DNA of 64,000 bases, taken from positions 1,674,001 through 1,738,000 of the forward strand of contig NC_012804.1 of assembly GCF_000022365.1 (NCBI RefSeq), written 5' to 3'. Under the pieces are notes generated by a model, which was given only the letters and a program-made list of their open reading frames with translations, did no database searches and was not told the origin of the DNA. The translations under genes and the position numbers were made by a program. Of the stretch, positions 1 to 64,000 are shown one piece after another. The stretch's first letter is position 1, and each line of letters opens with the position of its first letter. Source of the stretch: Thermococcus gammatolerans EJ3 (lineage in GTDB: Archaea > Methanobacteriota_B > Thermococci > Thermococcales > Thermococcaceae).

Positions 1-3000
1 CTCAGGTTGCTCGCGTTCGCAAAGAGGGCAACGCTCTGGGTTATCCTCAGCAGGGTCTCGTTGTGGTCGATGATGCCTCTCACCCTGACCACTCTAAGGT
101 AAGTGGCGTTTATCCAGCCGTAGCCTGAGCCGGGAACGAGGCTCTCAGCTCTGCTCACGATGCTCCAGTTCCCGGTTTCAATTTCCCACACTTCCTCAAA
201 TTCATCCACAAGGACGTTTATGCTACGGAGGACTTCCTCCTTCCATGCCTCAAACTCCCCCTTGAACGGTTCCCACGAGATCGTGTTGTAAAAGCCGAAG
301 TCCTTGGTGAAGGTGTAACTCTCCTCCCTGCTCTCGTTCACGAGGGCAAAGACCTCAATGGTCTTTGAGGCTGTGGCACTGAGGTTGTAGGCGTCCCAGA
401 CCGTAAGCGTGACAGTGTAAACACCGCCCGCGGCGTAGACGTGGGTCGGGTTGGTCTCGTCGCTCGTGGAGCCGTCCCCAAAGTTCCAGAGGTAGCCCGC
501 TATCCCGTCCGGGTCGTCGGCGAGAGCTGAGAACGCCACCGTCAGATGCTCGGCATCCCAGGTGAAGTTCACCGTCGGTGGTTCGTTCACCCGGAAGGTT
601 ACGGTTTCACTGACGTTGTTGCTAACGTCCCAGGCAACCACCGTGAAGTTATGGCCTCCATAGTCCAGCGACAGGTTTAGGCCCGCGACGGGCTCCGTGG
701 AGATCAGCCTCCCGTCGAGGTACGCCTTGACACCGAGCAGATCGTCGTCCAGCACGGTGTAGTTGAACCAGATGGTTCTTGAGTTGTATATCTTCTCAGC
801 AGGACTCTCGATGGTTATGAGTGGCGCGCGCGGGTTCAGATAGAGCCACAGCGTCTCATTGGCGCAGTTTCCAAAGACGTCTTCGGCTACAACCACCACG
901 GTGTTGTTGCCCACGCTGAGAGACGGCCTCCCGCTCCAGAGGGAGAGGTTGCCGGATTTTTCCACCAGCGTCATGTTCTCCCTCGCGCCTTCCACCTCAA
1001 CCCAGACGGTTACGTTGCTCTCATCTATTACCGTGACGTTGAGGACTGGAATCTCCTCATAAACACCGCTGGCCGGCGAGACGCTGATCTCGGGCGGAGT
1101 AGTGTCAGCTTTCTTGCTCGTGTTCGCGAAGAGAGTAACCCTCTGGGTTATTCTCACCGTTGTGTAGTTGAAGCCCGTTATGCCGACGATGGTGGCATTT
1201 CTCTCGTAGGTGGCGTTTATCCAGCCCCTTTCGGTTGTGAGGCTCTCGGTGTAGTTAATGAGGGTCCACTCCGAGACGCTCTCGTTAAGTACCACTTCAA
1301 GCCCGGTTTCCGGGAGGGAGACGTTGGCCAAAACACCCGTTGCCCAGTCGACAAAGTCCTGCCTGAACTCTTCCCAGCGAGTGTAGCCGTCGCCGAAGTC
1401 CCGGGAATATGTGAAGGCCTCTAACTCCTCCCTGCTGACGTTTCTGTAGGCGGTGACTGTCCAGGTTTCACCATCCACGCTCAGCGTGTGCTTTCCCGCC
1501 TCTGTTATCTCGACCCTGAAGGTTACGTTTGCCGTTTCTCCGGGCCCAACTTCGACGGTTCTCCAAGCAATGGGCTCGTCGTCAAGCCTTAGGGTGGCGT
1601 TGTAAACTCCGGCCAAGTCCCCCGTGTTGGTAACGTTGACCGTCAGGCTCAGGGTGAAGGGAACGACGCCCCACTCTGGGGAGATCTCACCCGTAACCTT
1701 GAACATTGCCGATGTGTAGACGTAAACGACCTCCCTTACAGAGGCACTCTCGTTCTCGTCATCCCAGACCGTCAGGACAACTGTGTGGTTCCCGGGTTCG
1801 GTGAAGGTGTAGTTCACAGCCGGCCCCTCAAAGCTCTCGTTTCCGATTATCCAGGCGTACCTCACGATCCTGCCGTCAGGGTCGTAGCTTAGAGATCCGT
1901 CCAGCAGTACAGTGCTGTTAACGATGGGCTCCCCTATGACCTTCACCACTGGAACCGGCGGGCGGTTTGCCTTAAGGATGTAGAACTCCGGGGTTCCGAG
2001 GTCGAGGATGTGGAGGGTGCCATTCTCGATCCATTGGGTTATTGGCTCCTCTCCGTCGCTCCGCCTCGCCATTGTGTAGCCCCAAACGGGGACTGCCAAG
2101 TACACCCAGTCAGGGCTCCTGACCGAGGGCACTATCTTCCTAAAGCCAGTTCCATACTCCTCGGTAAAGTTCAGAACCAAAACGGTGTAATCGCCCCCAT
2201 CCGAGTCTATTATCAGTTCGGGAATCCCATCTCCATCGTCGTCGACCAGGAAGTCTAGCATGCCGTCGTCGTTTGCTGTATCGTTGAAGGTTCTGAGGAG
2301 GAAGTGTGTTCTGACGGCCCTTATCAGGGATGTCTCCTCGCCACCGAGCTCGTCACTGTGTTTGAAGGTGGCGTTGTAGTATACAAAGTCTCCGGTGACT
2401 TCAGCGGTCATTATCCACGCGGCGGTTGAGCTCTCCCCCGGCCCAATGTTTCCGAAGTTTATGTTCAGGCTGTTCGGGACTTTCCTTCCATCCAGGAGCG
2501 TTCCGATGATCCTGAAGTCTATGTAGACGCCTGGGTAGTTGGAACGCTCTATCCTGGGCTGGGCAGAGGCTATTCTAAGGTTCCTCGCCTCGCCGTAGCC
2601 AACGTTCCTCACCCTCACGCCGAAGACAAAAGGTACCGGCGGCTCAACTTCAGGAGTATACGGATCGTCACCGTAGACCTTCCTCGGGATTACGTAGTCG
2701 AGCTCAAGCTGGGGCACCGGTTCGACCTCTATCACCGCGGGCCAGGTTTCGAAGACGAGGGTGGTGTTACCGACCTTTCCAGTAACGTTCGCTATGACGT
2801 AGTACCTTGTCCTGAACTTCTCTGCAGCACCAACCTTGGGGATTATGAGCCATCTGAACCTCGCCGCCTCTCTGGGAGGTAGGTCGCCGTTGACTATGCC
2901 CTCAGACTCGTCGAGCCTAAGGAAGAACCTGTCTGTCACTTCCTTGGCGTTTTCGTCGAAGAACACCACGCTTACGTTCACGTCCTTAAGGCTGTAGTTG

Positions 3001-6000
3001 GAGTTTGTATTCGTGAACTTCAGCGAGGCCCTGAAGGCCTGCCTCTCAAAGGCCAGCCTCTGTTCGACGGTTATCACAAGGTCAACGCACATGTGGAGCT
3101 TGTTCGTGGGTGTCTCTCCGCCCTCCTGGGCCGGGAGCTGTGGAGTGTCCCTGAGCGGGACGTTTACGCAGACCTTCCTCTCCCCAGGCAGGCTGGAGAG
3201 CCCAAAGCATGAGGGACAGGCCTTTGCCCGGGTGCTTGAACTCCCTGAGCTGCCAGATTTCTTTATCGTGGGAAGCCCCTCGCAGGTGAACCTGCCAACG
3301 CTCGTCTCTCCTCCGGCACCACCTCCTCCTCCACCGGCCAAACCGTCGCCGTATCCGCTTCCGAGTAGGTAGCCACTCCTTATGAGCTGGATGGGCTTGG
3401 GATCGCCGAGGTTGGGTGGAGTACAGTTGTTGCCCCAGAGGCAGATAGCACAGTTCATGCCAGCTTCGGCTATCTTTGGTGTGTAGTCGTCGACAAGCTT
3501 AATTATAAGATCCAGGACCTTGACCGCCGGCAAGTTCTTGGCGGCCTCCTCAAGCTCCGAGATTACTCCACCACTCAGCTTATCCACTAGATCCTTTGCC
3601 TTTCCCCAGTCCACTTGGACGTTGCCGTTCTCCACCCGAACAACGCTCATAACGCTGGGGTACATGTAGCCATCCATAGGAGGTAAAATGAAGCCGACGA
3701 CAGTTCCGTTTTCATCGGTTATCAGCTCAAAGTTGATCCCCTTAGCGGAGAGGTAATCCTCTAAGTACTTCTCCCCATACTTCACGGAGGCGCTCTTCAG
3801 TATCTTGAGGAAGTTGGCCCTGACCTCCTGATATTTCTTTGCGAAGTTCTTCCTGGTCTCGTCGGTTGGGTTCATGCTCATTTCGTAGTAGGCATCGTAA
3901 AGCTCCTGGAGGTTCTGGACTATCTTCTCCCCGGACTCCTTCATAATCTCGTTGTTCTTGAAGACGTCCCCCATCTTATCAATCAGCGTGTCAAAGACGA
4001 CGTGTGCCCCAATGTTAAGGAGGGACTTCCAGCAGCCGTCGCACGTCGGTTTGACTATTATCTTGTGAACCTTTTCAGCTCTCAGTGTTATCTTCCCTGC
4101 CTCCTCAACGCACACAACGCCCGCCCTGAGAGTGAAGACCTTCGTCTCGTGGAGGCACGGGTTAATTGGGGGAGAGCGCTGGTAGTAGACCCTCACCACG
4201 TAGGGCACCACGACGCTCTCCCCTGGCTTCAACTCGTCTATCCTGTTGACCAGAAACTCGACATCGATATAGTGGCTCCCTCCGCTGTTGAATGTCACGT
4301 TGAAGACCGAGACGTAGCGGTGGGTGTTCCTTACTATCAGCTGTCCCCTGAACTCGAGGACACCCAGCTCCGCAAGCTTTTTGTAGTCCACGTAGACCTC
4401 CAAATCACCTCCGTAGGTCTTTATCTCCGGAGCCGGGACGTAGGTGGTGTAACCTATCTCGTGCTTTATGACGTAGACGTCCTGTATCGTTACGGGTACG
4501 ACCTCCCACTTGATTTCGAGGATGGAGGGCATCAGAACAACTGTTACGTTCTTCTCCACGCCCGGCTCCACGGTAATCCTCTTTGTTGATGTGTAGTGGC
4601 TCTTCTCTCCTACTATGAGGGTGTAGTCCCCCATTGGAACGCCGCCGAAGACCACGGTGCCGTTTTCATCGGTGGTTCCTTCGAAGTGGGCGTACTCGTT
4701 GTAGAGGGTAACCTCCGCCCCCTCCAGCCTCGTTGCGTTGGGATCCATCACTGTTATCCTTACCAAGCCGGTTGCGTTCGGTGTGACGGTTACCCTTATC
4801 GGAATGTAAACGTCCGGGTAGTTGGCGGAGCTTATCCTCAGCCTGCCCTCGAACGTTCCGGTCGCGTTATCGGGCGGGGCTATGTAGAGCCCGATCGAAG
4901 CCTCTTTCCCGGCTTTCAGCTCCGTGAAGTTCGAAACCACCCTGACCCACTCGATGGGTGAGTTCACGCTGACGTTCCTCAGAGTCTCAAAGCCCGCGTT
5001 CTTGATATTCAGCGTTACCCCTTTGGTTTCGTTGGTAAGGACTCCAACTTGAAGGGAGCGCGGTTCGACCTCTATCCTCGGGGCCGGCGGGAGGACACTT
5101 ACCTCGATGGTCAGGTTCTTCTCGACCTCCATCCCGAGCTGGGTCGTCCTGAAGGTTATCACTATGCTCCTGTTAACGGCGTTCTCGCTCGACAGTCCTA
5201 TTTTTATCCGGTTGATGCCCTCTTTGAGCTCTATCCTCTCCGGTACTGAGACGTTGTAGGCGGAAGGTGCGGAAACCTCAACGGTGACGTTCGAGGCCTT
5301 CCAGTGGTTTGTGAGCTCAACCTCTATCTCCCCGCTGAACTCCTTCGTAACGATGAGCTGGTAAACGTCCGGGTTGAGCGTGAGCCCGACGATGTCAAAC
5401 TCGGCGTCCCTCTCCGGCACGAGAACACTCGGGTGGGTGGCACTCACCACGAAGTGGCCGGCCTCGTTTCTGAAGGGGGTGAAGCTCATCCTGAAGTGAC
5501 CGCTCCCGTCGGTGATAACCAGGTACTCCCTCACGAAGTCTCCCCTGACAATGCCTACCTTGACAGGGACGTTGGCCAGAAGACCGCTCTCGTTGTAGGC
5601 GAAGCCCTCTATCAGCACGGTGTCATCCACCTCAAAGGCCGGCCGCACGGTGACGTTGGCGTTGTAGGGCGGTTTCTCAGTTCCGGCCGTTACACTCCTC
5701 TTAAAAGTCCCAACGTCCGTAAAGACCGTAGCATTCAGGGTTATCTCCGAGACGTTGGCAGGAACTACATAGTTAAAGGAAGTCACTACCGAGAGGTTCG
5801 GTGGGAGGAAAACGCTGAGGTCTCTCCGCATGCCAAGAACTTCAACGCCGGTAACCCTGAGCGGTGCGGAGCCCGTGTTCCTGAAAGTCACATGAATCCT
5901 GCCCTCTCCGCCCCGGACGAAGTTCTCGGTGAGCACCATGACAGGACTTGCCACCGGGTCCCTCACCTCAACCTCTCTGGTGCTCACGAGGGATCCAAGA

Positions 6001-9000
6001 CTGAACATCAGTTCGTAAGTCCCTCTTTCCCGGGGCACGAGCCGGTAGGGAATGACCGCTTCCTCTCCCGGCCCTATCACCGGCAGGGGTTCAAGGGGTT
6101 CACCGCTGACGTTTCCCAGCCTGAGGACGGCCTTGGACGTGTCCAGCTCTGCATCGCCGTAGTTCTTTATCCTGACTTCCACCAGACCCGGGAGGCCCGT
6201 CTGAAGCTTTCCAACGGTTATCTCCGGGGGTTCCACCTCAACAGATTCAACCGGGAGGAGGGCCTGGGTCGAGGAGTCTCCCACGGTGAGCACGGCCTTC
6301 AGGGATCCGAGACCAGAAGGCACCGTTACGTCGAAGCTCTCCCTGATACTTCCCTCTGGGAGCTCCACTCCCTTCTCTAGCCGCTCAATGACGTTTCCGA
6401 AAACATCAACGAGCTGGAGGCTTAGGCTTCCGTTTGCATAGCCATCGAGGTTCTCCACATCGACGTAAACCCTCATAGGATAGCCCACGTAGACCTTTCC
6501 GGCGGTTATCATGAGCCTTGCAGGGAAGATGAACGCGGGCTCGCTCTCGAACCCCATGTAATCAACCGCCGTGACGCTGTAGTTCAGACTGCCCGTGAAG
6601 ATATCCCTGAAAGTCGTCACCTCAATCGGCTCGTCGTTGAGCCTCACGCCGTCCCTGTAAACGTAGTAGCCAGCTATGTCCGAGTCCCCACTCTGGAGCC
6701 AGCTCAGGGTGACGTAGTTGTCACTGACGTTGACGACGAGGCCGGAGGGCGGGCGGGGAATCCCGTTCACTCTGAACCACGCCGAGTACCTGGCCTCGTT
6801 TCCAGCCCTGTCGAGGGCAACCACCTCAAGGAGGTAGCTCCCGTCGGTTCTTATGATCTCTCCGCGGTAGTCCCTGCCGTTGATCGTTACCTGGTACTCC
6901 TTCAGGTTCGAATCCGTCACGTTTATCTCCGGCATGAAACTGCCGTTGTACAGGGTTCCGTTGAGGACGTTGGTAGCTATCTCCGGGGCCTTTCTGTCGA
7001 GGACGAACCACCACCGGTACTCCTTGGAGTTCCCTGCCCTGTCCACCGCCCTGATCAGAACCGTGTAGTTGCCGTCCTCAAGAGGCGTGGAGTTCTGGAA
7101 CACCAGCCACCCCCATGAAACGGCGGGGGAGCCCTCCACCTGAGCTCCGTTGAGGTAAAGCTTCATCTCGGTTCTGGAGTAGTCCATCCCGGAGCCTTCG
7201 TCGCTCAGCAACGCCCCGACAAGGGGCTCGTTTGTGAAGCTCCTGTTTCCTGGGTAGGCAAGCCTTAGCACCGGGGCCCTCTCGTCCGTTATGAACACTG
7301 GGACTTCAACCTCGTTGTTGTTCTCCGCCACCTCGGAAACTTCATCGTAAGGATCGACGACCGCGCGGAGTACATACTGGCCGTAGCGGGCCTTCCAGGC
7401 GTTCTCGAAGTTCAGGGTAAGGTTTCTGCCCGGGGAGAGGCCGTGGATCCTCCTGACGGCCACGAGGGTGGAGTTGGCGTATATCCCTACATAGAACGGC
7501 AACAATGTCCTTTCACCAGCGTTCTCGATGACCACCGTGAAGTCCATGTACTCACCCGCGATAACGTCCGAGTGCTCCAGTCCAACGACTCTCAGATCAG
7601 GAGCTGGGACGCTGACCTCCACCATCAACGCGTTGTTGTCCTCGTCCCACTCGCGGATAGCCCCATAAGGATCAGCGATGGCTGTGAGGTTGTAGTTGCC
7701 GGCGTCCGCCTTCCAGGTTATGCTGACGTTTCTCTCCTCCCCCGGCAGGAGGTTCCTTACATATCCCCCGCCCAGCGTTTTCCCATCGTGGCGGAGGGCA
7801 ACGTAGAACGTCCCGGTTCCGTAGTCACCGACGTTCCTGATGATTACCGTTGCGTTGACCTCCTCTCCGGAGTACTCAGGCACCCTTGGGAGGAGGGAGA
7901 CGACCTTGATGTCGGGAGCCTTTACATGGATGCCCTTCGAGAACTCGTTGTTGGTCTCGTTGGTCTCCACGATTGAACCGTAATGGTCCGCGACGACCCT
8001 AAGAAGGGAGTCCCCGGGGTAGGGTCTGATGGCGATGCCCACCGTTGATGAGTTCCCGGCCGGAAGCGAGCTGACGAACGTTCCCCCGAGATACCTCTCG
8101 TCCTGGAAGACCGCCACGAGGAAGGGTCTCTCGATGTCTTCTGTCCCGGAGTTCCTCAGCGTCACGTTCACCGTAAATACCGCGTTGGCGTGCATCTCCG
8201 GGACGGAGACGTTCTCCACCTCAATGTCCGGAAGCTCCACCGTTACGTTCGTGCTTGCGGCGTTGTTGTCCTCGCTGGTCTCTGGTATCAGGTTCCCGTC
8301 GTCAACGACCAGCAGAACCTCGTGCCTCCCTCCGGCATCGACCCTCCAGCTCAGAGCCTCTTCTCTGGTCTCACCGGAGAGCAGAGATGGAACCCACTTC
8401 CGCACCTTCCTCGTCCCGTCGATGTACATCGCGAGGTAGAATCCTCTGTAAGTGCTTCCGCCGGAGTTGGTGACGTTCACGCGGAATGTCACGTAGCCCC
8501 TCGCGAGATCATCTTTGACCCATGAGTATGATTCTATCCACAGCTCAGGGATCTCTATGAAATAGCTCCCGGAGACCCAGTTGTTGGTCTCGTCAGCCTC
8601 GACGATGAGATCGCTGGGGTCGGCTTTAACCGATACCTTAACGTCTCCAACCTGGTTCACGTACCAGCGGTAAGTTACCGTGCGCGTTTCGTTAGCGGCC
8701 ATTCCGTAGACCATGACGTAATGCAGCTCCCCGCTGATGTTGAAGAGAACCGAGAAGGGCCTGTATATGGCCTCTCCAAGGTTCCTAAGGGTGACGTTTA
8801 TATCAACGGCCTTTCCGTAGGCCAGCTCGCCGACGCTCAGATTGCTTAGCTCGAAGTCTGGCGTTCCAACGGAGCCTATCTCCGCGGTGAAGTTGTTGTT
8901 GCTCTCGTTTTGCTCTTCAATGGCGTCGTAGTAGTCCGCCACCACCTTGACAGTCAGGTTTCCGGGCTTTGCATTGTACCACGTCCACCTGAACTCCTTG

Positions 9001-12000
9001 GTCTCGTTGCTCCCCATGGCGTAGCCGGATGGTGAGTAGGCCCAGCCGGAGCTCAGCATCTCGCTCCCGTTCCACAGCTCTATCCTCACGGCAAAGGACT
9101 TTTCAAAGGAATGGCCGAGGTTTTTGATGAACGCCGAAAAGGTTACCCTTTCCCCCGACGTGAAGTTGTAGGGCTCCCAGGTTATTCCAACTGGGACTAA
9201 CTCGGGAATCCCGAACCGGTCGGTGCTCAGGCTGACGTTGTTGTTGTCCTCCCTGGCCTCGATCCAGTCGTTCCTCAAGTCCAAGGCTATGGTGAGGTTG
9301 TGCTTCCCGGGCTCCGGCCGATAGTAGAGCGTGACCTCCCTGCCTTCGCCGCTTCTAAGCTTGCTCACCCAGACTGAGTAAGCACTCCTCCCATCGGCGA
9401 GGAGCTGGATCCACAGGGAGCCTCTGAAATCTTCCCCAAGGTTGGTAACGTTCACCTTTATCCCGTAGGAGCGGTAGAGGTAGGCGGTGCCGTTGAGCAC
9501 CTCCCCAGGAATCGAATAGTTGGCTATTGCGAAGTCCGGTTTGCCGAGGTCCAGGACAAGGCTGGCGTTGTTGTTGCCCTCGTCTTGCTCCCTCCACCTA
9601 TCGCCCTCGTCTATCGTTCCGAAGAGGACGTTCCTTCCGCCGTTAAAGGTGAAGTAGAGGGGAACCTCCAGCGTAGAGTTGGGTTCCAGAACAATGTTCC
9701 AGAGCCAGCGCCATCCGGTAACGTTCTCCCCATTCTCGTGTTTGATGCCGTATTCAAGGGTCATGTGATCCGCCATGAGGGTCACGTTCCCGACGTTCCT
9801 CACAGTGTAGGTGACGGCTTTGTATTCCCCGGCCGAAAGCTCCGGGGCCTGAATACCAAGAACCAGGTCTGGATAGCCGGTGGTGACGTTTACCGCCAGC
9901 CAGTTGTCGGACTTCGATGTTTCGTTTACCTTGGCAAAAATCGTGGCGTTGGCGACATCGCCCGGGGCCTGGAGCGTTATCCTTCCGCTCAAAGTTTTCG
10001 TCCCGTTTCTATCGAGGAAGTCGTAAACGTACCAGTACTCCGAATTACCGCCGAGACTCAGCTTGATCCTGAGCGGGAAGGTCGTGCCGTTGTACGGGCT
10101 TCCAGCGTTCCGGATTGTTACATTAACGGGGACGTAGCCAACGGTGTTTTCGGGCATTGTTATGGACTCCACGAGGAAGTTCGGCCTCGGAACGCTCAAA
10201 GCATAAAGGAACTCGTTGTTGGACTCGTTGCTCTCCACTATCCAGTTGTAGGCATCCGCCACGAACCTCAGCGTGACGTTGCCGCCGTTGGCGTAGGTGG
10301 TTATTGTTACGTTCCTCTCCTCTCCAGCCGAAAGCCCGCCCGGTACGTAGATGGTTTCAGTCCCTATGCCTCCGTATAGGGCAACGTAGAAGCCGCTGGT
10401 GAAACCTTCCCCGAGGTTCTTGATTGTTACGTTGAACGTTGCAGGACTGCCGGCGATGCCGTCGAAGTCCACGAGCTTTACGCTCTTTATCGTCACGTCG
10501 GGGCCGTTTACGAAAACCCGCTCCGTGAGCTCGTTGTTGTCCTCCCTCCGCTCATCCACGCTGTCGTAGGGGTCAACCCTCACGGTGAGGTTTACCCACC
10601 CGACCCTCGACGGCCACCACCTTAGGCTTACCCTCGCGGTTCCGTTGATCTCGACGTAAGCTGAGCTTTCGTAGCTCCCGTCCTCGTAGAGGTTGACCCT
10701 GACGCTTCCAGCGTAGCAGCCGCCCAGGTTCCTCAGGCTAGCGTTCACGTAGTAGCGGTTGCCCGAACTTACGTTTCCGGGGACGTCTATCCTCTCAACC
10801 GTGAAGTCCGGGAGTTTCACTGCTAGCGTGTAGGGAACCTCAACCGAGTTGTCCCCTTCGTTGGACTCCTCCACCGTGTCGTAGGGATCAACCTCTATCA
10901 GGACGCCCGTAACGTTTCCAGCCAGCACGCCCGGGCTTAAGTGAACTTCGAAGCTTTCTCCTGCCGGAAGGAAGGGTATGCCTGCCCAGGATGAAGAGGA
11001 GCGGTTGTCGTCGTAGAGTATCAGGGCCCTCACATCAACGCCGCTCCAGTTGAGCCCCCCGTCGTTGGTGACATTGACTGCTATATCTGCCGACGCCCCC
11101 AGACAGTTGGGTATCTCCACCGAGTAGTTGGCTATCCTGAAGTTGGGCAGCGGGAAGGAGTACTCGCCGAGGAGGAGGGCGTTGTTGCTCCCGTTTGTAT
11201 CTCCCATGGCCATTATCTCCAGTGTTAGGGTGTAGTTCCCGCCTTGGGCGAGCCAGAACAGCTTTCCGTCAAGGGTTCCGTTGGAGAAGCCGCTCAGAAG
11301 CCTGGCCTCCTCAACTTTGCCGTTCTTCAGAAGCCTGACCTCGACATTTTCCGGGTGCTTGGAGCTCGTCTTCACCGTAAAGTTGATCTCGACCACCTCA
11401 CCGGGGGTGATGTTACTCACGCTCGCGTCTTCTATCCAGTAGTCCCCCGGCCAGAACCACAGCTCGGCGAAGTTGTCGGAGTAATCTTCGTCCCCGAGGA
11501 GCTCTTCCCTATCGGCCGTTATTCTCACGTAGCCCTCGGAAATGGGCGACTCAACCGAGAGGTTGAGGCTTCCGCCACCTTCCAGGCCGGAAACCTGGAC
11601 CTTGAGCGAACTGGGTGTGACGGAGGGAACGTTCACGATGTAGCTCCTCCCCTCCATGGGCGATACCTCGGTGGACTCAAGGGCGACCCTTGAGAAGTAG
11701 CCCGCCTTCCCCGAGAGGTATGATGCCCTCAGCAGACGGTAGCTCCAGACGATCGTTCCGTTGGAGAATATGAGCAGCTGAAAGTTCACGGGATAGTTCC
11801 CTGAGTCGTAGTCTTCGTAGGTTGCCCCGAACCATTCCAGGAGAACGCCGTCCTCAAGCTCGGCCACGAGGAGATAGCCGTCCTCAGTTTCGAGGTCATC
11901 ATCGAGGGCCGCTATGAAGTCTCTCCGCTCCTCCGAGAGAAGGTCCCACACCCCGTAGTCCCCCGCCGAGAGGGTATCCTCATACTCCACCATCAACTCC

Positions 12001-12440
12001 ACGTAGCCGTTGGTGCTCACGGAGATGTTCCTGACGGGGATTCCAAAGAAGTTCAGCTCGAAGGGCAGTTCGTAGATGAGATAGCCGTCATCAGCATTCA
12101 GGACGACGCTCCCACCTCTGACGTAGGCTCCCGAGGTGACTTTGGCAGAATTCGCAATGAGCTCGCTCGTATTTTCCCAGACAAAGCTTATTCTGCGTGG
12201 CACTGGAGGCGTTACAGGAGGAACGAAGTTGAAGGTCACGTTGAATGAATCAGCACTTCCTCCCCTGTTTCTCACGGTTGAGAAAACTTCGACACCCTCG
12301 TTCCCAACGCGATATCCCGCCTCGTGAACCTCCAGATCCGGCGGCTTGCCAGATGAGAATGCAGGCACAAAGGATATCGCATTAGGTGGTATCATTGAGC
12401 CCAAAAGAATCAACAGGATTACAAGGGGAATTACCTTCAT
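1..12440 (-). CDS. Giant secreted CARDB/PKD-repeat surface protein (partial, C-terminus outside window)
   Basis: One minus-strand frame reads from an ATG at 12440 to the window edge, at least 4,146 residues; I spot-checked the frame at several places and found no stop. The N-terminus is a signal peptide (MKVIPLVILLILLGSMIPPN). About 13 CARDB-type repeats of ~107 residues, each ending in an ESNNEF-like acidic/Asn motif before a PDxxV start, run from about 11,480 to 7,320. After them come Ig-like and FN3-like segments (about 7,300-6,540), NEW3/COG1470-like beta domains, a carboxypeptidase-regulatory-like domain (about 4,790-4,560), a helical region (about 4,010-3,480), a Gly-rich Cys-containing linker (about 3,480-3,200) and PKD domains (about 1,930-1,700 and 600-380). 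Two copies of an unnamed ~115-residue module lie at about 1,455-1,111 and 350-1. N-x-S/T sequons are abundant. Probably an S-layer-associated or adhesion protein; the function is inferred only from architecture. Confidence 0.85.
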   Translation of the reverse strand, partial: MKVIPLVILLILLGSMIPPNAISFVPAFSSGKPPDLEVHEAGYRVGNEGVEVFSTVRNRGGSADSFNVTFNFVPPVTPPVPRRISFVWENTSELIANSAKVTSGAYVRGGSVVLNADDGYLIYELPFELNFFGIPVRNISVSTNGYVELMVEYEDTLSAGDYGVWDLLSEERRDFIAALDDDLETEDGYLLVAELEDGVLLEWFGATYEDYDSGNYPVNFQLLIFSNGTIVWSYRLLRASYLSGKAGYFSRVALESTEVSPMEGRSYIVNVPSVTPSSLKVQVSGLEGGGSLNLSVESPISEGYVRITADREELLGDEDYSDNFAELWFWPGDYWIEDASVSNITPGEVVEINFTVKTSSKHPENVEVRLLKNGKVEEARLLSGFSNGTLDGKLFWLAQGGNYTLTLEIMAMGDTNGSNNALLLGEYSFPLPNFRIANYSVEIPNCLGASADIAVNVTNDGGLNWSGVDVRALILYDDNRSSSSWAGIPFLPAGESFEVHLSPGVLAGNVTGVLIEVDPYDTVEESNEGDNSVEVPYTLAVKLPDFTVERIDVPGNVSSGNRYYVNASLRNLGGCYAGSVRVNLYEDGSYESSAYVEINGTARVSLRWWPSRVGWVNLTVRVDPYDSVDERREDNNELTERVFVNGPDVTIKSVKLVDFDGIAGSPATFNVTIKNLGEGFTSGFYVALYGGIGTETIYVPGGLSAGEERNVTITTYANGGNVTLRFVADAYNWIVESNESNNEFLYALSVPRPNFLVESITMPENTVGYVPVNVTIRNAGSPYNGTTFPLRIKLSLGGNSEYWYVYDFLDRNGTKTLSGRITLQAPGDVANATIFAKVNETSKSDNWLAVNVTTGYPDLVLGIQAPELSAGEYKAVTYTVRNVGNVTLMADHMTLEYGIKHENGENVTGWRWLWNIVLEPNSTLEVPLYFTFNGGRNVLFGTIDEGDRWREQDEGNNNASLVLDLGKPDFAIANYSIPGEVLNGTAYLYRSYGIKVNVTNLGEDFRGSLWIQLLADGRSAYSVWVSKLRSGEGREVTLYYRPEPGKHNLTIALDLRNDWIEAREDNNNVSLSTDRFGIPELVPVGITWEPYNFTSGERVTFSAFIKNLGHSFEKSFAVRIELWNGSEMLSSGWAYSPSGYAMGSNETKEFRWTWYNAKPGNLTVKVVADYYDAIEEQNESNNNFTAEIGSVGTPDFELSNLSVGELAYGKAVDINVTLRNLGEAIYRPFSVLFNISGELHYVMVYGMAANETRTVTYRWYVNQVGDVKVSVKADPSDLIVEADETNNWVSGSYFIEIPELWIESYSWVKDDLARGYVTFRVNVTNSGGSTYRGFYLAMYIDGTRKVRKWVPSLLSGETREEALSWRVDAGGRHEVLLVVDDGNLIPETSEDNNAASTNVTVELPDIEVENVSVPEMHANAVFTVNVTLRNSGTEDIERPFLVAVFQDERYLGGTFVSSLPAGNSSTVGIAIRPYPGDSLLRVVADHYGSIVETNETNNEFSKGIHVKAPDIKVVSLLPRVPEYSGEEVNATVIIRNVGDYGTGTFYVALRHDGKTLGGGYVRNLLPGEERNVSITWKADAGNYNLTAIADPYGAIREWDEDNNALMVEVSVPAPDLRVVGLEHSDVIAGEYMDFTVVIENAGERTLLPFYVGIYANSTLVAVRRIHGLSPGRNLTLNFENAWKARYGQYVLRAVVDPYDEVSEVAENNNEVEVPVFITDERAPVLRLAYPGNRSFTNEPLVGALLSDEGSGMDYSRTEMKLYLNGAQVEGSPAVSWGWLVFQNSTPLEDGNYTVLIRAVDRAGNSKEYRWWFVLDRKAPEIATNVLNGTLYNGSFMPEINVTDSNLKEYQVTINGRDYRGEIIRTDGSYLLEVVALDRAGNEARYSAWFRVNGIPRPPSGLVVNVSDNYVTLSWLQSGDSDIAGYYVYRDGVRLNDEPIEVTTFRDIFTGSLNYSVTAVDYMGFESEPAFIFPARLMITAGKVYVGYPMRVYVDVENLDGYANGSLSLQLVDVFGNVIERLEKGVELPEGSIRESFDVTVPSGLGSLKAVLTVGDSSTQALLPVESVEVEPPEITVGKLQTGLPGLVEVRIKNYGDAELDTSKAVLRLGNVSGEPLEPLPVIGPGEEAVIPYRLVPRERGTYELMFSLGSLVSTREVEVRDPVASPVMVLTENFVRGGEGRIHVTFRNTGSAPLRVTGVEVLGMRRDLSVFLPPNLSVVTSFNYVVPANVSEITLNATVFTDVGTFKRSVTAGTEKPPYNANVTVRPAFEVDDTVLIEGFAYNESGLLANVPVKVGIVRGDFVREYLVITDGSGHFRMSFTPFRNEAGHFVVSATHPSVLVPERDAEFDIVGLTLNPDVYQLIVTKEFSGEIEVELTNHWKASNVTVEVSAPSAYNVSVPERIELKEGINRIKIGLSSENAVNRSIVITFRTTQLGMEVEKNLTIEVSVLPPAPRIEVEPRSLQVGVLTNETKGVTLNIKNAGFETLRNVSVNSPIEWVRVVSNFTELKAGKEASIGLYIAPPDNATGTFEGRLRISSANYPDVYIPIRVTVTPNATGLVRITVMDPNATRLEGAEVTLYNEYAHFEGTTDENGTVVFGGVPMGDYTLIVGEKSHYTSTKRITVEPGVEKNVTVVLMPSILEIKWEVVPVTIQDVYVIKHEIGYTTYVPAPEIKTYGGDLEVYVDYKKLAELGVLEFRGQLIVRNTHRYVSVFNVTFNSGGSHYIDVEFLVNRIDELKPGESVVVPYVVRVYYQRSPPINPCLHETKVFTLRAGVVCVEEAGKITLRAEKVHKIIVKPTCDGCWKSLLNIGAHVVFDTLIDKMGDVFKNNEIMKESGEKIVQNLQELYDAYYEMSMNPTDETRKNFAKKYQEVRANFLKILKSASVKYGEKYLEDYLSAKGINFELITDENGTVVGFILPPMDGYMYPSVMSVVRVENGNVQVDWGKAKDLVDKLSGGVISELEEAAKNLPAVKVLDLIIKLVDDYTPKIAEAGMNCAICLWGNNCTPPNLGDPKPIQLIRSGYLLGSGYGDGLAGGGGGGAGGETSVGRFTCEGLPTIKKSGSSGSSSTRAKACPSCFGLSSLPGERKVCVNVPLRDTPQLPAQEGGETPTNKLHMCVDLVITVEQRLAFERQAFRASLKFTNTNSNYSLKDVNVSVVFFDENAKEVTDRFFLRLDESEGIVNGDLPPREAARFRWLIIPKVGAAEKFRTRYYVIANVTGKVGNTTLVFETWPAVIEVEPVPQLELDYVIPRKVYGDDPYTPEVEPPVPFVFGVRVRNVGYGEARNLRIASAQPRIERSNYPGVYIDFRIIGTLLDGRKVPNSLNINFGNIGPGESSTAAWIMTAEVTGDFVYYNATFKHSDELGGEETSLIRAVRTHFLLRTFNDTANDDGMLDFLVDDDGDGIPELIIDSDGGDYTVLVLNFTEEYGTGFRKIVPSVRSPDWVYLAVPVWGYTMARRSDGEEPITQWIENGTLHILDLGTPEFYILKANRPPVPVVKVIGEPIVNSTVLLDGSLSYDPDGRIVRYAWIIGNESFEGPAVNYTFTEPGNHTVVLTVWDDENESASVREVVYVYTSAMFKVTGEISPEWGVVPFTLSLTVNVTNTGDLAGVYNATLRLDDEPIAWRTVEVGPGETANVTFRVEITEAGKHTLSVDGETWTVTAYRNVSREELEAFTYSRDFGDGYTRWEEFRQDFVDWATGVLANVSLPETGLEVVLNESVSEWTLINYTESLTTERGWINATYERNATIVGITGFNYTTVRITQRVTLFANTSKKADTTPPEISVSPASGVYEEIPVLNVTVIDESNVTVWVEVEGARENMTLVEKSGNLSLWSGRPSLSVGNNTVVVVAEDVFGNCANETLWLYLNPRAPLITIESPAEKIYNSRTIWFNYTVLDDDLLGVKAYLDGRLISTEPVAGLNLSLDYGGHNFTVVAWDVSNNVSETVTFRVNEPPTVNFTWDAEHLTVAFSALADDPDGIAGYLWNFGDGSTSDETNPTHVYAAGGVYTVTLTVWDAYNLSATASKTIEVFALVNESREESYTFTKDFGFYNTISWEPFKGEFEAWKEEVLRSINVLVDEFEEVWEIETGNWSIVSRAESLVPGSGYGWINATYLRVVRVRGIIDHNETLLRITQSVALFANASNL

Positions 12441-12607
12441 CTCTCACCACCTTCTACGAGTTTCCTAGTTATTTGAAGTGTTAGGAAGTCTTCCTCAGCC
12501 TCAAGCACACTCACGATAGTTTTTCGATCCAGCCCAGTTTTCCGAGCTATGAAGTTCACCAACTCAAGATCGATTCGTTCCATGGGTGGGGAGGATACAC
12601 CAACCAT
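12437..12607 (-). CDS. Small helix-turn-helix-like protein coupled to the giant surface protein gene
   Basis: A 56-codon ORF whose TGA overlaps the ATG of the giant gene (ATGA). The ATG at 12607 follows a GGTGG Shine-Dalgarno match; a second in-frame ATG at 12583 would give 48 residues. The segment IARKTGLDRKTIVSVLEAEE looks like a short two- or three-helix HTH unit, followed by an acidic helix. I do not recognise a named family. The overlap suggests translational coupling, so the product may be a small regulator or co-expressed partner of the surface protein. The HTH reading is inference; that the ORF is real is supported by the overlap and the RBS. Confidence 0.55.
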   Translation of the reverse strand: MVGVSSPPMERIDLELVNFIARKTGLDRKTIVSVLEAEEDFLTLQITRKLVEGGER

Positions 12608-12651
12608 CTTAACCCACCGGAGAGACTACGGTTTCAAACTACATATGATGT

Positions 12652-12676
12652 GGGTTTGAAGAAATTCATCAAACCC
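12652..12676. promoter_or_regulatory. 25-bp inverted repeat in divergent promoter region
   Basis: GGGTTTGA, a 9-nt spacer, then TCAAACCC: a perfect 8-bp inverted repeat between the divergent start codons of the small HTH-like ORF (12607) and the ferritin-like/VIT1 gene (12721). The arms are one helical turn apart or more, as in archaeal dimeric regulator operators. No regulator is identified. Confidence 0.45.
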
Positions 12677-12720
12677 GGAACGTTTTTCTAGGTCTGAAAC
12701 AAGATCGTAGGGGTGAGAGA

Positions 12721-13809
12721 ATGGAGGAGATCGAGCTCGCGAGGAAGTTTTACGCCGATGAGTATCAGGACTCGGTTCTCTACTCAAGCCTCGCGAAGAG
12801 TGAGAAGGACGAGAGGTTGAGGAACGAGTTCCTCAGGCTTTCGAACATAGAGGCAAAGCACGCCAAGTTCTGGCACGATTTTTTGAAGAGAAGAAACGCA
12901 GAAATTCCCAGGGTTAGGGTGGGACACCTCCGAATCGCATCGGTCAGACTGCTCAGAAAGCTGCTCGGCCCAGGAGCGGTGGCATCTCTACTCGAAATGG
13001 GAGAGAACTCGGCAATAGAAAAGTACTACCGCTTTCTCACAAGCTTCGATTTAAGCGAGGAAGAGAGGATCAAGCTGTCCAGAGTTATCCTCGACGAGCT
13101 AGAGCACGAGCACTTCTTTGCCGAAACCAAAAGGCGGTTCCATGCAGAAAACGTCAGGGATCTAGTACTTGGAATGAACGACGGTCTGGTTGAGCTCCTC
13201 GGGGCGGTTACCGGGCTTTCAGCAGTCTACGTGAATTCACCGAGGGTGGTCGGGATAAGCGGCCTCATAGTCGGAGTTGCGGGGGCCCTCTCAATGGCGA
13301 TAGGGGCCTTCATTTCGGTAAGATCCCAGAGGCAGGTAAACGAGAGTGTGAGGCGGAGAATGGAGGTTCTCTTCAAAGTGTCCCCGGAGCGGGCGAGGGA
13401 TGAGCTCTTCGAAAAGTTAACCGAAGTTGGAATACCCGAGGAGGTCGCGAGGGAAGTTGCAGAGAGGCTCTCCTCCAACCACGACGCAATCATGAAGCTG
13501 CTCGTTGGAGAGAGCGGAGGAGAAAACGAGGTTCGGTCTGCCGTCTACACGGGAGTGGCCTACCTGTTAGGCGTCCTCTTTCCCGTGTTGCCTTACTTCA
13601 TAGCACCTTCTTCCCTCGTTGCCCTTCCAATCTCAATAGGGCTCGCTGGGGCCGCGCTGGCGGTGGTTGCAACCCTCATAGCTCTCCTCTCGGGCATCTC
13701 ACTGAAGACAAAAATAGCGGAGATGGTCTCAACTGGATTGGGAGCGGCCTTCCTGAGCTACCTCTTTGGAAGGCTCATGGAGAACCTGTTCCACGTTTCG
13801 ACCCTTTGA
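12721..13809 (+). CDS. Ferritin-like domain / VIT1 (CCC1) family fusion membrane protein
   Basis: 362 residues. Residues 1 to about 140 form a ferritin/rubrerythrin-like four-helix bundle with candidate metal ligands Glu14, Glu44-x2-His47 and the cluster Glu126-Leu-Glu-His-Glu-His131. From about residue 145 (VRDLVLGMNDGLVELLGAVT) there is a VIT1/CCC1-type domain with Gly-rich membrane helices near 172-200 and three more between about 275 and 358. VIT1 proteins export Fe2+/Mn2+ from the cytoplasm, so a role in iron detoxification is likely, with the bundle binding or delivering iron. Start ATG follows GGGGTGAGAGA. It is divergent from the giant surface protein and convergent with RuBisCO. The family assignment is firm; the substrate is inferred. 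Confidence 0.88.
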   Translation: MEEIELARKFYADEYQDSVLYSSLAKSEKDERLRNEFLRLSNIEAKHAKFWHDFLKRRNAEIPRVRVGHLRIASVRLLRKLLGPGAVASLLEMGENSAIEKYYRFLTSFDLSEEERIKLSRVILDELEHEHFFAETKRRFHAENVRDLVLGMNDGLVELLGAVTGLSAVYVNSPRVVGISGLIVGVAGALSMAIGAFISVRSQRQVNESVRRRMEVLFKVSPERARDELFEKLTEVGIPEEVAREVAERLSSNHDAIMKLLVGESGGENEVRSAVYTGVAYLLGVLFPVLPYFIAPSSLVALPISIGLAGAALAVVATLIALLSGISLKTKIAEMVSTGLGAAFLSYLFGRLMENLFHVSTL

Positions 13810-13855
13810 TCCCATCTTTTTTGAGGTTCAGAGAAGTAAGGAAAAGACAAAAAGA

Positions 13856-15190
13856 TCAGACCGGGGTAACGTGGCCCCACTTCTCCAGAGCCCTGGCGAG
13901 CTCCTTGTGTGTTTTTGCGTACTCGTCGAGCGGGATTCCCTGCATTATCGCGTCAATCGCCTGCCTCACTGCCCTCGCTCCAGCCCCAGGCCCGTCCGGG
14001 TGGCCGAGGGTTCCGCCGCCGAGCTGTAAAACGATGTCCTTTCCGAGGGCCTCTATGACGGGCTCGATGTTGCCCGGGTGAAGGCCACCTGAGCTGGTCG
14101 GGAAGGCTGCTTTCATGCCGTAGAACTTCTGCTCAAGGTGGAAGACGTCGTTCTCGTCCGGCTTATAGGTTTCCTCCCTGAGAATCCTCGCGTTCTGGAT
14201 GACGTCCCACTTACCGCCCTCGAGCTTTCCAGCGCCGGCGGTTCCGACGTGGAGCTGGTCAATTCCTATAATCCTGTAGAGCTTGGCCAAGACGAACATC
14301 GAGATGCCGTGGTACTTGTTCCTCGTGAAGGCCGCGTGCATCGCCCTGTGGCCGTGAATGGCCAATCCGTAGTCGGCCGCCAAATCGCGGATGTACTCAA
14401 GCGCTCCCCAGCCGGTTATAACGACGTCAACCATCGCGTGCTTGAGCCCAAGGTCTGCCAGGACCTCAAGCCTTCTCTCCATCTCGCGGATGTCGGCGGT
14501 GATGTTGGCGAACCATGTCTTCTTCTCGCCGGTCTCGTTCTCGACTTTGTCAATAACCCTCGTTACTATCTCTGCTCTCTCATCGAAGCGGTTGTACCAG
14601 GGGCTCGTGAGGTTCTCGTCGTCCTTTATGTAGTCTGCACCGTTGGAGAGGAGCTCGTAGGCGAGCTTCTCAAACTCCTCCGGTGAGTAGCCTACCTTTG
14701 GCTTAGGGACGACGCCGTAGAGCGGTCTGTCATAGATTTCGAGCATCTTTCTGACGCCCTCGATACCGAAGGCGGGCCCGCTGAAGTTCCTGAGGACTAT
14801 CTCGGGGAAGTAGAGGTCCTCGAGGCGGAGGCCCTTAACGCGCTTCATTCCGAAGACGTTCCCGGCTATGCTCGCGAGAAGGCCGGGCAAGTTCCACTCC
14901 TCGAAGGCGTGGAACGGATAGGCAATCTTGACAATCCAGCTCCCGTCTCCCATGTCTATGAAGTCGTAGGCCTTAGCGGAAAGGTCGGCCCAGCGCTCCT
15001 GCTCGTACCAGGGGTAAAGGGTTGTCCACGTTCCGGTCGAGCTCTCAGCGGCGACGGCACCGGCGGCCTGCTCGATGGTGTAGCCCTCGGCGGGGGTAAC
15101 GCGGAAAACCGCTATGATGTCCCTCTTCTTGTTTGGCTCGTAGTCCTTGTCCACGTAGTAGTCGTATATCTTGTCGAACTTCTCAACCAT
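13856..15190 (-). CDS. rbcL: Type III ribulose-1,5-bisphosphate carboxylase (RuBisCO large subunit)
   Basis: 444 residues, the length of Thermococcus RuBisCO. The activation-lysine motif GADYIKDDEN places the carbamylated Lys at 189 with Asp191 and Glu192 as Mg2+ ligands. Loop 6 is present as GTAGAGKLEGG, and the phosphate-binding GGGTLGHPDGP is near the C-terminus. Type III enzymes turn RuBP made from AMP into two 3-phosphoglycerates, plus CO2; AMP phosphorylase, the first enzyme of that pathway, is at 49308. The start at 15190 was chosen because MVEKFDKIYD follows GAGGTGGTTGAGA; the frame stays open 44 codons further upstream but with an unconvincing, low-complexity sequence. Candidate TATA boxes TTTAATAA and CTTAATAG lie in 15,191-15,314. 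Confidence 0.97.
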   Translation of the reverse strand: MVEKFDKIYDYYVDKDYEPNKKRDIIAVFRVTPAEGYTIEQAAGAVAAESSTGTWTTLYPWYEQERWADLSAKAYDFIDMGDGSWIVKIAYPFHAFEEWNLPGLLASIAGNVFGMKRVKGLRLEDLYFPEIVLRNFSGPAFGIEGVRKMLEIYDRPLYGVVPKPKVGYSPEEFEKLAYELLSNGADYIKDDENLTSPWYNRFDERAEIVTRVIDKVENETGEKKTWFANITADIREMERRLEVLADLGLKHAMVDVVITGWGALEYIRDLAADYGLAIHGHRAMHAAFTRNKYHGISMFVLAKLYRIIGIDQLHVGTAGAGKLEGGKWDVIQNARILREETYKPDENDVFHLEQKFYGMKAAFPTSSGGLHPGNIEPVIEALGKDIVLQLGGGTLGHPDGPGAGARAVRQAIDAIMQGIPLDEYAKTHKELARALEKWGHVTPV

Positions 15191-15314
15191 TCTCAACCAC
15201 CTCAACGGATTTTCTCCCCTCCGGCTATTAAGCCTTCTGGCAGGGGGCAAAAAACTTGGAAAGAGGGGCTTATTAAACTTTCGCCCCAGATATGGGCAGA
15301 GAAAAGAAAAAGGA

Positions 15315-17636
15315 TCAGCCACGCCGGAGAACGATCAGGCTCACGGGCGGAACCTCAAGGCTGTTCTGATAACTCCCGTTTCCGGGCCATGCCTCCTTCC
15401 ACGTTCCAGAGGGAAGGGGGATGGAAGTAGGTGAATCCCTGTTGTTAGCAACTACGAGGATCTCGTTTCTGTGCCCGCGGAAAAAGGCGATTACACCATC
15501 TTTCGCCATATAAAAGCTGATCTTGCTACTGCTCAGCGCGGGGATGCTCTCCCTCAGCTTTCCAAGGCTCCGGTAGTGCTCAACGAGGCTTACATTACAC
15601 TCACTCCACTGGAGCGGATAGCGCTGCTCGTCGTAGTGGTTCTTGTCCCCGAGGAAGCCGCACTCGTCACCCTGGAATGTAACGGGCATGCCGGGCAGAG
15701 TATAGAGGAGCGCCGACAGGAGCTTGAGCCGCTTAACTGCCTCTGGTTTCGGCTTATCCCCCAGTTTACCGCCGCCGAGGTCCGTGAGGACTCTCGAGGT
15801 ATCGTGGGAATCGACGAGGTTGAAGCCCATAGCAACGACGTTCTCACCGTAGGAGGCGTAGTACTTTCCGAGAAGGTTGAGGGCGGTTTTTCCACTTAGG
15901 GTTCCCCGGGCGTAGGGCAGGAGGATGTCCCTTCCGAGGGCGTAGTTCATGAGGGAGTCGAACTTGTCTCCTTTGACCCACTCCGGTGAAAGCGTCCAGA
16001 TCTCACCGACGAGGTAGGCGTTGGGATGTTTCTCCTTGACCCTCTCCCTGAACTCACGGAAGAACTCGTCAGCGTTCACGAGGTCCGCAGGGGTATCAAC
16101 CCTTATCCCGTCGAAGCCAAAGTCGAGCCACTTCAGCGCGGAACCTATGAGGTACTCCCTTACCTCCGGGTTCGTCGTGTTGAGCTTTGGAAGGCTCCCC
16201 AGGCCCCACCAGCCCTCATAGGCGCTCCCATCGCCGAGCTTAAATGGCCACCGCTTTATGAAGTACCAGTTCCAGTACTGGCTTTCCCTTCCGTTCTTCC
16301 ACACGTCAAGGAACTGGTCGGCCCCGATTCCACTGTGATCGGGGACGAAGTCAAAGATCACCTTTATTCCCCTCTTGTGAGCCTCGCTGAGGAAAAGCTT
16401 GAGCTCCGTCTCGGTTCCGAACTTCGGATCAACGCGGTAGTAGTCGTACGTGTCGTATCCGTGAACGCTGCCCGAAAGGAAGATTGGGTTCAGGTAGATG
16501 AGCCTGACGCCGAGGGAGCTGAGGTAGTCGAGTTTCTCAGTTATGCCCGCTATGTCCCCCCCAAAGTACTGGTGGCAGCAGTGGAGCGGTGTTATTGGAT
16601 CGCTCCAGTTTGAGAGGATCGGCTTCTCGTTCGTCAGCTCATTATAGACCAGCTCGTCGTGATCGAGGGCAAGTGCATCGTTGCTGTGGTTTCCATTGAA
16701 GAACCTGTCAGGGAAGATCTGGTAACCAATTGCACTGCTGACCCACTCGATCTGGGGGAACCGGTTAACGCCGTCGAAATGGAGCTCGGGGCTCTCTGAG
16801 CTGTTGAAAACTATGAACTCTGTACCGTTTACGTTGAGGACAAAGTGGTAGTCAAAAGACCCCACAGGGAGCTCGGCACGCCACACTTCACCGGAATCCC
16901 ACCAGACCTGCTTCTCCATCGTGAAGTTCCCGATCGTGGTAACAAGAACCGCCGAATCAACCAGTCCCGGATTGACCTCGAAGCGCACCACCGTCCTGGT
17001 GTCCGCTATGGAAAGGTAGGCCGGATCAAGGGGATCATGCTCAATCACGAGGGAGGAGGCCCCTCCCACTATTTTAACGGCGTTCTTCCCGCCATAACCG
17101 TCATCGACGTATTTATCTGCCGTTGGATCTGCCTTGGACATATCCTTTATCCAGTGGCCATCGACGTAGAACTTGTACTCATAGGTTCCGGGGGCGAGGC
17201 ATATCCTGAGAACCCATCTTCCATCGGGCTTTTTGTGCATAAGCCACTGGCTCCAGTCGTTGAACGTTCCCCTGAGGCTTACGCGCTTCACGGTCTTGTT
17301 TCCGGGGTTGTAAACAAACTCCACCGGAATCTTTCCGGACGGACAGGAACCGGAGGACGTCGTAAGGTAAATCACCTTGTAGCCGGGCCCCGGTGAAGGG
17401 GTTGCTGTAGGTGAGGTGGTTGTTTGGCTCGTTTGAGTCGTCGTGGATATCGTGGAAGTGGTTGTGGAATAAGTCGTTGAGGTAGAGCAGGAGGACACTG
17501 TGGTCGTTGTACTCGATGTAGTTTGGGAAAAGCCGGACGTCGTTGAAGCCCCATTTGAACCGCCGCCGAGGCATCCAGCCGCGAAAACTCCCCCTATCAG
17601 GAGAAAGATGAGTGCGAGGACAACATTCTTACCCAC
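15315..17636 (-). CDS. Secreted lipoprotein pullulan hydrolase / neopullulanase-type GH13 enzyme
   Basis: 773 residues from a GTG at 17636 (GGTGAT RBS; the frame is open 17 codons further). Signal peptide and lipobox FAAGC put the lipid-anchored Cys at 22. A Ser/Thr-rich linker follows (about 30-85), then a CBM48/isoamylase-N-like domain (about 95-200), a second N domain, and a GH13 barrel. Catalytic blocks: DFVPDH (about 430), GFDGIRVDTP with the Asp nucleophile (about 513), VGEIW with the general acid (about 544), and VDSHDT (about 611). The domain order matches Thermococcus pullulan hydrolase type III enzymes acting on alpha-1,4 and alpha-1,6 bonds. It lies 47 nt after the decarboxylase gene, with its own TATA and a TGM-like operator. 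Exact linkage specificity is inferred. Confidence 0.9.
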   Translation of the reverse strand: MGKNVVLALIFLLIGGVFAAGCLGGGSNGASTTSGFSQTTSSTTTTVSSCSTSTTYSTTTSTISTTTQTSQTTTSPTATPSPGPGYKVIYLTTSSGSCPSGKIPVEFVYNPGNKTVKRVSLRGTFNDWSQWLMHKKPDGRWVLRICLAPGTYEYKFYVDGHWIKDMSKADPTADKYVDDGYGGKNAVKIVGGASSLVIEHDPLDPAYLSIADTRTVVRFEVNPGLVDSAVLVTTIGNFTMEKQVWWDSGEVWRAELPVGSFDYHFVLNVNGTEFIVFNSSESPELHFDGVNRFPQIEWVSSAIGYQIFPDRFFNGNHSNDALALDHDELVYNELTNEKPILSNWSDPITPLHCCHQYFGGDIAGITEKLDYLSSLGVRLIYLNPIFLSGSVHGYDTYDYYRVDPKFGTETELKLFLSEAHKRGIKVIFDFVPDHSGIGADQFLDVWKNGRESQYWNWYFIKRWPFKLGDGSAYEGWWGLGSLPKLNTTNPEVREYLIGSALKWLDFGFDGIRVDTPADLVNADEFFREFRERVKEKHPNAYLVGEIWTLSPEWVKGDKFDSLMNYALGRDILLPYARGTLSGKTALNLLGKYYASYGENVVAMGFNLVDSHDTSRVLTDLGGGKLGDKPKPEAVKRLKLLSALLYTLPGMPVTFQGDECGFLGDKNHYDEQRYPLQWSECNVSLVEHYRSLGKLRESIPALSSSKISFYMAKDGVIAFFRGHRNEILVVANNRDSPTSIPLPSGTWKEAWPGNGSYQNSLEVPPVSLIVLRRG

Positions 17637-17639
17637 ATG

Positions 17640-17656
17640 TATCACCAAGAGTGAAT
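17640..17656 (-). promoter_or_regulatory. TGM-like operator at the pullulan hydrolase promoter
   Basis: Read on the plus strand: TATCAC-CAAGA-GTGAAT, matching the Thermococcales glycolytic motif TATCAC-N5-GTGATA at 10 of 12 positions. It sits a few bases upstream of the GTG start and downstream of a TAATATA box (about 17,669-17,675), so it would cover the transcription start. By the known Tgr/TrmBL1 rule this placement means repression without maltodextrin. Confidence 0.55.
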
Positions 17657-17683
17657 AAAGGAAAGGGTATATTAGAGTTTTGC

Positions 17684-19471
17684 TCACCCGAGCTCGATCA
17701 GTGGGTCGCCGGTGTTTACGGCGTCGCCTTCCTTCACGTAGATTTTCTTCACAACACCGTCTTTCGGAGCGGGAATTTCGTTCTCCATCTTCATAGCCTC
17801 AAGCACAAGCAAACCCTGACCAGCCTTAACCTCCTGCCCCTCCTTCACGAGGACTCTAAGAATCTTACCCGGCATTGGGGCGGTAACGGTGTTGGGCGAA
17901 GCACTCGCAGGAGCTGGAGTAGAGGCAGGAGCAGGAACTGACACAGGAGCTGGAGCAGGAGCCGAAACCTGCACAGGCTCAGGGGAACCAGTCTGAGCGG
18001 GGGTAATTCCCTGGACCCTCGACAGGTACTTGAGAGCGCTCAAATCAACACCCTCAATTCCGACCTCGAACTCGACGCCGTTGACGTAAACCTTGACCTT
18101 TGATGCCGTCTTTGGAAGCTCGACCTTCACCCTCCCCTCAGCCCTCGCCCTGAAGAACTCGAGGGCAACCTCCGGGAAGAGGCAGTAGGTTAGAACGTCC
18201 TCCTCCTTGTGGAGGTAGCCGAGCTCCTCGAGCTTTCTCCTGCACTCCTCAAGCTGGGGCTTGAGCAGGCTCCCCGGCCTCTCCTTTATCGGCTCCTCGT
18301 CGCCGAGGACGAGCCTTTTGAGCTCGGGGTTTATCTCCGCTGGAGGCCTTCCGTAGAGGCCCCTGATGTAGTCTTTAACCTGTTGCGTTATCTGCTTGTA
18401 CCGCCCGAAGAGAACGTTGAGAACCGCCTGAGTTCCAACTATCTGGCTCGTCGGCGTCACGAGCGGGGGCCAGCCGAGGTCTTCTCTAACGCGGGGAATC
18501 TCCTCGAGGACCTCATCGAGTCTGTCGAGGGCGTTCATCTCCTTGAGCTGGGCGATGAGGTTAGAGAACATCCCGCCGGGAACCTGGTACTTGAGGACGT
18601 AGGGGTTCACAATGAGCGTTTCCTTGTGGAGCAGTCCCCAGTACTTCTCCTCGAGCAGTTTCTTCAGGTAGCGGGAGACCCTGTGGATCAGCTCCCTGTC
18701 GAGGTGGCTCCCGACCGCTTCGGGAAGGGCGTGCCATATCGTCTGGATTCCAGGCTGGGCCGTTCCGAAGGCGAGCGGGCTTATCGCAGTGTCTATGTAA
18801 TCGGCACCCGCCTCAACACCCTTCAGATAGACGGCCACCGCCATTCCGGTCGTCGAGTGGGTGTGGACGTTAACGGGGATGCCGTAGGTTTCCTTTATCT
18901 CGCTGACCAGCTCGTAGATCTTCCAGGGGGTAAGCAGGCCGGCCATGTCCTTAATCGTTATGACGTCGACGTCAAGCTTTAGGAGCTCCTCGACCTTCTT
19001 CATGTAGTACTCCAGCGTGAAGACTTTGCCGGTTGTGTATGCTATCGCCCCCTGTACTTCAGCTCCGACTTCCTTGGCCTTCCTTATCGCGACCTCCATG
19101 TTGCGGACGTCGTTGAGGGCGTCGAAAATCCTGAATATGTCTATTCCGTTCTTGTGGGCCAGCTCGACGAACTTCTCTACAACATCGTCGGGATAGTGCT
19201 TATAGCCGACCACGTTCTGGCCCCTCAGCAACATCTGGAGCTTCGTCTTCCTTATGTGCTCCCTGAGGAGGCGAAGCCTCTCCCAGGGGTCTTCCTTAAG
19301 GTAGCGTATGCAGACGTCGAAGGTCGCCCCTCCCCAGACCTCCATCGAGTAGAAGCCGATTCTGTCCATCGTTTCCGCTATCTTTAGCATGTCATCAGTC
19401 GTTAGTCTGGTTGCTATGAGTGACTGGTGAGCGTCCCTAAAGGTTGTGTCAATTATGTCAACCTTTGCCAT
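17684..19471 (-). CDS. oadA: Oxaloacetate decarboxylase-type carboxyltransferase alpha subunit with biotin carrier domain
   Basis: 595 residues. N-terminal HMGL-like carboxyltransferase barrel (VDIIDTTFRDAHQS with the metal-binding Asp; TIKDMAGLLTP with the probable carbamylated Lys; HTHSTTG metal-binding His residues), PYC/OADA conserved domain, an Ala/Pro-rich flexible linker, and a C-terminal biotinyl domain with the biotinylation site EAMKMEN. It decarboxylates oxaloacetate, or carboxylates pyruvate with a partner; which direction operates here is not evident. Start at MAKVDIID (GGGTGAAGAAA RBS), eight codons inside the longest frame. Biotin ligase is encoded 1 kb away at 20498, which fits a need for biotinylation. 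The membrane beta subunit is not in the window. Confidence 0.9.
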   Translation of the reverse strand: MAKVDIIDTTFRDAHQSLIATRLTTDDMLKIAETMDRIGFYSMEVWGGATFDVCIRYLKEDPWERLRLLREHIRKTKLQMLLRGQNVVGYKHYPDDVVEKFVELAHKNGIDIFRIFDALNDVRNMEVAIRKAKEVGAEVQGAIAYTTGKVFTLEYYMKKVEELLKLDVDVITIKDMAGLLTPWKIYELVSEIKETYGIPVNVHTHSTTGMAVAVYLKGVEAGADYIDTAISPLAFGTAQPGIQTIWHALPEAVGSHLDRELIHRVSRYLKKLLEEKYWGLLHKETLIVNPYVLKYQVPGGMFSNLIAQLKEMNALDRLDEVLEEIPRVREDLGWPPLVTPTSQIVGTQAVLNVLFGRYKQITQQVKDYIRGLYGRPPAEINPELKRLVLGDEEPIKERPGSLLKPQLEECRRKLEELGYLHKEEDVLTYCLFPEVALEFFRARAEGRVKVELPKTASKVKVYVNGVEFEVGIEGVDLSALKYLSRVQGITPAQTGSPEPVQVSAPAPAPVSVPAPASTPAPASASPNTVTAPMPGKILRVLVKEGQEVKAGQGLLVLEAMKMENEIPAPKDGVVKKIYVKEGDAVNTGDPLIELG

Positions 19472-19557
19472 TTTCTTCACCCTTTTAATGCCCACAGAAG
19501 CGGAGCCTTTAAAAGCCTTACGACGGCAAAAGAAAAGGAGTTAGACAGCTGTCGAAA

Positions 19558-20403
19558 TCAGAGCAGGCCCTCTGCCTTAGCTGCCTCCTCCGGGTCCTCG
19601 TTCCTGTGGACAACGCGAAGAAGGGCCTTTATGAAGGGCTCCGGGTTCTCACGCTGGAAGATGTTCCTCCCGACGACCGCTCCAGAGCCGCCGGCCTCTA
19701 TGACTTCCCACACAACCTTCAGGAAGTCAACTGGATTCTCGGTCTTCGCTCCACCACTCAGTAGGACGGGAACTCCTGCAGCAGCCTCAACGACCTTTGC
19801 GAAGGTCTCCCTTGAGCCAGTCCAGTAGGTCTTTATCATGTCCGCGCCACTCTCTGCCGCAGCTCTCGCCCCGTACATGACGACGCGGTAGTCCTCTTTC
19901 TTGCCGTACTTCTCGTTTATGTACGGTCCGCGCGGATAGGCGAACTGCACAACCGGGAAGCCGAGGTCGTGGGCGTAGCTCGCTATCTCCGCGAACTGGC
20001 GCATCATTACATCTTCCTGAGGCGAACCCCAGTAGACGGTCGCCGCTATCGCATCGGCCCCGAGCTTTATGGCGTCTTCAACGTAGCCCAGCTGGCTCTG
20101 GAGAAGCTGGTCTTCCTTCGGACGGAGGTTTGTCTTGCTGGTCAGCTTTATCATGAGGCCGACGTTTGGTTTCACCTCATCGCCTGCAATCCTCGCGATT
20201 CCGGGGAGCATCATCACGCCGTCTATCCCTGCACGGACGACCTTTCTAATGATGGCCCTCGGGTTAACGTGCTCCCAGACGGGCTCGAAGTCGGTAGGCC
20301 CGTGCTCGAAGCCGTGATCCATCGCGAAGATCAACGCCCTCCCGTCCCTCCTGAAAAAGCGCTTCATCCTCCTCTTTATGCCCACGTTCTGGTACGCGTC
20401 CAT
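19558..20403 (-). CDS. fba: Class I (archaeal type IA) fructose-1,6-bisphosphate aldolase
   Basis: 281 residues of the DeoC/FbaB family. Schiff-base Lys191 lies in MIKTYWTG, with [11 protein letters not shown] near the N-terminus and VLLSGGAKT and [11 protein letters not shown] as the phosphate-binding loops. It interconverts FBP with DHAP plus glyceraldehyde 3-phosphate. Start ATG at 20403 follows GGTGAT; a second ATG at 20409 is too close to any RBS. The frame continues upstream for ~250 codons across the divergent birA gene, but that part is a shadow. Promoter and TGM lie in the 94-nt divergent gap with birA. Confidence 0.95.
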
Positions 20404-20406
20404 TTG

Positions 20407-20423
20407 CATCACCGTGAGTGATA
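20407..20423 (-). promoter_or_regulatory. TGM operator (Tgr/TrmBL1 site) overlapping the fba ribosome-binding site
   Basis: On the minus strand: TATCAC-TCACG-GTGATG, 11 of 12 matches to TATCAC-N5-GTGATA. It lies between an fba TATA-like CTTAAATTC element and the start codon, and its second half-site doubles as the GGTGAT Shine-Dalgarno. Downstream placement implies repression by Tgr under gluconeogenic conditions. Confidence 0.75.
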
Positions 20424-20497
20424 TATTTGAAGAAGAATTTAAGGTTTTCCCCGGAAACTGTATAAAATAGGGTTGAGAAAGAGGGGAGGGATGAGAA

Positions 20498-21211
20498 ATG
20501 GAGTGGAACATCATAACGCTCGATGAAGTCGACTCGACCAATGAGTACGCCAGGAGGATAGCCCCAACGGCCCCCGAAGGGACTGTGGTGGTAGCGAAGA
20601 GACAGACGGCCGGACGTGGGAGGAAGGGAAGGAGATGGGCCTCCCCTGAGGGAGGTCTCTGGATGACGGTCATCCTAAAGCCAAAATCGGGTCCGGAGCA
20701 CGTTACAAAACTGGTCTTCGTTGGAGCCCTGGCGGTTCTCGACACCCTCCACGAGTACGGGATCAGAGGGGAGTTAAAGTGGCCAAACGACGTTCTCGTT
20801 GATGGAAAGAAGATAGCAGGTATCCTTAGCGAGTGCAGGCTCAACCATTTTGCCCTGCTCGGAATAGGGTTGAACGTCAACAACGAGATCCCCGATGAAC
20901 TGAGGGAGAGCGCGGTTTCGATGAAGGAAGTCCTGGGAAGGGCGATCGATCTGGAAGAAGTGCTGAACAGAGTGCTGCGGAACCTCTCCCGCTGGTATGG
21001 GCTGTTCAGAAACGGGAGGCACGGGGAGATACTGAAAGCCGTGAAGGGCAGCAGTGCAGTACTGGGAAAGAGGGTCAGGATAATCGAAGACGGAGAAATC
21101 ATCGCCGAGGGTATCGCGGTGGACATAGACAACTCGGGAGCCCTAATCCTCAAGGGTGAAGAGAATACGGTTAGGGTTCTCTACGGTGACGTGTCCCTGC
21201 GCTTCAGTTAG
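20498..21211 (+). CDS. birA: Biotin--[acetyl-CoA-carboxylase/decarboxylase] ligase
   Basis: 237 residues. The catalytic domain shows [17 protein letters not shown] (about 37-53, biotin/ATP loop) and [15 protein letters not shown] (about 94-108, with the conserved Lys), then [11 protein letters not shown] and a small C-terminal SH3-like domain. There is no N-terminal HTH, so it is a mono-functional ligase as in Pyrococcus. It transfers biotin to the Lys in the EAMKMEN motif of acceptor proteins such as the decarboxylase at 17684. RBS GGGAGGGATGAG; TATA TATAAAATAG about 35 nt upstream. It is divergent from fba and followed by a hairpin terminator. Confidence 0.95.
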
Positions 21212-21236
21212 TTTTCGTCTTTCTGACGAAAATTTT
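21212..21236 (+). terminator. Hairpin terminator after birA
   Basis: TTTTCGTC, 5-nt loop, GACGAAAA, then TTTT: an 8-bp stem immediately after the birA stop and before the transporter promoter (AGTTAAATAAGG). Confidence 0.6.
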
Positions 21237-21323
21237 ATAGAAAAGTTAAATAAGGTCCTATTTTTCAGGTGTTCTTGGTTTAGTTGTCGTGTTTGGCATT
21301 AATTTTTAGTCGGAGGTGAAAAG

Positions 21324-22604
21324 GTGGGGCTACTGAGGAAGTACCTCGACTATCCGGTGCTCTGGAAGATACTCTACGGCTTGATTTTGGGTGCGGTCTT
21401 CGGACTGATAGCGGGCCACTTCGGCTGGACGAGCTTTGTAGCAACGTACATCAAGCCATTCGGCGACCTGTTCGTCAGACTGCTGAAGATGCTCGTGATG
21501 CCGATTATACTCGCATCGCTTGTCGTTGGTGCGGCGAGCATAAGTCCAGCCCGCCTCGGTCGCGTTGGCCTTAAGATAATCGTATATTACCTCGCTACCT
21601 CCGCTATGGCGGTGCTCTTCGGCCTCATAGTTGGAAGGCTCTTCAACGTCGGAGCAAACGTCCACCTCGGCTCGGGAACGGGCAAGGCGATTGAAGCTAA
21701 AAGCCCCTCCCTCGTCCAGACGCTCCTCAACATAGTGCCGACGAACCCGTTCGCCTCCCTCTCAAACGGTGCGGTCCTCCAAACGATATTCTTCGCCATA
21801 GTCCTTGGAATAGCGATAACCTACCTCATGAACAGGCAGGGGGAGCGCGTTAGAAAGTCGGCGGAAACCCTGCTGAGGGTCTTCGACGGCCTGGCCGAGG
21901 CGATGTACCTAATCGTCGGCGGTGTCATGCAGTACGCGCCGATAGGTGTCTTCGCGCTGATAGCCTACGTCATGGCCAAGGAAGGGTTGAAGGTCGTCGG
22001 CCCTCTTGCAAAGGTCGTATTCGCGGTTTACCTCGGTCTCTCCCTGCAGATTGTCATAACATACTTCATCCTGCTCAAGGTCTTCGGAATTGACCCAATT
22101 ATGTTCATCAAGAAGGCGAAGGACGCCATGCTTACCGCTTTCGTCACGAGGAGCTCGAGCGGAACCCTGCCAGTGACCATGCGCGTAGCAGACGAGGAGA
22201 TGGGAGTTGACAGGGGAATTTACTCCTTCACCCTACCCCTCGGGGCGACGATAAACATGGACGGAACTGCCCTCTACCAGGGCGTAACCGTGCTCTTCGT
22301 TGCCAACGCCATCGGTCACCCGCTCACGCTGAGCCAGCAGTTGATAGTCGTCCTCACCGCCGTGCTGGCTTCGATAGGAACGGCAGGAGTTCCAGGGGCG
22401 GGCGCGATAATGCTCGCGATGGTTCTTCAGAGCGTTGGCCTCGACCTCACCGCGGGAAGTCCGGTTGCCCTAGCCTATGCGATGATTCTCGGCATTGACG
22501 CGATACTCGATATGGGCAGGACGATGGTCAACGTTACTGGAGACCTCGCGGGGACTACCATAGTTGCCAAGACCGAGGGAGAGCTCGACGGGAGCAAGTG
22601 GTAG
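21324..22604 (+). CDS. Sodium-coupled aspartate/dicarboxylate symporter (GltPh/GltTk family)
   Basis: 426 residues, eight transmembrane helices plus two re-entrant hairpins. HP1 carries [13 protein letters not shown]7 carries the Na+-binding NMDGT; HP2 is [12 protein letters not shown]8 carries [14 protein letters not shown], whose Asp, Arg, Thr and Asn bind aspartate in the structurally known GltTk. The sequence closely resembles GltTk of T. kodakarensis as I remember it. It imports aspartate with three Na+. The GTG start follows GGAGGTGAAAAG. Monocistronic by appearance. Confidence 0.95.
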
Positions 22605-22714
22605 CTCTTCTCAATCTCTTCTCTTTTGTCTTAATCTCTTCTTTGGATAAAGTTAAATACCCCCATCTGAACGGTAGTTAGAGGTCCTAAAGACCCACTC
22701 AAGGAGGTAGTGAA

Positions 22715-24154
22715 ATGGACAGACGACTGCTTGGAGTTCTTTTGATTGGGATACTCCTCGTTCCTCTCGCGGGGGTTTCGGCGGGGGGCACTGATGAAAC
22801 CGCATTCGTTCAGGATTACACTTTCTATGTGCAGCTTGACAAGAACGGTGACGCCAACATAACGCTCATCACGGTCTGGAAAGGGCCAGAGGACAAGATA
22901 CACGAGCTCATAGAAAAGCTCCTCAACCAAACCAATGGAAGCGTTGAGAACGCTACAAAACTCTACGCCGAACAGATGCTTCAGAGCTACATTCAGGGTC
23001 TGAGCCAGTCCGGCCTGAGAACCGAGAACCAGACCATAGAGGTCAAGGGCATTGGGGAGGGCAACAACATAACCGTGATATTCAGGGCGAAGGCCGAGGG
23101 TGTGGCAAAGTACTACTCCCACGGTAACTTCTGGGAGGTTCTGATTGACCCGACGAGGGGCTACTCCCACATCGCATCTCCCGACGTAAGCTACCCCTAC
23201 AGGGTGGTACTTCACAACAAGTTCGTTATCGAACTGCCGCCGAACGCAACCCTTCTCTCATACCCCCTGGGGTACAGGAGGACTTACAATCAGAGTTCCT
23301 TCGAGGTCACACCCAGGATAAAGGACAACAGAGTTATCGTTGAGTCTGTGATAGACGTCGAGCCTTACCTCAAAGCTGAGGGCTACCAGTGGCTCTTCGG
23401 CGACTACAAGGGCTTTTCCATAACCTATCAGACACCATACAAAGGTCAGGAGGAGTACCCAAAGAGCGTTCTCAAGGAGAACGTCACCATTGAAGTCCTC
23501 AAGAACGGCACCGCTATACTGACGATGAAGGACGAGTACGTTGAGCCGAGGAACGCGGTTCTGGCCCAGAAAATCCAGATCCTCCAGTATGGGGTCAGGA
23601 ACTTTGAACAGGCCCTGCTGAAGAACTACGTTCAGATGTTCAAACAGATGGGCGCCGACGTTCTGGGGGCCGGGGTAAACGTAAAGAACGTGAACACAAC
23701 CGGACCGCTCCTCGTTGAGGCGAGGTTCATCCTCAACAACTACACCAAGTTCGAGAACGGCACCTACGTTCTCCACCTTGACCCCACGATGGGACTCGTG
23801 AGCAGGGTCTACCTGCGCTCAAACGCCGAGTTCAACTACTCTTTCTACGCGGAGGTTAAGCTCCCCGACGGATGGAAGTTCGTCTCGTACCCGAACTCAA
23901 CAACCAAGGAGGTACACGGAAACATCTTCAAACTGGATGTCAAGCTCGAAGGAAACAGACTTCTGCTGAAGGCGAACACCTACATCTATTACGGTGCCTC
24001 CGACGAGGACGTGCAGCACCTCCTGGAGGAATTCAGCGGAGTTGACATAAAGTTCCAGCCCGGCAAATCAAGCGGAGGCTGGAAGCTCTGCGGACCGGGC
24101 GCGATAGCGGTTTTAGCAGTTGTTCCCCTCCTTTTCAGGAGAAGGAGGAACTGA
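22715..24154 (+). CDS. CGP-CTERM surface protein, unknown function
   Basis: 479 residues with a signal peptide (about 1-23), an all-beta looking ectodomain rich in N-x-S/T sequons, and a C-terminal CGP-CTERM tripartite signal: Cys459-Gly-Pro, hydrophobic helix, Arg-rich tail (FRRRRN). In Thermococcaceae this signal marks proteins processed and anchored at the cell surface, probably by lipid on the Cys. The ectodomain appears to contain two related halves (both have ENQTIEV/ENVTIEV-like strands and a DPTRG/DPTMG turn). RBS GGAGGTAG. I do not recognise the ectodomain. Confidence 0.85.
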   Translation: MDRRLLGVLLIGILLVPLAGVSAGGTDETAFVQDYTFYVQLDKNGDANITLITVWKGPEDKIHELIEKLLNQTNGSVENATKLYAEQMLQSYIQGLSQSGLRTENQTIEVKGIGEGNNITVIFRAKAEGVAKYYSHGNFWEVLIDPTRGYSHIASPDVSYPYRVVLHNKFVIELPPNATLLSYPLGYRRTYNQSSFEVTPRIKDNRVIVESVIDVEPYLKAEGYQWLFGDYKGFSITYQTPYKGQEEYPKSVLKENVTIEVLKNGTAILTMKDEYVEPRNAVLAQKIQILQYGVRNFEQALLKNYVQMFKQMGADVLGAGVNVKNVNTTGPLLVEARFILNNYTKFENGTYVLHLDPTMGLVSRVYLRSNAEFNYSFYAEVKLPDGWKFVSYPNSTTKEVHGNIFKLDVKLEGNRLLLKANTYIYYGASDEDVQHLLEEFSGVDIKFQPGKSSGGWKLCGPGAIAVLAVVPLLFRRRRN

Positions 24155-24233
24155 CCCAATCCCTTCTTTTTTCAACAAATTTTTAAAGTCCACAACCAAT
24201 TGAAGTTTGGAATACATCACGGAGGGAAGTACG

Positions 24234-25376
24234 TTGAGAACCGTTACCCTTATAGTGGCGGTTCTGCTGACGGGTCTTTTCCTTCTAAGCCCCGTAACCG
24301 CGGTCAACTCTTCGGGAAAAGCCAGCTTAGCAATAAAACCTGAAAAGCCCGTGGACATTAAGGTCCTCAGAGAGGCCGTCTCTCTGTTGAGGGAGCGCAT
24401 CAACCTGACGGAGATTTCCGATTTCCGGGTTGAACTAGAAGAGACAGGGGAAGGCTACCTCATCAGAATAAAGGCAGAGAACGTGACCCCGGAAGAGGTG
24501 GAGGGCATCAAAAGGATCGCCGAAAGCTTTGGAAGGCTTCGCATCGAGTTCAACGGCGTCGTTGTGGGGAGAAGCGTTAACGTTTCCGATTACAGACTTG
24601 AACCAAAAATGTGCCCCAACTGCTGGAGGGTTGATTTCAGGGTTCCTCCAGAGGTCACGGCGCGGCTCAAGGAGGTAGCATCTGGTAAGCTCGGCTGGCC
24701 GGTTGATGTTTATCTTGACCCGCCGGTGAATTCGCTTCTCGTCGTTTCAGCCAGGGTTTACCAGGAGATGAATTCTCAGGACTTCATGGGGGAACCTAAA
24801 CCGGGCACTGGAACTCCAAAACCGCTCATTGAAAGGCTCAAGGAGGCATTCAACATTACGGTAATCGAGTATCATAACCAGAGTGCGGAGGAGATCGTTG
24901 ATAACGCCACAGCCTTGGGCAAGGATAAGATCATCCTCGCCAACGTCCCACAAAAACTGTACACCGAAGTCAAAGGAACCCTCTCCTCCAGGAAGATTAA
25001 CATTGAGGTTTCTTACTATACCCTTCAGACCGGAGAAGGCATCAAGAACTTCGTCAGGAAGATCCTCCACCTCTACGGACCCTACGTCCTGAGGTTTGAT
25101 CCAACCAAATACAGCACAACCCGGCTCACTATCAGCGGGGTCGGGAAGGACAGGAAAGCCGCCCTCGGGGAGGCGAAGAAGCTGTACCTCGACTTCAAAA
25201 TGGGATCCCTACCCGTTACCTTCAGGGTTGAGGACGTATCCCTCAGTTCAACTCCATCCGAAACGAGCACGAGTTCAACTACAATGACGGCGAAGGTTGC
25301 CGATGATTCACACCAGTGCGGCCCCGCATCAATAGTTCTCTTCGCCCTTTTCCCCCTCCTCCTGAGGAAACACTGA
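24234..25376 (+). CDS. Second CGP-CTERM surface protein, unknown function
   Basis: 380 residues from a TTG at 24234 that follows GGAGGGAAGTACG; an earlier in-frame TTG at 24207 has no RBS. Signal peptide about 1-23, then an ectodomain with a CPNC motif at about 124-127, a Ser/Thr-rich stalk (SSTPSETSTSSTTMT), and a terminal CGP-CTERM signal beginning at Cys362. It follows the other CGP-CTERM gene after 79 nt and has its own TATA-like TTTTTAAAG, so it may be a separate unit. Function unknown. Confidence 0.8.
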   Translation: MRTVTLIVAVLLTGLFLLSPVTAVNSSGKASLAIKPEKPVDIKVLREAVSLLRERINLTEISDFRVELEETGEGYLIRIKAENVTPEEVEGIKRIAESFGRLRIEFNGVVVGRSVNVSDYRLEPKMCPNCWRVDFRVPPEVTARLKEVASGKLGWPVDVYLDPPVNSLLVVSARVYQEMNSQDFMGEPKPGTGTPKPLIERLKEAFNITVIEYHNQSAEEIVDNATALGKDKIILANVPQKLYTEVKGTLSSRKINIEVSYYTLQTGEGIKNFVRKILHLYGPYVLRFDPTKYSTTRLTISGVGKDRKAALGEAKKLYLDFKMGSLPVTFRVEDVSLSSTPSETSTSSTTMTAKVADDSHQCGPASIVLFALFPLLLRKH

Positions 25377-25425
25377 GCCAGCAAACTTTATTTATTCCCT
25401 CCCCTATTCTTTCAGGGTGAAAATC

Positions 25426-26013
25426 ATGGGACTGCTCGAAGACAAGGCCCTCGTCGAGGCCGCCCTCTTCGTTTCTGGGAGGCCCTTAAGCCTGAAGGAG
25501 CTCTCCAAAGCCTTGGGAATAAAATCCCTCGACTACCTCGAAAAGCTCATCGAACTCATAGCAGCCGAGTACGCCGAGAGAAAGAGCGCCATAGAGGTTG
25601 TAAGAGTTCTCGGCGACAAGTTCGTGATGCAGGTCAAGCAGGAGTACAGCCAGCGGGTAATCCACCTTATGCCGAGGCCCGATCTGAGGACGGGCGAGCT
25701 GAAGACACTCGCGCTCATAGCTTACCTCCAGCCGATAGAGCAGAGTAAGATAGTCAAGCTCCGCGGAAGTCAGGCCTACGAGCACATAAAGAAGCTGATA
25801 GAGATGGGCCTCATCTACGCCGAGCCCTACGAGAGGACTAAAATCCTCGGAACGACCCAGAAGTTCGCCGAACTCTACGGCTTTCCCGAGAACGATCCAA
25901 ACGTGATAAAGGAGGCCTTTAAGAAGGTCATCCACGCCGAGTACACCGACATCATTGAGAAGCTTGAGGGTGGCAAGAAAGAAAACGAAGAAACCGAGGT
26001 TCCGAATTCCTGA
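25426..26013 (+). CDS. scpB: Segregation and condensation protein B
   Basis: 195 residues. ScpB has two winged-helix domains and binds the kleisin ScpA of the SMC complex. Seen here are KALVEAALFVSGRPLSLKEL at the N-terminus, KTLALIAYLQPIEQSKIVKLRG in the middle and the C-terminal winged helix with ILGTTQKFAELYGF. Start ATG at 25426 follows GGTGA; an in-frame GTG at 25417 is part of that RBS. An acidic tail (about 180-195) is not conserved in bacterial ScpB. ScpA is not adjacent. Confidence 0.92.
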   Translation: MGLLEDKALVEAALFVSGRPLSLKELSKALGIKSLDYLEKLIELIAAEYAERKSAIEVVRVLGDKFVMQVKQEYSQRVIHLMPRPDLRTGELKTLALIAYLQPIEQSKIVKLRGSQAYEHIKKLIEMGLIYAEPYERTKILGTTQKFAELYGFPENDPNVIKEAFKKVIHAEYTDIIEKLEGGKKENEETEVPNS

Positions 26014-26128
26014 GCCTCTCAGTATCTCTTTCTCCTTTAGAAGGCAGGAAAGCTCTTCTCTACACCCGGGGAACCCTCAGAGAAAGGTTTAAATACCCAA
26101 CCAATTAATTACCATTTAGGTGAGTTCT

Positions 26129-27208
26129 ATGGCGGTGCTCACAAAGGAGGCAATCCTTGAGCTCATCCGGTCCAGAACCGGAATGAGCGAGAGGGAGATA
26201 AACCTCAGGATAAAGGAGATAATGAAGCGCGAAGGCATTGGAGAACATGCCGCTGCACTGCTCCTCGCGGAGGAGCTCGGCATAAACCTTGAGGGCGAGG
26301 AGGAGGCCCTTCACATAGCCGACCTCGTTCCCGGGATGAGCGGCGTTAACATAGTTGGCAGGGTTCTGAGAAAGTATCCCCCCAGGGAGTATACTAAAAG
26401 GGATGGGAGCAGGGGAGTCGTTGCCAACCTGATAATCTACGACGCCACCGGCAAGGCGAGGCTCGTTCTGTGGGACTCCCAGGTAGGAAAGTACTACAAC
26501 GAGATCAACGTCGGGGACGTCGTTAAGGTCATAAATCCGAGCGTCAGGGAGGGCAGAAACGGTATAGAGCTCCACGTGAACTTCAGGAGCAGGGTCATAA
26601 TCAACCCGAGCGACGATCCAAGGGTTGAGGAGATACCTCCTCTGGAAGAAGTCAGAAGCTACAACTACAGACGCGTTAAAATAGCCGAGCTCGAAGGAGG
26701 GGAGCGGTTCGTTGAACTCAGGGGAACGATCGCGAGGGTCTACCGGGTAACTGTTTACAACGCCTGCCCGCAGTGCCGGAGGAAGGTCGACTACGACCCG
26801 GCAACCGATTCATGGACGTGCATAGAACATGGAGAAGTCGAGCCCGTAAAGATGACCGTTCTTGACTTCGGACTTGACGACGGTAGTGGCTACATCAGGA
26901 TAACGCTCTTCGGCGACGAGGCCGCTGACCTCCTCGGGGAGGATCCAGAGGTAATAGAGGAGATGCAGAAGGAGCTCATTGAGGCGGGGGCTACACCAAA
27001 GGAAGCCGCAAGGAAGCTGGCGGAGGAGAAGTTCTACACAATACTCGGAAGGGAGATAGTGGTGAGGGGCAACGTCATCGACGACAAGTTCTTCGGACTG
27101 ATGCTCAAGGCATTCACGTGGGACGATCTCGACTTCAAGCGCGAGATAGCGATGGAGCGGGCCCAGCTGAGGGAGGCCCTCAAAATGCTCGAAGGTAGCG
27201 AGAGGTGA
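26129..27208 (+). CDS. rpa41: Replication protein A, 41-kDa subunit
   Basis: 359 residues. N-terminal OB fold (VNIVGRVLRKYPPREYTKRDG), a second OB fold near 180-330 interrupted by a zinc finger CPQCRRKVDYD...WTCIEHG (Cys, Cys, Cys, His, about 211-232). It is the single-stranded-DNA-binding subunit of the Pyrococcus-type heterotrimeric RPA. Start ATG at 26129 follows AGGTGAGTTCT. First gene of rpa41-rpa14-rpa32; TATA GGTTTAAATACCC at about 26,085. The next gene starts 6 nt after its stop. Confidence 0.96.
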   Translation: MAVLTKEAILELIRSRTGMSEREINLRIKEIMKREGIGEHAAALLLAEELGINLEGEEEALHIADLVPGMSGVNIVGRVLRKYPPREYTKRDGSRGVVANLIIYDATGKARLVLWDSQVGKYYNEINVGDVVKVINPSVREGRNGIELHVNFRSRVIINPSDDPRVEEIPPLEEVRSYNYRRVKIAELEGGERFVELRGTIARVYRVTVYNACPQCRRKVDYDPATDSWTCIEHGEVEPVKMTVLDFGLDDGSGYIRITLFGDEAADLLGEDPEVIEEMQKELIEAGATPKEAARKLAEEKFYTILGREIVVRGNVIDDKFFGLMLKAFTWDDLDFKREIAMERAQLREALKMLEGSER

Positions 27209-27213
27209 GGTAG

Positions 27214-27591
27214 ATGGAAGCCGAAACCCGTTTCAGGAGGAGGAAACCCGCCGTTGAGAGGAAGATAGCCGAGATACGCGAGGACGATACGAGAGTCTCG
27301 CTCATCGGAAAGGCCTTCAAGGTGGACAGGATGGACTACACCTTCTGGCTCGACGACGGAACGGGCGTCATACTCATCGAAAGCGAGGACAACGTCCTGC
27401 CGGAGAACGGCCAGCTCGTCAGGGTCATAGGCAGGGTAATCAGGGACGAGAGCGTCCACATCTACGGTGAGGTAATTCAGGACTTCACAGGCGTCGATCT
27501 CGAGGCACTCGAAGAGATAAGGGAGCTTGAGAGGAAGTACCTCCCCAGGATAGAGGAGATGGCCAGCTTCTTCGGGGGTGAGGAGGAATGA
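27214..27591 (+). CDS. rpa14: Replication protein A, 14-kDa subunit
   Basis: 125 residues forming one OB fold (VSLIGKAFKVDRMDYTFWLDDGTGVILIES, NGQLVRVIGRVIRDESVHIYGEVI; each shown in part). It is the small structural subunit of the RPA heterotrimer. It has a strong GAGGTGAGGTAG RBS, and its TGA overlaps the start of rpa32 (ATGA), indicating translational coupling and fixed stoichiometry. Confidence 0.94.
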   Translation: MEAETRFRRRKPAVERKIAEIREDDTRVSLIGKAFKVDRMDYTFWLDDGTGVILIESEDNVLPENGQLVRVIGRVIRDESVHIYGEVIQDFTGVDLEALEEIRELERKYLPRIEEMASFFGGEEE

Positions 27592-28394
27592 AGAAGAGAC
27601 TTCCCGCGAGCAGGGTCTACCTCAAGGACGTCATCGAAGGCTACTACGTCAAGAGCGACGGTGACCTCGAGCCCAACTACCTCATCACCAAGGACGCCAG
27701 AAAGGTCTACCGCGTCAAGGTGGTCGCCACCGTCGTGAGGGAGCCCTTCCTGAGCGACGACGAAACCTATGGCAAGTTCCAGATCGACGACGGGACTGGA
27801 ACGATATGGGTTCTCGCCTTCAGGGACAACACTCGCTTTGTAAAGCTCGTCAAGAAGGGCGATCTCGTTCAGGTCATCGGGAAAGTTGCTGAGTGGCGCG
27901 ACGACAAGCAGATACTCGTCGAAGGCGTCGCCAAGGTGCACCCGAACATGATGGTGCTCCACCGCTTCGAGACCCTCAAGGAGAAAGCGGAGCACGTTCG
28001 CAAAGCCCGGATAGCCTTCGACATCTACGACCGCTACGGCATAACGGCCAAGGCCAAGGTCATAGCAAAGAACAAGGGGGTAAGCGAGGACCTCCTCATG
28101 ACGATCGACGAGCTGTACACGCTCATGCTCGAACAGAGGAGCATGGAGCTCGAGGAGGAACTCTTTGAGGAAGTCGAGGAAGAGGAGAAACCTGCAGAGA
28201 ATCCCGAGCTTGAAAAGGCCAAAGAGGCCGTTATGAAGCTCCTCAGGGAGAAAGGAAAGCCCCTCTCACACAAGTTCATAGTGAAGAAGCTCTCCAAGGA
28301 GTTCGAGGAGGAAACGGTCGAGGAGGCAATAACCAGGCTCCTTGCGGAAGGGGAAATATACGAGCCGGAGACCGGCTACTACGAACCCCTCTGA
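27588..28394 (+). CDS. rpa32: Replication protein A, 32-kDa subunit
   Basis: 268 residues. Central OB fold at about 40-135 (KVVATVVREPFL, FQIDDGTGTIWVLAF, QVIGKVAEWRDDKQILVEG), an acidic linker (EEELFEEVEEEEKP, about 185-200) and a C-terminal winged helix (about 205-268) that in RPA32 proteins mediates protein contacts. ATG overlaps the rpa14 stop. Last gene of the operon. Confidence 0.94.
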   Translation: MKKRLPASRVYLKDVIEGYYVKSDGDLEPNYLITKDARKVYRVKVVATVVREPFLSDDETYGKFQIDDGTGTIWVLAFRDNTRFVKLVKKGDLVQVIGKVAEWRDDKQILVEGVAKVHPNMMVLHRFETLKEKAEHVRKARIAFDIYDRYGITAKAKVIAKNKGVSEDLLMTIDELYTLMLEQRSMELEEELFEEVEEEEKPAENPELEKAKEAVMKLLREKGKPLSHKFIVKKLSKEFEEETVEEAITRLLAEGEIYEPETGYYEPL

Positions 28395-28428
28395 CCCCGG
28401 CCGAATCTTGGCTTTTTTCCTTTCTTGA

Positions 28429-28809
28429 TCAATACTGCTCGCGCATCGTCCTTATGACGGGATCGTGAATCAGCGTTGAGGTTATGCTGTTCACCATCCG
28501 GAAGAACTCGTCTCTGCCCTTCTCAAGCCCCATGTTCTCGATCTTTATGAGCTTGCACTCCTTTCCAAGAACCCACTTGCCGAGGATTATCTTCTCCCTC
28601 CCTTCCTTGACCGCATCTATTCTGACTAGTCCGTAGGGTATGTCCGCTGTCCACCAGTTTGCCTTGAAGGTTATCTTCCATCCGGCGCTCCTGATGACTT
28701 CGGCCAGCTTTTTCATGGTCTCTCCGGGCCCATAGGGCGTTTTAAAGGTGACGACCGTCCAGAGGCCGTCTTCATCAAGCTTTCTAATTATCTCGTCCTT
28801 AAACTCCAT
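28429..28809 (-). CDS. Conserved hypothetical protein, 126 residues
   Basis: Soluble, mixed alpha/beta looking protein with WTVVTFKTPYGPGETMKK near the N-terminus and an aromatic patch FKANWWTADIP at about 47-57. ATG follows GAGGTGATATT. It lies 9 nt downstream of the UbiA-type prenyltransferase gene and is probably co-transcribed with it. I do not recognise the family; a link to lipid synthesis is only suggested by position. Confidence 0.75.
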   Translation of the reverse strand: MEFKDEIIRKLDEDGLWTVVTFKTPYGPGETMKKLAEVIRSAGWKITFKANWWTADIPYGLVRIDAVKEGREKIILGKWVLGKECKLIKIENMGLEKGRDEFFRMVNSITSTLIHDPVIRTMREQY

Positions 28810-28818
28810 AATATCACC

Positions 28819-29649
28819 TCACATCAAAGCGGCTATCAGGAATGCGAAAACCGCAAGGAAAATGCTCGCCTTGAGCAGTAGCTGTGACCTGTGGGCGGTC
28901 TTCTCATCCTGATTTCTGAGGATCAGGTAAACGGCGTAGAGGATTATCAGATCGACGGGAACCATCGCATAGTAGCCAACACCGACACCGGCCTTGACCG
29001 GGAGGAAAGAAGCTATCACCGTCGCGACTCCGAAAAACGCCGCCACGTAAGCGGCTTTCCTGCGGCCGAGGATTATGGGCAACGTTTTAGCTCCCTTTTT
29101 GAGGTCGCCCTCAACGTCCTCTATGTCCTTGACTATCTCCCTTGCAACGTTAACGAGAAAGGCACACACTGCCAGCGTTCCGGCAAGGCCAATCTTCCCA
29201 ACGGCGATTGCACCGTAGAGGGGAGTCACCCCGGTCAAAGCGGCGACGGCTATGTTTCCTATGAAGGGAAGGGGCTTGAGCTTCCAGGCGTAGAGGAACA
29301 TTGTGATGTACGCGAGGAGCGCAAAGGCGAAGGCCTTGAGAGAAATCAGCAGCGCCAAGGCAAGCCCAACGGCAAAGAGAAAGAGTGAGTACCAGAGGGC
29401 CGTTCTCCTGTCCATAGCACCCCGGGGGAGCGGTCTCTCAGGGCGGTTTATCCTGTCGATCTCGTAGTCGAAGTAATCGTTTATGGTGTTTCCACCGGCA
29501 CAGCCAAGGGAAACTACAAGAAACACGAGAATGAGAATTTTCCCCTCCGGGACGGAGCCGAGCGCTACCATCGAGCCCAGAACACCAACTAACCCAGCCA
29601 AAGCACAGTTGTGGGGTCTGGTTATTTCCACGAAGGCCCTCAGCTCCAT
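28819..29649 (-). CDS. Digeranylgeranylglyceryl phosphate synthase (UbiA family)
   Basis: 276 residues, about eight to nine membrane helices. First Asp-rich motif NTINDYFDYEIDRINRPERP (about 57-76) and second motif DIEDVEGD (about 177-184) are the Mg2+/pyrophosphate-binding signatures of UbiA prenyltransferases. Length and the NxxxD first motif fit archaeal DGGGP synthase, which adds the second geranylgeranyl chain to GGGP in ether-lipid synthesis. Start ATG at 29649 has GGTG 6 nt upstream; the longer GTG start at 29658 overlaps that RBS. A heme/quinone-type role is less likely in this lineage. Confidence 0.88.
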   Translation of the reverse strand: MELRAFVEITRPHNCALAGLVGVLGSMVALGSVPEGKILILVFLVVSLGCAGGNTINDYFDYEIDRINRPERPLPRGAMDRRTALWYSLFLFAVGLALALLISLKAFAFALLAYITMFLYAWKLKPLPFIGNIAVAALTGVTPLYGAIAVGKIGLAGTLAVCAFLVNVAREIVKDIEDVEGDLKKGAKTLPIILGRRKAAYVAAFFGVATVIASFLPVKAGVGVGYYAMVPVDLIILYAVYLILRNQDEKTAHRSQLLLKASIFLAVFAFLIAALM

Positions 29650-29693
29650 TAGACGCACCTAACAAACCTACTTAGGGGACTTAAAAAGGTTTA

Positions 29694-30782
29694 CTAAAGT
29701 TCCTCACGCCTGAGAAGTGCGAGCTCCTCTCCAGACTCTGTGACCCGTATCCGGCCGAAACGAACCTCGACGGCCCGAGAGAGTTCATCCTCACTGAGGG
29801 GTGTGAGAACTTCGAGTAGGCCCTCGCTGAGGCGGGGCCACTTGAGGATGCCCAGCCCGAGGCAGAAACCGAGCTCGTCAATGAATCCGATCAGCAGGTT
29901 GCTCAGCGTTTCAAAGTCAATCGCCTTGATGACGGACCTGTTGTACGGCCTCCTTCCGGAGTCCGCCTTAACGACTGTGTAGCTTTCCTTTCCCTTCCAG
30001 CCGGCCAAAACTACCCAGTCGTGGAGCCTCTCGAAGAGTTCTTTCTCCTCTCCTGTTAGGGGCCTTCCTGAGAACATTGAGGTCCCGGAAACGCGAAGAG
30101 TTGAGAGATCCACAATAACAGGTGATGAGCTGGAGAAATAAGCTCTCCACTTGGCTTCTCTTATGGCACGTCTCTCCTCCTGAGAGTGGGACTTCACCTT
30201 GTCGCTCCTCCTCAGGAGAACGGTCTCGGTCAGCGATGAAGAAACCTCGATGAGCTCTTCAATGGCCCGCTCCCTCTCTCCAGTGGATTCGATAAAAACG
30301 GCCAGATCCGGCCGAACAGCCTCGATCTTGAGTCTCTTGAGCTCAAAACCCGGCCCGGTTACGAAGCCGGTTGTGTCTATGAGAACCACGTCCGCAAGAG
30401 ATCTCGCAACATCGACGAGCCTCTTCACACCAACGACCGTTTCCCCTATGTACTGGGAGGGCGTGGTTATTCCTATGAAGTAGTGCAGATAGGGCTCGAT
30501 CTCGGAGAGGCTGGGAAAGTTCTCCTCCGCTATACCGAGACTCACGGTGGCGGGGGGGAGTATTCCCTTCTGGCCCAGATCGCTGTCGACTATGCCAACC
30601 CGATAGCCGAGGTTCACGAGTTCATTGGCGACGAAGGTTAGGGAAGTCGTTTTACCACTGTCCACGTCACCGATGAACATGACAACGGGCTTTTCAAGGC
30701 TAGCTATCATCTCCACGAGCTCAACCCTGTCTTCTGGCACGTCGGTGGTGTAGATAGCCTTGTTTGAGCCCACACCTTCCAT
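29694..30782 (-). CDS. Polynucleotide 5'-hydroxyl kinase, Clp1/Grc3 family
   Basis: 362 residues. Walker A GDVDSGKTTS (about 38-47), the lid and Walker B region VVLIDTTGFVTGPG, and the Clp1-specific DSDLGQKGILPPATVS segment. The archaeal member from Pyrococcus phosphorylates 5'-OH ends of RNA and DNA and is linked to RNA processing. The C-terminal third forms a beta-rich domain. RBS GGGGGAAGAG. It is divergent from the Lrp-like regulator, sharing the 30,783-30,909 gap, and lies 44 nt upstream of the prenyltransferase gene. Confidence 0.88.
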   Translation of the reverse strand: MEGVGSNKAIYTTDVPEDRVELVEMIASLEKPVVMFIGDVDSGKTTSLTFVANELVNLGYRVGIVDSDLGQKGILPPATVSLGIAEENFPSLSEIEPYLHYFIGITTPSQYIGETVVGVKRLVDVARSLADVVLIDTTGFVTGPGFELKRLKIEAVRPDLAVFIESTGERERAIEELIEVSSSLTETVLLRRSDKVKSHSQEERRAIREAKWRAYFSSSSPVIVDLSTLRVSGTSMFSGRPLTGEEKELFERLHDWVVLAGWKGKESYTVVKADSGRRPYNRSVIKAIDFETLSNLLIGFIDELGFCLGLGILKWPRLSEGLLEVLTPLSEDELSRAVEVRFGRIRVTESGEELALLRREEL

Positions 30783-30909
30783 ACTCTTCCCCCGCTGGAG
30801 TTGTGGGAAAGCCTTATAAAAGTCTCTGCCCCTTAAATTAATGTTAGGCTTGACAAAATAAAACCAAAATCACTAATTGAGTCAAGTTTCACGGGGCGGA
30901 GGTGGAAAG

Positions 30910-31371
30910 ATGGAAAGGAATTCCCTAACGAGCAGGCAACTGAAGCTTCTCAAGAAACTCTACGAGGAGGGCAGGCCCCTAGAAGTTCACACAGTCGAGA
31001 AAACGCAGGACGAACTGGCGAAAGAACTCGGCATCACAAGGCAGGCCCTCAGCAACCACCTCAAGGTCCTCAAGGAGCTCGGGTACATAAGGACGGGCAG
31101 GGGGTTCATAGACCTCACGGAGAAGGCCCTTGAGCTCCTCGGGGAGAAGAAGGGCGATGTTTTCATATTCGTGAGGATAGAGCCAACCAAGAGGAGACAG
31201 GTATACGAGAACGTGAGGAAGCTCAAGATAAAGAGGATCTATCGCGTCACCGGCGACATAGACCTCATAATAGAGGCGGACAAGAGCAAACTGGACGAGG
31301 TACTGGAGGAAATAGCGTCGCTCGATGGAGTAAAGGAGACGATAACCCACGTCGTTCTCGAAGTTCTATGA
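30910..31371 (+). CDS. Lrp/AsnC-type transcription regulator
   Basis: 153 residues from the ATG after GGAGGTGGAAAG; an earlier in-frame TTG at 30877 has no RBS. N-terminal winged helix (TQDELAKELGITRQALSNHLKVLKELGYI, the recognition helix around ITRQALSNHL), then a RAM/Lrp ligand-binding domain (VFIFVRIEPTKRRQVYENVR...VTGDIDLIIEADKSKLDEVLEEI). The HTH looks closer to ArsR/TrmB-style heads than to classical Lrp. Its target and ligand are unknown. The 3' end overlaps the convergent engB stop by 6 nt. Confidence 0.85.
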   Translation: MERNSLTSRQLKLLKKLYEEGRPLEVHTVEKTQDELAKELGITRQALSNHLKVLKELGYIRTGRGFIDLTEKALELLGEKKGDVFIFVRIEPTKRRQVYENVRKLKIKRIYRVTGDIDLIIEADKSKLDEVLEEIASLDGVKETITHVVLEVL

Positions 31372-31914
31372 CCTCAATTTCTTTTCTATGAGTCTCTTTA
31401 ACTCCTCAATGTTCTTTCCGAACTTGGCCGAGATCGGGACGAACGTCTCGGGCACCTCATCGAGGGGAACGCCAAACTTCTGAGCCAGGTAGTGGATTAC
31501 CCGCTGGACGTTCTTCACCCGGTCAATCTTGTTGACCGCGACGATGGTCGGTATCTCAAGCTCCCGAAGGAACTGGAAGAACTCAACGTCTACAGGTATC
31601 TCCCCCCTCTTCTCCCACCGTTCTATTATCTCCGGTGCGGCCTTACCATCGACGACGAGAACGGCGAGATCAATTTTATCGGCGTTGTCCTCTATAAAGT
31701 GAACTATCTCGTCCTTAATCCTCTCCTGAACCTGCCGCGGGAGGCCGCTCATAAAACCGAAACCGGGCATATCAATGACCCTCCTGTTGCGCCACACGAC
31801 CTCAACTGGCTTTCTCGTTACACCGGGCCTCTTTCCCCTCTTCACTTTCTTCCCGGTGAGCCTGAATATGAGGGTACTTTTACCAACGTTTGACCTCCCG
31901 ACAAAGATTATCAT
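31366..31914 (-). CDS. engB: EngB-family GTP-binding protein
   Basis: 182 residues of the TrmE-Era-EngA-EngB GTPase superfamily. G1 GRSNVGKST (about 6-14), G2 Thr in GVTRKP, G3 DMPGFGF, G4 NKID (about 122-125) and G5 PISAKFGKN. The bacterial homologue assists ribosome large-subunit assembly. RBS GGAGGGGAAGCG. It stands alone between a convergent regulator and the divergent PRC-barrel protein. Confidence 0.93.
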   Translation of the reverse strand: MIIFVGRSNVGKSTLIFRLTGKKVKRGKRPGVTRKPVEVVWRNRRVIDMPGFGFMSGLPRQVQERIKDEIVHFIEDNADKIDLAVLVVDGKAAPEIIERWEKRGEIPVDVEFFQFLRELEIPTIVAVNKIDRVKNVQRVIHYLAQKFGVPLDEVPETFVPISAKFGKNIEELKRLIEKKLRS

Positions 31915-32005
31915 CTCGCTTCCCCTCCGAGGCCTCGTTCCCGGGGTAATAAAACCTTGCGGAAAAGTTAAGTATCTTTAGAGCCCAATTCAAGCGGTGG
32001 TGATG

Positions 32006-32659
32006 ATGGTACCCTCCGGCGACCGGGCCAATCAGCTGATAAACAAGTTCGTTGTTTCACTTACCACCGGACGGATACTCGGCTACGTGACCGACATAAA
32101 CGTGGAAGTTGAGGGAACAAAGTTCTACTTCATTCTCAAGATGAAAATCGTTGAAAACCTCGGAAAGGGGCAGGGTGTGTTCACGAACGAGACGAAGGTG
32201 AGGATAGAGCCGACTGACATTGTAAACGTTGGGCCAGACGTTATCGTTCTCGGCGACGGGAAAGTCCCTCCCCTGAGGGAAATAGAACGCCTTTACCAGC
32301 TCCAGAGCGAATACGAGGAAGTTATGAGTCAGCTCAGGGAGAAGGAAGCTCTTCTCAAGAGCCTCAAAGAGGAGAACGCCCAGTTGAGAAGACAGCTCGA
32401 CGAGGCACAGAGGGAGATAAGACGCTGCGAGGTCATGAAGGAGGACTTCGAACACCTCAAGGAGCAGCTGATAAGGCAGGAAGGCCAGCTGGAGATGGCG
32501 AGGGAGTACATAAAGCTCCTCGAAGGACTGAGACACGACATAGATCAAATGAAAGACCTACTTGAGAAGCTCGTGGGGGAGATCCTTGAAAACACCGTGA
32601 GGGGAGTCATAGACGAGGAACTAAACGCTAGGGGTCTCAAAAAGACCGGGCTCCTCTGA
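32006..32659 (+). CDS. PRC-barrel-like / coiled-coil protein, unknown function
   Basis: 217 residues. Residues about 10-85 read as a small beta barrel of PRC type (VVSLTTGRILGYVTDINVEV, VRIEPTDIVNVGPDVIVLG). Residues about 95-180 are a long coiled coil (LREKEALLKSLKEENAQLRR and onward). The C-terminus is helical. ATG at 32006 has GGTGG 5 nt upstream; ATG at 32003 is equally possible. PRC-barrel proteins in archaea bind RNA, tRNA or division proteins; no specific role is evident. Confidence 0.75.
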   Translation: MVPSGDRANQLINKFVVSLTTGRILGYVTDINVEVEGTKFYFILKMKIVENLGKGQGVFTNETKVRIEPTDIVNVGPDVIVLGDGKVPPLREIERLYQLQSEYEEVMSQLREKEALLKSLKEENAQLRRQLDEAQREIRRCEVMKEDFEHLKEQLIRQEGQLEMAREYIKLLEGLRHDIDQMKDLLEKLVGEILENTVRGVIDEELNARGLKKTGLL

Positions 32660-32697
32660 TCGAAAGATTTTTTAAGCGGTCGGGGAACCTCTCTCGG

Positions 32698-32785
32698 GCG
32701 GGGGTTGCCGAGCCTGGTCAAAGGCGCGGGATTTAGGGTCCCGTCCCGCAGGGGTTCCGGGGTTCAAATCCCCGCCCCCGCACCA
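32698..32785 (+). tRNA. tRNA-Leu (anticodon TAG)
   Basis: 88 nt including encoded CCA. Acceptor GCGGGGG pairs with CCCCCGC; long class II variable arm (GTCCCGCAGGGGTTC region); TTCAAAT T-loop; anticodon loop TTTAGGG gives TAG, decoding CUA. TATA-like TTTTTTAAG lies just upstream at about 32,668. It differs from the tRNA-Leu at 46505-46592 at only two positions. Confidence 0.96.
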
Positions 32786-33261
32786 GAAACTTTTGCCAAG
32801 CAAAAGTTTCATCAAAGTTCGTGATTCCTTTTTGAAGAGTAGTTTTTGAGTGGATTTCCCCCAAATTGCTCCTTTGACTGAACGAATTCATTTAAAAGCA
32901 CCTTTTAGCTTGGGTTCAAGCTTTTTTGCGCTCTGGTGGGGCGCGGTTCAGGTAGAACCCGCGCATAAAAAGCCTTAACTTGGTGAATTCAAACTTTCAA
33001 TAGCGGGCTTGATTTTGAAATCCTATTACAAAGGAGCCCAAAAGAGAAATCACGAACTTCTGACCAAACTTTTCCCAAAAGCTTGCCTGCGAGTGATCCA
33101 CTCAAGAAAGAGCCGGGCGCCAATATTGATGTGGAAAGGCAGGTTTTTGGGTAAAGGCCCCTGGGAGAGCATTTTAGCGGGGAGCCACGCCTCTTGTGAA
33201 AGTTTTCTAAAGCTTCGCGGCTCACCATGACAAAACCAAAATTTGTTTGAAAGAGTAGAGG
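32786..33261. repeat. Non-coding block of nested inverted repeats (no credible gene)
   Basis: A ~476-nt gap between tRNA-Leu and tmk. It begins with a perfect hairpin (GAAACTTTTG/CAAAAGTTTC, 32786-32810). A roughly palindromic unit follows, centred near 32,945: 32815-32826 pairs with 33048-33059 (12 bp), 32868-32876 with 33029-33037 (9 bp), 32884-32890 with 32984-32990, and the core hairpin GCGCGGTTC/GAACCCGCGC at 32941-32964 has one bulge. A crossing 10-bp pair joins 32846-32855 and 33096-33105. Open frames of 73-79 codons exist on both strands across 32989-33230 but lack RBSs. I read it as a degenerate mobile or dispersed repeat, or a structured RNA. Confidence 0.6.
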
Positions 33262-33888
33262 CTAAATCCCCGAGAGGATTTCCTGCTCGACGAGACCCAC
33301 TATGTCCCGATGGATATCCTCTATGCTGTTTTGAGCGTTCACTATCCTTATCTCGGGAAACATCTCGGCCAGCTTGAGGTAGTTCTCCCTGACCCTCTTC
33401 TGAAGCTCGACGATTTTGTCAAACTCTGTTTTGATACTCCTCCCGTTTATTCTCCTCATGCTCTCCTTGACCGGGAGGTCTAGCAGAACCACGAGATCAG
33501 GTCTGACAGCGAACCTGTTCAGATCTATGAGCCACTGGAGGTCGAGCCCCCTAGCCCACTGGTATGCGAGGGATGAGTAGAAGTACCTGTCCGAGATGAC
33601 AACCTTTCCCGATTCCAAGGCTGGCTTTATCAGTTTGTGAACATGTTCAGCCCTATCGGCTGCAAAGAGCAGGGCCTCAGCCTCGTGGCTTATTCTAGCC
33701 CCGTCGATTATACCCTCCCGCCCCCCTGTGAGAACGAGCTTCCTTATCAGCTTACCAAAGGCTGTGTCAGTAGGCTCTTTGGTGAGGATCACTTCGTATC
33801 CTTTTTTTTCAAACCACTTTGCTAGCAGCTTTGCCTGCGTTGACTTACCGGCGCCATCGATGCCCTCAATGACCACGAATATACCCAC
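33262..33888 (-). CDS. tmk: Thymidylate kinase
   Basis: 208 residues from a GTG at 33888 with GGAGGTG 6 nt upstream; an upstream GTG at 33897 overlaps the RBS. P-loop [11 protein letters not shown] (about 6-16), the DR(Y/H) motif ISDRYFYSS (about 97-105), and a lid with [11 protein letters not shown]. Phosphorylates dTMP to dTDP. Monocistronic, divergent from nothing nearby; its 3' side faces the inverted-repeat block. Confidence 0.95.
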
Positions 33889-33955
33889 TGCTTTCACCTC
33901 CAGAACGGAAGTAAGTGGGGGGTGTGGTTTTTAATGGTTGTCATGAAGGAAAAAC

Positions 33956-34663
33956 TCAAAGGTTCTTCTTCAGGTGCTCGAGGAGGGTCCACATGCTACC
34001 GAACTCGAGCTCTTCACCGTTAGCGTGCACCTCAACTACACCATCCGGCCGGAACCTCAGGCCGAGGTCATAGTTCTCTTTCCTGAGCTTGTGGAGGAAC
34101 ACCTCCTTAGGTTTTGGAGGCAGGTAGCTGGTCATCATGTCGTTTATTATGTCAACCTCCATTCCAAGGGCCTCCGAGAGTCTCGGGAAGAAGAGAACCG
34201 CCGGTGTGTTCATGGCGTCCACGAGAACCCTCTTCTCCATCTTAAACCTGTACTTCTTGAGCAGATCGTTCATAAAGTCGTCGAGGGCGTTGGGATAGTA
34301 AACGGTCGCCCCGATGTCGCTTGGATGGGCCTCAATAAAGCTCCTGCTGTCAAGGATGGTCTTTATCTCATCGACGTCAAGACCGCTTACTTCAACGCGT
34401 ACCCCTCCGTAGTAGTACACATAGGCCAGTGGAAGACCCTTCTTGTGGGCGAAGTCCTTGAGCGCTATTAAGGGAATGAGGCGAACGTCCATTATAGTCG
34501 ATCCTGTACTGACTATGCCAACCACCATCGCCCTCTTGCCGTACCTCGAGAGCGCTCTCCCATCTCTCCCCACTATCGTCGTCCCGTGGGCGACGGTTCC
34601 GATGGCCCTCCCTAGAAGAGCCAGCTCCTCTGGATTGAACTTTTCGGAATAATAAAGCTCCAT
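33956..34663 (-). CDS. Short phosphomannomutase-like protein (single-domain remnant)
   Basis: 235 residues, about half the length of a phosphohexomutase. It has the family-like strand GTTIVGRDGRALSRYGKRAMVVGIVSTGSTIMD (seen from about residue 24) but lacks the TASHNP serine loop that carries the phosphoryl group. The second half (VLVDAMNTPAVLFFPRLSEALGMEVDIIND) resembles domain 2. Start ATG at 34663 follows GGAGGTGGTGTC; 14 more codons upstream are in frame but unsupported. It is divergent from pck and shares the TGM at 34678. Thus it may be a regulatory or sugar-phosphate-binding protein, not a mutase. Confidence 0.7.
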   Translation of the reverse strand: MELYYSEKFNPEELALLGRAIGTVAHGTTIVGRDGRALSRYGKRAMVVGIVSTGSTIMDVRLIPLIALKDFAHKKGLPLAYVYYYGGVRVEVSGLDVDEIKTILDSRSFIEAHPSDIGATVYYPNALDDFMNDLLKKYRFKMEKRVLVDAMNTPAVLFFPRLSEALGMEVDIINDMMTSYLPPKPKEVFLHKLRKENYDLGLRFRPDGVVEVHANGEELEFGSMWTLLEHLKKNL

Positions 34664-34677
34664 GACACCACCTCCTG

Positions 34678-34694
34678 TATCACTGTGAGTGTTA
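34678..34694 (+). promoter_or_regulatory. TGM-like operator upstream of the pck TATA boxes
   Basis: TATCAC-TGTGA-GTGTTA, 11 of 12 matches to TATCAC-N5-GTGATA. For pck it lies 60-110 nt upstream of two TATA candidates (CTTAAATATTC at about 34,748; TATTTTAATAC at about 34,789), the arrangement known for Tgr-activated gluconeogenic genes. It also lies 15 nt upstream of the divergent mutase-like start, where it could act oppositely. Confidence 0.7.
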
Positions 34695-34828
34695 CAGCTT
34701 TTCAAGGTTTTCCCAGGCCAATACAGTAAAACCTGTTGGTTGATGTCCTTAAATATTCTTCGGAGTACTTAACCTCGCCGGCAAACTATTTTAATACACT
34801 GGTCAAGTGGGTGAAGGAGGCGACAAAA

Positions 34829-36706
34829 ATGGACGCCCTTGAAAAGCTTAGGGAACTCCTTCCAGAGGAGCAGTTTGAGAAGGTTAAGGCAATCGACAAC
34901 CCCGAGCTTCACGCTTTTTTGGCGGAGTGGATTGAGTGGCTCGAGCCGGGCAAGGTTTTCGTCTGCACCGACAGCGAAGAGGACGAGCAGTACGTCCGCT
35001 GGAAGGCCCTCTACTACGGCGAGGAGAAGATGCTCGAAACGCCAAACCACACCGTCCACTACGACAACTACTACGACCAGGCGAGGGACAAGGCCAACAC
35101 CAAGCTCCTCGTCCCCGGCGGAAAGGAGATTCCCTTCCTCAACACCAAGGACCGCGACGAGGGGCTGAAGGAGATTAAGGAGCTCATGAAGGGTGTCATG
35201 AAGGGCAAGGAGCTGTTCATCTGCTTCTTCGTTCTCGGGCCGAAGAACTCGATATTCACGATTCCAGCCGTCCAGCTCACCGACTCGGCCTACGTAGCCC
35301 ATTCCGAGTTCATACTCTACAGAAAGGGCTACGAGGAGTTCAAACGCCTCGGAAGGAACGCGAAGTTCTTCCGCTTCGTCCACAGCGCCGGAGAGCTCGA
35401 CGAGAGAAAGACCAGCAAGAACCTCGACAAGAGGAGGATTTACATCGACCTTGTGGACGACACCGTTTACTCCGTCAACACCCAGTACGGTGGCAACACC
35501 ATCGGCCTGAAGAAGCTCGCCTTCAGGCTCACCATCCAGAAGGCAGTTAAAGAGGGCTGGCTCAGCGAGCACATGTTCCTGATGAGGGTCAACGGTCCGA
35601 ACGGCAGGAAGACCTACTTCACAGGTGCATATCCAAGCATGTGCGGAAAAACTTCCACCGCCATGATTCCCTGGGAGAACATAGTCGGAGACGACCTCAC
35701 GTTTATCCTTCCGGTCAACGGCGTAGCGCGTGGTGCCAACGTCGAGAAAGGTGTTTTTGGCATAATCCAGGGCGTTAATCCAGAGGACGACCCGATAATC
35801 TGGAAGGTCCTCCACTCTCCGGTCGAGATAATCTTCTCCAACGTCCTCGTCAAGGACGGAAAGCCCTACTGGAACGAGATGGGCATCGAGATTCCTGACG
35901 AAGGAGAAAACCACAGCGGAAAGTGGTGGCGCGGGAAGAAGGACAAAGAAGGAAACGAGATACCGCCGAGTCACAAGAACGCGCGCTTCACGGTTTCGCT
36001 TGAGCACTTCCCGAACGTGGATTTGGAAGCCCTCGAGAACCCGTGCGGTGTGGAAGTCGGCGGAATGATTTTCGGTGGCAGGGATAAGGACACCTGGCCC
36101 CCGGTGAGGGAAGCCTTTGACTGGAAGCACGGTGTTATAACGATGGGCGCCTCGCTTGAGAGCGAGACGACGGCGGCGACCCTCGGAAAGGAAGGCGTTA
36201 GGGCCTTCAACCCGATGGCCATACTCGACTTTATGAGCGTCCCGCTCGGTGAGTACATCGAGAACTACCTGAGGTTCGGCGAGAAGCTGAGGAAAACGCC
36301 GAAGATATTCGCCGTCAACTACTTCCTCCGCGACGAGAACGGCAAGTGGCTCAACCACAAGCTCGATAAAGCGGTATGGCTCAAGTGGATGGAGCTTCGC
36401 GTTCACGGCGACGTCGATGCCATCGAGACGCCGATAGGCTACATTCCGAAGTACGAGGATTTGGCAAGGCTCTTCAAGGAGGTTCTCAACAAGGAGTACA
36501 GCAGAGAAGACTACGAGAAGCAGTTCACGATAAGGGTTCCAGAACTCCTCGCGAAGATTGAGCGCATAGAGAAAATCTACCGCGAGAAAGTGAAGGAAGT
36601 TCCAGAGGAGCTCTTCCAGGTTCTTGAGGAAGAGCGCAGGAGGCTCCTCGAGGCCAGAGAGAAGTACGGGGACTACATCAGCCCGTTCGCATTTGAAAGC
36701 GACTGA
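34829..36706 (+). CDS. pckG: Phosphoenolpyruvate carboxykinase (GTP)
   Basis: 625 residues. Kinase P-loop YPSMCGKTSTAMIPW (the reactive Cys of GTP-type enzymes is present), substrate loop and metal ligands in the central region, FGGRDKDTWPPVREAFDWKHGV, and NYFLRDENGKWLNHKLDKAVWL near the C-terminus. It makes PEP from oxaloacetate for gluconeogenesis, or the reverse. ATG at 34829 follows GAAGGAGG; the frame opens earlier, at a TTG at 34736, inside the promoter. Neighbours are the short mutase-like gene and glgP, both under TGM motifs. Confidence 0.97.
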   Translation: MDALEKLRELLPEEQFEKVKAIDNPELHAFLAEWIEWLEPGKVFVCTDSEEDEQYVRWKALYYGEEKMLETPNHTVHYDNYYDQARDKANTKLLVPGGKEIPFLNTKDRDEGLKEIKELMKGVMKGKELFICFFVLGPKNSIFTIPAVQLTDSAYVAHSEFILYRKGYEEFKRLGRNAKFFRFVHSAGELDERKTSKNLDKRRIYIDLVDDTVYSVNTQYGGNTIGLKKLAFRLTIQKAVKEGWLSEHMFLMRVNGPNGRKTYFTGAYPSMCGKTSTAMIPWENIVGDDLTFILPVNGVARGANVEKGVFGIIQGVNPEDDPIIWKVLHSPVEIIFSNVLVKDGKPYWNEMGIEIPDEGENHSGKWWRGKKDKEGNEIPPSHKNARFTVSLEHFPNVDLEALENPCGVEVGGMIFGGRDKDTWPPVREAFDWKHGVITMGASLESETTAATLGKEGVRAFNPMAILDFMSVPLGEYIENYLRFGEKLRKTPKIFAVNYFLRDENGKWLNHKLDKAVWLKWMELRVHGDVDAIETPIGYIPKYEDLARLFKEVLNKEYSREDYEKQFTIRVPELLAKIERIEKIYREKVKEVPEELFQVLEEERRRLLEAREKYGDYISPFAFESD

Positions 36707-36776
36707 GTTCTCTTTTCTCCTAATTTATTTTCGTCATCTGCCGAGCGGCAGGGTTTTAAAGGTCGGGACAGCTTAG

Positions 36777-36793
36777 TATCACTAAGGATGATA
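36777..36793 (+). promoter_or_regulatory. TGM operator downstream of the glgP TATA box
   Basis: TATCAC-TAAGG-ATGATA, 11 of 12 matches to TATCAC-N5-GTGATA. It starts about 17 nt after GGTTTTAAAGG (TATA, about 36,752-36,762) and ends 13 nt before the start codon, so it spans the expected transcription start. This placement fits repression of glucan breakdown by Tgr. Confidence 0.72.
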
Positions 36794-36806
36794 CACGGTG
36801 GTTGCC

Positions 36807-39287
36807 ATGACCTATAGCGTTGAGGATGCAATAAGGGAAAAACTCCCATACCCGCTCGGAGAACTCGTCGATCTTGCCTATAACTACTGGTGGAGCTGGA
36901 ACAGAAGGGCCACCAAGCTCTGGGAGTACATAGACCCGGAGCACTGGCGGAGTTATAAGAACCCTGTTAAACTGCTTTTTGACACTCCAGAAGAGCGATT
37001 CAGGGAGCTCGTGAAGGATGATGACTTCATGAACCTCTACGAGCTCGTTATTGATCAGTTTCAGGCCTACATGAACCCCAGCTCGACTTGGTTCTCGACG
37101 AACTACCCCAAGTGGGACAAGCCGATCGTCTACCTCTGTATGGAGTACGGCATAAGCAAGAGCCTTCCGATCTATTCCGGCGGCCTCGGAATCTTAGCTG
37201 GAGACCACGTAAAAACGGCCAGCGACCTTGGGTTGCCCTTCATAGCCGTAGGCCTTCTCTACAAGCACGGCTACTTTAGGCAGGAGATAGACGAGAACGG
37301 CAACCAGATCGAAGTCTTTCCGGAGTACAGGCCGGAGGAGATGCCGATCAAGCCAGTCCTTGACAGGAACGGCGAAAGGCTCCTCATAGAGGTCCCCTTA
37401 GAAGATAGAACAGTTTACGCAAGGGCCTTTGAGGTTCGGGTCGGCAGGGTGAAGATTTACCTCCTCGACACGGACGTTCCCGAGAACAGCCCGGACGACA
37501 GGACGATATGCGATTATCTCTACAACGCCGAGATGGACAAGAGGATAAAGCAGGAGATACTCCTCGGCATCGGCGGGATGAGGCTCCTGAGAGCATTGGG
37601 AATAGAGCCTGGTGTCGTCCACCTCAACGAGGGACATCCTGCCTTCGCGAACCTCCAGAGGATTGCATGGCTTATGGATGAGGGCCTCACCTTCACCGAG
37701 GCGCTGAGCGTCGTCAGGGGGACGACGGTCTTCACAACCCACACGCCCGTCCCTGCAGGCCACGACAAATTCCCGATTGAAGAGGTCCGAAAACGGCTCG
37801 CCAGGTTCCTTGAAGGTAGAGAAGAACTCCTCGAACTCGGTAGAGAAGGGGATCATCTCAACATGACCCTCCTCGCAATAAGAACGTCGAGCTACGTGAA
37901 CGGCGTCAGCAAGCTGCATGCGGAGGTCAGCAAGAGGATGTGGCAGGGGCTCTGGCCGGGGGTTCCGCTCAACGAGATACCGATCGAGGGCATAACCAAC
38001 GGAGTTCACACCATGACATGGGTACATAACGAGATGAGGAAGCTCTTTGACCGCTACATCGGCAAGGTCTGGCGCGAACACACGAACATTGAGGGAATAT
38101 GGTACGCGGTTGAAAGAATACCAGATGAAGAGCTCTGGGAAGCCCACCTTGAGGCCAAGAGGCAGTTCATCGAGCTACTCAGGAGAAAAGCGATCGAAAG
38201 GAACCAGCGGCTCGGCATAGATGACCCAATACCGGCTATGGACGAGAACGCCCTGATAATAGGTTTCGCGAGGCGCTTCGCCACTTATAAACGCGCCACC
38301 CTGATACTCAGTGATCTTGAGAGGCTGAAGCGCATACTCAACGATCCGGAGAGGCCGGTCTACATAGTCTTCGGCGGAAAGGCCCACCCAATGGATGAGG
38401 GCGGTAAGGCCTTTCTCCGGAGGGTTTACGAGGTCAGTAAAATGCCAGAATTTCGGGGGAAGATCTTCATTATTGAGAACTACGACATGGGTAGCGCGAG
38501 GCTCATGGTCGCCGGCGTTGACGTCTGGCTTAACAACCCGCGCAGGCCCCTAGAAGCCAGCGGAACGAGCGGAATGAAGGCCGGTCTTAACGGTGTTCTG
38601 AACCTGAGCATCTACGACGGCTGGTGGGTTGAAGGCTACAACGGAAAGAACGGCTGGGTCATCGGTGAGGAAAGCACTGAGCCAGAAACCGAGGAAGACG
38701 ACCCAAAGGACGCCGAAAGCCTCTACCGCATCCTTGAGGATGAGGTAATACCAACCTACTACTCCAACCGTTCCAGGTGGATCTACATGATGAAGGAGAG
38801 CATAAAGAGCATAGCCCCCCGCTTCAGCACCCACAGGATGGTGAAGGAGTACATGGACCGCTTTTACTCCAAGGCCATGAGCAACTACATATGGCTCACA
38901 AGGGACAACTACAGAGGCGCCAGAGAAATAGCCGCGTGGAAGGAACGAGTGATGAAGGCATGGGACAACGTTGAAATAAGGGACGCAAGTGTGGAGGGGG
39001 ACAACTTGAGGGTCAGGGTTTACCTCGACGGCCTCTCCCCCGAGGATGTGAAGGTCGAGCTCTACTATGGAGTCAGGGCTAGGGGTTATGAGATCGAAAA
39101 GCCCCACATCGTTGAGCTGAGGCATCCAACGAGAGAGGGTGATGAGTGGGTCTACACCTACGAGGGAAGTGCCCTGAGGCACCTCGGGGATCCCTGCTGG
39201 CACTACGCCATCCGCGTGCACCCCCACCACGAGAAGTTGCCCCACAGGTTCCTGCTTGGCCTCGTGAAGTGGAGAGGCCTTGATTGA
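36807..39287 (+). CDS. glgP: Alpha-glucan (maltodextrin/glycogen) phosphorylase
   Basis: 826 residues, the archaeal GT35 length. Motifs: CMEYGISKSLPIYSGGLGILAGDH (in part, about 115-135), VVHLNEGHPAFANLQR, TTHTPVPAGHDKF, GFARRFATYKRA, and the PLP-binding stretch EASGTSGMKAGLNGVLN (about 577-593). It releases glucose 1-phosphate from alpha-1,4 glucans in the cytoplasm. The C-terminal ~100 residues are a beta-rich extension. Start ATG at 36807 with GGTGG RBS; the GTG at 36798 overlaps it. Downstream of pck but with its own promoter and TGM. Confidence 0.95.
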   Translation: MTYSVEDAIREKLPYPLGELVDLAYNYWWSWNRRATKLWEYIDPEHWRSYKNPVKLLFDTPEERFRELVKDDDFMNLYELVIDQFQAYMNPSSTWFSTNYPKWDKPIVYLCMEYGISKSLPIYSGGLGILAGDHVKTASDLGLPFIAVGLLYKHGYFRQEIDENGNQIEVFPEYRPEEMPIKPVLDRNGERLLIEVPLEDRTVYARAFEVRVGRVKIYLLDTDVPENSPDDRTICDYLYNAEMDKRIKQEILLGIGGMRLLRALGIEPGVVHLNEGHPAFANLQRIAWLMDEGLTFTEALSVVRGTTVFTTHTPVPAGHDKFPIEEVRKRLARFLEGREELLELGREGDHLNMTLLAIRTSSYVNGVSKLHAEVSKRMWQGLWPGVPLNEIPIEGITNGVHTMTWVHNEMRKLFDRYIGKVWREHTNIEGIWYAVERIPDEELWEAHLEAKRQFIELLRRKAIERNQRLGIDDPIPAMDENALIIGFARRFATYKRATLILSDLERLKRILNDPERPVYIVFGGKAHPMDEGGKAFLRRVYEVSKMPEFRGKIFIIENYDMGSARLMVAGVDVWLNNPRRPLEASGTSGMKAGLNGVLNLSIYDGWWVEGYNGKNGWVIGEESTEPETEEDDPKDAESLYRILEDEVIPTYYSNRSRWIYMMKESIKSIAPRFSTHRMVKEYMDRFYSKAMSNYIWLTRDNYRGAREIAAWKERVMKAWDNVEIRDASVEGDNLRVRVYLDGLSPEDVKVELYYGVRARGYEIEKPHIVELRHPTREGDEWVYTYEGSALRHLGDPCWHYAIRVHPHHEKLPHRFLLGLVKWRGLD

Positions 39288-39446
39288 GGAAGTCACCTGG
39301 GTTACTATTTTACCTTTTTATCCGCTTTGTGGGCATTGCTTTGTTACAAACTGTTTCATTGTGCTGTTCAATTTATGCGATAGGAAAGGCAAGGATTTTA
39401 AGTTCAGATGACCCATAAGTTTGAGAAATTTCCAGGGGGTGTCCTG

Positions 39447-40735
39447 ATGGATCAAATTAAAAAGTGGACCCTGTACCTGATGGTGCTGGTAGCAGGTTTC
39501 GCGACTGGAATAGGGACGATAGGACTGTTCCCACAGATGTGGCTGAAATATGGCATCACGGGACTGGCACTCCACGCGGTGTTCTTGGCCATACTGACTT
39601 ATCTGGCAATCCTCGAGGCGGAGAAGGTCATGAGATCTGGCTACTATTTCACGGAACTGTACACTAAAGTTTCGAGAAAACCGGGGATGATACTGGCGAT
39701 TTTCGCGGTCGGTGTGATGTTTCTCTCCTACTACACCGCTAACACGGGTCTCGTGCTCCTCTCGCCGGTCTTGGGAACTGGAGCCGTCGGTAGGCTCATT
39801 GCAAAACTCATAATGATCGCTTTGACCTTGGTCGTCATAACCCGCGCCAAGGAGAAGACATTCACAATAATGGCCATAGGAGCTTTTATCCTCGTGATCC
39901 TCGTTCCCATTCTGGTACTTCTCCTCAAACCCAGGTTCCCGAGAACGCAATGTTTCTGAGCATAGCCAAGAACATGCTCACTGCCAGAAAACCGATCTCC
40001 CTTGAGATGCTTCGTGCGGCCGCTGAGCGCGCCCTTTACGGCGTCGGCTTGGGTTTTGGATTCTATCTAATGCTCGGTAGTTTCATCAATGAGCGCTTCA
40101 ACCCCAAGCTCATTATTGGAACCGGTGTCTTCATCCAGTTCATAATAGGCCTCCTCTCAACCCTTGCCGTTATCTACGGGGTTACACCGTACAGGCCTGA
40201 GGAGTTCCTTATCTACGCCAACGGGGGAGAAGAGCAGGCAATAACCCTTATGGGGGACCTGCCCGAAATACTCTCAAACCACCCGATGTTGCTTGCTTTT
40301 CTGGGCCTGACCATATTCATGGCCGGACTAACCAGCCTCCTACCCGCGGCCGAGATCGGGGTGCAGATAACGGAATCGCTTATGAAGTTCGGCAGGTCAA
40401 AGGCGGCACTCTACTTCATGGGCATAGTTACTGTCCTGGGAATCCTCGACTCCCCGCCCAACATTGCCGATATGTTCCTCAAGGCCGTTACAACGTCCCT
40501 CCTGCTCACGTCTATCTTCGAAGCGTATCCGATAGTGATCGGCAAGGAAAAACCCGGCGCAATTGACCTAGCCGTTCTCGTGGTATCCGTGACACTCTTC
40601 ATTGCGGGGTTCATAGCGCAGGTGCACCACGACATAAAGCTCGGTGGCATTTACTATGCGTCAGTAGTGCTCGCACTGTTCATCGGTCTGCTCGGAATAA
40701 TGGGAGAAAAGATAGTCCCGCAGGGACCGGAGTGA
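39447..40735 (+). pseudogene. Sodium:neurotransmitter (SNF/LeuT-fold) transporter split by a frameshift
   Basis: Two open frames carry the two halves of one transporter. The first (39447-39959, RBS GGGGGTGTCCTG) has the LeuT-TM1-like FATGIGTIGLFPQMWLKYGITG and helices 1-5. The second (39950-40735, 261 residues) resumes with the TM6-like GVGLGFGFYLMLGSF and continues to the end. The second frame is -1 relative to the first, overlaps it by 10 nt, and its ATG has no RBS. The joined length, about 435 residues, is normal for an archaeal SNF member. It is therefore a frameshifted gene, an assembly error, or a recoding event. The shift lies between roughly 39,900 and 39,950. TATA-like GATTTTAAG lies upstream of 39,408. 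Confidence 0.7.
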
Positions 40736-42451
40736 TCACTTGTGGGCAAAGATCGCCCGGACCTTTCCATCTTTTACCTCATCTATTCTCACGAAGCCGA
40801 AGCGCTCGAACTGGACGATGTCATCAACCTTAACGTCGGCATCGCTTTCAAGGAGCCCCTTTCTGATGATTAGCTCGTCCCCCTCCGGAACCCAGACCTC
40901 GCAGGGCTTGCCCTCAGTGACCCAGTGAACCATCCTCCACCTGTTTTTCTTGGCAGTTTCGTAGTCAACACTGTGGAACCTCGCCTTAATACCGTCCTCG
41001 CCCACCTCAAGGATTTCGACGTTGAAGAGGTCCTTCAGGCGGACGAAGTTCCCCGGCTTGAAGAGCTCCATGTCGTCCCTGGAGACGTAGACAGGCTTTC
41101 CTGGGACGAACTTGAGCCTCCTAACGCCCCTCTCCGGATGGTCTGGATGGAGCGGAATCTCGGCAACGAACTCCTTGGCCCCCTCTATGTACATCGGAAC
41201 CGGGTCAGCGACGAAGAAGTAGCGGTTCGCTATCGGCTCTATTATGCGTCTGTTTATGGCAGCGAGGTTGTCCCAGCTAACTGTGGTGTCACTTCTCTTC
41301 AGACCGACCTCGATGATTAGCTCCCTTATCGCCTCGGGCCTTATTCCACGCCTCCTCAGGGCCCTAATCGTTCCGAGCCTCGGGTCGTCCCAGCCGAGGT
41401 ACTTGCCCTCCTCTATTCCCTTCCTCGTCTTGGACTTGCTTAGGATAACCCCCTCGATGCTCAGCCTGCCGTGATGAACCGTAACCGGGTACTCCCAGCC
41501 GAGATACTCATAAACGTACCTCTGCCTCGTCTCGTTCTCGGCGTGCTCCTGTCCGCGGAAGATGTGAGTGACGCCGAGCTCGTGGTCGTCTATGGCAGAT
41601 GCGAAGTTGTAGAGGGGCCAGACGCGGTACTTGTTGCCAGTCCTCGGGTGGTTGGGGTTGTCTATGATTCTCAGAGCGGGCCAGTCCCTGACAGCGGGAT
41701 TGGGGTGTTTTAGGTCGGTCTTTATTCTGACGACAGCTTCACCCTCCTTGTACTCTCCGTTCAGCATCTTCCTCCAGCGTTCGAGCTGAACCTCAACCGG
41801 CTCGTCCCTGTGCGGGCAGGCTATTCCCTTGTCCCTTAACTCGCGGAACTTCTCAGGCGGGCAGGTACAGACGTAGGCCTTGCCCATCTTTATCAACTTT
41901 TCAGCGTAGTCGTAGTATATCTCAAGCCTGTCGCTCGCTATGTGTATCTCGTCAATCTTGAAGCCGAGCCACTCAAGGTCCTCCTTAATCCACTCGTAGA
42001 AAATCGGCTCCGGCCGTTTTACCTTGGGGTCGGTGTCGTCAAAGCGGAGTATGAACTTGCCGTCGTACATCCTCGCGTACTCGTGGCTCAGAATAGCGGC
42101 CCTCGCGTTTCCAAGGTGGAAGGCACCGTCGGGGTTAGGGGCAAAGCGGGTGACGACCTTTCCCTTCTCCGCCCTGGGAAGCGGGGGAAGGCCCTTCTTC
42201 TCTTCCTTCTTGGCCTTCTTCTCCTCAAAGAATTCGGGGTAAATCTCCCTCAGCTTCGCCTCCTGCTCCTCAAGGGAGAGGGCGTTTACCTTCTCAACTA
42301 TCTCGTTCACGAGCGGGATTATCTCCTTTGCCCTCGGCCTCAGCTCCGGGTTCTCGCCGAGAACCTTACCTATGACCGCCTTTGGGTTTGCCTTACCCTT
42401 GTGGGTGTAGGCGTTGATGAGCGCGTACTTCCAGATCAGCCGCTCTACCAT
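40736..42451 (-). CDS. gltX: Glutamyl-tRNA synthetase (archaeal type)
   Basis: 571 residues. An N-terminal ~100-residue archaeal extension, the class I HIGH variant RFAPNPDGAFHLGNAR (about 100-115), IDDHELGVTHIFRGQEH, KMSKS variant ILSKSKTRKG (about 330), and the beta-barrel anticodon domain of the eukaryote-like GluRS/GlnRS type. Archaeal GluRS charges both tRNA-Glu and tRNA-Gln, the latter then amidated. ATG at 42451 follows GGTGATGTGA. The stop is 1 nt past the convergent transporter gene. Confidence 0.97.
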   Translation of the reverse strand: MVERLIWKYALINAYTHKGKANPKAVIGKVLGENPELRPRAKEIIPLVNEIVEKVNALSLEEQEAKLREIYPEFFEEKKAKKEEKKGLPPLPRAEKGKVVTRFAPNPDGAFHLGNARAAILSHEYARMYDGKFILRFDDTDPKVKRPEPIFYEWIKEDLEWLGFKIDEIHIASDRLEIYYDYAEKLIKMGKAYVCTCPPEKFRELRDKGIACPHRDEPVEVQLERWRKMLNGEYKEGEAVVRIKTDLKHPNPAVRDWPALRIIDNPNHPRTGNKYRVWPLYNFASAIDDHELGVTHIFRGQEHAENETRQRYVYEYLGWEYPVTVHHGRLSIEGVILSKSKTRKGIEEGKYLGWDDPRLGTIRALRRRGIRPEAIRELIIEVGLKRSDTTVSWDNLAAINRRIIEPIANRYFFVADPVPMYIEGAKEFVAEIPLHPDHPERGVRRLKFVPGKPVYVSRDDMELFKPGNFVRLKDLFNVEILEVGEDGIKARFHSVDYETAKKNRWRMVHWVTEGKPCEVWVPEGDELIIRKGLLESDADVKVDDIVQFERFGFVRIDEVKDGKVRAIFAHK

Positions 42452-42510
42452 TCACATCACCGGAAAAAGAAGAGGCGGGGAGGTTATAAAGGTTAAAGTT
42501 AAGGAAAGGA

Positions 42511-43863
42511 TCACTCGGCAAAGGTCAGTATCTTGAGGTTCACCGGCCTTCTGACGACGTTGGCCTTCCTCGCCCCGACGAGGTAGCGGACGTTGTTCTC
42601 GCTGACTATGTCTATGAGCCTCTGAGTGATTATCCCGTTGAAGACTATGGCGTAAATGTTATCCCTGGTAGAGATCGTCGTGAGCAGATCCCTAACAGGA
42701 ATCTCGGCGATGACGTTCATGTTCTCGTCAAGGAGTATGGCCGTCTGCTCCTTCTTAACGCGCTCTATGAACTTCTCGAACTTTTCTATCTCCGGGCTCT
42801 TTGCCTGCTGGATGGGCCGGATTATTTTCTCTTCCCTCGGCTTCTGCTCCACGGGCTGGGGCTTTGGCTCGTGCTTTGGAGCGGGCTTGACCTCCTTGGA
42901 GGGCGCAGTTCTTTCTTTTTCTTTGAGAATCTCGTAGAAGTTCTTGCCCTTGTGGAACATCTCCGTTATGACTTGCTCGGCCGGGATCTTGCTCCTCAGG
43001 GCCTTGACTATCTCCTTCTTGGTGAGCTCTTCAACCTCCTTGCCCTCCGGGGCGCGGGCAACATAGTCCACATCTGCCACCTGGAGGAGCTCCTTGAGGA
43101 TGAGCTCTCCACCCCGGTCGCCGTCGGTGAAGGCGGTAACTATTCTCTCCTTGCTGAGCTTGATTATTGTTTCCGGAATGGATGTGCCTTCAACGGCTAT
43201 CGCGTTCTTTATGCCGTGCTTGAGAAGGTTGAGAACATCCGCTCTGCCCTCGACGACGATGATCGAGTCGGAGAACGGGACGTGCGGACCAGCTGGAAGC
43301 TTCTCAGGGCCATACTCTATAAGCTCCTTAGCACGGACGGCCTTCTTGACCTCTTCGGTGAGCTCCTGGGTCTCTGGAATCTCCTCCTCCATGAGGGTTT
43401 CGAGTATCTCCTTGGCCCTCTCGATGATGTACTTCCTCTTGGTTGCCCTGACGTCCTCGATGCGGAGAACCTTTATGTGGGCCTCGGCCGGGCCCACGCG
43501 GTCGATGGTTTCAAGGGCAGCGGCGAGGATCGCAGTTTCGACCCTGTCAAGGCTCGACGGGACCGTTATCGTTCCGTAGGTCTTTCCTGCCTTTGTGTGA
43601 ACCTCAACGCGAATCCTGCCGATCCTTCCGGTCTTCTGGAGTTCCCTCAGGTCGAGGTCATCCCCGAGAAGGCCTTCGGTTTGTCCAAAAATAGCACCGA
43701 CAACGTCGGGCCTCTCAACGACACCGTTCGCCTCAAATTCTGCGTAGATAATATACTTGGTCGTTCCAAATTCATCCTTGGCTGACATATTACCACCCCT
43801 TATTCTTTCTGCCTTCCTCTTTTCGGACAAAATCTGATGCAGGACGTGCTTCTTCCTCTTCAT
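42511..43863 (-). CDS. dnaG: Archaeal DnaG-type primase (exosome-associated)
   Basis: 450 residues. Helical N-terminal domain, central Toprim domain with SIIVVEGRADVLNLLKHG (Glu) and FTDGDRGG (DxD), and a basic/Pro-rich linker (about 320-350). In archaea DnaG is mainly found with the RNA exosome and has weak primase activity. The ATG at 43863 overlaps the stop of the small Toprim gene (ATGA). A second in-frame start at 43788 (MSAKDEFG) follows a much better RBS, GGGGTGGTAAT, giving 425 residues. Both may be used; the N-terminal 25 residues are very basic. Confidence 0.93.
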   Translation of the reverse strand: MKRKKHVLHQILSEKRKAERIRGGNMSAKDEFGTTKYIIYAEFEANGVVERPDVVGAIFGQTEGLLGDDLDLRELQKTGRIGRIRVEVHTKAGKTYGTITVPSSLDRVETAILAAALETIDRVGPAEAHIKVLRIEDVRATKRKYIIERAKEILETLMEEEIPETQELTEEVKKAVRAKELIEYGPEKLPAGPHVPFSDSIIVVEGRADVLNLLKHGIKNAIAVEGTSIPETIIKLSKERIVTAFTDGDRGGELILKELLQVADVDYVARAPEGKEVEELTKKEIVKALRSKIPAEQVITEMFHKGKNFYEILKEKERTAPSKEVKPAPKHEPKPQPVEQKPREEKIIRPIQQAKSPEIEKFEKFIERVKKEQTAILLDENMNVIAEIPVRDLLTTISTRDNIYAIVFNGIITQRLIDIVSENNVRYLVGARKANVVRRPVNLKILTFAE

Positions 43864-44261
43864 TGAAACCCCTCCAACTGGGGGTCAGAAACGGAGACGA
43901 CCTTCATGTAGAGACCGTAAAGCTCCTCAACGCCTTTGATGTCCTTCTTTGCTATGCGCTTGAGTTCCCTTCTCGTCTCAACGTCCACCCGACACGGGTA
44001 GCCCTCGAGATAGGAAACAAGCTTTTTTGCGAGCTCTTCACCCTTCCTGTCGAAGTCAGTAAGGATCATGACCTCCCGGTAACGTGAGGCGATGAGAGCG
44101 ATTTCGGCAAGCGGTAAGCGTGATAGCCTTATTATCTCCGCTCTGACCCCCAGATTCCTCAGAGCCACCTCGTCTCGCAGGCCCTCCACGATGAGGGCAC
44201 CTTCAAACTCTCGCAGTTTCTCTATAAGCTCCAGGAATCTTTTATAGTTTTCGGCGTACAT
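43860..44261 (-). CDS. Small Toprim-domain protein
   Basis: 133 residues. GALIVEGLRDEVALRNLG carries the catalytic Glu, and VMILTDFDRKGEELAKKL gives the DxD of a Toprim fold (about 28-110). Little else is present, so it resembles RNase M5/OLD-type isolated Toprim nucleases. Start ATG at 44261 follows GAGGGCGTT; an in-frame TTG six codons earlier is possible. It overlaps dnaG by 4 nt, so both Toprim proteins are made from one message; a link to RNA processing or replication is inferred. Confidence 0.8.
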   Translation of the reverse strand: MYAENYKRFLELIEKLREFEGALIVEGLRDEVALRNLGVRAEIIRLSRLPLAEIALIASRYREVMILTDFDRKGEELAKKLVSYLEGYPCRVDVETRRELKRIAKKDIKGVEELYGLYMKVVSVSDPQLEGFQ

Positions 44262-44306
44262 AACGCCCTCGCTCACCAATACTTCGTGAAGTTAAAAGCT
44301 TTTGGG

Positions 44307-44645
44307 TCACGGTCTCAGCAAGAGCCAGAGGCGGTAGCTGCTTCTCCTGCCGAGTAAAATCGCAATCATTGGACCGATTACAAGTAGCGAAATTAGCGCA
44401 TTGCTTCCAATCTTGGAGTCCCTGAATACAGTCACGCCAAGAACAATGGCTAGCACAAAGCCGGCCAAGAACCCGATGAGGCCGTACGGGAGTGGACCAC
44501 CTAGGGCTGGTTTGATGGAAATCACGTAAAGAAGCCCCGCCATTAACAGGACTATTCCGGGCAATGTGAGGTCACCGGTGATGGCGTAGATGAAGAGGGC
44601 AGACACAACAACGGCCAAAGCAGGACCCACGTTTCTCATACCCAT
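44307..44645 (-). CDS. Small membrane protein, unknown function
   Basis: 112 residues with four predicted membrane helices (about 8-24, 28-45, 52-74, 82-98) and a basic, Arg-rich C-terminus (RRSSYRLWLLLRP). No recognised family. It lies 45 nt upstream of the Toprim-dnaG pair on the same strand and may be co-transcribed. RBS is weak; ATG at 44645 or 44639. Confidence 0.6.
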   Translation of the reverse strand: MGMRNVGPALAVVVSALFIYAITGDLTLPGIVLLMAGLLYVISIKPALGGPLPYGLIGFLAGFVLAIVLGVTVFRDSKIGSNALISLLVIGPMIAILLGRRSSYRLWLLLRP

Positions 44646-44683
44646 CGTACAAAGAATCGGCGTCAGGTTACAAAACCTTTTCG

Positions 44684-45958
44684 TTAGCAGACCGGGTTTA
44701 TACTACCATGATAACTCATCGGCTCCTCGTAGAACTCCTCTATCAGCTTCTGTAGCCTTTTTGAGAGCTCTATCTGAATCCCCCACGAGCCCTCGATTTT
44801 GCCTCTGGCCGCCATCCTGCCCAAAAAGCGCTTCATCTCCTCGCTCAGCGGACTCGGCTTGCACCGCGCCCAGGGGGTTCCGGGAAGGGGCATGAAGTAA
44901 TGGGCGCGAACCTTCCCACCCTTCCTCATGATCCACTCCATCAGCTCGATGCTCTTCCTCTGGCTTTCTGCTGTTTCGTTCGGCAGGCCCACGATGAAGT
45001 CAACGACGGGCTCAAAGCCGTATTCCACCATGTACTCTACCGCCCTCTTAACGTGCTCGACGCGATGAAGGCGGTGCATCGCTTTCAGCATGGCATCGTC
45101 CCCGCTCTGGGCACCGATGGCAAGCCTCCTGTTGTCGGCGTAGTCAATGAGGAGCTCAAGGGTCTCGGGTAAAACAAACTCGGGCCTGACCTCACTTGGA
45201 AATGTGCCATAGAAGAGCCTCCTTCCCTCCTTCCTGAGGGGCTGGAGGGCCCTGAGCAGGGCCTCGAGCTTGTTTAACTTGAGTATTGCACCTGGACTTC
45301 CGTAGGCGAAGGCGTTGGGGGTTATGTAGCGCATGTCCTTCATCCTCCTTGAATAGTGCACGATCTGGTCTATGGGCCTGTGCCTCATGCGGAAGCCCTT
45401 GATGTAGGGTGTCTGACAGTAGTAACAGCGAAAGGGGCAGCCCCTGCTTATCTCTATCGGAGAAATCAGACGGACACTCTCTGGGTACGGCGGGAAGCGC
45501 CAGAAGTCCTCTACCTTCGCGAAGCCGGTAAAGGTGAACTCGCCATTGAGGCGGAAGGCCAAACCCCGGATTTTTGCCAGCTCGGGCGTTATTCTGTAGC
45601 CAGTTCTCTTCAGGGTCGTTAAAAGGTTGTAGAGCACCTCCTCACCCTCACCAACGACGGCTATATCAAAGCCGAGTTGATTGAGGGTGTGCTTTGGCAT
45701 CGCTATTGCATGGTAACCTCCTGCAACGAGAAGCGCGCCTCTCTCCTTCAAAAGCTGGACTTCTCGCGGAAGGTTGCCCCAGATTTCCTCGGTGAAGAAC
45801 GAGTAGAGAACGACCTTCGGCCTCGCTCTTAGAATCTCTTTGAAGTCCTTCGTTATGAGTAGTTCGCTTAAATCGAACCCCTGACTCTCCAAGGCACCGA
45901 GAAGGTGAACGAAGGCGTTGTGGTTGCGCTTGGTCATCCTGACCGCTATTTCTGGCAT
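44684..45958 (-). CDS. B12-binding-domain / radical SAM protein
   Basis: 424 residues. Residues about 1-150 form a cobalamin-binding-like Rossmann domain (VVLYSFFTEEIWGNLPREVQ, LLVAGGYHAIAMPKHTL, FDIAVVGEGEEVL). The radical SAM core begins with SRGCPFRCYYCQTP, giving the CxxxCxxC iron-sulphur ligands (about 177-187), and includes AIGAQSGDDAMLKAMHR and DFIVGLPNET. It belongs to the archaeal family of lone B12/radical SAM proteins whose reaction is unknown. ATG at 45958; TATA GTTTTAAAC about 25 nt upstream suggests a short leader. Confidence 0.85.
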   Translation of the reverse strand: MPEIAVRMTKRNHNAFVHLLGALESQGFDLSELLITKDFKEILRARPKVVLYSFFTEEIWGNLPREVQLLKERGALLVAGGYHAIAMPKHTLNQLGFDIAVVGEGEEVLYNLLTTLKRTGYRITPELAKIRGLAFRLNGEFTFTGFAKVEDFWRFPPYPESVRLISPIEISRGCPFRCYYCQTPYIKGFRMRHRPIDQIVHYSRRMKDMRYITPNAFAYGSPGAILKLNKLEALLRALQPLRKEGRRLFYGTFPSEVRPEFVLPETLELLIDYADNRRLAIGAQSGDDAMLKAMHRLHRVEHVKRAVEYMVEYGFEPVVDFIVGLPNETAESQRKSIELMEWIMRKGGKVRAHYFMPLPGTPWARCKPSPLSEEMKRFLGRMAARGKIEGSWGIQIELSKRLQKLIEEFYEEPMSYHGSINPVC

Positions 45959-46028
45959 GGTCGAAAGCGCGGAAAGATGTTTAAAACGCTAACGGTTCAG
46001 AAATGAGTAGAAAAGCTAGAAAAAGCCA

Positions 46029-46232
46029 TCAGGTCCTGATGGCGAGCTTGATGTCCTCGGCCTTGACGGTCTTCCTGCCAGCGTGCCTGGCGAAGTCGTT
46101 AGCCTTCCTGGCGATTTCGATTGCGTACTCCTCGAGGTACTCGGCGAGGACCTTGGCGGCCTCCTCGCTGACCCTCTCAGCGCCAGCCTTCCTTATAAGT
46201 CTGTCAATTGGGGCAATCGGCAACTCGGCCAT
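46029..46232 (-). CDS. Archaeal histone (HMf/HTk family)
   Basis: 67 residues forming a minimal histone fold: [20 protein letters not shown], then [20 protein letters not shown], and [19 protein letters not shown]. The RKT and KAEDI motifs are characteristic. Wraps genomic DNA as dimers and hypernucleosomes. Start ATG follows GGAGGTGTGGGAA; the frame is open five codons earlier. Strong promoter GAAAGCTTTATATAG (46,276-46,291, minus), as expected for an abundant protein. Confidence 0.97.
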
Positions 46233-46275
46233 TTCCCACACCTCCATAAAGGGTTTTTCAGTATTCTTTTGGCCA

Positions 46276-46291
46276 TAGAAACTATATAAAG
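46276..46291 (-). promoter_or_regulatory. Histone gene BRE/TATA promoter
   Basis: Minus-strand GAAAG (BRE) followed by TTTATATAG (TATA), about 45-60 nt upstream of the histone ATG: a near-ideal archaeal promoter. Confidence 0.75.
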
Positions 46292-46386
46292 CTTTCGGTA
46301 AATTGGGGGCTGAAGGCGGCCGATATGGAAAATTGGCCGTGCCGTATTGGTAAGTGGAGTGAACAGCCGAAGGACAACAATGCTCT

Positions 46387-46456
46387 CACCTTAAGGTGTC
46401 AGAGAAATTGAGAAAGGGTGCCCCGGATAAGCAGTGGAAAATGAAAGATTATCCGG
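46387..46456. repeat. Palindrome and hairpin in the histone-tRNA gap
   Basis: CACCTTAAGGTG (46387-46398) is a perfect 12-bp palindrome. CCGGATAA (46423-46430) and TTATCCGG (46449-46456) form an 8-bp stem with an 18-nt loop. The 257-nt gap 46,248-46,504 otherwise holds no convincing ORF. Role unknown; it could be a terminator for tRNA-Leu (minus strand) or a small RNA. Confidence 0.4.
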
Positions 46457-46504
46457 CGTTACAGGGTTAGTTAACGCAAATCTTTCAAGAGTCAAGAAGG
46501 CCTG

Positions 46505-46592
46505 TGGTGCGGGGGCGGGGATTTGAACCCCGGAACCCCTACGGGACGGGACCCTGAATCCCGCGCCTTTGACCAGGCTCGGCAACCCCCGC
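46505..46592 (-). tRNA. tRNA-Leu (anticodon CAG)
   Basis: 88 nt including encoded CCA. Acceptor GCGGGGG/CCCCCGC, anticodon loop TTCAGGG (CAG, decoding CUG), long variable arm, standard T-loop. Two differences from the tRNA-Leu(TAG) at 32698-32785, which is in the opposite orientation. Confidence 0.96.
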
Positions 46593-46625
46593 GCAAGAGA
46601 TGGGAGGTGGCGGATGTTTATAAAT

Positions 46626-47306
46626 TTAACGTTCGAGCTTTCTAACACCTTCCCGTGTTCCAACGAGCACGACATCAGCTATATCGGCGAATATGCCGTT
46701 TTCCACGACTCCTGGGATCGTGTTGAGTTCTATCTCCATGTCAAGGGGATCGTCTATCCGCTCAAACCGGGCGTCGAGTATGAAGTTTCCGTTGTCCGTG
46801 ATCACAGGTCCATCTTTCTTCACTGCCATCCTCAGCTCTGCCCTTGCGTTGAATACTTCCAGTTCCTCCGCGATGGCTCGCCAAGCTGCGGGGATGACTT
46901 CAATTGGAACTGGCATTTTCTCACCAAGGCGCTTAACAAGCTTGCTCTCATCGACGAGAACTATGAAAGTGCCGGCACGGTACTCGATTATCTTCTCCAT
47001 TGTCAGTGCCGCCCCGCGCCCCTTGATAAGGTTCAACGCGGGATCAACTTCGTCCGCCCCATCAACCGCTATGTCTATTGCGTCCGCCTCGTCGAGGGAC
47101 ACAACGGGCACCCCGCTCTCAATGGCAAGGAGTCTCGACTGGTGAGAAGTGGGTATGCCGTAAACCTCCAGTTCCTCCTCCTTGATGAGCTCCCCGAGGA
47201 ACTTTATGAAGTAGGCAGTGGTTGAACCCGTCCCGAGGCCTATGACCATATCATCGTCAACGAAAGAGAGGGCCTCCCTCGCAACGGCCTTCTTTAACTC
47301 CTCCAT
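46626..47306 (-). CDS. rpiA: Ribose-5-phosphate isomerase A
   Basis: 226 residues. GLGTGSTTAYFIKFLGEL (phosphate loop, about 20-37), AVDGADEVDPALNLIKGRGAALT (catalytic Asp and Glu region, in part, about 82-104), and LVDESKLVKRLGEKMPVPIEVIP. Interconverts ribose 5-phosphate and ribulose 5-phosphate, part of the pathway that supplies pentoses in Thermococcales, which lack the oxidative pentose phosphate route. RBS GGTGGGAGT. Confidence 0.96.
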   Translation of the reverse strand: MEELKKAVAREALSFVDDDMVIGLGTGSTTAYFIKFLGELIKEEELEVYGIPTSHQSRLLAIESGVPVVSLDEADAIDIAVDGADEVDPALNLIKGRGAALTMEKIIEYRAGTFIVLVDESKLVKRLGEKMPVPIEVIPAAWRAIAEELEVFNARAELRMAVKKDGPVITDNGNFILDARFERIDDPLDMEIELNTIPGVVENGIFADIADVVLVGTREGVRKLER

Positions 47307-47315
47307 ACTCCCACC

Positions 47316-47663
47316 TCACGTTGAATTCATCATCTGGGCGAGCAGGCTCTGGTTGTTGTATGGTACTGGCCTGAAGTCTATTCCCACCGTGTATACCAGC
47401 ATTGTGAAGTAGAGCCAGAAGAGCAGCCAGCCCCAGAAAGCTTTCCTGAGGATTGCACCTCTGAGCTCCTTCCCCTCGAGCCCCTTCAATTCTTCTGGGA
47501 GCTCATCCTTGAGAATTGCCCTGACGAACACGTCCGTGATCAGGAACATCAGAGCCCCAAGAATCCACGCGGCCCTGTTCTGGACGGAGAGGGCACCGCT
47601 GATTACTCCAGTGATAGCTCCCCATAGGTACACGGTAAGGGCGAATTTGTTCTCCGGTTTCAA
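47316..47663 (-). CDS. Small membrane protein, unknown function
   Basis: 115 residues from a TTG at 47663 preceded by AGGTGA with 5-nt spacing; the in-frame GTG at 47672 is within that RBS. About three membrane helices (about 8-28, 32-48, 76-96) with a charged KDELPEELKGLEGKELRG loop between the second and third. It ends 9 nt upstream of rpiA, so the two are probably co-transcribed. Not recognised. Confidence 0.65.
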   Translation of the reverse strand: MKPENKFALTVYLWGAITGVISGALSVQNRAAWILGALMFLITDVFVRAILKDELPEELKGLEGKELRGAILRKAFWGWLLFWLYFTMLVYTVGIDFRPVPYNNQSLLAQMMNST

Positions 47664-47843
47664 TCCTCTCACCTACTAACCCTCCGGGCTTTGCTTTTAA
47701 AATCTTATCCCCTCCGGGCAGCTTTGAAAAGGAGACATTGGAACCACAAAAGATAAAAGCTTTAACCTCCTAAAGGGGCTGTGGATAGGTCGCTCTATGG
47801 ACGAGAATTCCGCAGTTAAATCACATTGCAGGAGGTGTAACTC

Positions 47844-48623
47844 TTGGAGGGCCGCTCCATAGTTTTCGCGTCTGGAAAAGGCGGTACTGGAAAAACGACC
47901 ACTGTGGCAAACTTGGGCGTTGCCTTGGCCCAGTTTGGAAAGGAGGTCATCCTGATTGACGCTGACATCACGATGGCAAACCTAAGTCTCGTCCTCGGTA
48001 TGGAGGACATTCCCATAACCCTGCACGACGTTCTGGCGAGGGAAGCGGATCTCAAGGACGCAATCTACGAGGGACCAGCGGGCGTTAAGGTAATCCCAGG
48101 TGGACTGAGCCTTGAGAAGATAAAAAAGGCGAAGCCTGAGAGGCTCAGGGAGGTTATCAGGGAAATAAGCCAGATGGCCGATTTCATCCTCATCGATGCC
48201 CCGGCTGGTTTGGAGATGACCTCTGTTACGGCCCTGCTCATCGGTAAGGAGCTTATAATCGTCACAAACCCCGAGATATCGGCCATCACAGACTCGCTCA
48301 AGACAAAGCTCATAGCCGAGAAGCTGGGAACGCTTCCCCTTGGTGCCGTGCTCAACAGGGTAACCAACGAGAAAACTGAACTAACTCAGGAGGAAATAGA
48401 GGCCATCCTTGAGGTTCCCGTCCTGGCGGTGATCCCCGAAGATCCAGAGGTAAAGCGCGCTTCGGCATACGGTGTTCCTCTCGTCATCAAGAACCCGACC
48501 AGCCCGGCGGCGATAGCGATCAAGCAGCTGGCGGCAAAGCTCGCGGGTATCAAGTGGGAGCCACCGCAGCCGGAGAGCCCAATCAAGAGGGTCTTTAAAG
48601 CGATATTCGGCGGCAGGAGGTGA
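47844..48623 (+). CDS. MinD/ParA-type ATPase
   Basis: 259 residues, TTG start after GGAGGTGTAACTC. Deviant Walker A GKGGTGKTT (about 11-19), switch I LIDADITMANLSL, Walker B FILIDAPAGLE, and NRVTNEKTELT. The C-terminal SPIKRVFKAIFGGRR is an amphipathic basic helix of the kind that targets MinD to the membrane. Archaeal MinD proteins position motility and chemosensory structures rather than Z-rings. It is followed by a small membrane protein whose RBS overlaps its stop. Confidence 0.9.
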   Translation: MEGRSIVFASGKGGTGKTTTVANLGVALAQFGKEVILIDADITMANLSLVLGMEDIPITLHDVLAREADLKDAIYEGPAGVKVIPGGLSLEKIKKAKPERLREVIREISQMADFILIDAPAGLEMTSVTALLIGKELIIVTNPEISAITDSLKTKLIAEKLGTLPLGAVLNRVTNEKTELTQEEIEAILEVPVLAVIPEDPEVKRASAYGVPLVIKNPTSPAAIAIKQLAAKLAGIKWEPPQPESPIKRVFKAIFGGRR

Positions 48624-48628
48624 GGCCG

Positions 48629-48877
48629 ATGACAACGACGATACTCTACGTCTTTATCATAGTCCTCGGATTCATAAACCTCATGCTCCTCCTGCTGTAC
48701 CTCTCGGCCAAGAAGAACCCCTACTACGTGGTCTACGACGAAGAAACAAAGTCAGCCCTCAAGCGCCGTGTTACAAACCTCAAGGAGGAACTCGAAGAGG
48801 AACTCGTGGACTTTGACGTCGAGGAATGGGAGAGGGAACTCGAGGAGAGCATAGAGGAAGAGGTTAGGAATCTTTGA
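48629..48877 (+). CDS. Single-helix membrane protein with acidic coiled-coil tail
   Basis: 82 residues from ATG at 48629 (RBS GGAGGTGAGG inside the end of the MinD gene). One membrane helix (about 4-26, ILYVFIIVLGFINLMLLLLY) followed by an acidic helical tail (KEELEEELVDFDVEEWEREL). Cotranscription and near-overlap with the MinD-like ATPase suggest a membrane partner or activator. No family recognised. Confidence 0.75.
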   Translation: MTTTILYVFIIVLGFINLMLLLLYLSAKKNPYYVVYDEETKSALKRRVTNLKEELEEELVDFDVEEWERELEESIEEEVRNL

Positions 48878-48957
48878 TCGTTTCTGTTCTTCGTTACTCT
48901 TCTCTGCCCCATTAAGTTTTTAAAGTTACTTATTGTTCCTAAAAATGGGTGGGGCGC

Positions 48958-49209
48958 ATGGTGGTGAGGCTCGGCTACCGGGACAAAGTGGTCTACGTTG
49001 ATGATGGCTGGGTTTACCTGTTCAGGGAAAAGCTCTACAGCGCCCCACTTGAGGAAGTTCTGCGTTCTGCATACTCAGGGGATGGACTGGTTCCCCCCGA
49101 GATCAGAGAGATCGCAGCCGACGTCGCCAGGATCTTTGAGATGTTCCCCAACCTGAACGAGAGGAGGGGTGTCACAAAGGGCCCCTCAGGACAGGCTATC
49201 TACGCCTGA
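48958..49209 (+). CDS. Conserved hypothetical protein, 83 residues
   Basis: Small soluble protein with a beta hairpin at the N-terminus (VVRLGYRDKVVYVDDGWVYL) and a helical C-terminal half (PPEIREIAADVARIFEMFPN). ATG at 48958 follows GGGTGGGGCGC. TATA-like GTTTTTAAAG lies about 40 nt upstream. Lies between the MinD pair and AMP phosphorylase. Not recognised. Confidence 0.65.
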   Translation: MVVRLGYRDKVVYVDDGWVYLFREKLYSAPLEEVLRSAYSGDGLVPPEIREIAADVARIFEMFPNLNERRGVTKGPSGQAIYA

Positions 49210-49307
49210 CAACTTTTCTCTCCCCTTTGGGCCTTCCGATTCAAGCGAAGGAGTTAAAAACCAATCATTCCTATTTCTATGCCAGCTAAAACTTGGGAGG
49301 GTTGGAT

Positions 49308-50819
49308 ATGCGGGCAAAGGTCAGAATACTTGATGTGTTCAGCGGTAGGTATTCGGTTTTCATAAACGAAGAGGAGGCAAAGAAGGCCAAACTCCACCCG
49401 GACGACCTCGTTAAAGTGGAGTCTGGAAAGAAGACGATCTACGGGAGCCTGGCTATAAGCAACCTCGTTGGACCCGGTGAAGTTGGTGTGAGCAGGGATG
49501 TTCTGCAGCTCCACAGTCTCTCAGAGGGAGAGGTCGTGACCCTGACGCCAGTCGGCACTCCAGAGAGCGTTAGATACATCAAGAAGAAGATGCACGGTGA
49601 GAAGCTCCGCAAGGTAGAGATCGAGGCCATTGTAAGGGACATCGTGGACAGGAAGCTCCGGGACATTGAGATAAGCTCCTTCGTCACCGCCCTCGAAATC
49701 AACGGGTTGGATATGGACGAGATAGCGGCCTTAACCATAGCGATGGCAGAAACTGGAGACATGCTCGACATCGACAGAAAGCCGATCATGGACGTCCACA
49801 GCATCGGGGGCGTTCCGGGCAACAAGACCAACATCCTCGTGGTTCCGATAGTGGCAGCCGCCGGTCTGACTATTCCAAAGACGAGCTCCAGGGCGATAAC
49901 CAGCGCCGCAGGGACTGCCGATGTGGTAGAAGTTTTCACCAACGTCAGCTTCTCGCTCGACGAGATCAAGAGGATCGTGGAGAAGGTTGGGGCCTGTCTC
50001 GTCTGGGGTGGAGCTTTGAACCTAGCACCGGCGGATGACATAACCATAAAGGCAGAGCGCGCCCTCAGCGTTGATCCTCGCGGGCTAATGCTCGCGAGCA
50101 TAATGTCCAAGAAGTACGCCATGGGCAGTCAGTACGTTTTAATCGATATACCCACTGGCAAGGGTGTTAAGGTTGAGACGATGGACGAGGCAAGGGCCCT
50201 TGCAAGGGACTTCATAGAGCTCGGCAAGAGGCTGGGTCAGTACGTGGAGGTTGCAATAACCTACGGCGGCCAGCCAATAGGCCACACCGTCGGTCCAGCG
50301 CTCGAGGCCCGGGAAGCCCTCTCTGCCCTGATGACGGGGAAGGGGCCGGGAAGCCTGATTGAAAAGGCCCTGGGTCTTGCCGGGATCCTGCTCGAGATGG
50401 GTGGCGTTGCTCCGGCGGGAATGGGCAAAAAGATGGCCAGGGAGATCCTCGAAAGCGGGAAAGCCTACGAGAAGATGAAAGAGATCATCGAGGAACAGGG
50501 TGGAGACCCGAACATAAAGCCAGAGGACATACAGATAGGCGACAAGACGTACACCTTCACGGCGCCGACGAGTGGCTATGTAACTGGAATAGACAACAGG
50601 GCGATAACGGGAATAGCCAGAGCCGCTGGAGCGCCTGAGGACAAGGGCGCTGGACTGGAGCTCTACGTCAAGGTCGGCGAAAAGGTCAAGGAGGGAGATC
50701 CCCTCTTCACGATCCACGCCGAGAGCGAGGCAAGGCTTGATCAGGCTATCGTCTTCGCCCGCAGGACAGAACCCATCAAGATTGAAGGGATGGTGCTCCA
50801 GCGAATCGGGAACATCTGA
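49308..50819 (+). CDS. deoA: AMP phosphorylase (archaeal DeoA)
   Basis: 503 residues, the length of the characterised T. kodakarensis enzyme. An archaeal N-terminal domain (about 1-85) precedes the nucleoside-phosphorylase family core: KIPMDVHS-like [35 protein letters not shown], and a C-terminal PYNP domain. It converts AMP plus phosphate to adenine plus ribose 1,5-bisphosphate, which an isomerase turns into RuBP for the RuBisCO at 13856. ATG at 49308 follows GGGAGGGTTGG; five more upstream codons are in frame. Confidence 0.95.
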
Positions 50820-50891
50820 CTCAATCTTTTCCTTTTCATTGACCGCAAAATTTATAAACCCGCCCAGAAAGGAGATAACGGCGTGTCGAGT

Positions 50892-50969
<78 letters not shown>

Positions 50970-50981
50970 ACTGTTTGGGCT

Positions 50982-51059
50982 GGGCCCGTGGTCTAGACTG
51001 GTTATGACGCCACCCTGACAAGGTGGAGGTCCGGGGTTCGAATCCCCGCGGGCCCACCA
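50982..51059 (+). tRNA. tRNA-Val (anticodon GAC)
   Basis: 78 nt with encoded CCA. Acceptor GGGCCCG/CGGGCCC; anticodon stem CCACC/GGTGG encloses CTGACAA, giving GAC; TTCGAAT T-loop. It follows tRNA-Ala by 12 nt, so the two are probably one transcript. Confidence 0.96.
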
Positions 51060-51127
51060 GTTGTTCTGAATTTTCTCATCAAAAACTCGTTTTCAAAAAG
51101 ACACAACTAAAAACTAAAAAATGAATA

Positions 51128-51958
51128 TCACAGATCCCTGAGCTTCCTCGCCTTCCCAGCCTTTATCTGGAGGTATCCCTTTTTCTCAAGAAAGCGGAGC
51201 AGCTCGTCAAAAGCTTCCTTTGACGCGTGGATCACTAACGTTCCCTTCTCAGTGGGTATCTGCAGTGGAAGGGCCCGGAGAAAGCTCTTTTTGAACTCCT
51301 CAACATCCACTTTCCTCTCAGCGAGGGCTTTCAGGATCTCTCCGGCCAGTATGGCCCGCCCGACAAGGGCGAAGTAGGCCTTGAGGACATCCTCCTCCGG
51401 GAAGTACTTGCTGGCGATCCGTCCGAAGGCATTTATTTTCTCCATCCTCAGCTCATAAACGTCGAACTCCCACTCAGGAGTCAGGTCGGTGAAAACGAAC
51501 TGTTTGGCAACCTTCTCAAGTCCCTCTGGGTTGGTCACGAGGTTAAAGGGGAACTTGAACTGAAACCTCAGGGTGAGTGGATCAATTCCTTCTTTCAGCT
51601 TTAGGAGATTCCCATCGGGATCGTAGTCAAGTGCCCCCGCATTGTACAGCTGATCCAGAACGTCCGCTACCCAAAGACCCTCTGACAGCAGTTTGTCCGC
51701 AGATTCCCCACCTTTTAGGTGGTCGAGGATATGATTGATGCTCTCACGGAACGATTCGAATCCTTCCAATAGGGCTTCCCTGTCAACGCCCTCCATCACG
51801 TCGATCTTTGATCTTATTTCTTCAAGCGTTCCCTCCAAGAGGTATCCAACGAAGGTCTCGTGGGACTGCTTCTCAACTACCTTGAAGTCCACTCCTTCCC
51901 TCCTCAGGTCAGCGGAAAAAGCTTCTCTTAGAGTGGGGCTTTTTGTTGAGAGTCTCAT
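51128..51958 (-). CDS. Conserved hypothetical protein, 276 residues
   Basis: Soluble, mostly helical protein. A glycine-poor N-terminal half is followed by LTLRFQFKFPFNLVTNPEGLEK (in part, about 130-150) and a C-terminal domain with IPTEKGTLVIHASKEAFDEL resembling a small winged-helix or DUF tail ending in a Lys/Arg-rich helix (KAGKARKLRDL). RBS on the minus strand is GGCGGTGATGGT. Stands alone between the tRNA pair and the LSm-like gene. Not recognised. Confidence 0.75.
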   Translation of the reverse strand: MRLSTKSPTLREAFSADLRREGVDFKVVEKQSHETFVGYLLEGTLEEIRSKIDVMEGVDREALLEGFESFRESINHILDHLKGGESADKLLSEGLWVADVLDQLYNAGALDYDPDGNLLKLKEGIDPLTLRFQFKFPFNLVTNPEGLEKVAKQFVFTDLTPEWEFDVYELRMEKINAFGRIASKYFPEEDVLKAYFALVGRAILAGEILKALAERKVDVEEFKKSFLRALPLQIPTEKGTLVIHASKEAFDELLRFLEKKGYLQIKAGKARKLRDL

Positions 51959-52019
51959 ACCATCACCGCCTCGGTAAAGGCTAAAAAGCCTTATAGACTT
52001 TTGGATTTGGGGTGAGAGA

Positions 52020-52241
52020 ATGAGCGGAGACGGAAAGCAGTACCTCCTTGACAGAACTCTGGAGAGATGGAAGGGGAAGCGGATTGCCGTTGGGATCGGC
52101 AGCGAGACCAGCTTTTCTGGAATTCTGGCGGACTTCGATGAGGAAGTAATCCTGCTGAGGGACGTGACGGACTACACAGGAAACCGGACGAAGGAACTCA
52201 TAGCGAAAATCGACGACATAAACTGGATAACCCTGCTATGA
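52020..52241 (+). CDS. LSm-like small protein
   Basis: 73 residues. After a short helix (KQYLLDRTLERWKGKRIAV) the protein has an Sm-fold pattern: RIAVGIGSETSFSGILADFD (Sm1-like, FSG-x3-FD) and KIDDINWITLL (last strand). Sm/LSm proteins form rings that bind U-rich RNA; this one is a divergent form, shorter than canonical archaeal Lsm1/2. RBS GGGGTGAGAG. It precedes the mobB gene by 9 nt, so the two form an operon. Assignment rests on pattern only. Confidence 0.65.
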   Translation: MSGDGKQYLLDRTLERWKGKRIAVGIGSETSFSGILADFDEEVILLRDVTDYTGNRTKELIAKIDDINWITLL

Positions 52242-52250
52242 GGGATAGCC

Positions 52251-52985
52251 ATGCGCGCGGTTGCCTTCGTTGGCTTTAAAAAAAGCGGTAAGACGACAAC
52301 CGTTGAGGCGGTTGCTAGAGTCCTCAAGGAACGTGGCTACCGCATTGCAATAGCGAAGAGCATGCACGCGGACTTTGACAGGGAGAACAGCGACACGTGG
52401 AGGTTCTCAAAGGTAGCTGACGCCGTTATTGTCAGGGCACACGACACCGATGCACTCCTCTTCAAAGCCAAGGACATAAACGCGCTCTTCTCGACGGTCT
52501 CTGCCGACTTTCTCCTGCTCGAGGGCTTCAAATCAATCCAACATGTCCCCAAGGTGATTTGCGCAAGAAGCGAGAAAGACGTGAGGGAGCTCAACGACGG
52601 CTTAGCCATAGCAGTAAGCGGAGTTATAGCCTCGACCGGTGTTGAAAAGATAGGCGATCTTCCTGTGATTGACGCGACGAAAGAGCCGGAGAGGCTCGCC
52701 AATCTGGTTGAGAAAAGGGCATTCATGCTCCCCAACATCGATTGCGGCCTCTGTGGGTTCAGATGTGCTGAGATGGCGAGGATGATCGTGAGGGGTGAGA
52801 AAACGATTAAAGACTGTGTCGTCCTCAGCTCGAGACCCAAGGTCACGGTCAAGATAGACGGTCAGATCCTGCCAATGAAGGACTGGGTTCAGGAGCTCGT
52901 GGAGAAGACGGTAAAGGGCATGCTTTCAGCCATGAAGGGTTACCGCGAGGGCAGGAGGATAGAGATAGTGATCAGGGATGAATAA
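52251..52985 (+). CDS. mobB: Molybdopterin-guanine dinucleotide biosynthesis protein B with C-terminal Cys domain
   Basis: 244 residues. P-loop GFKKSGKTTTVEAVARVL (about 8-25) and KSMHADFD as in MobB, the GTP-binding adaptor used in molybdenum/tungsten-pterin nucleotide addition; tungstopterin is central to Thermococcales oxidoreductases. A C-terminal segment with CGLCGFRCAEMARMIVRGE and a distal Cys (about 164-188) looks like a 4Fe-4S (Fer4_15-type) motif, absent from bacterial MobB. RBS lies in the end of the LSm-like gene. Confidence 0.88.
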   Translation: MRAVAFVGFKKSGKTTTVEAVARVLKERGYRIAIAKSMHADFDRENSDTWRFSKVADAVIVRAHDTDALLFKAKDINALFSTVSADFLLLEGFKSIQHVPKVICARSEKDVRELNDGLAIAVSGVIASTGVEKIGDLPVIDATKEPERLANLVEKRAFMLPNIDCGLCGFRCAEMARMIVRGEKTIKDCVVLSSRPKVTVKIDGQILPMKDWVQELVEKTVKGMLSAMKGYREGRRIEIVIRDE

Positions 52986-53083
52986 AACAATGAGAATCGT
53001 TCAAGACTATGAAGTTCTATGACATTACAATTTCACAACTTCACTTCTCTCCTTGAGATAAGCAGTTTGAGAGCTGCTCGAAC

Positions 53084-53110
53084 AGGGGAAAATCTTTAAC
53101 CTTTTCCCCT
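53084..53110. promoter_or_regulatory. 27-bp palindrome overlapping the glpK promoter
   Basis: AGGGGAAAA, 9-nt spacer, TTTTCCCCT: a perfect 9-bp inverted repeat. The spacer (TCTTTAACC) includes the TATA-like element of glpK and the repeat lies 20 nt before the start codon, so a bound dimer would block transcription. Probable operator of a glycerol-responsive regulator; identity unknown. Confidence 0.6.
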
Positions 53111-53130
53111 ATAAAGTGTTCGGTGATCAT

Positions 53131-54612
53131 ATGGAACGTTATGTCCTTTCACTTGACGAGGGAACTACCTCGGCAAGGGCTATAATCTTCGACAGGGAGA
53201 GCAACATCATCGGACTGGGCCAGTACGAGTTCCCCCAACATTACCCCAAGCCAGGCTGGGTTGAGCACAACCCGGAAGAAATCTGGGACGCGCAGTTCAG
53301 GGCCATCAAAACTGCCCTTGAGAGGGCGAAGGTAGAACCGAGCCAGATAGCGGCGATAGGCGTTACGAACCAGCGAGAAACGACGATAGTTTTCGACCGC
53401 GACGGAAAACCGCTCTACAACGCGATAGTCTGGCAGTGCAGGAGAACGGCCGAGATGGTGGAAGAGATAAAGCGCGAATACGGGGACATGATAAAGGGGA
53501 AGACCGGCCTCGTTCCCGACGCGTACTTCTCCGCGAGCAAGCTCAAGTGGCTCCTCGACAACGTCCCGGGCCTGAGGGAGAAGGCTGAGAAAGGTGAAGT
53601 TCTCTTCGGAACCGTTGACACCTTCCTAATCTACCGCCTCACGGGCGAGCACGTTACAGATTACTCCAACGCCTCAAGGACAATGCTCTTCAACATAAAG
53701 AGGCTCGACTGGGACGACGAGCTACTTGAAATCTTCGGGATTCCCGAGGGGATTTTGCCAGAGGTGAGAGAATCGAGCGAGGTCTACGGCTACACGAAGA
53801 AGGAGCTTTTGGGTGCTGAGATTCCCGTGAGCGGTGACGCCGGTGACCAGCAGGCGGCGCTGTTCGGACAGGCAGGCTTCGAGACTGGAATGGTAAAGGC
53901 CACCTACGGAACGGGAAGCTTCATCCTGGCCAACACGGGAAAGACCGTCCGCTACTCCGACAATTTGCTCACGACGATAGCATGGGGACTCAACGGAAAG
54001 GTCACCTACGCCCTTGAGGGAAGCATTTTCGTAACGGGTGCAGCGGTTCAGTGGCTCCGCGACGGGATAAAGATTATCAAAAAAGCTTCCGAGACCGAGG
54101 AACTCGCGACCAAGCTGGAGAGCAACGAAGGAGTCTACTTCGTCCCGGCCTTCGTCGGCCTCGGCGCACCTTACTGGGATCAGTTCGCGAGGGGACTGAT
54201 AATCGGCATAACGCGCGGAACGGGAAGGGAGCACCTCGCGAGGGCAACGCTTGAGGCGATAGCGTACCTTACGCGCGACGTTATCGAGGAGATGGAGAAG
54301 CTCGTGGGGATAAAGGAGCTCCGCGTTGACGGCGGGGCAACGGCAAACGACTTCCTGATGCAGTTCCAAGCGGACATACTGAACAGGCGCGTTGTCAGGC
54401 CCGTAGTCAAGGAAACCACCGCGCTCGGCGCTGCCTATCTGGCGGGACTGGCCGTCGATTACTGGGAGAGCCTTGAAGAGATAGAGAGCCTCTGGAAGGT
54501 GGAGAAGGTGTTCGAACCAGGTATGGACGAGGAAACGAGGAGAAAGCTCTACCACGGCTGGAAGGAGGCGGTAAAGAGGGCCATGGGCTGGGCGAAGGTC
54601 GTTGGGATCTGA
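53131..54612 (+). CDS. glpK: Glycerol kinase
   Basis: 493 residues. FGGY kinase with [18 protein letters not shown] at the N-terminus, [32 protein letters not shown], and the C-terminal [16 protein letters not shown]. Glycerol-binding Arg-Glu pair is in NQRET, and Asp in SGDAGDQ. Phosphorylates glycerol to G3P. ATG at 53131 follows GGTGAT; an in-frame GTG at 53116 has no RBS. Upstream palindrome may regulate it. First gene of the glycerol cluster. Confidence 0.97.
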
Positions 54613-54771
54613 GAATAAAATGAACACTTCCGTTCATCTGAATACTGTTCACCCATGTCCTTTTTGCTAATGCCCCAAAGAGTTCTTTCCTCGCCCTTTC
54701 ACCAAACTAAAGGTTGAGGAAAGCTTTAAAACACCCGACATCGTTTCTGGAGTCAGATTGAGGTGAAGATT

Positions 54772-56259
54772 ATGAAGACGAAAGTCGCTATAATAGGGGC
54801 TGGAATCAGCGGGGCGAGCATAGCGAGGGTTCTCAGCAGGTACGAGAACCTCGAAGTCCACCTGATAGAGAAGGCCCCGGACGTCGGCTGGGGAGTGAGC
54901 AAGGCCAACACAGCTCTGATTCACGGTGGCTACGACGACGACCCCGAGAAGTATCCCACGAGGGCGAAGCTGTGCATAAGGGGGAACAAGCTCTGGCACC
55001 AGTGGGTCAAGGAGCTTGAGATTCCGCACGTCTGGAACGGGGCCCTGATAGTCGCAACGAAGGATGAGGACTTTGACGAGCTCGAGAGGCTTTTAGAGCG
55101 CGGAAGGAAGAATGGCGTCCCCGAGATGAGAATCGTTGATAGGGATGAGCTCTTCCACCTTGAGCCAAACCTCACGAGGGAAGCGATTGGAGCTTTATGG
55201 GTTCCAATAGTGGGCCAAATTGGGCCGATTCCAGCCGTTATTGCGATAACCGAGAACGCCGTTGCGAACGGTGTGAAGACGCACCTCGAGACGGAGGTTA
55301 CTGGCATAAAAGTCGAGAACGGCGAGGTTAAGGGCGTTGAGACGAAGGACGGCTTCATCGAGGCTGATATCATCATCAACGCCGCTGGTCTTTACGCTGA
55401 CAAGATAGCAAGGATGGCCGGCATAGACTACTTCGAAATCCACCCGAGAAAAGGTGAGTACTGGATTTTTGACGACGACGTTCCCGGGCCGAAGCGCGTC
55501 CTCTTTCCGACGCCGACGCCGATAAGCAAGGGAATAGTTGTGACCACCGAGATTTCTGGCCATCTGATGATAGGGCCGAACGCCCAGGATTTACCGCCCG
55601 AGGAGAAAGAAAACCTCGCCACGACCAAGGAGGGCCTTGAGCAGGTCTGGGAGGGAGCCAAGAAGCTCTGGCCGCAGCTGCCCCCAAGAAGCAAGGTAAT
55701 CAGGACCTTTGCAGGTCTGAGGCCCGAGCCGACTGGAGGGGACTTCATAATCAAAGCCGAGGAAGAGGTCTGGGGCTTCATCAGCGTCGCTGGAATACGC
55801 TCACCCGGCCTGACGAGCGCCCCTGCGATAGCCTATGAGGTAGCGGAGATTATAAAGCGCGACCTTGGAATCGAGCTGAAGGAAAAGGAGAAGTGGAACC
55901 CCTACAGGAAGGAAATCAGCCACTTCTTCACCATGACACCCGAGCAGGTGAACGAGGCTATCAAGAAGAACCCCGCTTACGGAAAGATAGTGTGCCGCTG
56001 TAACAACGTCAGCGAGGGCGACATCCTTGAGGCCATAGAGAGGATGAAGTTCATAGGCGTTAAAACGCCGAGTGTTGATTCCGTCAAGTTCAGGACTAAA
56101 GCCACAACGGGAACCTGCCAGGGAAGCTTCTGCAGGCCGAAAATTGTCCAGCTTCTTGCCAGGGAATACGGAGTAGAGCCCTGGAAAGTTACGCTGAAGG
56201 GTAAGGGAAGCGAGATTGGAATAGGAGACGTCAAGGTTCTCCTCAGGGGGGATGCCTGA
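54772..56259 (+). CDS. glpA: Anaerobic glycerol-3-phosphate dehydrogenase-like FAD protein with [2Fe-2S] BFD domain
   Basis: 495 residues. GAGISGASIARVL dinucleotide fold (about 9-21), FAD-dependent DAO core with GLRPEPTGGDF, and a C-terminal BFD-like cysteine domain (about 408-460: CRCNNVSEGDILEAIERM, then TCQGSFC). This arrangement is that of GlpA, which oxidises G3P to DHAP. ATG at 54772 follows AGGTGAAGATT. Own TATA GAAAGCTTTAAAAC in the 159-nt gap after glpK. Its TGA overlaps the next ATG (TGATG). Symbol assigned by architecture and context. Confidence 0.88.
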   Translation: MKTKVAIIGAGISGASIARVLSRYENLEVHLIEKAPDVGWGVSKANTALIHGGYDDDPEKYPTRAKLCIRGNKLWHQWVKELEIPHVWNGALIVATKDEDFDELERLLERGRKNGVPEMRIVDRDELFHLEPNLTREAIGALWVPIVGQIGPIPAVIAITENAVANGVKTHLETEVTGIKVENGEVKGVETKDGFIEADIIINAAGLYADKIARMAGIDYFEIHPRKGEYWIFDDDVPGPKRVLFPTPTPISKGIVVTTEISGHLMIGPNAQDLPPEEKENLATTKEGLEQVWEGAKKLWPQLPPRSKVIRTFAGLRPEPTGGDFIIKAEEEVWGFISVAGIRSPGLTSAPAIAYEVAEIIKRDLGIELKEKEKWNPYRKEISHFFTMTPEQVNEAIKKNPAYGKIVCRCNNVSEGDILEAIERMKFIGVKTPSVDSVKFRTKATTGTCQGSFCRPKIVQLLAREYGVEPWKVTLKGKGSEIGIGDVKVLLRGDA

Positions 56260-57515
56260 TGTTCCCGGAGATTCCGATGCTGAGCTACGACGTCGTTGTG
56301 GTCGGTGGCGGTCCTGCAGGAATGGCGGCCGCGATTAGAGCCAAAGAACTCGGGCTAAAGGTTTTGCTCCTCGACGAGAACGACTATCTCGGAGGAATAC
56401 TCCCCCAGTGCATTCACCCCGGCTTCGGCCTGCACTACTACAGAGAGGAGCTGACAGGACCCGAGTTTGCTTCGCGCCTCGCGAAGAGGCTGGTCGAGCT
56501 TGGCGTGGAGTACAGAACGGCCGCGAGGGTTCTCGAGATTAAAAACTACTCCGACCTCGAAAAGGTCGTAATCTTCACATCGCCGAGCGGAGCCTATCAG
56601 GTCTGGGCGAAGGCGGTAATCTACGCCGCGGGAGCTCGCGAAAGACACGCCTTCGAGATTGGAATCGTCGGCGACAGGGTTTCGGGAATCTACACGGCAG
56701 GAGAGGCCCAGACGCTGATGGACCTCTATGGCATAATGCCCGGTAAGGAGATAGTCATCGTGGGTTCGGGCGACGTTGGCTTGATAATGGCGCGTCGCTT
56801 TGCCCTTGAGGGCGCGAAGGTCAAGGCCGTTGTCGAGCTGATGCCCTATCCAGGTGGCCTGGCAAGGAACGTCATGATTCTGAAGGATTTCAATATTCCT
56901 CTCTACCTGAGCCACAAGGTCGTGGAAGTCCGCGGAAAGGGCCGCGTTGAGCGGGTAAAGGTTGTCAGGGTCGACGAAAACCTCAACGAAATTCCCGGAA
57001 GCGAGTTCTGGATTGAGGCGGATACGTTGATAATATCTGCAGGTCTCGTCCCGAGCGTCAAGAAACTGAAAAAGATAGGGGTTGAGATTGACCCCGCAAC
57101 GGGCGGACCGGTCGTGAACGACAGGCTGGAAACCAGCGTCCCCGGAATATTCGTTGCAGGGAACTCGCTCCTGATAAACGACCTCGTTGACTACGTTGCC
57201 GAGCAGGGCGAATTAGCGGCGGAAGGTGCGAAGGAGTTCATCGAGAACGGGGGAATCGAGAGCAGGAAGTGGGTTAAGGTAGAGAAGGGTGAAAACGTCC
57301 GCCTGATTGCGCCCCACTACCTCAGCGGCGACAGGGACGTTTACCTCTACCTGCGCGTGTCCAAGCCGATGGAGGACGTCGAGCTCAGGATTCCAGAGAT
57401 AGGCAAGAGAATGAAGCTCCCCGTGGTCAAGCCGGCCGAGATGCTGAGGATAAAACTGAAGGCAGAGGAAATCAGAAAGGCCGAGAGGCTCACGGTGGAG
57501 GTGGTTAAAGCATGA
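56259..57515 (+). CDS. FAD/NAD(P)-dependent oxidoreductase of the glycerol cluster
   Basis: 418 residues. VVVVGGGPAGMAAAIRAKEL (first dinucleotide fold, about 11-30), NDYLGGILPQCIHPGFGLH, second fold EIVIVGSGDVGLIMARRF (about 163-180), and ETSVPGIFVAGN (FAD). It resembles the oxidoreductase partner found beside GlpA-like proteins and probably passes electrons from G3P oxidation to NAD(P) or another acceptor. Overlaps its neighbours on both sides by 1-4 nt, indicating coupling. Confidence 0.88.
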   Translation: MFPEIPMLSYDVVVVGGGPAGMAAAIRAKELGLKVLLLDENDYLGGILPQCIHPGFGLHYYREELTGPEFASRLAKRLVELGVEYRTAARVLEIKNYSDLEKVVIFTSPSGAYQVWAKAVIYAAGARERHAFEIGIVGDRVSGIYTAGEAQTLMDLYGIMPGKEIVIVGSGDVGLIMARRFALEGAKVKAVVELMPYPGGLARNVMILKDFNIPLYLSHKVVEVRGKGRVERVKVVRVDENLNEIPGSEFWIEADTLIISAGLVPSVKKLKKIGVEIDPATGGPVVNDRLETSVPGIFVAGNSLLINDLVDYVAEQGELAAEGAKEFIENGGIESRKWVKVEKGENVRLIAPHYLSGDRDVYLYLRVSKPMEDVELRIPEIGKRMKLPVVKPAEMLRIKLKAEEIRKAERLTVEVVKA

Positions 57516-57856
57516 TTTACCGCTTCACATGCATCGTCTGCCCCCTCGGGTGCTCAATCGAGGTCGAGGTGGAGGACGGAAAGGTCAAGGAAGTCAAGGG
57601 GTGCAGGTGTCCTCGCGGTAAGGAGTGGGCGGTTCAGGAAGTTACCAGCCCAAGAAGGGTCGTGATGAGCGTTGTGCCAGTGGAAGGAGGGGCTTTGCCT
57701 ACCGTGAGCGTCAAGACGGCCGAGCCCGTCCCAAAGGAGAAGATACCCGAGCTCATGAAGTTTCTGGCAAAGCTGAAGCTCAAAGCGCCGGTGAAGGTCG
57801 GAGAAACGGTTGCGGAGTGGGAAGGAATAAAAATAGTGGCGACGAGAGGGGCTTAG
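57512..57856 (+). CDS. DUF1667 cysteine-motif protein of the glycerol cluster
   Basis: 114 residues with CIVCPLGCSIEVEVEDG (Cys-x2-Cys-x3-Cys, about 8-15) and KGCRCPRGKEWAVQE (two Cys), which may hold an iron-sulphur cluster. The family is typically found with the GlpA-like and FAD/NAD proteins, as here. ATGA overlap with the previous gene. Its stop overlaps the convergent lipoprotein gene by 4 nt. Confidence 0.85.
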   Translation: MIYRFTCIVCPLGCSIEVEVEDGKVKEVKGCRCPRGKEWAVQEVTSPRRVVMSVVPVEGGALPTVSVKTAEPVPKEKIPELMKFLAKLKLKAPVKVGETVAEWEGIKIVATRGA

Positions 57857-58638
57857 CCCTTCCTTATCTTTTCCGGAACTGTTATTTTGAAACCCTCTGG
57901 CAGCTTCCTGAGTTCAACGTGGAGTTCGTACACGGCTTTTCCGGTGGAGCTTCCGTATTCAACGTGGACTGTGTAGTTGATTCTCTCGAACTTCTCATCT
58001 ATCGTTGCCTCGAAGTACGCTTTCCTTACGGTCATCTTCGGGATGGATCCAGTTGAGGAGACACTAAATTTGGTGTTTGGAAGGTTTTCGATCGTCCCAT
58101 TGCTCAAACTGCCGCGAACTACGTAAACACTTCCATCCTTGGTTATCGAGACGTTTTTTGAGGAGAGCATGAGTTTGAGTATGTGCTTGGCCTGCCCTAT
58201 GTAGCCCCTGAAGACCATAGGGTCTGGAGTCACTAACTCTCCAAGTCCCTGGAAGGCATTAGGGTTCACAGGTTTGAGTCTGGCATTTGATCCGTTAACG
58301 TAGAGGATGTAACTCTGTCCGGTCATGCCGAAGGGATCGAGTGGTTCGAGGGACACGTTCGCAAGGATTACTCCTTTGTTTCCATCGACGAGACCGGAGA
58401 TCCTGAATCCCATCTTGAGGTCAGTGGGGAGCATGCTTATGTCCGAGAGATTGAAATTGACTCCCTCAACCATCGAGAGGTTGTACTCTGTCATATTGTC
58501 GATGCCCTGCAGGAGTTTTTCCTCGACCGTTGGGGTTGAGGAAGTTGCGCTCTTCCCTTCGTTGCCGGAGCCGCTGGAGATACATCCGGACAGCAACACT
58601 ACAGCCGACAGCAGAAGCGCGAGCAGGGCACGTCTCAC
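57853..58638 (-). CDS. Lipoprotein, unknown function (A)
   Basis: 261 residues from a GTG after GGGGGTGCAACC. Signal peptide and lipobox LLSGC place the lipid Cys at 19; Ser/Thr-rich linker to about 40; a beta-rich ectodomain with many N-x-S/T sites. It shares with its downstream-neighbour lipoprotein (58679) a late pattern -PxGIxE/-PEKI-type tail and ISITKDGSVYVVRGSLSNGT versus VEMKRVEGGYYFKTNVTF. The two look like distant paralogues of a Thermococcales lipoprotein family. Substrate unknown. Confidence 0.8.
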   Translation of the reverse strand: MRRALLALLLSAVVLLSGCISSGSGNEGKSATSSTPTVEEKLLQGIDNMTEYNLSMVEGVNFNLSDISMLPTDLKMGFRISGLVDGNKGVILANVSLEPLDPFGMTGQSYILYVNGSNARLKPVNPNAFQGLGELVTPDPMVFRGYIGQAKHILKLMLSSKNVSITKDGSVYVVRGSLSNGTIENLPNTKFSVSSTGSIPKMTVRKAYFEATIDEKFERINYTVHVEYGSSTGKAVYELHVELRKLPEGFKITVPEKIRKG

Positions 58639-58678
58639 GGTTGCACCCCCGCAAAATTATAAAGAGAGGAAAGAAAAA

Positions 58679-59479
58679 TCAGCCAAGAATCTCGTCGAGG
58701 GGCTTTGCTTCCTCTATTCCCTTTGGAACTGTGATCATGACGTCACCGTTTATGTTCCTGAGCTCTGTGGTTTCGTTGATTGTTAGGTACATATTATCGG
58801 TGTCTCCTTCGAGTGGATCCCTGATTGAGACAATGAGGTTCAGGTACTCGTGGATCCAGTATGGCATGCCATCGCCCCTTATCTTTACTTCTACGTATCC
58901 ACTCTCGGTTGTTATGTTCATTACATTCTCATCCTTTAGGATCGTGTTTATAAACTCCCTTCCCGTGGCGTTGAGAATTTCCTCGAAGGTGACGTTGGTC
59001 TTGAAGTAGTAACCCCCTTCAACCCTCTTCATCTCCACGTTCTTCTTTGATAAAAGCTTCTCGATAAAGTCGACGTTCAAACTGCCGTTGGCAAACTCCG
59101 TGAGCTCGTTGTCAAGGGGCATGGAATACCACTTGCCCTCGACGTTGAAGTAAACGTTCGAGCCGTTAGTGAAGTAGGGCCAGCTTATCTTGGTCTCTAT
59201 CCCGAGGTATTTAACACGGACGTCGATGTGACCCTTTTCTAGGTTTCTCCTGTTGTCAAAGGCGCCCGTTACATGGATGTATTCCTCTATTGTTATCGTC
59301 CTGTTGAGTTCATCGGAAACTGCCCTGAGGACAACACTGGCGTTTGTCGTGTACTCACCGCGCTCGATGCTGTTTATTGCGTTGAGAACCTTCTCTTTTG
59401 TCAGGCCTACACTGTCGCCGATGCAACCCGCTGCCATAACCACCCCGAGGATCAACAACACCGCGAGGAGTCTTCTCAT
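58679..59479 (-). CDS. Lipoprotein, unknown function (B)
   Basis: 266 residues from the ATG at 59479; a GTG three codons earlier is possible and neither has a strong RBS. Signal peptide with lipobox MAAGC (Cys at about 19), a helical segment (KEKVLNAINSIERGEYTTNA) then alternating beta strands with N-x-S/T sites. Resembles the neighbouring lipoprotein and the LolA/LppX-like fold of lipid- or ligand-binding lipoproteins, but this is inference. Upstream TATA-like CCTTTAAATATG lies at about 59,525. Confidence 0.78.
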   Translation of the reverse strand: MRRLLAVLLILGVVMAAGCIGDSVGLTKEKVLNAINSIERGEYTTNASVVLRAVSDELNRTITIEEYIHVTGAFDNRRNLEKGHIDVRVKYLGIETKISWPYFTNGSNVYFNVEGKWYSMPLDNELTEFANGSLNVDFIEKLLSKKNVEMKRVEGGYYFKTNVTFEEILNATGREFINTILKDENVMNITTESGYVEVKIRGDGMPYWIHEYLNLIVSIRDPLEGDTDNMYLTINETTELRNINGDVMITVPKGIEEAKPLDEILG

Positions 59480-59588
59480 CTTTACCACATCCGTGCAGTT
59501 TACACAACTAAAAACGCACTAGCCTTTAAATATGTTTTGTATTCAAATTTTGCATACTACTGTAAATAGTGTGCAAAAAGTGGAAAGT

Positions 59589-60221
59589 TCACCACGGTTC
59601 ATTACCGTGCTTCTCGACTTCACCGGCCATGCTCCTGAGGTAGTTCTTCAGTGCGGATTTCCACCAGATTATGCCTTTAATCCAGCAACGAGTTTTCTGT
59701 ACCCTGTACTTTATGTGCACGTCGATGTAATCGACACAAACGGAGGAGTTGCGGGGGTCGTAGTTGAGGGAGTGAGAGGTTTCGTACGAGACCTCCCTTA
59801 GTTCGTCATTCACATAAACTGCAACAACCCGGTAGTACGTGTTAACAAACTCGCCCCTATCTTCCCATTCGAGGATCAGGGTTGATCTATTCCCATTTCT
59901 TGTGAGGTTCACTGTGGTGGCGTGTTTCCTCATGTCGTTAACGAAGGTATATGGATCGTTGAGCCTCCTTAGGATATCGGGGGTTAGCTCGAAGGACCTA
60001 ACGAAGACGTCCTCACCCCAATCCCGGCTTTCGTAGTACGCGCCGAACTGGCCGGGACATATCACTCCATAGCCTTTTGAGTGAAACGACATAAACCCCG
60101 TATCGTACTTCGTGTATTTGTATGAGTAGCCGGTATCGTCGATCCCGTCCGGATAAATTAAGAGCAAGAGAAAAGAGAAAACAATGAAGAGGATCCCAAA
60201 CTTGCGGAGAAAACCCATCAT
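59589..60221 (-). CDS. Secreted or membrane-anchored protein, unknown function
   Basis: 210 residues. An N-terminal membrane helix (about 7-24, FGILFIVFSFLLLLIYPDG) precedes a Tyr-rich ectodomain with two widely spaced Cys and DVHIKYRVQKTRCWIKGIIW. Its ATG lies inside the end of the 73-residue gene (ATGATG, frame overlap), so it is the third gene of the PrsW operon. Not recognised. Confidence 0.72.
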   Translation of the reverse strand: MMGFLRKFGILFIVFSFLLLLIYPDGIDDTGYSYKYTKYDTGFMSFHSKGYGVICPGQFGAYYESRDWGEDVFVRSFELTPDILRRLNDPYTFVNDMRKHATTVNLTRNGNRSTLILEWEDRGEFVNTYYRVVAVYVNDELREVSYETSHSLNYDPRNSSVCVDYIDVHIKYRVQKTRCWIKGIIWWKSALKNYLRSMAGEVEKHGNEPW

Positions 60222-60439
60222 GTCCTCATCGCCTCAAGCTTTTGGAGGAATATCTTCAGATCGGTCTTAAAGGGCTCGTCCGCCCTTGCGATCTCATCCT
60301 CGAGGCGTTTTCTGAGGCTTTCAGCATCCCCGGATTCATTTAAGAGGCCGAGCACGAGCTCCCTCAATCTATCATAGTACTCGACGTAAGGCCGGGCCTC
60401 AAAGAGGGCCTCCTCGACGGTGTTCTTTAGTTCCTTCAA
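60218..60439 (-). CDS. Small helical protein in the PrsW operon
   Basis: 73 residues, nearly all helical: LKELKNTVEEALFEARPYVE, then LVLGLLNESGDAESLRKRLE. The TTG at 60439 follows the very strong RBS GGAGGTGGTGAG, which lies in the end of the PrsW gene (stop at 60442). An in-frame GTG 13 codons earlier overlaps PrsW and is less likely. Function unknown; coupling to PrsW suggests a regulator or substrate. Confidence 0.7.
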   Translation of the reverse strand: MKELKNTVEEALFEARPYVEYYDRLRELVLGLLNESGDAESLRKRLEDEIARADEPFKTDLKIFLQKLEAMRT

Positions 60440-60441
60440 GC

Positions 60442-61152
60442 TCACCACCTCCACATACCCTTGAGCGCGTAGTACCACCTCTTCTGTTCGTCTTCGGCAC
60501 GGCCTAGCATTAGGAAGTACCTAAGGATCGCCAAGTTGAGGAGTAGCAGGAATATAAGGAGTATGTTGTAGGCGGGAACCGCCGAGCTCATGAACGCGAA
60601 GTAGTCCCAGAGGAAGTGGAGGAACATCGCAGTGAGGAGGAAGCTCCCAACCGAATCTGCTTTCCCCTCCGACACGAGGCCGTAACCAACTCCAACTATC
60701 GCACTCCATGTGCCGTGAGCGAGGGGAGTGAGGAACGCCCTGAAAATGGTCGTGGGAAGGCCGTAGCCCAGACCGTATAGAAAGTTCTCGGTTGCGGCGA
60801 AGCCGAGCCCAGCGGCCACCCCGTAGACGAGGCCGTCCATTATACCGTCCATCTGACCTGCCCTAAAGGGGTACAGTATGGCGAGGGCCTTTGAAGGCTC
60901 CTCAACTACCCCTGCGACGAGGGCCATATAAAAGGCACTCGCGGGGAGAATGTAGTTGGCGTAGCCCCAACGCGGGGTTAGAAGGGCCTCCACCACAAAG
61001 GCCACGACCACCGATAGGGTCGCCCCCAGAAGGAACGTCATCAAGACGTACCTCTTTGGCTCGGGCTCCAGTTTGTCCTCATGATAGAAGTACCACAGGA
61101 GTATCAAGGCCGGTACGTACGCGAAGAACACTATCGACGCTACAACGTTCAT
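60442..61152 (-). CDS. PrsW-type intramembrane metalloprotease
   Basis: 236 residues, about eight membrane helices. Family motifs VEEPSKAL (about 88-95, catalytic Glu-Glu), GFAATENFLYG (about 117-127), AHGTWSAIVG (about 145-154) and FLHFLWDYFA (about 180). PrsW enzymes cleave membrane anti-sigma-like proteins in bacteria; in archaea the substrate is unknown. ATG follows GGGTGGTGGC. First gene of a three-gene operon and divergent from the anchored protein at 61288. Confidence 0.85.
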   Translation of the reverse strand: MNVVASIVFFAYVPALILLWYFYHEDKLEPEPKRYVLMTFLLGATLSVVVAFVVEALLTPRWGYANYILPASAFYMALVAGVVEEPSKALAILYPFRAGQMDGIMDGLVYGVAAGLGFAATENFLYGLGYGLPTTIFRAFLTPLAHGTWSAIVGVGYGLVSEGKADSVGSFLLTAMFLHFLWDYFAFMSSAVPAYNILLIFLLLLNLAILRYFLMLGRAEDEQKRWYYALKGMWRW

Positions 61153-61287
61153 GCCACCACCCTCAACAGTTGGGAATTCAATCTTTTTAATGTTTTCACG
61201 GTTTCTAGTGATTACTACGACCAGACGTTAGCACCTGCACAAAAAATATATCAACTCTGGGGCTCAATTTTCTTATCAGGTGGTGGT

Positions 61288-61848
61288 ATGGACAGAAAGA
61301 TCACGATCATCGTGGTGTTACTGTTCATTTCCGTTGCTCTCGTTGGGGCTTTCTGGGGAGACATCCTTGAAAGGGCAAATCCCTCTCCCCCAAGGCTCTT
61401 GTACGTTGAACTAAGCGAGGGCATAACCCCCGGCCCCGAGGATGACGGAACGTACTACGTTCAGGGCAACCTCCTTTCAAACTGTACCGTTGCCTTCACT
61501 TACCTCATGCCAGAGCCTGGTAGAGTGGAGGTTTATGAGCTCGACGCGGCAACGTACAAGGCCCTTACCGGGAACGGCACCGGGAAAACCTGCTCGGATG
61601 AACTCATAGAAGGGACGCTGAAAGTCCAGTTTGACCAGAAACTTGAGTCCTTATCCATTCAGGTGTGGAACGGCAAACTCTCCGAGGACGGGGCCAACGT
61701 CTACTTCAGACTCCTCGGAACGTGGCAGTTCTTCGACAATCTGTCGGCCGTTTACGTTGCACCATCCCCCGAGAAGGACTACAAGCTGGTAACGATTCAA
61801 GAGCTCAAGGAAATGATCAAGGAAAACGGGGTGCACCCGCTTGGATGA
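61288..61848 (+). CDS. Membrane-anchored extracytoplasmic protein, unknown function
   Basis: 186 residues with an N-terminal signal anchor (about 5-23, ITIIVVLLFISVALVGAFWG) and a beta-rich outer domain (YVELSEGITPGPEDDGTYYV, VEVYELDAATYKALTGNGTG, LEKDYKLVTIQELKEMIKEN-like end). ATG at 61288 follows AGGTGGTGGT; the frame is open 69 codons upstream into the PrsW gene but that part is a shadow. It is divergent from PrsW and could share a promoter region and function. Confidence 0.7.
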   Translation: MDRKITIIVVLLFISVALVGAFWGDILERANPSPPRLLYVELSEGITPGPEDDGTYYVQGNLLSNCTVAFTYLMPEPGRVEVYELDAATYKALTGNGTGKTCSDELIEGTLKVQFDQKLESLSIQVWNGKLSEDGANVYFRLLGTWQFFDNLSAVYVAPSPEKDYKLVTIQELKEMIKENGVHPLG

Positions 61849-61890
61849 GCGCAACCCTTAAAAACCAACCCTCGAAACCCGACCGACTAG

Positions 61891-61928
61891 GCGGGTTCGC
61901 CCGCGGGATGTTCCGCTCTGCGGAGAAC
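61891..61928 (+). promoter_or_regulatory. Two adjacent hairpins in the L15e leader
   Basis: GCGGG-TTCG-CCCGC (61891-61904) is a five-pair stem closed by a UUCG tetraloop. Next comes GTTCCGC-TCT-GCGGAGAAC (61910-61928), a stem with a 2-nt GA bulge. The likely TATA (CCTTAAAAACC, about 61,855) places both in the 5' leader of L15e mRNA, 26-63 nt before ATG. Confidence 0.5.
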
Positions 61929-61953
61929 CACAAACAAGGAAGGAGGGTGCAAG

Positions 61954-62538
61954 ATGGGAATGTACAAGTACATAAGGGAAGCCTGGAAGAGCCCCAAGAA
62001 GAGCTACGTCGGGGAGCTCCTCAAGAAGAGGATGATAAAGTGGCGCCGTGAGCCCGTTGTCGTGAGGATTGAGAGGCCGACGAGGCTTGACCGCGCTCGT
62101 TCGCTCGGCTACCAAGCCAAGCAGGGCTACGTCGTCGTTCGCGTTCGCGTCAGGCGCGGAGGAAGGAAGAGACCCAGGTGGAAGGGAGGAAGGAAGCCGA
62201 GCAAGATGGGTATGGTCAAGTACTCGCCAAAGAAGAGCCTTCAATGGATAGCCGAGGAGAAGGCAGCTAGAAAGTTCCCGAACCTTGAGGTTCTCAACTC
62301 CTACTGGGTCGGCGAGGACGGGATGTACAAGTGGTTTGAGGTCATAATGGTCGACCCGCACCACCCGGTCATAAAGAGCGACCCGAAGATAGCCTGGATC
62401 ACAGGTAAGGCCCACAAGGGTAGAGTATTTAGAGGTCTCACCAGCGCCGGCAAGAAGGGTCGCGGCCTGAGGAACAAGGGTAAAGGAGCGGAGAAGGTCA
62501 GGCCCAGCGTTAGAGCTAATAAGGGCAAGACCAAGTGA
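61954..62538 (+). CDS. rpl15e: 50S ribosomal protein L15e
   Basis: 194 residues, the standard length. Very basic, with [20 protein letters not shown] at the N-terminus, [20 protein letters not shown] (about 67-86), and the conserved [20 protein letters not shown]. Structural protein of the large subunit near the peptidyl-transferase region. ATG follows GGAAGGAGGGTGCAAG. Structured leader upstream. Confidence 0.98.
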
Positions 62539-62553
62539 TTTTTCTCTCCCCTT

Positions 62554-63150
62554 TTAAATTAGGTTCACCGCCAAGAGAAGGACGGAGCCAGCCAGAATGA
62601 GCGCTTCTTCGAGCCCGAACTTTCCCCTGTAGGGGAGTCTAAGATCCCCCTGGTAACCCCTTGCCTCGATTGCTTCTCCCAACTCGGTTCCAAGGAGAAC
62701 CGTACCTATGAGCAGGGGAACGATACGAGCTTTAAGGGATGTGAAACTTCCTTTTACTCCCCGCGATGCCTGCGCTTCCGATATTTCACGATAGAGCCTC
62801 TCAAGGTTCTGGAGACCGTTGACGACCAGACCCGCCGAGAGAGCAACGTCAGACGGCAGCCTGAGATTCAACAGGGCGCCGGTAAGCTCTCCTGCATCCA
62901 TCGTCTCGGAGAAGAGGAGGCCCAGTTCCATGAGGGCAAGAAGGCGGAGAAAGTAATCAACGCCTCCCAGGAGACCCACGAGCGAGAACGTGAGAAAACC
63001 CGGCGTGAAGGCCTTCCGTTGCATTAGGGGGATGGTCAGGATGAATGCCATGAAAAGGGCTAATCCCCTCGAAGCGTGGAGCAGGGAGATTCCCACAATG
63101 AGGGTTGCGATGATCTTGACGCGGGCGTCGAGTTCATCAATGTCCCTCAA
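62554..63150 (-). CDS. ECF transporter transmembrane (T) component
   Basis: 198 residues with about four membrane helices and the T-component coupling region: ISEAQASRGVKG (ARG-type motif, about 120-131) and GEAIEARGYQG (second ARG motif, about 158-168). It links a substrate-binding S protein to the ATPase. TTG start after GAGGAGTCTCA, overlapping the ATPase gene by 14 nt. Context (biotin ligase fragment) suggests biotin, as for BioN; cobalt or another vitamin cannot be excluded. No S component lies in the window. Confidence 0.82.
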   Translation of the reverse strand: MRDIDELDARVKIIATLIVGISLLHASRGLALFMAFILTIPLMQRKAFTPGFLTFSLVGLLGGVDYFLRLLALMELGLLFSETMDAGELTGALLNLRLPSDVALSAGLVVNGLQNLERLYREISEAQASRGVKGSFTSLKARIVPLLIGTVLLGTELGEAIEARGYQGDLRLPYRGKFGLEEALILAGSVLLLAVNLI

Positions 63151-63883
63151 TGAGACTCCTCCTCATGAGCTCTATCCAACGGGTCTCCCTTAGACCGTAT
63201 TCCCACAGGTTCAAGTTCAGTAGCCCCTCCGGTTTGCCTTCAAAGGCAATCCTGCCGTTGAACAGTACCACAACCCTGTCTGAAACTTCGAGGGCCAGCT
63301 CGACGTCGTGAGTTATCAGGAGAACGCCCTTTCCCTCTGCGCGAAGTCTTTTGACCAGCTCAACGACGGCCTTAAAACCTCTACCGTCGAGGTCGCTCGT
63401 CGGCTCATCAAGGATTACGTAGTCGGTGCCCATAGCTAAAACACACGCGATGGCGAGCTTCCTCATTTCACCACCGCTCAGGCTCAGCGGTTTTCTGTTC
63501 TCGTAGCCTTTGAGGCCAACCAGTGAGAGAGCCCATTCAACCCGTTCTTTTACCTCATTTTCGTCCATCCCAAGACTTCCAGGGCCGAAGGCAACTTCAT
63601 CGAAGACTCTGCCGGTGAAGAACATCCTCTCAAGCCTCTGAAAGACGTAGCCGACTTTTCTGCTCAGCTCCGCGACGCTTGACTTCCTCGTGTCGATTCC
63701 ATCGACGAGAACCCTACCCTTCGTGGGCTTCAGGAGGCCGTTGAGGTGCTTGGCCAAGGTTGTCTTGCCGGCGCCGTTGGGGCCGAGCAATGCTAAAACC
63801 TCTCCCCTGTCGAGGCTCATGTTGACGCCCCTCAAGACTTCTTTACCGTTCCTCGAGTGGTGGATGCTCTCAACAAGTATCAT
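63137..63883 (-). CDS. ECF transporter ATP-binding (A) component
   Basis: 248 residues. Walker A GPNGAGKTT (about 34-42), Q-loop GYVFQ, signature LSLSGGEMRKLAIACVLA, Walker B YVILDEPTSDLD, H-loop LLITHD. CbiO/BioM-type ATPase that powers vitamin or metal uptake with the T component it overlaps. ATG follows GGGGGTGAGCT and overlaps the end of the ligase-like gene. Confidence 0.92.
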   Translation of the reverse strand: MILVESIHHSRNGKEVLRGVNMSLDRGEVLALLGPNGAGKTTLAKHLNGLLKPTKGRVLVDGIDTRKSSVAELSRKVGYVFQRLERMFFTGRVFDEVAFGPGSLGMDENEVKERVEWALSLVGLKGYENRKPLSLSGGEMRKLAIACVLAMGTDYVILDEPTSDLDGRGFKAVVELVKRLRAEGKGVLLITHDVELALEVSDRVVVLFNGRIAFEGKPEGLLNLNLWEYGLRETRWIELMRRSLIEGH

Positions 63884-64000
63884 AGCTCACCCCCTCAATG
63901 ACTGCCTTTGCAACGCGCAGGAGGCTCACTCTTTTACCGAGTTCCAGTGAGAGTGACGTCCCCCCTCTTGGGACGGGGTTATTGACGTTGACACCAACTC
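63870..64000 (-). CDS. Biotin-ligase-like protein (3' end only)
   Basis: The last ~42 codons of a gene that begins beyond the window, ending in TGA at 63870-63872 and overlapping the ATPase gene by 14 nt. VGVNVNNPVPRGGTSLSLEL matches the [11 protein letters not shown] stretch of BirA catalytic domains, followed by a helix (RVSLLRVAKAVIEGV). Only ~38 residues follow NVNN, against over 100 in the window's birA, so it lacks the C-terminal domain. Perhaps a second, short biotin/lipoate ligase acting with the transporter. Confidence 0.55.
   Translation of the reverse strand, partial: VGVNVNNPVPRGGTSLSLELGKRVSLLRVAKAVIEGVSYDTC

Follow-up and report, generated by a model that had tools for sequence, protein, structure and literature searches.

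A one-base difference splits a transporter gene in the Thermococcus gammatolerans EJ3 genome sequence, probably through a recent deletion

Introduction

The genome sequence of Thermococcus gammatolerans EJ3 contains two overlapping open reading frames, ORF A and ORF B, that together resemble one membrane transporter. Is this a gene broken by mutation, an error in the deposited sequence, a gene whose break is crossed by the ribosome, or a pair of genes for two protein chains? A preliminary description made from the sequence alone took the two frames for the halves of one SNF-family transporter of LeuT fold, separated by a -1 frame change, and named recent mutation, sequencing error, and programmed recoding as possible causes. 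Here we compare the locus with its orthologues and weigh these explanations. The window is the whole 64,000-nucleotide stretch that was analysed (contig NC_012804.1, positions 1,674,001 to 1,738,000), and coordinates are numbered from its first base unless they carry the handle of a genome.

Results

Two overlapping frames encode one transporter

ORF A and ORF B lie in different frames of the plus strand, overlap by 10 bases, and make up the N- and C-terminal portions of one protein (Table 1): both match consecutive parts of the NCBIfam profile NF037979 ("sodium-dependent transporter"), and both align to the same single-frame orthologue in the nearest relative found (G020), which bears out the preliminary description. 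The halves score 192.3 and 251.6 bits (E-values 1.4e-56 and 1.4e-74, far beyond chance) and the intact orthologue 473.7 bits, the curated cut-off being 50 bits. The "sodium-dependent" of the name is annotation only, and sodium-coupled transport is a prediction.

Table 1. Features of the split transporter locus, in window coordinates.
Feature	Coordinates	Strand	Basis
Upstream neighbour, by its sequence presumably an alpha-glucan phosphorylase-like gene	36798..39287	+	order conserved in G020, G060, and G017 (ORF list; tblastn against G060 and G017; alignment to G020)
ORF A, N-terminal transporter portion	39447..39959	+	NF037979 positions 1-160 of 419; 87% identity to the G020 orthologue
Site where one base is missing compared with the G020 orthologue	~39926..39932	+	DNA alignment with L007; junction in protein columns
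ORF B, C-terminal portion of the same transporter, -1 frame	39950..40735	+	NF037979 positions 172-418 of 419; 92% identity to the G020 orthologue
Downstream convergent neighbour, presumably a glutamyl-tRNA synthetase-like gene	40736..42451	-	order conserved in G020, G060, and G017 (ORF list; tblastn; alignment to G020)

The start of ORF A is likely the ATG at 39447, which has a G-rich SD-like site 5 bases upstream and is conserved in the orthologues of G020 (L007) and G060 (L012); the mechanical list of open reading frames begins it upstream of this, at the ATG at 39408. ORF A closes with about ten out-of-frame residues and a TGA ending at 39959. The frame of ORF B, read from the ATG at 39950 to the stop at 40735, has been open since 39794, and both frames are thus open together from 39794 to 39959. 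For ORF B, a search for a good ribosome-binding site turned up just a 4-base SD-like match 13 bases upstream. By the hydropathy of the orthologue, five hydrophobic segments precede the break, which sits between segments five and six, and ORF B starts after the fifth, in keeping with the earlier statements that the second frame lacks a ribosome-binding site and TM1-5. In a LeuT-type protein, the boundary between segments five and six would be the border of the two repeats.

One base is missing relative to the nearest relative

In G020 the gene runs as a single open frame of 444 codons, flanked by the same two neighbours. Aligned to it as DNA, the window has exactly one base fewer, at about 39926-39932, and the gene is otherwise free of gaps; the two frames meet at this junction in the columns of the orthologue protein alignment. 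The frame change thus falls within 39,900-39,950, where the preliminary description had placed it, and the exact lost base is ambiguous to a few positions within 39926-39932.

In the portion of the window compared with G020, no coding frame break other than that in the transporter was established. More than 60% identity to the opposite side was reached by 32 of the 78 ORFs in G020 and by 31 of the 55 in the window, with three flags for the former and one for the latter. Flags at 34.7 kb and 20.4 kb were rejected as lying in stop-to-stop extensions past gene ends. A third further flag, at 46.2-46.6 kb, adjoins the tRNA-Leu at 46505-46592, beside which a G020 ORF of 137 codons matches window 46196-46590 in two frames.

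Synteny with G020 shifts near both tRNA-Leu stretches of the window, 32698-33084 and 46505-46593. Positions 12675-32794 align to G020 in one orientation and positions 33258-46600 in the opposite one; the two tRNA-Leu genes may thus mark the ends of an inversion.

The SNF name may hold as a distant kinship

The SNF profile of Pfam (PF00209; cut-off 27 bits) gave no match at E up to 10 for either half, for the G020 orthologue, or for five further orthologues. The SNF name of the preliminary description fails at this level and survives as an apparent distant link: a paralogue of about 30% identity (G001:C1:1177439) scores E 1.4e-31 against the G020 orthologue and, with its neighbours in frame, 41 bits against PF00209. 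This more distant paralogue appears to connect the NF037979 family to PF00209, and describing the transporter as SNF-like by a probable distant kinship seems fair. Profile comparison with SNF proteins was asymmetric: run one way it gave P 0.00024 over 323 columns, run the other way no match (reversed control, 0.24); two of the 16 SNF loci, L056 and L058, were dropped from it, having no frame with the motif sought. The genome that contains the window has its PF00209 match, a true SNF one, outside the window at G000:C1:1612522-1613889.

The LeuT fold, with its two inverted repeats of five helices, is a candidate assignment; hydropathy places five segments before the break, and a structure model from a five-row alignment reached a pLDDT of 43, too poor for a fold search. 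Searching the PDB by phmmer with the intact G020 orthologue returned nothing up to E 10, and the PHROGs gave no match.

Orthologues are intact in most relatives and missing in others

The orthologue is present in 49 of 61 genomes of the genus (E 1e-60 or better), and 47 of these 49 encode it in a single frame of at least 429 codons, the exceptions being the window genome and G060. When stop-to-stop frames were re-derived at 33 loci, 32 of them copies from other genomes (three represented twice), just the window locus itself (L006) and the G060 copy (L012) were broken. Six more orthologues, found in the family outside the genus, are open over 429-469 amino acids. Among the 54 other orthologues from the genus and family searches, none is split at the same place or encoded there as two separate proteins, the arrangement that the preliminary description had set against its own reading when it proposed a comparison of orthologues.

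The G060 copy (G060:C1:114203-115504, minus strand) is broken elsewhere, in its N-terminal half, by two frame changes: one base fewer and, about 150 bases on, one base more, with seven stops of the original frame between them and the neighbouring genes intact. This suggests repeated loss of the transporter. The orthologue is absent from 12 of the 61 genomes, including six of the 49 that are near-complete (by our count G001, G007, G008, G009, G018, and G034). Since these genomes do without it and the G060 copy is independently broken, the transporter gene is dispensable in the genus.

Both halves remain under purifying selection

Pairwise dN/dS against G020 is 0.061 in the N part and 0.054 in the C part, which is strong purifying selection in both, and 0.031, 0.033, and 0.015 in three neighbouring genes. 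Polarising the changes with G017 (L008) as outgroup assigned 11 to the window lineage and 6 to that of G020 (p 0.33, no significant acceleration), divided 3/2 in the N part and 8/4 in the C part, with three departures at strongly conserved columns in the window and one in G020; for the relative-rate count and the profile, L006, L012, and duplicate loci were left out. Unconstrained evolution would account for at most about 1-6% of the branch, a rough bound obtained by simple arithmetic rather than by fitting a model. The low dN/dS in both halves points to a change that is very recent or to a sequence error and, more broadly, the break would be either very recent, not real, or of a kind that did not abolish function.

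Deletion or error in the deposited sequence

A residual sequencing or editing error would leave the organism with an intact single-frame gene, and it would account for strong purifying selection in both halves, for the lack of any other lesion, and for the intact state of nearly all relatives; one assembly of the species was examined, in which the missing base may be such an error. The genome was sequenced at about tenfold coverage from BAC, 3-kb, and 10-kb libraries with phred/phrap/consed, and the available part of the genome paper gives an error rate below 2.4e-5, after which 48 remaining errors were edited, which leaves room for a few (PMC2718504). The same part of that paper states that there was no significant number of frameshifts (PMC2718504), and the loss site lies in three-base runs only, with no long homopolymer. 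A real loss is also plausible because the gene is dispensable and is broken again in G060. We regard an error in the deposited sequence, the chief rival to a deletion, as doubtful, although far from negligible; given the short runs at the site and the dispensability of the gene, a real deletion is somewhat more likely.

Recoding or two chains

Programmed -1 ribosomal frameshifting in the overlap would yield a full-length transporter, and several features are of the kind that it would produce: the direction of the frame change, the long stretch over which both frames stay open, and the continued selection on the halves, in a domain where -1 frameshifting is known from fucA1 (PMC8211752, as far as the available part of that paper describes it). 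However, the X-XXY-YYZ heptamer is absent from frame A across the whole ORF, the sole XXXYYY string in 39790-39965, at 39927, does not lie in that frame, three stretches folded as RNA (pseudoknot-free) had weak structure with z values of -1.28, -0.97, and -0.49, and no relative shares the two-frame arrangement. Of the three causes first put forward for the split, programmed recoding is thus unsupported, and we consider it very improbable, while the comparison favours recent mutation and leaves sequencing error possible. One study describes bypass at short repeats of at least three bases in a laboratory system (PMC3812077), so low-level leakage across the junction might nevertheless occur.

Equally improbable is translation of each ORF into its own subunit, one with five membrane segments and one with the rest, coupled via the overlap and forming a working transporter. 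The break does fall between the fifth and sixth hydrophobic segments, and re-initiation is conceivable because the ATG at 39950 and the TGA of ORF A overlap. Yet this ATG is a methionine codon found at the same place in the intact G020 gene and has no good SD site, and no relative encodes two proteins divided at this point. We regard the position of the break between segments and the overlap of ATG and stop as coincidence.

Discussion

The gene differs from its nearest relative by one base, its orthologues are intact, and its two halves are still conserved. The explanation that we find probable is a recent deletion: a normal, dispensable single-frame gene for a sodium-dependent-type transporter would have lost one base near 39926-39932. 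Translation from 39447 would then yield a truncated product that contains the first five membrane segments and ends at 39959, and the remaining coding sequence, 39950-40735, would be stranded in the -1 frame, lacking a proper ribosome-binding site. Loss of the transporter in this strain would be the likely result, and we infer both that the organism itself carries the deletion and that function is lost. Against the deletion stands the fact that the halves bear no sign of decay, which an error or retained function also predicts. On the whole, the locus holds an ordinary frameshift, in a gene readily lost within the genus.

That the gene works despite its break, either by the ribosome slipping back one base at an unrecognised site or by separate halves, five segments and the rest, assembling into a two-chain transporter, is in our judgement very unlikely. 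A two-chain transporter, if true, would offer an experiment of nature on whether the two repeats can be synthesised separately. If the gene was instead disrupted by a recent deletion, as we prefer, then for annotation the EJ3 reference genome has one disrupted transporter gene at this locus, to be checked by resequencing. The available parts of the T. gammatolerans literature on frameshifts, RNA-seq, and transporters or pseudogenes do not mention the gene, and neither do those of the literature on programmed frameshifting in Thermococcus and recoding in Sulfolobus.

Set beside known systems, the locus resembles the NF037979 family in that the two halves align in succession to the profile, with scores well over its cut-off, and differs from it in having two frames where the examined orthologues normally have one. 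In its layout it is like fucA1 of Sulfolobus solfataricus, where, in the part of the paper available, overlapping ORFs are likewise described with the second in the -1 frame and most relatives full length (PMC8211752). The -1 programmed frameshift of fucA1, the one well-studied case in archaea, however, comes with an A-AAA-AAT slippery site together with a stem-loop and rare codons, whereas in the window we found no slippery site and weak RNA structure. A further parallel is the chitinase locus PF1233/PF1234 of Pyrococcus furiosus, as described in the accessible portion of its report (PMC3575233), in which one inserted nucleotide splits the gene, as was confirmed by sequencing a fresh strain. 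That case concerns an insertion in a chitinase that was resequenced and tested for phenotype, while the window has a one-base loss in a transporter known from the deposited sequence. In both, however, a one-nucleotide change leaves an otherwise single gene as two ORFs in one species, the two species belonging to the same order, and the halves are still highly similar to an intact relative.
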